Assembly (NCBI GenBank): GCA_947626665.1
Contig: CANQTB010000002.1
Span: 1 to 34,009 of the forward strand
Origin: an uncultured Eggerthellaceae bacterium
GTDB taxonomy: Bacteria > Actinomycetota > Coriobacteriia > Coriobacteriales > Eggerthellaceae
Direction of reading: 5' to 3'
DNA: 34,009 nt
Shown here: one piece after another, positions 1 through 34,009 of the stretch
Layout of the letters: every line of letters begins with the position of its first letter
Position numbering within the stretch: position 1 is the stretch's first letter
Program-made: the position numbers and the translations under genes
The notes under the pieces: generated by a model
The model's input: the letters and a program-made list of their open reading frames with translations, nothing else
Told to the model about the DNA's origin: nothing
Database searches by the model: none

Positions 1-582
1 GCTCGCGTCCATGTTTCCGGCCATGCGAGCTCGGAGGAGCTGAAGATCATGCTTTCGATGGCACATCCAAAAGCATTCCTCCCCGTCCATGGCGAGGCGA
101 CGCATCTGCGCGCCCATGCGGATCTGGCGGCTGCGACAGGGGTTCCGCCCGAGAATATCTTTATTCTCGAAAACGGCGATGTCCTCGAATTGTCGAGCAA
201 CGGCATCAAGCAGATCGAGCCCGTGCAAAGCGGCATCGTGTTCGTGGACGGGCTGACCGTCGGCGACACCTCTCAGGATGTTCTCAATGATCGTTCTAAG
301 CTTGGAGAGGTGGGTTTTGCCAGCGTTTCGGCGGTGGTATCGCCCGCATCAAAGCATCTTTCAGGTGATGTGCAACTCGAGATGCGCGGCATAACGGGCG
401 GTGACGATAAAGAGATCGCGAACGCAGCGAAAAGCGCAATCTCCTCAAGCATCCGTCGGGGTCTGGAAAGAGGAGCCTCCATCAAAGAGATCGAGAAGAT
501 CGCCCGCGATGCGCTTTTATCGATTCTTTGGGAACGGACACGTCAACGTCCTGTCGTCGTCGTGAATATTCACGAGATATAG
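1..582 (+). CDS. rnj: Ribonuclease J, C-terminal part (runs off left edge)
   Basis: Frame is open from base 1 (ARVHVSGHASSEELKIMLSMAHPKAFLPVHGE), matching the RNase J VHVSGHA...HPK...PVHGE motif; C-terminal beta-CASP/RNase J tail follows. Confidence 0.93.
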   Translation, partial: ARVHVSGHASSEELKIMLSMAHPKAFLPVHGEATHLRAHADLAAATGVPPENIFILENGDVLELSSNGIKQIEPVQSGIVFVDGLTVGDTSQDVLNDRSKLGEVGFASVSAVVSPASKHLSGDVQLEMRGITGGDDKEIANAAKSAISSSIRRGLERGASIKEIEKIARDALLSILWERTRQRPVVVVNIHEI

Positions 583-590
583 GCTATAAT
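561..590 (+). promoter_or_regulatory. Candidate promoter (-10 TATAAT 585-590) next to a 14-bp perfect palindrome CGTGAATATTCACG (561-574)
   Basis: Read directly from sequence; the palindrome lies in the last codons of rnj at the expected -35 position. Confidence 0.4.
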
Positions 591-606
591 CAAAAAAAGC
601 AGCGCA

Positions 607-633
607 AAGGCGCATGGTTTGTCATGCGTTTTT
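607..633 (+). terminator. Rho-independent terminator between rnj and ftsK
   Basis: CGCATG(611-616)-GTTTGT-CATGCG(623-628) followed by TTTTT, with A-rich 5' flank. Confidence 0.75.
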
Positions 634-690
634 GAGTCCTTTTGGGCAACTACTTCAAATTTAGCTTATTCGTCGCACGAAGGAGTTGGG

Positions 691-3327
691 ATGGCACCCA
701 GAAAACAGGCCAACACACCGAATCGCCAATCAGGCTCGCAGCGTCGGGCGCTTTCATCTTCTCAAAGGAACGCCCCGAACAAGCGCCATTCAGCCCAAGC
801 ATCAAACGAGCGCCAGGGCATAGTGCTTGATGAACGAGTACGGCGCGATATGGAAAGCATCGCGTTGTTCGTTGCGGCGGCCATTATCTTCAACGCTGCC
901 GTTTTGCCAACCGATGCCCTCATCACCCATGCTTTTTCCACAATGATCCATTCGCTCTTCGGCATCGGCGCCTATATCCTCCCATTCCTTATGGTAGGGC
1001 TCGGCGCAACCTTTCTTCTCCCAGGCGAACATACGGCTTCTACCGGACGTATCGCCTGCGGTTTGGCGCTTGTGTTCATTGCCATTTTGAGCATTGCGGC
1101 TCTTTTCAGCCCGCTTGGTGCAACCGAGAACCTTCAGCTTCTTTTCGATGAGAGCAATCTTGTGAGCCATGGCGGCTATCTTGGCGCCGGCGCGGCTTGG
1201 CTTGGGCTTATGCTTTTCGGACAGGTGGTATCCTGCGTCTTCTTCATCGGCATCGCCTGCGCTGGTCTTGCCATCGTCGGTTTTTCCCTGAGCGGGCTTG
1301 TTGAACGGCTCTCCTCGGCGACACGCAACCATGATGGGGAAGCACCGCGCGAATCCTTTTTCAGCAAGTTTCTCTTTCGCGACGTTGATCGCCATGCCTA
1401 TGCCGGCCCCTATCCGATGGACAACCCCCGCTCCGGACGCATCATGCGTGCAGAGCGGCAAGCATACGATCCGATGAACGCCATGGCGACCCATGCCATT
1501 GGAGGTGGCGTAGGGAGCGTCGATCGCAGATCGCGACTTCGCGGACGTTCGGCCCCAATGGGAGACGAAAGCACCTCCTACCATGAAATGCACCCGATCA
1601 ATGAAGATCAATTGAGCGCTCCTTTCGAAGACGATTCTCTTATTTCACCGAGCACGAATACACGTGAGATTCCATCGTCGAGGCGCCGTGGAGCCAGAAA
1701 GACGCAATCTCTTGCACAAGGACGCACGCGCCGCATCGCCCCTGAAGAGGACAACGGCCCGTCATCAGCGAACACGCCGTCATTGACCCGCAGCCTCAAG
1801 CAGACCACGAAAGGCAAGAACTCTTCTCAGAGCGAAACCGCGAAGGATGCGCAGGTGCCTTCACCGTATCATTTGCCGCCGATGAATCTGCTGAAGAAAA
1901 GCCCGAAGGGAACGCGTCACGGTGGCGGAGAAGCAGAGGCGCGGGACACGGCCGCTTGCCTGCAAGCGACGCTTGAGGATTTCGGTGTAATGGCCCAAGT
2001 GGTCGGATGGGTTCCGGGGCCGACCGTCACCTTGTATAAGGTCGATCTTCCAGCTGGATTGCGCGTAAGCCGCGTCATGGCATTAAACGACGACATCGCC
2101 TTAGCGCTTGCCGCTCCCGGCGTTCGCATCTTCGCTCCGATCCCCGGAACGAATTACGTCGGCATCGAGGTTCCCAACCAAAAGCGCCAAGTCGTTCTTC
2201 TCTCCGATGTTTTGGGTGACGCCGGTGAAGGCCCCTTGCAAATCGCCATCGGGAAGAACGTCGAGGGCCAATCGATCATAAGCGATCTTGCGAAAATGCC
2301 TCACCTTCTCATCGGAGGAACAACGGGATCGGGCAAATCGGTTTCGATCAATGGCATGATCATGTCGATTCTCATGAGGGCAACACCCGACGAGGTGCGC
2401 TTTATTATGATTGACCCCAAACGTGTCGAGTTCACGCCTTATAACGGCATCCCGCACCTTTATGTGCCGGTGGTTACCGAATGCAAGGAGGCCGCGAGCG
2501 CCCTTTCGTGGGGCGTGGCGGAGATGGAGCGTCGCCTGAAGGTATTTTCCAAGGTGGGGGCACGTAATATCTCGCAATACAACGAAAAAGTGCGTGAGGG
2601 ACAAATCGAAGACGAGGAGAAGCCGCTTCCCTATATCGTCATCGTGATCGACGAGCTTGCCGATCTCATGATGAACGTTGGCAAAGAGGTGGAGTTCTCG
2701 ATCAGCCGTATTGCCCAGCTTGCCCGTGCTGCGGGAATTCATCTCATCGTGGCGACCCAGCGTCCTTCCGCGAACGTGGTAACCGGCCTTATCAAGGCGA
2801 ATATCACGAACCGCATCGCCTTCAATGTGGCAAGCGGCATCGATTCCCGCGTTATCCTGGACACCCCCGGTGCCGAGAACCTCATCGGTCTCGGCGATCT
2901 CCTGTTCTCGAAGCCGGAATATGCCAAGCCGCAGCGCATTCAGGGCTGCTATGTCTCGGAAGATGAGATCAATGCCGTTGTGGAGGATCTGAAGGGCCAG
3001 GGCGAGCCGGAGTACCATTCGGAAATTCTCCAAACCAACCTCATTACGCTTGGCGGATCGTCACCTTCCGGCTCAGGCTCTTCTGCAGATGCGGACGATC
3101 CTTTGCTTTGGGAAGCTGCCGACATCGTTGTCTCAAGCGGTTTAGGCTCCACATCGAACATTCAGCGGCGCCTGAAGCTCGGTTATTCACGCGCAGGTCG
3201 TATAATGGATCAGCTGGAGGAAAAAGGCGTCGTTGGACCTCCGAACGGAAGCAAGCCACGCGACGTGCTCGTTGATGCAATGGAGCTGGAAACGCTTAAG
3301 GCGTTCGAAGCGAATGACGAGGAGTAG
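691..3327 (+). CDS. ftsK: DNA translocase FtsK/SpoIIIE
   Basis: N-terminal TM segments, Walker A GGTTGSGKSVSING, IDPKRVEF, VIDELADLMM, ATQRPSANVVTGLIKANITNRIAF, C-terminal winged helix (gamma) domain. ATG 691 preceded by GAAGGAG. Confidence 0.97.
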   Translation: MAPRKQANTPNRQSGSQRRALSSSQRNAPNKRHSAQASNERQGIVLDERVRRDMESIALFVAAAIIFNAAVLPTDALITHAFSTMIHSLFGIGAYILPFLMVGLGATFLLPGEHTASTGRIACGLALVFIAILSIAALFSPLGATENLQLLFDESNLVSHGGYLGAGAAWLGLMLFGQVVSCVFFIGIACAGLAIVGFSLSGLVERLSSATRNHDGEAPRESFFSKFLFRDVDRHAYAGPYPMDNPRSGRIMRAERQAYDPMNAMATHAIGGGVGSVDRRSRLRGRSAPMGDESTSYHEMHPINEDQLSAPFEDDSLISPSTNTREIPSSRRRGARKTQSLAQGRTRRIAPEEDNGPSSANTPSLTRSLKQTTKGKNSSQSETAKDAQVPSPYHLPPMNLLKKSPKGTRHGGGEAEARDTAACLQATLEDFGVMAQVVGWVPGPTVTLYKVDLPAGLRVSRVMALNDDIALALAAPGVRIFAPIPGTNYVGIEVPNQKRQVVLLSDVLGDAGEGPLQIAIGKNVEGQSIISDLAKMPHLLIGGTTGSGKSVSINGMIMSILMRATPDEVRFIMIDPKRVEFTPYNGIPHLYVPVVTECKEAASALSWGVAEMERRLKVFSKVGARNISQYNEKVREGQIEDEEKPLPYIVIVIDELADLMMNVGKEVEFSISRIAQLARAAGIHLIVATQRPSANVVTGLIKANITNRIAFNVASGIDSRVILDTPGAENLIGLGDLLFSKPEYAKPQRIQGCYVSEDEINAVVEDLKGQGEPEYHSEILQTNLITLGGSSPSGSGSSADADDPLLWEAADIVVSSGLGSTSNIQRRLKLGYSRAGRIMDQLEEKGVVGPPNGSKPRDVLVDAMELETLKAFEANDEE

Positions 3328-3375
3328 CGGACTGGAGCTTTACATAAGGCGTATGCATCGGGATAAGGAGTAACC

Positions 3376-4455
3376 GTGGCGTATTCTCAATCATTTGGCG
3401 AAATCCTGAGAAATGCACGTGAAAGAAAGGGAATCGATCTCTCCACCGCGGCGAGGCGTCTTCGCATTCGCCCCGATATCCTCCGAGCTATTGAGGAAGA
3501 GGACTTCAGCCGCATGCCTCCGCGCGGATATACGCGCAATATGGTGAGCGCTTATGCACGGCTGGTCGGATTGAACCCCTCCGAGCTTTCGCAGATGTAT
3601 ATGCGCGAGGCGTACAAATACGAGGAGGGCTTTGGTCGCGGATATCGCAGCGACTCACAAGACCGCGTGCGCTATCCAGCGGAAATTCGCGGAGGCGGCC
3701 CGATCAATCCCGAGGATAGATGGCGCGAAGAGCAAGCGGGGCTCACGGGGCGAATTCCCTATGATGATCGCACCGAATTGAATCGCCCATATGGGCAGAT
3801 GCGCCCCACCGCATCACCGCGGCAACGTGGCCAACAAGCAGGACGAAGCAGCTATACGAACTTCTATTCAGGCCCTGCCGCACCGAATCCGATCATGGCG
3901 AAGCTTCCGCTCATCATCGCCATCGTGCTCGTCGTCATCATCCTCGTTGTGATCTTTTCCTTCGTCTTTGGAGGCAAATCGGACAACAACGATGTACCGG
4001 AGGTGCCGATCACCGGCCTCACCGACACATCGGGCAATACGAATGCAACGAATCAAGCAGACCAGCAGGTGCTCATACCGCCCTCGCAGGCTGTGTTTGC
4101 CTATGAGGTGCCTGAGGGCAAGAGTGCCTATATCGAAATCTACGAGAACGGTTCCGAGTCGGCCTCTGTTGCGGAAACGGTTACCGGACCTGCTGAGAAA
4201 TCATATGATGTAACGGGAACCCTCAAATTTGTGACCACCGCTCCCGAGAACGTTTCGCTTCTTCTCGATGGCGAACCGGTCGATCTGCTCAATTCGTCGA
4301 CGCCGGGCGTCACCATCAATGACGGTGTTTACAACTACACGGTGGATTTCGCCCAGATTCTCGCGGCGTGGAATGCTGAGCACAACGTTTCCGGAACAGG
4401 CAATTCCAACACGGCGACGAGCAACAATGCGAACACGACTTCGCCATCTGAGTGA
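3376..4455 (+). CDS. RodZ-like helix-turn-helix membrane protein
   Basis: N-terminal HTH (FGEILRNARERKGIDLSTAARRLRIRPDILRAIEEEDFSRMPPRGYTRNMVSAYARLVGL), single TM (LPLIIAIVLVVIILVVIFSFVFG), extracytoplasmic C-terminus. GTG start. Confidence 0.85.
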   Translation: MAYSQSFGEILRNARERKGIDLSTAARRLRIRPDILRAIEEEDFSRMPPRGYTRNMVSAYARLVGLNPSELSQMYMREAYKYEEGFGRGYRSDSQDRVRYPAEIRGGGPINPEDRWREEQAGLTGRIPYDDRTELNRPYGQMRPTASPRQRGQQAGRSSYTNFYSGPAAPNPIMAKLPLIIAIVLVVIILVVIFSFVFGGKSDNNDVPEVPITGLTDTSGNTNATNQADQQVLIPPSQAVFAYEVPEGKSAYIEIYENGSESASVAETVTGPAEKSYDVTGTLKFVTTAPENVSLLLDGEPVDLLNSSTPGVTINDGVYNYTVDFAQILAAWNAEHNVSGTGNSNTATSNNANTTSPSE

Positions 4456-4568
4456 GAACCTTCTGATGGTGAAGCGATGGCTGACGGGCTCATCGCGAAT
4501 CGGGCATAATTCGGCATCGTTTACCAGCGCAAGCAAAAGGATACATACAGGAAAGAGAACAGCTACCA

Positions 4569-5066
4569 ATGGCAAAAGAACAGAGCTTCGATATCGTATC
4601 GACGGTGGATATGCAGGAAGTGGACAATGCATATCAGCAGACGAAAAAGGAAATCGCGCAACGTTATGACCTGAAGGGCTCCGGCTCGAGCATCTCCCTT
4701 GATAAGGCAGGAATGTCTTTCGAGGTTTTAGCACCGAGCGACTTCGTTGCCGATCAGGTCATCGATGTTTTATCGAGCAAGCTCGTGCGACGAAAGATCG
4801 ACCTCGCGGCAATCAAATGGGGGAAACCCGAGAATGCCTCGGGCGGAAAGGTTCGCAAAACGGCTCGCATCGTTTCAGGGATCGATAAGGACACGGCCGC
4901 CTCGATCAGCAAAGATATACGTGCGCTGAAACTGAAATGCAAGGCGCAGATCGAGGGCGATAAGCTTCGCGTCAGCTCTGCATCGCGCGATACCTTGCAG
5001 GAAGTGATCGCCTTCCTTCGCGATCAGGACTATGGCCAGCCCCTGCAATACGTTAATTACCGTTAG
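4569..5066 (+). CDS. yajQ: YajQ family nucleotide-binding protein
   Basis: MAKEQSFDIVSTVDMQEVDNAYQQTKKEIAQRYDLKGS... and C-terminal FLRDQDYGQPLQYVNYR are family-typical. Confidence 0.95.
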   Translation: MAKEQSFDIVSTVDMQEVDNAYQQTKKEIAQRYDLKGSGSSISLDKAGMSFEVLAPSDFVADQVIDVLSSKLVRRKIDLAAIKWGKPENASGGKVRKTARIVSGIDKDTAASISKDIRALKLKCKAQIEGDKLRVSSASRDTLQEVIAFLRDQDYGQPLQYVNYR

Positions 5067-5073
5067 CAGGCAC

Positions 5074-6408
5074 ATGGTGGCTCATCGCACGATTGCATTC
5101 ATAACGCTGGGCTGTGCAAAGAATGAGGTCGACAGCCGTGATATGAAAGATCGGCTTCGTGAAGCGGGCTGGGAGCTTGCCGACGAAGCCGACAAGGCCG
5201 ATGTCATCGTTATCAATACCTGCGCATTTATCGAAGAGGCATGCTCGGAAAGCATCGATACGATCCTTGACGTCGCCTCGCTTTCCCGCGTTTCAGAAGG
5301 GGAGTGCGCGATCATCGTCGCCGGATGCCTTCCGAGCCGTTATGGGGAGGATCTCGCCGATTCGCTCCCCGAAATCTCTTTCTTTCTTCCGGTTGCCAAC
5401 GAGGAATCGATTGTCGAAACCGCCGAAAGGGCGTATCGCAAGATAAAGGATGCGAAACGCAACGTGGCCGTTATTGAAGAAGACGATGACCGTGACGAAC
5501 CGCTCGCCTTCGATCCTCTCGCGCAGGACCCTGTTTTCGCTTATGTCAAAATTGCCGATGGATGCGATCGTCGCTGCTCGTACTGCACGATTCCCTCGAT
5601 TCGCGGCCCGTATCAAAGTCTGCCGCGTGAGGATATTTTCGCCACGGTGAAAAACCATGTCGATAGCGGCGTTCGGGAGATCGTTCTCATAGCGCAGGAT
5701 AGCGGGAGATGGGGCATTGACCTTCTGCCCAAAAGCGATCTTTCCGATCTTTTAAATGAGCTGGCTGAGGCGTTTTCATCAACATGGTTTCGCGTCATGT
5801 ATTTGCAGCCGGAAGGAGTGACAGACAAACTGCTTTCCGCTATGGCGGCACATCCAAACATCTGTCCCTATTTCGCCATTCCCCTTCAGCATGTGAACCC
5901 TGGCATTTTGCGGAATATGCATCGGAGCGGTTCACGCGAGGAGTTCCATGCGCTCTTCAACAGGATATTCAAGGCCCTGCCGAGCGCGGTTGTTCGCACC
6001 ACCTTGATCGCGGGCTTTCCCGGAGAAACCGAGGAGCAGTTCCTTGAGCTCTGCGATTTCCTGAAAGAAGAGCCAATCGATTATGCAGGGGTTTTCCCTT
6101 ATTCTCGCGAAGAGGGCACCGACGCCTCCGCGCTTGGCGGTCAAGTGGATGAGGACATAAAAATTGAACGCGCCAACGAGCTGCGTACACTCGCCGACGA
6201 GGTGTGCGCATTGCGCCTTCGCCGTTTTATCGGCCATCCCGAATATGTTTTGATTGAAGGGAGAGAATTAGAAGGCATCTGCTATGGAAGAACGATGCGT
6301 CAGGCGCCCGAGGTGGACGGCGTGACGTTCGGGGGATGCGGGGAAACGGGCGAGATTGTGGAAGTGCTTATCACCGACACGCTTCTTTATGATATGGAAG
6401 GCGAATAG
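5074..6408 (+). CDS. rimO: Ribosomal protein S12 methylthiotransferase RimO
   Basis: TLGCAKNEVDS, radical-SAM CDRRCSYCTIPSIRGPYQS, GFPGETEEQF, C-terminal TRAM. Start set to ATG 5074 rather than the longer ORF. Confidence 0.95.
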   Translation: MVAHRTIAFITLGCAKNEVDSRDMKDRLREAGWELADEADKADVIVINTCAFIEEACSESIDTILDVASLSRVSEGECAIIVAGCLPSRYGEDLADSLPEISFFLPVANEESIVETAERAYRKIKDAKRNVAVIEEDDDRDEPLAFDPLAQDPVFAYVKIADGCDRRCSYCTIPSIRGPYQSLPREDIFATVKNHVDSGVREIVLIAQDSGRWGIDLLPKSDLSDLLNELAEAFSSTWFRVMYLQPEGVTDKLLSAMAAHPNICPYFAIPLQHVNPGILRNMHRSGSREEFHALFNRIFKALPSAVVRTTLIAGFPGETEEQFLELCDFLKEEPIDYAGVFPYSREEGTDASALGGQVDEDIKIERANELRTLADEVCALRLRRFIGHPEYVLIEGRELEGICYGRTMRQAPEVDGVTFGGCGETGEIVEVLITDTLLYDMEGE

Positions 6409-6411
6409 GCT

Positions 6412-7602
6412 ATGGCTGATACCCCGAGGGCACCAATGGAAAAGCTCATGACGCCCGCAAACGTGGTGACGTTGGTGCGTATCTGCCTCGTTCCGGTGTT
6501 CGTCATAGCGCTCATTAGCCCGTGGCCGCAATGGTTCAATATCGAGGGTGTTACCGACGAGGGGAAAAGCCTCGCGGCAGCCGTTATCTTCATCATCATC
6601 TCCTGCACCGATTGGGTGGACGGCTACCTTGCGCGCAAGCGAAACGAGGTCACCGATTTCGGCAAATTCATGGATCCTCTCGCGGATAAGATTCTTGTCT
6701 GCGCCGCGCTTTTGGCCCTTGTGGAGCTGCAGGTGCTGCCCTCGTGGCCGGTTCTCATCATTCTCATACGGGAATTCATCGTTGCCGGCATCCGCATGGT
6801 AGCAGCGACGAGGGGGGTCGTTATCGCTGCAAGCTGGTACGGGAAATTCAAGACGGTTTTTCAAATCATCGCCATCGTATTGTTCCTCGTGAAGGACTCG
6901 CTCTATCTGCCGAGCGCAACGGCGGCTTTCACGAATCCGCTTTATATTCTCGCGTGGATCGTGATGATCATCGCCTTGGTGCTCACAGTTCTCTCGATGC
7001 TTGATTACTTGGCGAAAGCGCGGGATCTGCTCGGCTTAAGCGTTAAAAGCCCCGGCGATACGACGCCTGTCGATAAGGGGATCGATCTTCATGATGAAAG
7101 TCCCGAGGGATCGAATGAATTGATCGAAGCTTGCGCTGCCGATGTCATCCATCTTGCCGAGAGGGAAAATGCGACGATCGCCTGCGCTGAAAGCCTCACC
7201 GGGGGCCTGATCGCATCTGCCCTCACCTCCGTTGCCGGCTCATCGTCGGTGGTCAAGGGAGGTATCGTTTCATATACGAACGAGATAAAGCACAAGCTCT
7301 TGGATGTTTCGATTTCCACCCTCCAGGATGAGGGCGCTGTAAGCGAAGAATGCGCGATCGCCATGGCACAGGGCGCAAGACAGCGCCTGAAAACAACCTA
7401 TGCGGTTTCGGTGACAGGGATTGCGGGACCAACAGGAGAAGAGCCGGGGAAACCGGTTGGAACCGTATGGATGGGGCTTGCGACTCCCGAAGGCTGCATC
7501 GCGCGGCATTTTCTCTTCCGAGGAGATCGTCAGGAAGTGCGCGATCAAACGGTGCTGAATGCACTCGAAGGCCTTCGCGAAGCGCTTGCCGACAAGGCTT
7601 GA
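6412..7602 (+). CDS. pgsA-cinA: Fusion: CDP-diacylglycerol-glycerol-3-phosphate 3-phosphatidyltransferase (PgsA) + CinA C-terminal / nicotinamide-nucleotide amidohydrolase domain
   Basis: N-terminal CDP-alcohol phosphotransferase motif (DWVDGYLARKRNEVTDFGKFMDPLADK) with TMs; C-terminal CAESLTGGLIAS...GGIVSYTNEIK...VTGIAGPTG in the same uninterrupted ORF. Confidence 0.93.
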   Translation: MADTPRAPMEKLMTPANVVTLVRICLVPVFVIALISPWPQWFNIEGVTDEGKSLAAAVIFIIISCTDWVDGYLARKRNEVTDFGKFMDPLADKILVCAALLALVELQVLPSWPVLIILIREFIVAGIRMVAATRGVVIAASWYGKFKTVFQIIAIVLFLVKDSLYLPSATAAFTNPLYILAWIVMIIALVLTVLSMLDYLAKARDLLGLSVKSPGDTTPVDKGIDLHDESPEGSNELIEACAADVIHLAERENATIACAESLTGGLIASALTSVAGSSSVVKGGIVSYTNEIKHKLLDVSISTLQDEGAVSEECAIAMAQGARQRLKTTYAVSVTGIAGPTGEEPGKPVGTVWMGLATPEGCIARHFLFRGDRQEVRDQTVLNALEGLREALADKA

Positions 7603-7617
7603 GAATTGATCGTGCCA

Positions 7618-7650
7618 CCTCCAAATAAGCAATCGTGTGCTTTTCGGAGG
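7618..7650 (+). terminator. Hairpin after pgsA-cinA, possible terminator (no long T-tract)
   Basis: CCTCC(7618-7622)...GGAGG(7646-7650) with inner AGCA/TGCT pairing. Confidence 0.4.
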
Positions 7651-7870
7651 CCTTTCGTGGACGATTTGCCGCTCTTTGCGCGCTATGATCCAGCAATACA
7701 CATTCCCAAAATGATGACAGAGCACAAAAACCTTTGCGAATATCCTGTGACATTTTTGCGACAATGAAGGGAAATGATCGCCCATCATTGCCTGATATCG
7801 AGGGCTTGGTCACATGATAGGGAAAGCGATAAAGCCTGATTGCTCTATCTCGCATCATGAACTTTGCTTC

Positions 7871-7898
7871 TTGACATACAAACACCTGTTCGTATAAT
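7871..7898 (+). promoter_or_regulatory. recA promoter with SOS (LexA) box
   Basis: -35 TTGACA (7871-7876), 16-bp spacer, -10 TATAAT (7893-7898); CAAAC-ACCT-GTTCG (7879-7892) fills the spacer, one mismatch to CGAAC-N4-GTTCG. Confidence 0.88.
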
Positions 7899-7965
7899 GA
7901 GCACTATACATTCGCTGTATGTGCCTTGAGCAGGGAAGAGCAAAAGCCAGAACAAGGAGAGATAG

Positions 7966-9024
7966 ATGAACGAAGAAAAAGAGCGCATGTTGAAGATGAC
8001 GACCGATCAGATTGAATCGAAGTTCGGCCGTGGATCCATCATGAAACTCGGTGACGGAGATGCTGATCTCTCTCTTGGCGTTATTCCAACCGGCGCTTTG
8101 CCTCTCGATGCGGCACTCGGCATCGGCGGTGTTCCCCGAGGTCGCATCATCGAGATTTTCGGGCCCGAATCAAGCGGAAAAACGACTCTCGCCCTTCAGA
8201 TTCTCGCAGAGGCGCAGGCAGCGGGCGGTGTCGTGGCATTTATCGATGCGGAGCATGCACTCGATCCCCTCTATGCAGCACGAATTGGCGTTGATATCGA
8301 CGAGGTGCTCATTTCCCAGCCGGATACCGGCGAGCAGGCTCTTGAGATCTGCGACATGCTCGTGCGTTCGGGGGCGATTGATTGCGTCGTCGTCGACTCT
8401 GTTGCGGCCCTCGTTCCTCGTGCCGAGATCGAAGGCGAAATGGGGGAGGCCACGGTCGGTTTGCAGGCGCGCTTGATGTCTCAGGCGTTGCGCAAGCTTG
8501 CGGGTTCTCTCTCAAAGTCGAACACGACCTGCATCTTCATCAATCAGCTCCGTGAAAAGATCGGGATCATGTTCGGCAATCCGGAAACCACAACCGGAGG
8601 ACGGGCCTTGAAGTTCTTCTCGTCGGTACGCATCGATATCCGCCGTGTTGATTCCATCAAGCAGAACGGGGAGGTCGTCGGGAATCGCGTTCGCGCAAAG
8701 GTCGTGAAGAACAAGGTCGCTCCGCCATTCAAGCAGGCTGAATTCGATCTCATGTACGGCGAAGGCATTTCACGTGAGGGCTGCATCCTCGATATGGCGG
8801 TGGAATGCGGGGTTGCGAAGAAGAGCGGTGCTTGGTACACCTATGGGGAAGAACGGCTCGGCCAGGGTCGTGAGGCAGCGAAGCAATTCTTAAAAGATAA
8901 CCCCGATTTGCGCGACACCATTGAGAAAAAGGTTCGCGAAGCTTACAACATCCCCTTGATTGAACGCTCCCCTGAAGAGGCAAGTGCGATCAACCCAACT
9001 CCGAAAACGGGGAAGAAGAAATAG
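7966..9024 (+). CDS. recA: Recombinase A
   Basis: [52 protein letters not shown]. Confidence 0.99.
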
Positions 9025-9524
9025 TGAGCAAACCTCCGGCAGACCCAACAAACGCCGATTTAGCGTTTCAGGCCATCATTGCCTTGGCGCGCGTGCGAGA
9101 ACGATCGTCACATGAAATTCGAAAGCGCCTCGCGCAAAAGGGCTTTACCGAAGAAGCTTCAGAAGAAGCGCTGAGGCGTGCCATAGCGAGCCGTTTCATC
9201 GACGATAGGCGCTTTGCCGAAGCATATACGCGTTCGAAGCTTGCTGCGGGATGGGGAAAAGCGCGCATTGTGCGCGACCTCAGACAGCAGGGGATTGAAT
9301 GCGACCTTGATGAGGATTGGTTTGCGGATGCCCTTGAGGCCTATCCCGATGAATATACCCGTGCAAGGGATTTTCTCTTGCGGAGGCCGCCTTCTTCAAA
9401 GAATATCCAGGCAAGCGCTTTCCGCAAACTCATCTCGCACGGCTTTGATTCGGCATGTGCTTATCAGGTATCGCGCGATTATGCGGAGGAAATCAAACGT
9501 GAAAGCGATATGACAGGGGCCTGA
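9024..9524 (+). CDS. recX: Regulatory protein RecX
   Basis: RecX repeats (RSSHEIRKRLAQKGFTEEASEEALRRAIASRFIDDRRFAEAYTRSKLAAGWGKARIVRDLRQQGIE); GTG start overlaps the recA TAG by one base. Confidence 0.9.
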   Translation: MSKPPADPTNADLAFQAIIALARVRERSSHEIRKRLAQKGFTEEASEEALRRAIASRFIDDRRFAEAYTRSKLAAGWGKARIVRDLRQQGIECDLDEDWFADALEAYPDEYTRARDFLLRRPPSSKNIQASAFRKLISHGFDSACAYQVSRDYAEEIKRESDMTGA

Positions 9525-9600
9525 CCAGCGCATTTTCGCCATAATAGCGGGGATTTCGGGAAGACATCGCGAAACGAAGATGTTTTCTGCGGGAATACGA

Positions 9601-9714
9601 TATAATGAGAATGCTTGAGCAAATATACCCTTTGGGTTTAACGATAGTATCAGACAACATAATAGAACGTGATCTGTCGCGTGTTTGCTCATGCTCGCCT
9701 ATGCGGGCATTTTT
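9601..9714 (+). promoter_or_regulatory. Promoter plus structured leader with intrinsic-terminator-like hairpin upstream of rny (candidate attenuator)
   Basis: -10 TATAAT 9601-9606; GCTTGAGCAAA (9613-9623) pairs with TTTGCTCATGC (9684-9694) with one mismatch; ATGCTCGC-CTAT-GCGGGCAT (9691-9710) followed by TTTT. Confidence 0.55.
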
Positions 9715-9772
9715 CATGCGCGCAAAGCGATTGATAAGAGAAAACGAACTAAAACCGAAAGAGGAAAAGCAC

Positions 9773-11305
9773 ATGGAGATCGTACTAGCTGCCATCATTG
9801 CCCTTGTGGTAGGCGGGGGAGTCGGGGTCTTCATCAGCCGCACCATGACAAGCTCAGCAGCGAAACGCACCGCTGAAGAGGCAAACAACGTTCTCGAAGA
9901 TGCGAAACGCCAAGCAGAGACCTTGCGTCGTGAGGCGGTAATTGAAGCGAAGGACCAAGCACTCAAATACAAGCAGGAAGTCGAGCAGGAAAACAAGGAG
10001 CGCATGCGCGAGGTTCGTGCAGCAGAGAATCGTCTTAACCAACGCGAAGAGTCTCTCGACCGTCGTGTCGACGCTCTTGATGCGCGGGAGCATCAGCTTT
10101 CGTCACTTCAGGGCCAAGTGGAACGACGCGAAAGAGACGTGAAGGCCGCCGAGAAAGAAGCGAACTCACGGCTTGAACGCATTGCCGGCATGTCTCCGCA
10201 AGAGGCAAAAGAAGAGCTGCTCAACAACCTCAAAGAGGAGGTGACCTACGAATCTGCGGCTATTATTCGCGAATCTGAGGCACGCACAAAAGCTGAGGCA
10301 GATAAGAAGGCACGTGCGATACTCTCGCTTGCGATACAACGCGTTGCGGCTGATCACTCGGCTGAGAGCACCGTCTCGACCATCCATATCCCCTCCGATG
10401 AGCTAAAAGGTCGTATCATCGGGCGCGAGGGCCGCAATATTCGCTCCTTCGAGCAGTTAACCGGAACCAACCTCGTGATCGATGATACGCCCGAATGCGT
10501 CACCATCACCTGCTTTGATCCGGTGAGGCGTGAGATCGGGCGCGTGACGATGGAAAACCTCATCGCCGATGGTCGCATACATCCTGCACGAATCGAGGAG
10601 ATGTACGAAAAAGCCGCGGCATACGTCGGGCAACGCATGCAAGAGGCAGGGGAGCAGGCTGCCTTCGATACGGGAATCCACGATCTGCATCCCGAACTCA
10701 TACAAACGCTCGGCAGGCTTCGATATCGCACGTCATATGGGCAAAATGTCCTCGACCACTCCCTTGAGGTAGCCTACTTGGCGGGAGTTATGGCGTCCGA
10801 GCTTGGCCTTGATCCCCTCCCTGCAAAACGCGCGGGGCTCCTTCACGATCTCGGCAAGGCGGTCGATCATGAGGTAGAGGGCAGTCATGCGGTGATCGGA
10901 GCCGATCTCGCTCGCCGTTTCGGCGAACGCTCTGAAATCGTCCATGCCATCGAATCCCACCATGGAGACGTGGAGCCGAATACCGTCATCGATGTGCTCG
11001 TCCAAGCTGCCGACGCCGTGTCTGCGGCGCGTCCCGGAGCGCGGAAGGAAACCCTCGACGCATATATCAAACGCCTTGAGAAGCTCGAGGAGATTGCGAA
11101 TTCCCACGAAGGCGTTGAACGTACCTATGCCATCCAGGCTGGTCGTGAGGTACGCGTCATGGTAACGCCTGAAGTGATAGACGATGCCCATGCCGTTGTT
11201 CTGGCACATGACATTGCTCATCAGATCGAAGGAGAAATGCAGTACCCTGGCCAAGTGAAGGTGGTTGTTATTCGCGAAAGCCGGGCGGTCGATTACGCGA
11301 AATAG
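9773..11305 (+). CDS. rny: Ribonuclease Y
   Basis: N-terminal TM, coiled coil, KH domain ([29 protein letters not shown]), HD domain ([10 protein letters not shown]). ATG 9773 gives the canonical N-terminus. Confidence 0.97.
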
Positions 11306-11311
11306 TGGTTG

Positions 11312-12445
11312 ATGAAGCCTGCTGACCCGAAGCCCGACCTTGCCGCCTTCGTCGAATCGTTTGTCGGCGAGGGCCACCTACGCGTTGAAGCGGATCTTGG
11401 GTATGGTTTTGTTCGGCTCCGATCCTCTGAAGCGGAATGGCGTCAAGCGATACAGGATATCCGTTCAAGCGAGGATATCCTTATCGAGCTGCTCAGGAAT
11501 GCGCGCGATGCTCACGCTCGGCAGATCTTTGTCGCCGTAGCTCGCAGCGGCAATATCCGCAGAATTCTCGTGATCGACGATGGGGGCGGAATACCCGAGG
11601 CGCTCCACGAGGCAGTGTTCGAGCCGCGCGTTACATCGAAGCTCGATACCGGCCATCTTGACAAATGGGGCTTTCACGGACGCGGCATGGCGCTTTTCTC
11701 CATCTCGGCAAATGCGCGGATTGCTCGTGTCGTAGCTTCATCGCCCGATAAAGGATCGGCCATTTCCGTTGAGACCGACCTGGAAGTTCTTCCCGAAAAA
11801 GCAGATCAATCGAGCTTTCCGACATTTATCCCTTCAGATACCGGGGCCGTGGCATTGCGCGGCCCCAAAAACCTCCTTCGAACTGCCGTTGAGTTTTCCC
11901 TTGAAGCCCGAGATTGCGATGTCTATTTGGGAAGCTTCGCAGAAATCGCGGCAACCCTTCGCGTGCTTTCTGAATCTCGGACAACCATCAACGATCGTCT
12001 CTTCCACGCGGAAAGCTCATCGCTGCCTTATTGGGAACGCCTTGGCGTCCCTCAAACGGCGGAAGGTCTTACGCGAGCTTCCGCCACGATAGGAATCGAG
12101 CTTTCCGAAAGAACCTCGCGACGTATTCTCGATGGCGAAATCGAGCCACTTCCAACGATTCTTCAACAGGTGTCGCTCGCGCTTTCTCAGGATGACGGCT
12201 CTGCTTCACCTTCATCCACCGAACAGAATAAGCGCGCTTCATCAGCTTTGCCGCCTACGAAACGAAGAAAGCACCTCTCTTTTACGACAGAGGACCGCGA
12301 TGAGTTCCGCCAAGGCGTGAAAGACGCCTATGATGCGCTCGCCTCGCGATATTATCTCGATCCCTCGGTGGAAATCGATGTGAGCGTCTCAAAGGGCAAG
12401 CTATGTATCCATATTCCCCTCGTTGACGAGGAAGGAGAGCGGTAA
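11312..12445 (+). CDS. Stand-alone GHKL (HSP90/MutL/MORC-like) ATPase of unknown function
   Basis: N-box ELLRNARDAHA, G1 DDGGGIP, G2 GFHGRGMALFSI; no DHp or receiver domain seen; basic linker PPTKRRKH and C-terminal domain. ATG 11312 or TTG 11309. Confidence 0.85.
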   Translation: MKPADPKPDLAAFVESFVGEGHLRVEADLGYGFVRLRSSEAEWRQAIQDIRSSEDILIELLRNARDAHARQIFVAVARSGNIRRILVIDDGGGIPEALHEAVFEPRVTSKLDTGHLDKWGFHGRGMALFSISANARIARVVASSPDKGSAISVETDLEVLPEKADQSSFPTFIPSDTGAVALRGPKNLLRTAVEFSLEARDCDVYLGSFAEIAATLRVLSESRTTINDRLFHAESSSLPYWERLGVPQTAEGLTRASATIGIELSERTSRRILDGEIEPLPTILQQVSLALSQDDGSASPSSTEQNKRASSALPPTKRRKHLSFTTEDRDEFRQGVKDAYDALASRYYLDPSVEIDVSVSKGKLCIHIPLVDEEGER

Positions 12446-12572
12446 GATTATTGCGCGTTGCGTATGCAATGGTTAAAATAACGGATTGTGCGAAAGCAAA
12501 CGTTTTTGCAAGACAGCTCGTTTGCCCTACGAAACGGCCTTTATACGAAGCATGATATGACAAGGATACGCT

Positions 12573-12914
12573 GTGCAATCAAATGAAAAGCCCGAGATCG
12601 GCTATCTGAAAGTCTCTTCGAAGTCTTCTCCCGCATCGGTGGCGGGTGCAATCGCCGGCATGATCAAAGACGGCGTCATGGTGGATATCCAGGCAGTCGG
12701 GGCAGGTGCCGTCAATCAGGCGATCAAGGCGATCGCGATCTCTCGTGGTTTCCTTTCACCGGTCGGCATTGAGATAACCTGCGCTCCCTCGTTTGCCGAT
12801 ATCGTCATCGATGGAGAATATCGTACGGCAATCCGTCTCGCAGTGGAACCCCGTTATCTTCATGGCACGGGTTCTCCGTCTTCTCCGTCCTCGCCCGCAT
12901 CTTTATTCGAATAG
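12573..12914 (+). CDS. spoVS: Stage V sporulation protein S (SpoVS) family, Alba-like
   Basis: YLKVSSKSSPASVAGAIAGMIKDGVMVDIQAVGAGAVNQAIKAIAISRGFLSPVGIEITCAPSFADIVIDGEYRTAIRLAVEPR; GTG start. Confidence 0.95.
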   Translation: MQSNEKPEIGYLKVSSKSSPASVAGAIAGMIKDGVMVDIQAVGAGAVNQAIKAIAISRGFLSPVGIEITCAPSFADIVIDGEYRTAIRLAVEPRYLHGTGSPSSPSSPASLFE

Positions 12915-12932
12915 CTCCTCGATGCAAGATTG

Positions 12933-14294
12933 ATGATGCCGATGGGCTTTGAGGGGATCACCTACACCGTACTTACCTTTGGATGTCAAATGAATAAGCA
13001 CGACTCCGAGCGCGTTCGGGGAATGCTTGAAGCACTTGGCGCGATCTCGGTCGATTCCATCGAAGAGGCAGACGTTGTCGTCTATATGACCTGCTGCGTG
13101 AGGGAAGCGGCAGACATGAGACTTTTCGGACAAGTCGCATCGATGAAGAATATCCCTTTGAGAGAAGGATCGCCTCTGCATAAACGAATCGTTGCCATCG
13201 GCGGATGCATAGGGCAGCGCGACGGCGAAGAGCTTTTCAAACGCCTCAATAACGTGAGCGTCGTTTTCGGCACACACAACCTTGCATCCCTTCCAGGCCT
13301 GATCGAATCAGCCCTGGAAGACGGCAGCCTTCACGCTGAGATAAAGGACTCTGCGGAAAGCTTTCCGAGCGACCCTCCGACCTCCCGCGAAATGCCTTGG
13401 GCAGCATGGTTGCCGATCACGATAGGATGCAACAACTTCTGCTCTTATTGCATTGTCCCCTATGTTCGGGGAAGGGAGAAATCCCGTCCACTTGAGGATA
13501 TCGTCCAAGAGGCCGAACGCCTCGTCAATGACGGAGTTTTGGAAATCACCCTTCTCGGTCAAAACGTCAATTCATATGGGCGCGATCTTTACGGCAAGCC
13601 TCGCTTCGCCGACGTGCTTGAGGCGGTCGGTTCCACGGGAATCAAACGACTTCGTTTTGCAACAAGTCACCCGAAAGACCTTACCGAAGAAGTCATGGGC
13701 AAATTCGCTACGCTTCCGGCTCTCATGCCTGCCCTTCACCTTCCTGTGCAATCCGGCTCTGATCGGATTCTTCAGGCGATGAACCGGCGCTATACATCTG
13801 GCCACTATCTCGGGCTCGTCGAAAAGCTTCGCCAGAAATGCCCCGAAATCGCGCTGTCAACCGATATCATCGTCGGCTTCCCGGGGGAAACCGAACAAGA
13901 TTTTCTCGCAACCTACGATCTTGTTGAAAAGGTTGGGTTTCATCAGGTTTTTAGCTTCATCTATTCGAAACGCGAACACACGCCTGCGGCACGCATCGTC
14001 GACAATACACCTCGGGAAACCATTCAGGATCGTTTTGACCGCCTTGTCAAGCTTGTCGAAACGCAGGCAGAAGCCCTCAATCAAAAGGATTGTGGCAAAA
14101 ACGTCGATGTTCTTATCGAAGGTGCATCCAAGAAAGACGAAACACGTCTGGTGGGGAAAACCCCGAAGCATCAAACGGTCCATGCACCCCTGCCTCCGCA
14201 GACCGACATCGCTGTTTTACGGGGAACGATCCAGCAGGTCCGAATCGAGAAGGCGGGGCCATGGTACCTCTCCGGCACCCTGTTATCTGCATAG
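12933..14294 (+). CDS. miaB: tRNA-2-methylthio-N6-dimethylallyladenosine synthase MiaB
   Basis: TFGCQMNKHDSERVRGML, GCNNFCSYCIVPYVRGREKSR, LPVQSGSDRILQAMNRRYT, GFPGETEQDF. Start ambiguous among 12930 (TTG), 12933, 12936 and 12942. Confidence 0.95.
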   Translation: MMPMGFEGITYTVLTFGCQMNKHDSERVRGMLEALGAISVDSIEEADVVVYMTCCVREAADMRLFGQVASMKNIPLREGSPLHKRIVAIGGCIGQRDGEELFKRLNNVSVVFGTHNLASLPGLIESALEDGSLHAEIKDSAESFPSDPPTSREMPWAAWLPITIGCNNFCSYCIVPYVRGREKSRPLEDIVQEAERLVNDGVLEITLLGQNVNSYGRDLYGKPRFADVLEAVGSTGIKRLRFATSHPKDLTEEVMGKFATLPALMPALHLPVQSGSDRILQAMNRRYTSGHYLGLVEKLRQKCPEIALSTDIIVGFPGETEQDFLATYDLVEKVGFHQVFSFIYSKREHTPAARIVDNTPRETIQDRFDRLVKLVETQAEALNQKDCGKNVDVLIEGASKKDETRLVGKTPKHQTVHAPLPPQTDIAVLRGTIQQVRIEKAGPWYLSGTLLSA

Positions 14295-15262
14295 GCGGCC
14301 CTACGGCTTCGGGAAAGACCGCGCTGGCCGTTGAAATTTCGCATCGACTTAACGCCGAGATCGTAAGCGCCGATTCCATGCAGGTCTATCGCGGCATGGA
14401 CATTGGCACCGGTAAACATGACGGAGGCGATTGCATCGTCCGGTACGGAATCGATCTCACCTCGCCTGATAGGCCATATTCGGCAGCACTATTTCAAAGC
14501 TATGCCCGCGATTGCTTCATGGAAATCGAGCGGCGCGGCAAGCGCGCGATTCTCGTTGGCGGAACGGGCCTCTATGTGCGTGCGGCTCTTGACGATCTCG
14601 TTTTTCCTTCTGGAGAGCAGACCAACAACCCCATCAGGCAGTATTATGAAGACTATGCAAAGGCCTTTGGCCCAGAAGCGCTCTGGCAACTTCTTTTCGA
14701 GAAAGACCCTCAAAGCGCCCAAGTCATACACCCAAACAACACTCGACGGGTTGTGCGGGCCCTCGAAATGGCCGAGGAGGGCATCTCCTATGCCGATCAG
14801 AAGGAGGGATTTTCCCATGTTCCCCAGGCCGTACCGGCGTATTTCATCGGCCTTGAAGTCTCTCCGGAAATCCTGAAGAGAAAAATTGAATCGCGTATAG
14901 AGCGCATGCTTGAAGAAGGATGGCTCGATGAGGTTTGCAGCCTGTGCGACGCCGGGTTGAAAGAGGCGGTCATCGAAACCGGCGCGATCGGTTACGCAGA
15001 TCTCATCCTGGTTTTAGAGGGAAAGCTCTCTTTAGATGAGGCGTGCGAGCGCATACAAACCGCAACGCGCCGTTACGCGAAACGCCAGCGAACATGGCTG
15101 CGGCGCGATAAAAGAACTCATTGGGTCTGTGCCGACGAAGGCATAACCTCCTCATTAATCGAAGAAGTGCTCGCTTTCATTGCATTGTGCGATGAAAATC
15201 CCGGCAACCGGGGAGGGGAAAGTGATGGACCCTCTTGGAAAGACCCCCTCTCGATTGTCTAA
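14261..15262 (+). CDS. miaA: tRNA dimethylallyltransferase MiaA
   Basis: GGPTASGKTALAVEISHRLNAEIVSADSMQVYRGMDIGTGK; ATG 14261 overlaps the miaB end by 34 nt. Confidence 0.95.
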   Translation: MVPLRHPVICIGGPTASGKTALAVEISHRLNAEIVSADSMQVYRGMDIGTGKHDGGDCIVRYGIDLTSPDRPYSAALFQSYARDCFMEIERRGKRAILVGGTGLYVRAALDDLVFPSGEQTNNPIRQYYEDYAKAFGPEALWQLLFEKDPQSAQVIHPNNTRRVVRALEMAEEGISYADQKEGFSHVPQAVPAYFIGLEVSPEILKRKIESRIERMLEEGWLDEVCSLCDAGLKEAVIETGAIGYADLILVLEGKLSLDEACERIQTATRRYAKRQRTWLRRDKRTHWVCADEGITSSLIEEVLAFIALCDENPGNRGGESDGPSWKDPLSIV

Positions 15263-15323
15263 ATACCCTTCATTTGGCGTAAGATAGTTCCGATCGATAA
15301 CGACAGTAAAGAAGGAATAAACG

Positions 15324-16292
15324 ATGGAAATCGACTTTATCAAAATGAACGGTTGCGGAAACGATTTCGTCATGATCGACAATTGGGAACGCGATCTCCA
15401 TTTGAATGCAGACACCGTAAGGCATCTCTGCGACCGCCATTTCGGCATTGGCGCCGATGGCGTGATCCTTGTCGAAAAGCCGCTCCATGAGGGCTGCGAC
15501 GGCTTTATGAACTATATCAATGCTGACGGCACCTATGCGCAGATGTGCGGCAATGGCGTCAGATGTTTCGCCAAGTATCTCCTCGATCAAGGGCTGGCAG
15601 CTCGCTCAAATATTGAAGCAGCAGATGCGCTCGCGCCGCTTTCGCCTGCAAGCGCAAAGCTCATAGCAGGGACGCGTGCGGGAGAAAAACCGCTTGAATG
15701 CTTCATCGATGCATCCGGAGAGGTCTTCGAGGTAACGGTAAACATGGGCTCACCGATCCTTGATCCAGCTCTCATTCCCGTTTCCTCATCGTTCGATAGT
15801 ACAGCCGAAAACGGTCGTCAATACGTCGGCAATCTTTCCCTTGTGTCGCCTTGGGGAACGTTCGCCTTTTGCTGTGTCTCGTTCGGCAATCCCCATGCGG
15901 TAGCCTTCTTCGATACCTGGGAAGGGCTTTCCGACAAGGCATTCATCGACCCTGCTGACAAGCGCCTTGAAACGCTTAATGTCGATATGGTCGGTGAATT
16001 TTTCGAATCGCATCATCTTTTCCCGGAAAAGGCGAACATCGAATTCGCCGTCGTTGAAGAGGACGGCATCCATATGCGGGTCTTTGAGCGAGGATGCCGC
16101 GAAACGCTCGCCTGCGGCACCGGCGCCTGTGCAACGCTTGTCGCAGCAGCGCTCAAGCAGCTCAGCCCCCACGAAAACGATGTTGTTCTATCGGGCGGAA
16201 GGCTTCATATTGAATGGAAGCCAGATGCAAGCGTCGATATGACAGGCCCTGCCGTTGTCAACTATCGAGGCGTTGTCGAGATACCCGATTGA
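15324..16292 (+). CDS. dapF: Diaminopimelate epimerase
   Basis: KMNGCGNDFVMIDN, NADGTYAQMCGNGVRCFAKYL, ERGCRETLACGTGACA. Confidence 0.97.
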   Translation: MEIDFIKMNGCGNDFVMIDNWERDLHLNADTVRHLCDRHFGIGADGVILVEKPLHEGCDGFMNYINADGTYAQMCGNGVRCFAKYLLDQGLAARSNIEAADALAPLSPASAKLIAGTRAGEKPLECFIDASGEVFEVTVNMGSPILDPALIPVSSSFDSTAENGRQYVGNLSLVSPWGTFAFCCVSFGNPHAVAFFDTWEGLSDKAFIDPADKRLETLNVDMVGEFFESHHLFPEKANIEFAVVEEDGIHMRVFERGCRETLACGTGACATLVAAALKQLSPHENDVVLSGGRLHIEWKPDASVDMTGPAVVNYRGVVEIPD

Positions 16293-16418
16293 GGGAAATG
16301 AGACTCATGGCAAAGAAGAGCGAGCAGCCGTGAAGCCCGCTCGATATAATGTCATTTGAGGGTAAAGCCGAAGAAGTATCTCAGTAAAAGAACCCGATTC
16401 ACGAGAAAGGAACCCCGC

Positions 16419-17582
16419 GTGGAAACCGCAGAATGCTTAAATCATATGGCACCTTATCTTTTTGCCCAGATTGACAAGAAACGCGATGCACTTATCGCTC
16501 AGGGAGCCGATGTCATCTCCTTGGGTATCGGAGACCCCGACATGCCGACTCCCGAACATATTGTTGAAGAAATGGCGCGTGCCATTCGCAGGCCTGCAAA
16601 CCACCGTTATCCTGACTACAACGGCTCACCCGCATATCGCAGGGCCTGTGCATCTTATATGAAAACGCGCTTTGGCGTCGAATTGAATCCCGAAACAGAG
16701 GTGCTCGCTCTCATCGGAAGCAAGGAGGGAATTGCCCATCTCCATACCGCCTTCGTCAATCCGGGCGATTATGTATTGGCGCCCTCAATCGGCTATCCCG
16801 TTTATTCCGGCGGCGCAACGCTGCAAAGCGCTCACACATACTTCATGCCGATGAAGGAAGAGCAGGGATTTTTGGCTGATTTCAGCAATATTCCCGACGA
16901 CGTGCTAAAACGTGCAAAGATCATGTTCATCGGCTATCCGAACAATCCGACCGGCGCATGCGCCACTGAGGAATACTTCGATAGGGCTATCGAGTTCTGC
17001 CTCGAGCATGACATCCTTCTTGCTCACGACAATGCCTATTGCGATATATGTTTCGATGGCTACCGCGCGCCATCGATTCTTGAGCGTCCGCGTGCTTTCG
17101 AATGCTGCATCGAATTTTTCAGCCTCTCGAAAAGCTACAACATGACAGGATGGCGCATCGCTTTCGCCTGCGGTAATCCGAAGGCGATCGAGGCGCTGGG
17201 GACCGTGAAGAACAACCTCGATTCCGGCCAATTCACCGCAATCCAAGAAGCGGCAATCGCCGCTCTTACCGGCCCGCAAGATTGCGTACGTGAAATGTGC
17301 GAAATCTACCAGAGGCGCCGCGATCTCGTTGTGAACACGCTTCGCTCGATCGGTGTTTCCTGCACCGCCCCTCAAGCAACGATCTATGTGTGGGCGCGCG
17401 TTCCCGAAGGGGAGACCTCGGAAAGCTTTGCAACAAAATTGCTCGAGAAGACCCATGTCATCGTCACGCCGGGAAACGGTTATGGGCCGGACGGAGAGGG
17501 ATATATTCGCATTTCGCTCACGATAGACGACAACCGGCTCACCGAGGCACTTGAGCGACTTAAAACCCTTATTCCGTCATAG
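16419..17582 (+). CDS. dapL: PLP aminotransferase, probable LL-diaminopimelate aminotransferase (DapL-type)
   Basis: ISLGIGDPDMPTP, GYPNNPTGA, SLSKSYNMTGWRIAFACG; adjacent to dapF. GTG 16419 preceded by GAAAGGA. Confidence 0.82.
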   Translation: METAECLNHMAPYLFAQIDKKRDALIAQGADVISLGIGDPDMPTPEHIVEEMARAIRRPANHRYPDYNGSPAYRRACASYMKTRFGVELNPETEVLALIGSKEGIAHLHTAFVNPGDYVLAPSIGYPVYSGGATLQSAHTYFMPMKEEQGFLADFSNIPDDVLKRAKIMFIGYPNNPTGACATEEYFDRAIEFCLEHDILLAHDNAYCDICFDGYRAPSILERPRAFECCIEFFSLSKSYNMTGWRIAFACGNPKAIEALGTVKNNLDSGQFTAIQEAAIAALTGPQDCVREMCEIYQRRRDLVVNTLRSIGVSCTAPQATIYVWARVPEGETSESFATKLLEKTHVIVTPGNGYGPDGEGYIRISLTIDDNRLTEALERLKTLIPS

Positions 17583-17640
17583 ATCTTTTGCATGAATTTA
17601 GTAAACGATACGGGAAATATATCTCGATAAGCAATATCCC

Positions 17641-17667
17641 CTGCTTGCTTCCCACGTAAGCGAGCAG
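17641..17667 (+). promoter_or_regulatory. 10-bp hairpin in the hflX leader
   Basis: CTGCTTGCTT-CCCACGT-AAGCGAGCAG: all 10 positions pair, one as G-U. Confidence 0.6.
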
Positions 17668-17679
17668 GGTGGTCGTTCG

Positions 17680-17730
17680 ATGAAAGGTGAAACCACGATT
17701 TGGCGCGAGAGATCCAAAACGACGTTATAG
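17680..17730 (+). CDS. Putative 16-aa leader peptide [16 protein letters not shown] upstream of hflX
   Basis: ATG 17680 preceded by GGGTGG; its TAG (17728-17730) overlaps by one base an in-frame GTG of hflX (17730). Confidence 0.4.
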
Positions 17731-19016
17731 TGGTGGGTCCTTCTACCCGCACGGCAGAAACTCCTGAGCGAGCGATACTTGTCGGCGTGGCTCGTAGCGG
17801 AGACCGGCTTTCCATGGAATCATCCCTTGCGGAGCTTGCGCGGCTTGTCGAAACGGACGGCGCCTGCACGGTTGCGCAAACCACGCAAGTTCTCGACGCG
17901 CCCAACCCCCGCTATTTCGTCGGAAAGGGCAAGGTTGATGAAATCGTCGAGCTTTGCCAGGCAATGGATGCCGATCTCGTCGTTTTCGATGACGAACTTA
18001 CGCCCTCGCAGCAATCGAATCTTGAAAAGGCCATGCCGCGTCAGGTGAAGGTAATCGATCGCACGGCCCTTATTCTTGATATCTTTGCACTCCATGCCAC
18101 CACGGCAGAAGGAAGGCTTCAGGTGCGATTGGCCCAAAATCAATATCTTCTTCCTCGATTGAGAGGCATGTGGGCTCATCTGGCATCAAACCGCATGGGC
18201 GGTGGCGTCGGAAGTCGTTTTGGAGAAGGAGAGAGCCAGCTGGAGGTTGACCGCCGTATCGTGAGAAAGCGCATCACATCCATCAAGCGCGAACTCGAGC
18301 ATCTGGCACGTGTGCGTAATCTGCAGCGTGAGAACAGGCAATCCAGCGGAATGCTTAAAGTGGCGCTCGCCGGCTACACCAACGCGGGAAAATCAAGCCT
18401 GCTCAATCGCCTGACCGACGCCGACGTGCTCAGCTACGATAAACTCTTCGCCACTCTTGATTCCACGACGCGTAAATACACCCTCCCCAATGGGCGACAG
18501 ATAACATTAACGGACACCGTGGGCTTCATCCAAAAACTTCCGACGACCTTGATCGAGGCCTTTCAATCAACGCTCGATGAGATACGGGGTGCCGATCTCA
18601 TTCTTCATGTCGTTGACTCATCAACGCCTGTGCTCGGAGAGCAAATCGAAGCAGTTGAGGAGATACTTGAGCAAATACAAGCGCATTCCATTCCGGCAAT
18701 TCTTGTGTTCAACAAATGCGACCTCCTCGATCCGGCGCGAATCAGCCAGATCACCTTACGTTATCCCCATGCCCTTTTTATTTCCGCTCAAACCGGTTGG
18801 GGAGTGGATAATCTGATTGCAGCGATCTCGCGTGCCGCCTCATCAGCGGACGTGCCTCTTGAAGTGGTAATTCCCTATCAACGGGGAGATCTCGTATCTT
18901 TTGCGCATGAGCGTTGCGCAATCGTGAGCGAAGCCCACGAAGCCGAAGGAACGCGGCTTGTTCTTTTGGCTCACAAGAACTTCGTCTCCGCGTTCAAACC
19001 CTTCGTCGTTGAATAA
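17730..19016 (+). CDS. hflX: GTPase HflX
   Basis: [67 protein letters not shown]. Start GTG 17730 or TTG 17700. Confidence 0.93.
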
Positions 19017-19109
19017 AACGCTCGAACCTTATCGGATGGATATCGGAAGCCATTCTGCCTGCATCAGAGCGACAAGGCAATGAAGGCGATCGCGGAGCGA
19101 GGAGGGATC

Positions 19110-19748
19110 CTAGATGCGCCGGAAGAGCGCAACGACCTTTCCGGCGATCGTGCAGTCCCTCGTGATAATGGGATCCATGGATGAGTTCTCCGGTTGAAGG
19201 CGGACGTAGTTCTCTTCGCGATAGAATCGTTTTACCGTGGCGCCGTCATCCATAAGCGCGACGACGATATCGCCATTGTCGGCCACGGGCTGCTGCTTGA
19301 CGACAACATAATCGCCATCGTTTATTCCGGCCTCGATCATCGATTCCCCTCGCACGGAGAGCAAAAACGACGGCGAATCGCCAACGATGTCGGTCGGCAA
19401 GGTAATGACATCGGTGATGTTCTCCTCAGCAAGAATAGGCGTGCCAGCTGCAACGTTTCCAACCAGCGGAAGATCTACGAGCTTGCTGAAACTCGGTCGG
19501 ATGATCGGCGTTTCATCGGCTGCCTGCGTGAGGGGATAGGTGAGTGCAATGGAGCGGGACTTGAGCGGATCGCGCTTGATGAGACCTTTGTTTTCAAGGG
19601 CCTTGAGATGAACGTGGACCGTGGAAGGGGAGGAAAGGTTCAGCTTCTGGCACACCTCACGCACGGTAGGGCCGTATCCCTTCTCCCGAATGCTCTCTTC
19701 GATGCAATTCAGAACCGCCTGCTGGCGTTTCGTCACTTTCTCGCTCAT
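19110..19748 (-). CDS. lexA: LexA repressor
   Basis: wHTH N-terminus (QQAVLNCIEESIREKGYGPTVREVCQKLNLSSPSTVHVHLKALENKGLI), AG cleavage site VAAGTPI, catalytic Ser (RGESMI) and Lys (ATVKRF). ATG 19748 (GTG 19751 also possible). Confidence 0.97.
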   Translation of the reverse strand: MSEKVTKRQQAVLNCIEESIREKGYGPTVREVCQKLNLSSPSTVHVHLKALENKGLIKRDPLKSRSIALTYPLTQAADETPIIRPSFSKLVDLPLVGNVAAGTPILAEENITDVITLPTDIVGDSPSFLLSVRGESMIEAGINDGDYVVVKQQPVADNGDIVVALMDDGATVKRFYREENYVRLQPENSSMDPIITRDCTIAGKVVALFRRI

Positions 19749-19772
19749 CACATGTTCCTCTCAAAAAATATC

Positions 19773-19784
19773 GTACATTTGTAC
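19773..19784. promoter_or_regulatory. Degenerate SOS-box-like palindrome near lexA start
   Basis: CGTAC-ATTT-GTACT (core GTACATTTGTAC), same 4-bp spacing as the SOS boxes with a substitution in each half. Confidence 0.35.
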
Positions 19785-19793
19785 TGTTTTTTC

Positions 19794-19847
19794 TTGACGT
19801 GAACCTTTGTTCGATTTATTATAACAGCGAACAAAGGTTCTATGCAA
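19794..19847. promoter_or_regulatory. Divergent SOS promoters with two LexA boxes forming a 13-bp inverted repeat
   Basis: + strand: TTGACG (19794-19799)-17 bp-TATTAT (19817-19822). - strand: TTGCAT (revcomp of 19842-19847)-18 bp-TATAAT (revcomp of 19818-19823). Boxes GAACCTTTGTTCG (19801-19813) and CGAACAAAGGTTC (19828-19840). Confidence 0.88.
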
Positions 19848-19865
19848 GAGCGTGAGGTGATAAAA

Positions 19866-20042
19866 ATGATGCGAGCGCTTCCTCAGTCTTCAGGTTCACG
19901 GTATTATCCCGGAACGTTAGCTGAACTTTGCTATGGGCGCGTAAGCGGTGTGCCGGTAGATCATTTTTCCAAAAAGCAAATTTTTGCAGCGTTTCTTTGC
20001 GGTATCCTCATGGCATGCATTGCGCTTTTCGTCTGTCCCTAG
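19866..20042 (+). CDS. Small (58 aa) putative SOS-inducible C-terminally anchored membrane protein
   Basis: SD GAGGTGA then ATG 19866: MMRALPQSSGSRYYPGTLAELCYGRVSGVPVDHFSKKQIFAAFLCGILMACIALFVCP; one C-terminal hydrophobic helix; divergent from lexA behind SOS boxes. Confidence 0.75.
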   Translation: MMRALPQSSGSRYYPGTLAELCYGRVSGVPVDHFSKKQIFAAFLCGILMACIALFVCP

Positions 20043-20103
20043 CAGTATCGTCTCTTCGCTATAGCATTATCTAGGGAAGCTTCCCGACAATCGTTCGTTT
20101 GCT

Positions 20104-20133
20104 TTGGAATATGACCCCAATATGTTGTATGAT
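20104..20133 (+). promoter_or_regulatory. Candidate nrdR promoter
   Basis: TTGGAA (20104-20109)-18 bp-TATGAT (20128-20133); palindrome GGGAAGCTTCCC at 20074-20085 just upstream. Confidence 0.4.
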
Positions 20134-20164
20134 GTGCGCACTCGATATGAAACGAGGTGAAGCC

Positions 20165-20626
20165 ATGCGGTGCCCGTCATGCAACCATAGCGAATCGAAA
20201 GTTATCGACTCTCGGCCATCTGATGATGGGGGATCCATTCGCAGGCGGCGTGAATGCCTTGCTTGCGGCCATCGGTTTACCACCTATGAACGTCTTGGGG
20301 AAAATCCTATCATTGTCATTAAGGCAGACGGATCGTCGGAGGCTTTCGATCGCGCGAAACTCATGCGGGGCATCCTTACGGCTTGTGCGAAACGTCCGGT
20401 AACGCCGGAAAACATCGAAGCTCTCACGGCTGCGATCGAAACCGACCTACGATCGCTACCGCGTGGAGAAGTACGTTCAAAAGATCTCGGCGATATGGTT
20501 TTGGCGCGGTTGGCCGATCTTGACGATGTGGCATATATCCGTTTTGCAAGCGTTTACAAAGACTTTCAGAGCATCGCAGAGTTCTCAGATGCTCTGAACG
20601 AGCTTTCCGATGAAAGAGAGGCCTAA
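20165..20626 (+). CDS. nrdR: Transcriptional repressor NrdR
   Basis: MRCPSCNHSESKVIDSRPSDDGGSIRRRRECLACGHRFTTYER zinc ribbon plus ATP-cone. Confidence 0.97.
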   Translation: MRCPSCNHSESKVIDSRPSDDGGSIRRRRECLACGHRFTTYERLGENPIIVIKADGSSEAFDRAKLMRGILTACAKRPVTPENIEALTAAIETDLRSLPRGEVRSKDLGDMVLARLADLDDVAYIRFASVYKDFQSIAEFSDALNELSDEREA

Positions 20627-20629
20627 GAA

Positions 20630-21112
20630 GTGCCCGCAGAGCCCGTGATTGTGCCTATACATATCGAGATGCAGGGCATGGATCTCAATGCTCCTGCCTA
20701 TAACGGCGACGCGGGCTTCGATCTATCATCGCGCATTGAGCTTACCTTAAAGCCTTTCGAGCGCGCTTCGGTGCCATGCGGCATCTCGATGGCCATACCT
20801 GAAGGCTATGCCGGACTCGTCGTACCGCGCAGCGGCCTTGCCATAAAACACGGCATCTCTGTCGTGAACGGTCCCGGCCTCATCGATAGCGGCTACCGCG
20901 GTGAAATCTGCGTGATTCTCATCAACCTCGATCCCCATGATGAATTTGTCGTCCATCAAGGCGACCGCATTGCGCAGCTTGTTGTTGTTCCGATTGCCAA
21001 CGTTGTTTTGCAAAAGGCTCAGAGCCTTCCGAAAAGCGAACGTGGTGAAAGGGGCTTCGGAAGCAGCGGTACCGGCAGTCAGCAGATGATCAATTGCGAG
21101 GTTTCTTCATGA
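20630..21112 (+). CDS. dut: dUTP diphosphatase
   Basis: DAGFDLSS, PRSGLAIKHGISVVNGPGLIDSGYRGE, GDRIAQLVVVP, GERGFGSSGTGSQ. GTG start. Confidence 0.95.
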   Translation: MPAEPVIVPIHIEMQGMDLNAPAYNGDAGFDLSSRIELTLKPFERASVPCGISMAIPEGYAGLVVPRSGLAIKHGISVVNGPGLIDSGYRGEICVILINLDPHDEFVVHQGDRIAQLVVVPIANVVLQKAQSLPKSERGERGFGSSGTGSQQMINCEVSS

Positions 21113-21489
21113 GTCCTGAAACGCTGCGGAGTATTCGAACTATCCGGACACTTACCCTGATCGCAGCAGTCCTCGGGCCGATCTCATTGATCTTAGGTGG
21201 CCTTGTGTTTGCGATCGCAGGGTTTGTCCTCGCGCTGATAGCGTTTTTGCAATCCCGCAAGCTCGCAACCGCTGAGGGCGTTCCGGAGCAGACCGCTAAA
21301 ACGTTTCGCGTAACCACCTTGGTGATTTTTGTCATCGATAGTGTCATTCTTGTCGTCACATTGATAAGCTTTATCCTTGTCGTGCAAATCATTTACACCA
21401 TGGCCGAAAACGGCACGTTGGGCGATTTCCTTCAAGGGCAGCTCACGACATTGGCACCTCAGAAAGGATCGGGCTCGGTATGGGGTTGA
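21109..21489 (+). CDS. Small membrane protein, unknown function
   Basis: At least two hydrophobic segments; ATG 21109 overlaps the dut stop (ATGA). Confidence 0.65.
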   Translation: MSPETLRSIRTIRTLTLIAAVLGPISLILGGLVFAIAGFVLALIAFLQSRKLATAEGVPEQTAKTFRVTTLVIFVIDSVILVVTLISFILVVQIIYTMAENGTLGDFLQGQLTTLAPQKGSGSVWG

Positions 21490-21616
21490 ATGCTTTCGTA
21501 CGAATAATATAAACCTGATAATATATGTTATGTAAAGTTATAGCAAGAAAATCTCCTCTATGGAATAAAGCCGGATTATTATTGGAAACCATGAGACGAA
21601 AGTGAGATTCTCGCCC

Positions 21617-22576
21617 ATGACAACTACGGCAAATAACGCAGCGCTGAAAAATTCCTATCAACCGTTCACGCCAAAAATGGCATGGCAGCTTGCGGCTCCC
21701 CATACGTGGCCCGCATCGATTTTGCCCGTGCTTATGGCTCTTTGCTGCGCTTACGCGGTTGGGCCTCTTTCTTCTTTTTCCATCATTATGGTATGCGTAC
21801 TTTTATGTATTTCGGTTCTCATGCAGGCTGCCGTCAATACCTTTAATGACTACTATGATTATGTAAAGGGCTCGGATTCTTCTGAGGATAATGTAGAGGA
21901 AAGCGACGCGGTGCTTATCTACAACAACGTCAACCCCCATGCGGCGCTCGCCCTCGCTATCGGATTTCTCGCTGTCGCTTTTATCCTTGGCATATATGTG
22001 ATCATTCAAGCCGGGGTCATCCCGCTTATCATCGCGCTCATAGGTGCTTTCTTTGTCGTTATATATTCTGCCGGCAAAACCCCTGTTTCCTATCTTCCAA
22101 TAGGAGAAGTAGTCAGCGGGTTTGTTATGGGCGGCCTCATTATGCTGGCAAGCTACACCTCCCTCACCCAAACGTTCAATTGGTGGGTGCTCTTATGGGC
22201 CGTACCGCCGATCTTGGGAATCGGCCTTATCATGATGACCAATAATTCTTGCGATATTGAAAAAGACATTGTCGCTGGCAGACATACGCTGCCGGTCCTT
22301 TTAGGGCGCCAACGTGCAAAACGGCTCTATCATGGGCTCGTTTTCGTATGGATCGCGGCGATTGCCATCCTCTGGGCCATCTTCTTCCCTGCCGGCTGCA
22401 TCATCGCTCCTTTCATGGTGCTCACCTGTATTCCGCTTCTTCGCGCGATTCTTTCCAATCCTTTGGTGAATCCATCGCGCGTCGCTGCGATGTCCCAGAT
22501 CCTCAGCCTGAATATCGCACTCGGCACCTTTTATAGCGCAGGAATACTCGCCTCGCAGATTGTATTAGTGCTTTAG
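21617..22576 (+). CDS. UbiA-family prenyltransferase, probably MenA-type
   Basis: NTFNDYYDYVKGSDS (NDxxDxxxD-like) and NNSCDIEKDIVAGRHTLPVLLGR (second Asp motif), multiple TMs. Confidence 0.85.
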   Translation: MTTTANNAALKNSYQPFTPKMAWQLAAPHTWPASILPVLMALCCAYAVGPLSSFSIIMVCVLLCISVLMQAAVNTFNDYYDYVKGSDSSEDNVEESDAVLIYNNVNPHAALALAIGFLAVAFILGIYVIIQAGVIPLIIALIGAFFVVIYSAGKTPVSYLPIGEVVSGFVMGGLIMLASYTSLTQTFNWWVLLWAVPPILGIGLIMMTNNSCDIEKDIVAGRHTLPVLLGRQRAKRLYHGLVFVWIAAIAILWAIFFPAGCIIAPFMVLTCIPLLRAILSNPLVNPSRVAAMSQILSLNIALGTFYSAGILASQIVLVL

Positions 22577-22582
22577 AGGCCC

Positions 22583-23512
22583 CTAAGAAGCCCAAGGAAG
22601 GGCTATCTTGCCTGAAATGCTATCGGAATACGATAGCAGCGAAAAATGGCTTCTCAGCTCTTCCGGCATTATCGGTTCATCGTTTGGAATAAGGCCTCCG
22701 GCAAAGGCGATATGGCCGATAACGCCCGCAGCGGTTTTGTATCGCGTCTTCAATTCATCGATAGAGGCATCATGATCGCGTTTCGCAAGGCGTTTTCCGT
22801 CGCTTGAGACAAGCAATGGCACATGCGCATATTGTGGATCGTCGACTTCGGGTCGTACAAGGCGCCGCAGCCAAAGCTGCTGAGGTGTTGATGGAAGGAG
22901 ATCGACTCCGCGCACGATGGAATCGATGCCCTCATCGGCGTCATCAAGAACGACCGCAAGCTGGTAGGCAGATGCGCCATCGGCGCGTCTTACAAGAAAA
23001 TCTCCGCATTCCAGTGCGAGATTCTGCGTGTATCGCCCATACACGCCGTCGATAAAAGAGATCTCCTCATGAGGAACCTTCACGCGCCACGACGGCTTTT
23101 TCAAACGCATCAGCCGGCCCACTTCCTCCGATGAAAGCTTGCGGCAGGTGCCCGCGTACACGCGTTTCTCGCCGAAATGCGGCGCTCGCACGGCGTTTGC
23201 AGCGATCTCGGCCCTCGTGCAAAAGCATGGATAAAGCATATCGTGCGAGCTGAGCCAATGAAATGCCTCGTCATAATCCCCAATACGATCGTGCTGATAA
23301 AAAGGCCCTTCATCCCATGTAAGCCCGAGCCACGCAAAATCCCGAAGTATCGCTTCGCAATACTCGGCCTTCGAGCGCTCTTGATCAAGATCCTCAATAC
23401 GCAAAACGATGGTGCCACCCTGCGCATGGGCGACTAACCATGCAACAAGGGCCGCATAGATGTTTCCCGCATGCATCCGCCCCGACGGCGAAGGGGCAAA
23501 GCGTCCTTTCAC
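22583..23512 (-). CDS. gluQRS: Glutamyl-Q tRNA(Asp) synthetase-like protein
   Basis: GRFAPSPSGRMHAGNIYAALVAWL, LRIEDLDQER, Cys motif CFC...YAGTCR, SSDGKRLAKRDHDASI; lacks anticodon-binding domain. Confidence 0.9.
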   Translation of the reverse strand: MKGRFAPSPSGRMHAGNIYAALVAWLVAHAQGGTIVLRIEDLDQERSKAEYCEAILRDFAWLGLTWDEGPFYQHDRIGDYDEAFHWLSSHDMLYPCFCTRAEIAANAVRAPHFGEKRVYAGTCRKLSSEEVGRLMRLKKPSWRVKVPHEEISFIDGVYGRYTQNLALECGDFLVRRADGASAYQLAVVLDDADEGIDSIVRGVDLLPSTPQQLWLRRLVRPEVDDPQYAHVPLLVSSDGKRLAKRDHDASIDELKTRYKTAAGVIGHIAFAGGLIPNDEPIMPEELRSHFSLLSYSDSISGKIALPWAS

Positions 23513-24858
23513 CCACGGCGCCTGTCATCAACGTGCTTCGCCTTGCCAAGTGTGCGCTCGATCGACCCCGGCTCAAGGAGTTTCACAACGGGACGAAGCA
23601 GAAGCACGCTTTGAAGCTTTGCCGTCACATCATGGGTGAATTGATTCATGTCCTCAAATGAATCGCTGAACACATCCGGATGAATCTCCACCTCGATCGT
23701 AAGCCTATCAAGGCCCTCATCGTTATCCACGATCATACGATATTGGGGCGAAAGGCTCGGAATATTTGCGATCACGTCTTCCACCTGCGAAGGAAAGATG
23801 TTCGTCCCCCGGATGATAAGCATATCATCAGAACGTGAACGCACCTTATCCATGCGAACGAGCGTTCTGCCACATTCGCAGGGCTCGGTCGTCACGCGCG
23901 TAAGATCGTGCGTCCGGTAACGTAAAACGGGAATCCCTCGCTTGTCGAGCGGCGTGAGAACGAGTTCTCCCATCTCTCCCTCCGCGACAGGCTCTCCTGT
24001 CTGAGGATCGACAACTTCCCAGAGAAAATGATCTTCGGCGATATGCTGTTGATCGCGGTGCGCAAGGCATTCCCCCGAAACGCCCGGACCCATCACCTCG
24101 GTCAGGCCGTAATTATCGGTGCAGGTTATGTGCATGCGCGCTTCTATTTCGGCCTTCAGGCCCGGCGGACACGGCTCCCCTCCGAACAAGCCGATTTGCA
24201 ACGTTGAAGCCGCCCAATCAAACCCGAGCTTCTCACCCACCTCGCAGATATGCATCGCGTATGAAGGTGTTGCGATAAGAACGGTTGTACCATAGTCCTC
24301 GATCATCTGGATGTGGCGCTCCGTGTTTCCCGAGCCCGCCGGAATCATCATGCCGCCGATGCGCAGGATGCCGTAATGCAGCCCGAACCCGCCGGTGAAC
24401 ATGCCATAGCCGAACGCCATCTGAACACGGTCGCCCGCGGTCACTCCCGCCATCTGGGCAAGACGCGCAATGCATTCACTCCAGACGTCCATATCCTCCT
24501 TGGTATATCCAACGACGATAGGCTTTCCCGTTGTGCCTGATGAGGCATGCATCTCCACGATTTCATCAAGCGGAGTTGCAAACATGCCGAAGGGGAACGT
24601 CAGCCGCAATGCGCTCTTGTCGGTAAAGGGAAGCTTGCGCACATCATCAAGCGTCTTGATGTCGGATGGCTTAACATGCATCTCGTCCATCTGGTCACGG
24701 TACCAAGCGACGCGATCATAGGTGTAACCCACCTGATCGATGAGCTTCGCCAGCTGGATGGCACGTATGCGCTCCCGCGATGTGCACTCAACATCGGGCT
24801 TATAAATCGGCAATTTTGAAAAATCAATGTGCTCGCAAGACGGCATCGGCGTACCCAT
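23509..24858 (-). CDS. paaK: Phenylacetate-CoA ligase family (PaaK copy 2)
   Basis: MHASSGTTGKPIVVGYT, YGLTEVMGPGVSGEC, RSDDMLIIRGTNIFPSQVEDVI. Confidence 0.92.
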   Translation of the reverse strand: MGTPMPSCEHIDFSKLPIYKPDVECTSRERIRAIQLAKLIDQVGYTYDRVAWYRDQMDEMHVKPSDIKTLDDVRKLPFTDKSALRLTFPFGMFATPLDEIVEMHASSGTTGKPIVVGYTKEDMDVWSECIARLAQMAGVTAGDRVQMAFGYGMFTGGFGLHYGILRIGGMMIPAGSGNTERHIQMIEDYGTTVLIATPSYAMHICEVGEKLGFDWAASTLQIGLFGGEPCPPGLKAEIEARMHITCTDNYGLTEVMGPGVSGECLAHRDQQHIAEDHFLWEVVDPQTGEPVAEGEMGELVLTPLDKRGIPVLRYRTHDLTRVTTEPCECGRTLVRMDKVRSRSDDMLIIRGTNIFPSQVEDVIANIPSLSPQYRMIVDNDEGLDRLTIEVEIHPDVFSDSFEDMNQFTHDVTAKLQSVLLLRPVVKLLEPGSIERTLGKAKHVDDRRRG

Positions 24859-24928
24859 GATACTCCTCATCCCCTCGTAACTATCACGCTCAACACGGTT
24901 TAAATCATCTTCATCGTTTCTACGAAAA

Positions 24929-25363
24929 CTACAGCGCTTGGCGAACAGGAAGCGCCGCTATCTCGTCATCATCGATCAGCTCCAACGACGTGTCTGCCAA
25001 GGCCTTTTCTGCACGGGCGATGTCGTTGACTGCTAAAACGATATAGGTGGAAACCAGCGAATAGCAATAGACGACATTCACCTGCGCCTGCGCCATAACC
25101 CGAAGCACGCTTGCTAGTTCGCCCGGCTTATCATGAAGCTTAACACAGAGAACTTTGGTAAGTCGTACGGCAAACCCTCTCTCGCGCAGATGAGCAAGCG
25201 CCTCCTCGGGTTTATCAACGACGAAACGAACAATACCGTATCCGCCCGTGTCCGCCGCCGAAAATCCTCGAACGCTCAAATTTGCCGATTCGAAGCCCTC
25301 AAGAACATTTCCCAAATGTCCGGGCTTGCTTTCCACGAAAACGCTGATCTGGGATATACTCAC
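24929..25363 (-). CDS. Tandem ACT-domain protein (copy 2)
   Basis: ISQISVFVESKPGHLGNVLEGFESANLSVRGFSAADTGGYGIVRFVVD... and second repeat KVLCVKLHDKPGELASVLRVMAQAQVNVVYCYS. Confidence 0.9.
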   Translation of the reverse strand: MSISQISVFVESKPGHLGNVLEGFESANLSVRGFSAADTGGYGIVRFVVDKPEEALAHLRERGFAVRLTKVLCVKLHDKPGELASVLRVMAQAQVNVVYCYSLVSTYIVLAVNDIARAEKALADTSLELIDDDEIAALPVRQAL

Positions 25364-25989
25364 CGATCGCTCCTCTCATCTTGGTATATGTATTCGCGTC
25401 CTGCATAGAATGCGTTGATATTCGCATCGATTGTCTTTTCCGGAACCCGCTTCGCTATCGCTTGCTCCCAACTTTGCGGTGATGCGTTAAGAGCCGTGGA
25501 AAGAGCCCCGAGCAACACAACGTTGGCGGTTTTCGCATTCCCAACATTGCGGGCTATGCGTGCGCTGGGAATCAGGCGCGCTCCCAAACCGACAAGGTCG
25601 GCACGAGCATTTTGCGGCATCGTGGATAGCCCCGTAAGTACGGGCAGCGGCTTGATTGCTTCGTCATTAACGATAAGCGAGCCCCCTGCTTTCAGATAAG
25701 GCAAGTTGCGTAATGCTTCCGTTGTCTCAAACGAAACGATCACCTCCGCGCAACCGTAATCGGCCACCATTGAGTTTACCTGTTCTCCGAATCTCACGAC
25801 GGTCGTTACCGAACCGCCCCGTTGCGCCATGCCGTGTATTTCCGAAACCTTCACATCGAAGCCCTGAGAGAGATAGACCTCCGCAAGAACATGGGCGGCA
25901 AGGATGGTCCCCTGCCCTCCCACTCCGCAGAGAAGGACTGTCGTTGCTTTTGCCTTCGGGGCGCCTTCGAGGGGGATGTTTGAATTCAT
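25360..25989 (-). CDS. iorB: Indolepyruvate ferredoxin oxidoreductase, beta subunit
   Basis: CGVGGQGTILAAHVLAEVYLSQGFDVKVSEIHGMAQRGGSVTTVVRFG. Confidence 0.93.
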   Translation of the reverse strand: MNSNIPLEGAPKAKATTVLLCGVGGQGTILAAHVLAEVYLSQGFDVKVSEIHGMAQRGGSVTTVVRFGEQVNSMVADYGCAEVIVSFETTEALRNLPYLKAGGSLIVNDEAIKPLPVLTGLSTMPQNARADLVGLGARLIPSARIARNVGNAKTANVVLLGALSTALNASPQSWEQAIAKRVPEKTIDANINAFYAGREYIYQDERSDR

Positions 25990-25999
25990 CACATCTCTC

Positions 26000-27753
26000 C
26001 TAATCTTGCTTTATCGCATCAAAACGACAGTACTGAAGACATTGACCGCAGCCGCAGCATTGCGACGGATCAATCGAGGAAAGCCCTGTTTCCGGATCGC
26101 TTGCAATTGCCGGACAGCCCAACGTCGCGCATACGCCGCAGCCGGTACAGGCCGAAGTGACCGCGTAGGGCGGATCGTTCTTCCGTTCAAGGAGCACGCA
26201 GGGGCTTTTGAAAATGATGACGTCGAGGCGCGCCTTGTTCCCCGTTGCCTCCTTAAGGACCGAGCGAACCGCTGCGGCATTCTGAGGATCCACCACGTGC
26301 ACCTCATCAGCGCCGCATGCCGTTACAACCGCTTCAGATCAATCTCATGGCTCAATCGGTTCTGCAATGTGATGCCATTTGAGGGATTTCCCTGCCGTCC
26401 GGTCATCGCGGTCGTCCGGTTATCAAGAATGCAGATCGTGCCGCTTCCCGCGTTGTATATCGTCGAGATCAACGAGGAAAGGCCGGAATGCATAAACGTC
26501 GAATCGCCGATCACCGCCACGATCGGACGCACTCGCTTGTCGGAGTTTTCCCGCTTTGGTGATTTCATGCCAAGTTCAAATCCGTGTGCCATGGATACCG
26601 AAGCTCCCATGCAGACGCAGGTATCCATGCCTTTGAGCGGCGGAAGCGCACCGAGCGTATAGCAGCCGATATCGCCCGTGACAATCGCGTGCAAACGCGA
26701 GAGTTCATGGAAAACAAGGCGATGGGGGCAGCCGGGGCACAGCGCCGGCGGACGCGTGGGGAGATCGGAGCGCTGGGCCTCATGAGGAGCGTCCGCGAAG
26801 CCAAAAGCACGGCGTATCGCTTGAGGGGACAGCTCCCCCGCACGAGAAAGCTCGCAAGGGGGCTCGCTCACGGCAAGGCCTGCCTGCCTTACCGCTTGGG
26901 TCAGATAGCTCGAGCCCTCCTCGACCACGTAGAGATGCTCTACCGCTTCGGCAAATTCCCGGAGAGAGCGCTCCGGTAAAGGCCACGTCACACCGAGCTT
27001 AAAAACCGACGCAGTGGGCAAGGCCTCTTTCACGTGCTGATAAGCTGCTCCCGCACAGACGATGCCGCAAGAAGGATCCTTTATCTCGCAACGGTTGAAT
27101 TCGCAATCCTCAACCCAATCAGAAAGTTCTTGAACGCGCTTGAGCACGACTTCCCGGCGAGGCTTCGCAAAGGCGGGCATCATAACCCATTTCGCCGGAT
27201 CGCTTGTATAGTCTTTCGGAACATAACTGGAACGTTCATACCGCTCAACGCGGGTTTTCGTATGCGAGATGCGCACGCTTGACCGGATGAGCACCGGCAC
27301 ATCGAAGCGCTCTGAAACCTCGTATGCGGCTCGTGTGAAATCGTATGCCTCTTGGGAGTCGGAGGGGCTGAGAACCGGTATGAGCGCAGCCTGCCCATAG
27401 AACTGGGAATCCTGCTCGTTTTGAGAGGAATACATTCCCGGATCATCGGCGGCCAGAATGACAAAGCCGCCGTTCACTCCTGTGTAGGATGCGGTGAAAA
27501 GCGGGTCGGCCGCCACGTTGACGCCAACATGCTTCATCGTCGCAAGCACGCGTACTCCCGAAGCCGCAGCTCCGAGGCCTACCTCAACCGCAACCTTCTC
27601 ATTCGTGCACCATTCCGCATACACGCCATCGAACGTGGCGAATTCCTCCATGGTTTCGGTTGATGGCGTTCCCGGATACGCAACGCCGACCGTCGCCCCC
27701 GCATCATACGCACCGCGAGCAATCGCCTCATTGCCTGACAGAAGTTCCATCAT
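26000..27753 (-). pseudogene. iorA: Indolepyruvate ferredoxin oxidoreductase, alpha subunit, interrupted by a -1 frameshift near 26323-26330
   Basis: TPP/PFOR part (27753-26323) ends ...LSHEIDLKRL*; the -1 frame continues VTACGADEVHVVDPQNAAAVRSVLKE...CTGCGVCATLGCPAI...CCGCGQCLQYC to 26000. May be a sequencing error rather than a pseudogene. Confidence 0.85.
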
Positions 27754-28198
27754 TGGCCCTTTCCTCATATTTGAAGCAGAAGGCGCCAATTTGAACATAA
27801 TCCCCCGGTTCAAGCACCTTCGTGTTGACATTCTTATTATTCACCCATACGCCATTGTATGAGTTTTGATCGTGAATCATATAACAACCGTCGACTCTTT
27901 CGATAGTCGCATGGAGGCGCGAAACCGTCATATCGTTCAAGAAAATCGTACACTGCGGATTGCGCCCCACCCGAATCTCGCCTTCGGCTGGCAGCGCGTA
28001 TTCAACACCGGTCCGAGGGCCACGCACCGCCTTAAGGATGCCCGTATAGTCCTCGTTATGAAAACATTGCGGACGATCCTCCTCCACAACAACAGGTTGA
28101 AATTCTTGCGTCGAGCCCAGAAGCTTAAATCCACAGACAGGACATACGGCGGTATTATCCGGAACTGTCGTTTGGCAAACAGGACAAAGCTCTGACAT
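27728..28198 (-). CDS. Zinc-ribbon + FHA domain protein
   Basis: CPVCQ...CPVCG followed by FHA motif (IRVGRNPQCTIFLNDMTVSRLHATIE...NSYNGVWVNN). Overlaps the iorA 5' end. Confidence 0.9.
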   Translation of the reverse strand: MSELCPVCQTTVPDNTAVCPVCGFKLLGSTQEFQPVVVEEDRPQCFHNEDYTGILKAVRGPRTGVEYALPAEGEIRVGRNPQCTIFLNDMTVSRLHATIERVDGCYMIHDQNSYNGVWVNNKNVNTKVLEPGDYVQIGAFCFKYEERANDGTSVRQ

Positions 28199-28255
28199 GG
28201 CTATCCCCTCTCTTTCTGGCAATATGTACACAACGCCTGTGCTCCTGCAAGCATC

Positions 28256-29812
28256 TTATGCCGCCAGCTTTGCATTGTCGATGATACGCGGCGTTTCATT
28301 GAGCGTATACGATGTGGCAGCATCGGGTTCGTCGTTGAAATCATTGAAAAGCCGTTGCCACCAGATCACGACCCCCTCGATGAAATTCGGAGCCGCCACC
28401 TCTTCGGCTGCTATGAGATCCATCTGCGCGATGACGCTGTTGTTCTGGTAAAACTCAATAAGGCCGACGGTATCGCCGACATGCACATCACCGGTGATCT
28501 CCGAGAATGTCACTTTCTGGCTCACATTCCCATTGAAGGCAAACACCTCAACGGTTTCATCTGGGTCTGCCACGCTTGCCGTAACCGTCTCATCCATCCA
28601 TCCCCGATGCGTTATCTCGGCAACAACCGGCATCTGGCGTGTCTGCCCAGCCCAATTAACCGTTACCGTATCGGGGCTGTTTATGAGGCGATATACCACG
28701 AAATTGTCGTAATACCAGTTATAGAGCGATTTTGCATCCTCGAATCGCTGCACTTCCGACGTGGAATCGAGTACGATTGCATAGATATAATCGCCCTCGC
28801 GTTCACATGCGCCCGCAAAAGAATTCCCCGCCTTTTCGGTATAGCCCGTCTTGATGCCGCAAGCTCCCTCATAGGACCCAATGAGCAAATCGGTTGATTC
28901 GAGTTCAATGTCCGTTTTTTCGCCGTTTCCCGTCGTCACGGTGATCGTCGCCTCTGGCAATGCAACAATCTGGCGGAACGTCTCGTTTCCCATCGCATAA
29001 CTGCACATTGTCGCCACATCGGCCGCACAGCTTTTCATCTGTCCCTCCCAACGACCGTTATCAAGGCCGTGAGGATTCGTGAAGACGCTTTGCTGCATGC
29101 CGATTTTCGCGGCCTGAACGTTCATGGCGCAGACAAACACCTGGCGAAACAGCTCACGCTGGGAATCATCCGCCCCCTCAAGCGAAACGGGCGACGATGC
29201 GGGGTCGTTGTACGTATCGAGCAAACTGGCATCAATGCCGAGATTCGAAAAGTAGGATCGTGCTCCATCGTCTGCGTTCAGGCCCTCGTTGATCACATAA
29301 ACGCCGATCGATTCAGCAATCGCTATCGCGGCATCGTTTCCCGAAGGGAGCATGAGGGCGCACAGCGCATCCTGAAGCGCCATCTTGTCTCCCGCCGCGA
29401 GGCCGGCTGAGCTCTCCCCTACCTCGGCCGCGAAATCGCTCACGATTACATTTGCATCCAATGGCGCATATTCGAGCGCAACGATGGCCGTCATGACCTT
29501 GGTAATGGAGGCAATTTGCGTATCGGCATAGGCATCGCGTTCGAAGACGATGTTTCCCTTATCGGTGACGAGCATGGCATACGAAGCGTCGATACTCGGG
29601 CATCGCGACGGATCGATGCCGCGCTCCTCAACCGTTCTTCCGTCGATGACATCGCTCGATCGCACATCAGCGAATGCTAAAGGCGCGGCAATCGCGCAAA
29701 AGACAAGCGCCAAGGCAAGCAGCATGCACGATGATCGCAGCAGGCGGACAATCGCGCCAAGCCGCTTGCCTTCATGGTTGGCATTCGCCGACGACAAGCG
29801 CCGAATATTCAT
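28256..29812 (-). CDS. D-alanyl-D-alanine carboxypeptidase (S11 family)
   Basis: SITK (IASITKVMTAIVALEYAPLD), SGN (LPSGNDAAIAIAES), KTG (CGIKTGYTEKAGN), N-terminal signal segment. ATG at 29812 preferred over the longer ORF. Confidence 0.92.
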   Translation of the reverse strand: MNIRRLSSANANHEGKRLGAIVRLLRSSCMLLALALVFCAIAAPLAFADVRSSDVIDGRTVEERGIDPSRCPSIDASYAMLVTDKGNIVFERDAYADTQIASITKVMTAIVALEYAPLDANVIVSDFAAEVGESSAGLAAGDKMALQDALCALMLPSGNDAAIAIAESIGVYVINEGLNADDGARSYFSNLGIDASLLDTYNDPASSPVSLEGADDSQRELFRQVFVCAMNVQAAKIGMQQSVFTNPHGLDNGRWEGQMKSCAADVATMCSYAMGNETFRQIVALPEATITVTTGNGEKTDIELESTDLLIGSYEGACGIKTGYTEKAGNSFAGACEREGDYIYAIVLDSTSEVQRFEDAKSLYNWYYDNFVVYRLINSPDTVTVNWAGQTRQMPVVAEITHRGWMDETVTASVADPDETVEVFAFNGNVSQKVTFSEITGDVHVGDTVGLIEFYQNNSVIAQMDLIAAEEVAAPNFIEGVVIWWQRLFNDFNDEPDAATSYTLNETPRIIDNAKLAA

Positions 29813-29837
29813 TGAAATGTTCTTATGAATGAGCCGT

Positions 29838-30266
29838 TTAGGCCTCGTCGACACGGTAGATTTCCTCCGGCTCAACCATCTCGAAACCGCCTGCCTCCAG
29901 CACATCCTCTGCTGAGGCATCGATCTTCAACACATCGATTGCCCCTTCTTCCCCGAGCAGGAAGCAATAGCCGTATTCGATGTTCAGTCCCTTTTCTTCG
30001 CAATAGGCAAGAAGCTGGGTCAGCCCGCCCGGCGTATTCGGCACGCGGACTGCATACACCGGAGTCGTCGTCGCACGAAGACCCGCATCGCTGAGCGCTC
30101 GGGCTGCCGCATGTGGCGTGTCGCACACGATGCGAACAATGCCATACTCGGCAGTATCCGCGATCACAAGAACGTGCATATTGATGCCGGCATCGGAGAG
30201 CGCACCGGCCACCGTAGAAAGCGTCCCTTTTTTATTCGGAAGAAACACGCTGAGTTGATCGATCAT
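29838..30266 (-). CDS. Tandem ACT-domain protein (copy 1)
   Basis: MIDQLSVFLPNKKGTLSTVAGALSDAGINMHVLVIADTAEYGIVRIVCD... Confidence 0.9.
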   Translation of the reverse strand: MIDQLSVFLPNKKGTLSTVAGALSDAGINMHVLVIADTAEYGIVRIVCDTPHAAARALSDAGLRATTTPVYAVRVPNTPGGLTQLLAYCEEKGLNIEYGYCFLLGEEGAIDVLKIDASAEDVLEAGGFEMVEPEEIYRVDEA

Positions 30267-30274
30267 GATGTCCC

Positions 30275-31570
30275 CTATCGTAGATCGAGAATGCGCTTTG
30301 CTTTACCTTCAGAGCGCTCGATCGTCTTCGGTTCCACGAGGTTGATTTCCACCTGCACCTGCAAATTGCTCTTCAATTCAGCACCGAGCCTGCGTTTGAG
30401 ATCCTCGATCTTGCGCACCTCGTCAATCGGGAAATCGGGTTCGGTCTCCACATTGAGCGCGATCTTATCGAGCTGGGCCTCACGGGTGAGAACGATCTGG
30501 TAATGGGTCGCGATCTCGGGAAATGCCGTGATAACCTGCTCGATCTGACTGGGGAACACGTTCACGCCGCGAATGATCATCATGTCGTCGGTACGGCCGA
30601 CAATGCGATCGATCTTGCGATGCGTTCGTCCGCATGGGCAAGGCTCGCTGATTATGCGCGTCACGTCGCGCGTGCGATAGCGAACAAGCGGGCACGCTTC
30701 GCGAGTGAGTGTGGTGATGACGAGTTCACCATATTCACCGTCGGGCACCGGCTCAAGGGTATCGGGATTCACGATTTCGGGGTAGAAATGATCTTCCGCA
30801 AAATGCAGACCGTTCGCCACTTCGCATTCCATGGCAACGCCTGGCCCCATAACCTCGGAAAGTCCGTATACGTCGCAGTATTGGACGCCGAGCTTATCGC
30901 GAATTTCTTGACGCATGTTCTCCGATGCCGGCTCAGCGCCAAGGATAACTCCCGAGATCTTGAATTCCTTCGCGGGATCATAGCCGAGCTCGATTGCCGT
31001 ATCGGCGATATAGAGAGCGTATGAAGGGGTGCATGCGAGAATGTCGGTGCCGAAATCCTTCATGATCTGCACTTGTCGCTTCGTATTTCCCGAGGAGGTG
31101 GGGATGACGGCACAGCCAACCGCCTCTCCGCCCGCATGGGCGCCGAGGCCACCGGTGAACAGACCGTAACCGTAGGAAACTTGAATCGTGGAGTCCTGCG
31201 ATCCGCCTACCATATAGATGCCGCGTGCGAAGCAATCGCCCCAATAGGTGAGGTCGTTTGTCGTGTGGCCTGTCGTCGTCGCTTGTCCGGTGGTGCCCGA
31301 GGAGGCATGGATGCGCTTGACGTCGTGCATCGGCACGGCAAACAGCCCAAACGGATAGGCGTCACGCATATCCTGCTTCACCATGAAGGGGAATTTGACG
31401 ATATCCTCAAGCGACGTCAGATCGTCTGGGCCAACGCCGGCTTCGTTGCAGATCTTCTTTACGAAGGCAATGTTGTCGTAAGCATGGCGCACCGACCATT
31501 TCATGCGCTCTAGCTGCAATTCCCGCAGTTGCTCGCGGGGCATCGTTTCGATTTCCGGTTGATAATACAC
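30275..31570 (-). CDS. paaK: Phenylacetate-CoA ligase family (PaaK copy 1)
   Basis: IHASSGTTGQATTTGHT, YGLSEVMGPGVAMECE, GRTDDMMIIRGVNVFPSQIEQVI. GTG 31570 preceded by GGAGGAG. Confidence 0.93.
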   Translation of the reverse strand: MYYQPEIETMPREQLRELQLERMKWSVRHAYDNIAFVKKICNEAGVGPDDLTSLEDIVKFPFMVKQDMRDAYPFGLFAVPMHDVKRIHASSGTTGQATTTGHTTNDLTYWGDCFARGIYMVGGSQDSTIQVSYGYGLFTGGLGAHAGGEAVGCAVIPTSSGNTKRQVQIMKDFGTDILACTPSYALYIADTAIELGYDPAKEFKISGVILGAEPASENMRQEIRDKLGVQYCDVYGLSEVMGPGVAMECEVANGLHFAEDHFYPEIVNPDTLEPVPDGEYGELVITTLTREACPLVRYRTRDVTRIISEPCPCGRTHRKIDRIVGRTDDMMIIRGVNVFPSQIEQVITAFPEIATHYQIVLTREAQLDKIALNVETEPDFPIDEVRKIEDLKRRLGAELKSNLQVQVEINLVEPKTIERSEGKAKRILDLR

Positions 31571-31702
31571 GTTTGCTCCTCCGCTTCCTCTCTGCAAGCT
31601 CTTCCGAGCTTTCGTCCAATTCGATACACGCTTCCTCTGTTTTCGCTCTTTTCGCTCCTCGTCCACAATCTCTCAGCAAAAGCTGCCATCATGCCGCTTC
31701 CG

Positions 31703-34009
31703 TCATGTACCTGTGTCGGCCCCTTCCGCATCAGCAGCTCCCTCGCCCTCATCGTTCGAGGTGGGTGGATCGCTCGGCTCATCGCTTACGTTTTGAGCCG
31801 AATCCGGGTTTGTCGCCGGCGCATCAGGTCCTTTCACAATCACTTCAGTTATCGGCGTATAGGTAGAATAAAATACATCTTCGGAAATCAATTGTGAGTT
31901 GCGATCGTAAACATTGCGGTATACGACGAAGCTTTTTCCGTCGGTGCCGTAGGTTTTCACATATTCTGAACCAGGAGCGAGGCTGTCATCCCGTTCGATG
32001 CGTGTCTTGTACTTCTCTCCTTCCGTCCAATCGCCCTCAATCGTTTCGACAATACGCCCTGGCGCCACGCCGTAAAGGCTTATCGTCAGCGTGGTGTCGG
32101 TATAGCTCGCTTTCACCAAAATATCGGAGGACGTGTCGTTCACCCACTCCAGATCGAGATCGGGATAAGCGATCGCGGCGTCGCGTCCGGCCGGATAGCT
32201 TGCCACATAGAGCGTATGGTTATAGCGCACAGGAACGGGAAGCCCCGCCTCATAGACGGCATTGAAAACCGTCGTCGCCACTTGGCAGATACCTCCGCCA
32301 ATGGCGTCTTCGTATTCGTCACCCACGATGGCGCCTGCTCCAAGAAAACCCTTGTCGGCGCTACATTCGCCGACCACATCGTTGAACGACCATCTTCCAC
32401 CATCGGCCTTCGCCACCGAATTGTTCAGCAAATCGGCGGCAAGGTGAATATTGGCAAGGCGATTCTGCGTATATTCGGTATTGGCATATTCGGTGGTATA
32501 GCTCGAGAAATTCGAGATAATCCCCAGATCGATCGCCTCGTCAAACGAAACCGGGCCATCAAGGTTGCCTTCGGGAACCGCGATGCTCAAAGGGTTCGCC
32601 CTGTTCGCATAATCCAGGGTCTTGCTCTCATTGAAGCGAATGAGCGCATCCTTCGCATCCGCGAATAATCCATTGTCGAGATCTTTAATCGCCTGCGTTG
32701 AAAGCACCGTGCGCACATCGCCTGACGGGATAACCGTGATGTCGTCGCCGTTCACCTCGAAGCTTACACTGATATTTCCCTCGGCGGCAGCATCGTTGAC
32801 GTGCGCAAGCAGCGCCGGTTTTGCCTTCTGTGCATCGATCGACGGCATGAGGACAAACGACGTTGGCTCGTTGCCTTCCGAAGACTCGTTGCCTCTGCTC
32901 CCTATACTTCCCATGGTGCCCAGAGAGACCGCCTCAAGCTCTCCGTCTTCCCCGATCGCCTCGATTTCTGTTTTCACCCAATCGCCCACCTCCGCGGCAT
33001 TTGCCGTCCATGGGGAATTCTCGTATGAGAAAGAAACGCCCTGGGCGATGCTCTCATTGATGATGTCGCAGGTCGCCTGAGCTTGCATCTCATCGATGCG
33101 AACCGGCGCATCTTCTGCATGTGCGACGAAATGATGCTCATCGGGATTTTCACTCAGAAGCCCTCTTGTAATTTTCTCGAGAAATTCCGCAGGATACACC
33201 AGACTGCCTCCATGCCCTTCCGTCACCGAGGCGATTCCTTCAACAATCTCGACGCCGAAATCGATGCGGGGGCTTCCGATTGTGGCGTTGATGTCGTTTT
33301 CAAGGTCGGTAAAACCTTCGCCATACCTCAGCGAGAGGGGAATCTGCACACCGCTCAGCGCCGCTTGAATTCTCCCGAGAAAACCACCTTCCTGCCTACC
33401 CACCTCAAAGGCCCGTTCGGCAAGTTCCTCATCGGGAAGTGTTGCGGAAAGCGTTTGGGCATTGGCCAACCAAAGCAGCTTGTTTTCCCGCATTTTCTCA
33501 ACGGAAAGCTGCTCGGCAGCCGCATCAAGGTGCTCTTGATCCTCGAGGGCACTTGCGGAATTCGCCGCCTCATCGTTTGCATATATCGTCAGTTCAGCCG
33601 ATGAGATCGTTGGCGCATAACGACCTACCAAGGCATTCGCCGCCTCTTCGGTAGTCATGCCGGAAACATCGATGTCGCCGATCTTCACGCCCGCGTATAT
33701 CTTGTCGCCATTGATTCCCATATCGACGAGAAAGCCAACGAAAGCGACGCAAATTGCAACAACGACAACAGCGGCGATGCGGCTTTTTCGCATGAGCGCA
33801 ACAAACGCCCTGCCGATCGCCCTCAAGGCCTGCAGAAGAAGCGACCCCAAGGCCGCAAGGAGCGTTCCGATAGTCCTCATAATGCGCTTTATAAGGTTGG
33901 CGAAGGTGTTTTCCCGTGCAGCGCCCCTATAGATCGCTTGGTTCTGTACCGGCCTCTTTTTTGCATGCTGAGAGGCCCTTCTCTGCGAAGAAGCATAAGC
34001 GGTTTTATG
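31703..34009 (-). CDS. VanW family protein with C-terminal G5-like domain (runs off right edge)
   Basis: TM (AAVVVVAICVAFVGFLVDMGI), peptidoglycan-binding-like repeats, VanW core (GRWSFNDVVGECSADKGFLGAGAIVGDEYEDAIGGGICQVATTVFNAVYEAGLPV). Frame stays open from 33880 to 34009. Confidence 0.88.
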   Translation of the reverse strand, partial: HKTAYASSQRRASQHAKKRPVQNQAIYRGAARENTFANLIKRIMRTIGTLLAALGSLLLQALRAIGRAFVALMRKSRIAAVVVVAICVAFVGFLVDMGINGDKIYAGVKIGDIDVSGMTTEEAANALVGRYAPTISSAELTIYANDEAANSASALEDQEHLDAAAEQLSVEKMRENKLLWLANAQTLSATLPDEELAERAFEVGRQEGGFLGRIQAALSGVQIPLSLRYGEGFTDLENDINATIGSPRIDFGVEIVEGIASVTEGHGGSLVYPAEFLEKITRGLLSENPDEHHFVAHAEDAPVRIDEMQAQATCDIINESIAQGVSFSYENSPWTANAAEVGDWVKTEIEAIGEDGELEAVSLGTMGSIGSRGNESSEGNEPTSFVLMPSIDAQKAKPALLAHVNDAAAEGNISVSFEVNGDDITVIPSGDVRTVLSTQAIKDLDNGLFADAKDALIRFNESKTLDYANRANPLSIAVPEGNLDGPVSFDEAIDLGIISNFSSYTTEYANTEYTQNRLANIHLAADLLNNSVAKADGGRWSFNDVVGECSADKGFLGAGAIVGDEYEDAIGGGICQVATTVFNAVYEAGLPVPVRYNHTLYVASYPAGRDAAIAYPDLDLEWVNDTSSDILVKASYTDTTLTISLYGVAPGRIVETIEGDWTEGEKYKTRIERDDSLAPGSEYVKTYGTDGKSFVVYRNVYDRNSQLISEDVFYSTYTPITEVIVKGPDAPATNPDSAQNVSDEPSDPPTSNDEGEGAADAEGADTGT

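Follow-up and report, generated by a model that had tools for sequence, protein, structure and literature searches.

The 58-codon open reading frame (ORF) that diverges from lexA in this stretch of Eggerthellaceae DNA (34,009 nucleotides, hereafter the window) probably encodes a small membrane protein repressed by LexA, one of the SOS division inhibitors divergent from lexA and one whose extracellular LysM domain has been lost. In Gram-positives, SOS genes that diverge from lexA encode division inhibitors (PMC6851548), and the gene described here shares their position under LexA boxes. The evidence comes from the operator region, from the coding sequence, and from a family of relatives in which the steps of reduction can be followed.

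LexA boxes and promoters between lexA and the small gene

The sequence-only reading had placed two mirror-image SOS boxes, as an exact 13-bp inverted repeat, between divergent promoters with lexA on the left and nrdR on the right, and this layout is borne out. GAAC-N4-GTTC is contained in both GAACCTTTGTTCG (19801-19813) and CGAACAAAGGTTC (19828-19840), and the one sequence is the exact reverse complement of the other. The promoter scan recovers the proposed rightward promoter, and the leftward one can be made out by eye, with a weak -35 (3/6), although TTGCnT is conserved in Eggerthellaceae. The features of the locus are as follows, with dut coming after nrdR.

19113..19751, minus strand: lexA (213 aa, GTG start), its product 80-94% identical in many Eggerthellaceae and about 50% in Bacilli
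19794..19822, plus strand: small-gene promoter TTGACG-17-TATTAT (promoter scan)
19801..19812, no strand: LexA box 1, GAACCTTTGTTC, in the rightward promoter spacer, where it covers the expected start point of lexA
19818..19847, minus strand: lexA promoter TTGCAT-18-TATAAT (by eye), its -35 containing a decoy ATG at 19842
19829..19840, no strand: LexA box 2, GAACAAAGGTTC, in the lexA promoter spacer and over the expected small-gene start point
19851..19858 (approximate span), plus strand: Shine-Dalgarno GAGGTGAT, which most relatives have in this position too
19866..20042, plus strand: 58-codon SOS membrane peptide (MMRALPQ...FVCP), supported by dN/dS against the sister species and by the family in 98 loci
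19920..19970 (approximate span), plus strand: juxtamembrane part LAELCYGRVSGVPVDHF, with the conserved LRxGxxxG element
19971..20033, plus strand: C-terminal transmembrane (TM) helix, residues 36-56 (AlphaFold2; hydropathy)
20165..20626, plus strand: nrdR, the next gene downstream of the 58-codon ORF

Each box occupies one promoter's spacer and, by its position, covers the likely start point of the other promoter, so that LexA should shut both at once. GAAC-N4-GTTC occurs three times in the 34-kb window against 0.51 expected from shuffling, the third site (23856) being within a coding ORF. The motif is supported as the SOS operator here by recA (7966-9024, same window), where a one-mismatch box, AAACACCTGTTC at 7880-7891, lies between the gene's own TTGACA and TATAAT, the same arrangement of box within spacer as in the lexA region.

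Among relatives the operator is highly regular. LexA was found in 131 of 140 Eggerthellaceae genomes, and 91 of the 109 lexA-nrdR gaps of sufficient length carry two exact boxes (consensus TTGACAtGAACnTTTGTTCGntnTATtaTAtacaCGAACAAAGGTTCTAnGCAAG), 28 bp apart in 83 and with an identical box 2 sequence in 64 of the 91. The rightward -35 (TTGACA, at most one mismatch) follows the small gene: it is kept at 94 of the 96 ORF-bearing loci vs 2 of the 11 that lack the ORF (Fisher p 8e-10, uncorrected for phylogeny, and related genomes are not independent). Where the ORF is missing, the rightward -35 is usually gone too and the boxes often remain for lexA. At two loci of genus g47 from which the small gene has been lost (L206 and L207), the LexA boxes have decayed too, to GAATTTATGTAC and GAACATTGGTAC.

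The 58-codon gene and its family

Translation is best placed at 19866, where most relatives start too and where a good Shine-Dalgarno precedes the start codon. The in-frame ATG at 19842, which would give 66 aa, was rejected: it belongs to the lexA -35, being the reverse complement of part of TTGCAT, and many relatives read ACG there. By its substitution pattern the ORF is evidently a real gene under purifying selection, because comparison with the sister species (G043, the only other genome of the window genus) gives a Nei-Gojobori dN/dS of about 0.14, at synonymous sites near saturation. Eleven independent pairs give a pooled value of 0.26 by the same method. The sister species and the family likewise dispose of the idea of an orphan ORF.

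A short N-terminus followed by one C-terminal TM helix had been read from the letters, and AlphaFold2 prediction and hydropathy agree: the helix is modelled confidently (pLDDT above 90) at residues 36-56, ending two residues before the C-terminus, and the N-terminus is of low confidence. The conservation in relatives that the same reading had looked for was also found, in the form of a lexA-divergent ORF with a TM at 98 Eggerthellaceae loci, most of them with two boxes at the 28-bp spacing; ORF, Shine-Dalgarno and promoter are retained in about 90% of Eggerthellaceae. No Pfam or NCBIfam model covers the protein, and searches of open-access papers for SOS and LexA in Eggerthella and in Coriobacteria found nothing on it.

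A typical member (median 103 aa) consists of MKNFExxYPVxGTSALxP...xIIxFP, a variable linker, LRxGxxxGxxxGRMxxWQA, the TM and the stop codon. The N-terminal motif is present in 75 of 98 by a strict regular expression and in a few more with close variants; one 106-aa ORF (L134), read by eye, has GSSAL. Between TM and C-terminus lie 0-1 residues in 89 of the 98 and at most six in all of them. The 12 residues ahead of the TM hold 1.8 K/R vs 0.5 D/E, and these basic residues predict an N-in orientation; a single membrane-spanning helix, N-in, is thus predicted, as in the lexA-divergent division inhibitors. Within the TM, small residues are repeated at spacings of i+4 and i+7 (z 3.4 and 5.9 vs shuffled TMs, among related sequences that are not independent), a spacing that may be read as a packing face of the helix.

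The same anatomy bears on an alternative of a different kind, namely a TisB/DinQ-like toxin with one TM, induced by SOS, which would depolarise the membrane and slow growth, with the divisome not its target. E. coli DinQ fits this description, being small, single-TM and controlled by LexA (PMC3567139), and the 23-aa forms described below match the DinQ/TisB type in size. DinQ and TisB are SOS-controlled single-TM peptides too; they are, however, type I toxins with an antisense RNA, and most Eggerthellaceae members are longer, at about 100 aa, have a conserved motif in the cytoplasmic part, and have relatives with LysM. Pore formers are amphipathic, whereas the 19-residue TM core is uncharged in 81 of 98 members. 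A toxin is accordingly unlikely.

Loss of LysM and stepwise reduction

A TM-LysM protein of the YneA/ChiZ type occupies the same place in other orders and, in the sister families f2 and f3 (presumably Atopobiaceae- and Coriobacteriaceae-like), at eight loci; wherever these proteins were scanned Pfam LysM was found, in one case narrowly below the curated cut-off. The two groups have a cytoplasmic N-terminal motif in common, GTSAL...VIEGG in the sister families and GTSAL...IIxFP in Eggerthellaceae. An HMM built from residues 1-45 of the Eggerthellaceae proteins matches five of the eight f2/f3 LysM proteins at 8.7-14.2 bits and, copies of the gene itself set aside, 2 of about 2590 unrelated stretches. 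Nineteen of 20 further f2/f3 proteins have the motif (GTAAL...LVEGG and similar), and 18 of these further proteins have LysM (14 by regular expression, four more by Pfam). LysM proteins from outside the order did not show GTSAL. Given this common motif and the TM-LysM protein at the same place, the Eggerthellaceae protein is that protein minus its LysM, homologous to it via relatives. Common descent holds for the family; since the window copy is without the N-terminal motif, its own homology rests on the sister species, the locus and the juxtamembrane element. The earlier suggestion of a LysM-less functional analogue stands as to the missing LysM, the single TM and the SidA-like economy, but the protein is not a mere analogue, being homologous to the sister-family TM-LysM proteins through its relatives.

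The absence of the extracellular LysM of the YneA/ChiZ family is consistent across the family, with none detected by Pfam and none encoded in any of six frames of 110 Eggerthellaceae gaps, so that a LysM hidden in another frame or in a separate gap ORF was rejected. Two proteins of one f2 genus (L312 and L314) have the N-terminal motif and the C-terminal TM without LysM, an independent loss with the same outcome and the rest kept; an f4 protein (L265) likewise has GTSALKP and a C-terminal TM without LysM. On a LexA+NrdR tree the LysM-less families need two changes, one for Eggerthellaceae with f4, f6 and f7 and one for f8, with modest support.

Reduction did not end with LysM. The window peptide had been called much shorter than its counterparts, and at 58 aa it is, but as a reduced member of a family usually of about 100 aa: its sister species has 97 aa with an N-terminal motif degenerate at best, and the window copy has none, though ELCYGRVSG and the TM remain. 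The protein measures 33-34 aa in genus g32. In genus g2 a 23-aa bare TM peptide, MARYEFPIAFALSTIASFVIFFA, with a strong Shine-Dalgarno and both LexA boxes, is found in eight species (L158, L164, L170, L171, L176, L177, L183 and L190), and one pair of these peptides differs by 9 synonymous vs 0 nonsynonymous changes (Nei-Gojobori). The gene is lost altogether in members of six genera (g3, g19, g30, part of g47, and single species of g44 and g41) and is therefore not essential. At L234 the ORF appears frame-broken, with the SATIIPFP motif and the C-terminal TM out of frame with the start, either as a pseudogene or through an assembly error.

Such shortening in steps, the complete losses and the frame-broken copy are what would be expected of a decaying remnant whose activity went with LysM, the window copy, its N-terminal motif also gone, being on the way out. 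That account is improbable: purifying selection acts on the window pair and extends to the 23-aa forms, most of the family keeps ORF, Shine-Dalgarno and promoter, and the f2 genus lost LysM independently with the rest kept. A selected, reduced division inhibitor remains the preferred reading.

Known inhibitors and a possible mechanism

The gene for ChiZ (Rv2719c) adjoins lexA and nrdR in Mycobacterium. By description ChiZ is similar to the Eggerthellaceae protein in its SOS control and in its disordered cytoplasmic N-terminus with one TM, and differs in having an outside linker and LysM. Its N-terminus plus TM suffices for filamentation, and it binds FtsQ and FtsI (PMC7355643). YneA of Bacillus subtilis, likened again by description, is divergent from lexA with a single TM; it docks on FtsW TM7 via its own TM and blocks synthesis via LysM, so that its TM by itself reaches the divisome by way of FtsW TM7 but is inert, and YneA without LysM is inactive (PMC13396833). 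YneA thus needs the LysM that the Eggerthellaceae protein, with no outside part at all, does not have. SosA of Staphylococcus is divergent from lexA and without LysM, but is inactive without its extracellular C-terminal segment (PMC6851548), a segment for which the Eggerthellaceae protein leaves no room, its TM ending 0-6 aa from the C-terminus in 98 of 98. DivS of Corynebacterium glutamicum is, by description, a further lexA-linked actinobacterial SOS inhibitor without LysM (PMC6851548). SidA of Caulobacter, a tiny single-TM SOS inhibitor by description, has 29 aa and acts on FtsW (PMC4211646). It differs in size and in having no such cytoplasmic motif. To our knowledge, SidA is not lexA-divergent.

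The Eggerthellaceae protein is best read as a variant of the known lexA-divergent division-inhibitor kind without the part outside the membrane, one that would act through its TM and cytoplasmic segment. Given that it keeps the half sufficient in ChiZ and is without the parts that YneA and SosA need, docking by the TM and juxtamembrane segment would be the likeliest mechanism. RecA would trigger LexA self-cleavage, both boxes would clear, and lexA and the small gene would be transcribed in opposite directions. The protein, predicted to insert N-in with its TM at the extreme C-terminus, would then most likely use both its TM helix and the adjoining juxtamembrane segment to dock on the septal complex for wall synthesis, on the FtsW/FtsI/FtsQ side, and the docked complex would be held inactive without peptidoglycan contact, blocking late cell division. 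This genome has FtsW/RodA-family candidates at L293-L295. SOS induction, an FtsW-type target and the division block itself are all putative. Since YneA loses its activity with LysM, and SosA with its outside part, a form that has neither might also act otherwise. A membrane protein with some other SOS role, such as control, in the course of repair, of a protease or a wall enzyme, would fit the cytoplasmic GTSAL...IIxFP motif, which could bind any partner, and the SOS box that also precedes an M23-like wall-enzyme gene in the window genus; locus and homology favour the division-inhibitor kind, and such a role is very improbable.

More broadly, and tentatively, the whole family may consist of SOS division inhibitors that act only inside the membrane, LysM having been removed at least twice and then the cytoplasmic motif, down to a selected 23-residue TM peptide. 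If so, that peptide would be the smallest lexA-divergent inhibitor, and a TM alone could silence septal wall synthesis. The outside part is essential in YneA and SosA, whose TM-only constructs are inert, and the inside half suffices in ChiZ, which raises the question of which part blocks. A gene that has dropped the outside part, yet is held under selection across dozens of genera, amounts to a natural experiment on that question, and it offers a graded size series (about 150, 100, 58, 33 and 23 aa) for one assay.

Several minor observations concern other SOS sites and the neighbouring genes. A wider own-genome regulon drawn from exact boxes was rejected, most of the 23 sites lying inside genes and looking like chance, and no LexA box was seen near dinB. 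An exact box, CGAACAAATGTTC, with TATGAT just downstream, precedes the coiled-coil M23/LytM-like wall-enzyme gene (assigned by eye) at L284, about 1503-1514 (G000:C39:5222), and at L331 in the sister species; it is conserved in both species of the window genus and was not seen in 11 other genera tested. Finally, at about 20116-20134, before nrdR, CCAATATGTTGTATGATG (in relatives CACAATATGTAGTATGAT) resembles an NrdR box over the nrdR promoter.
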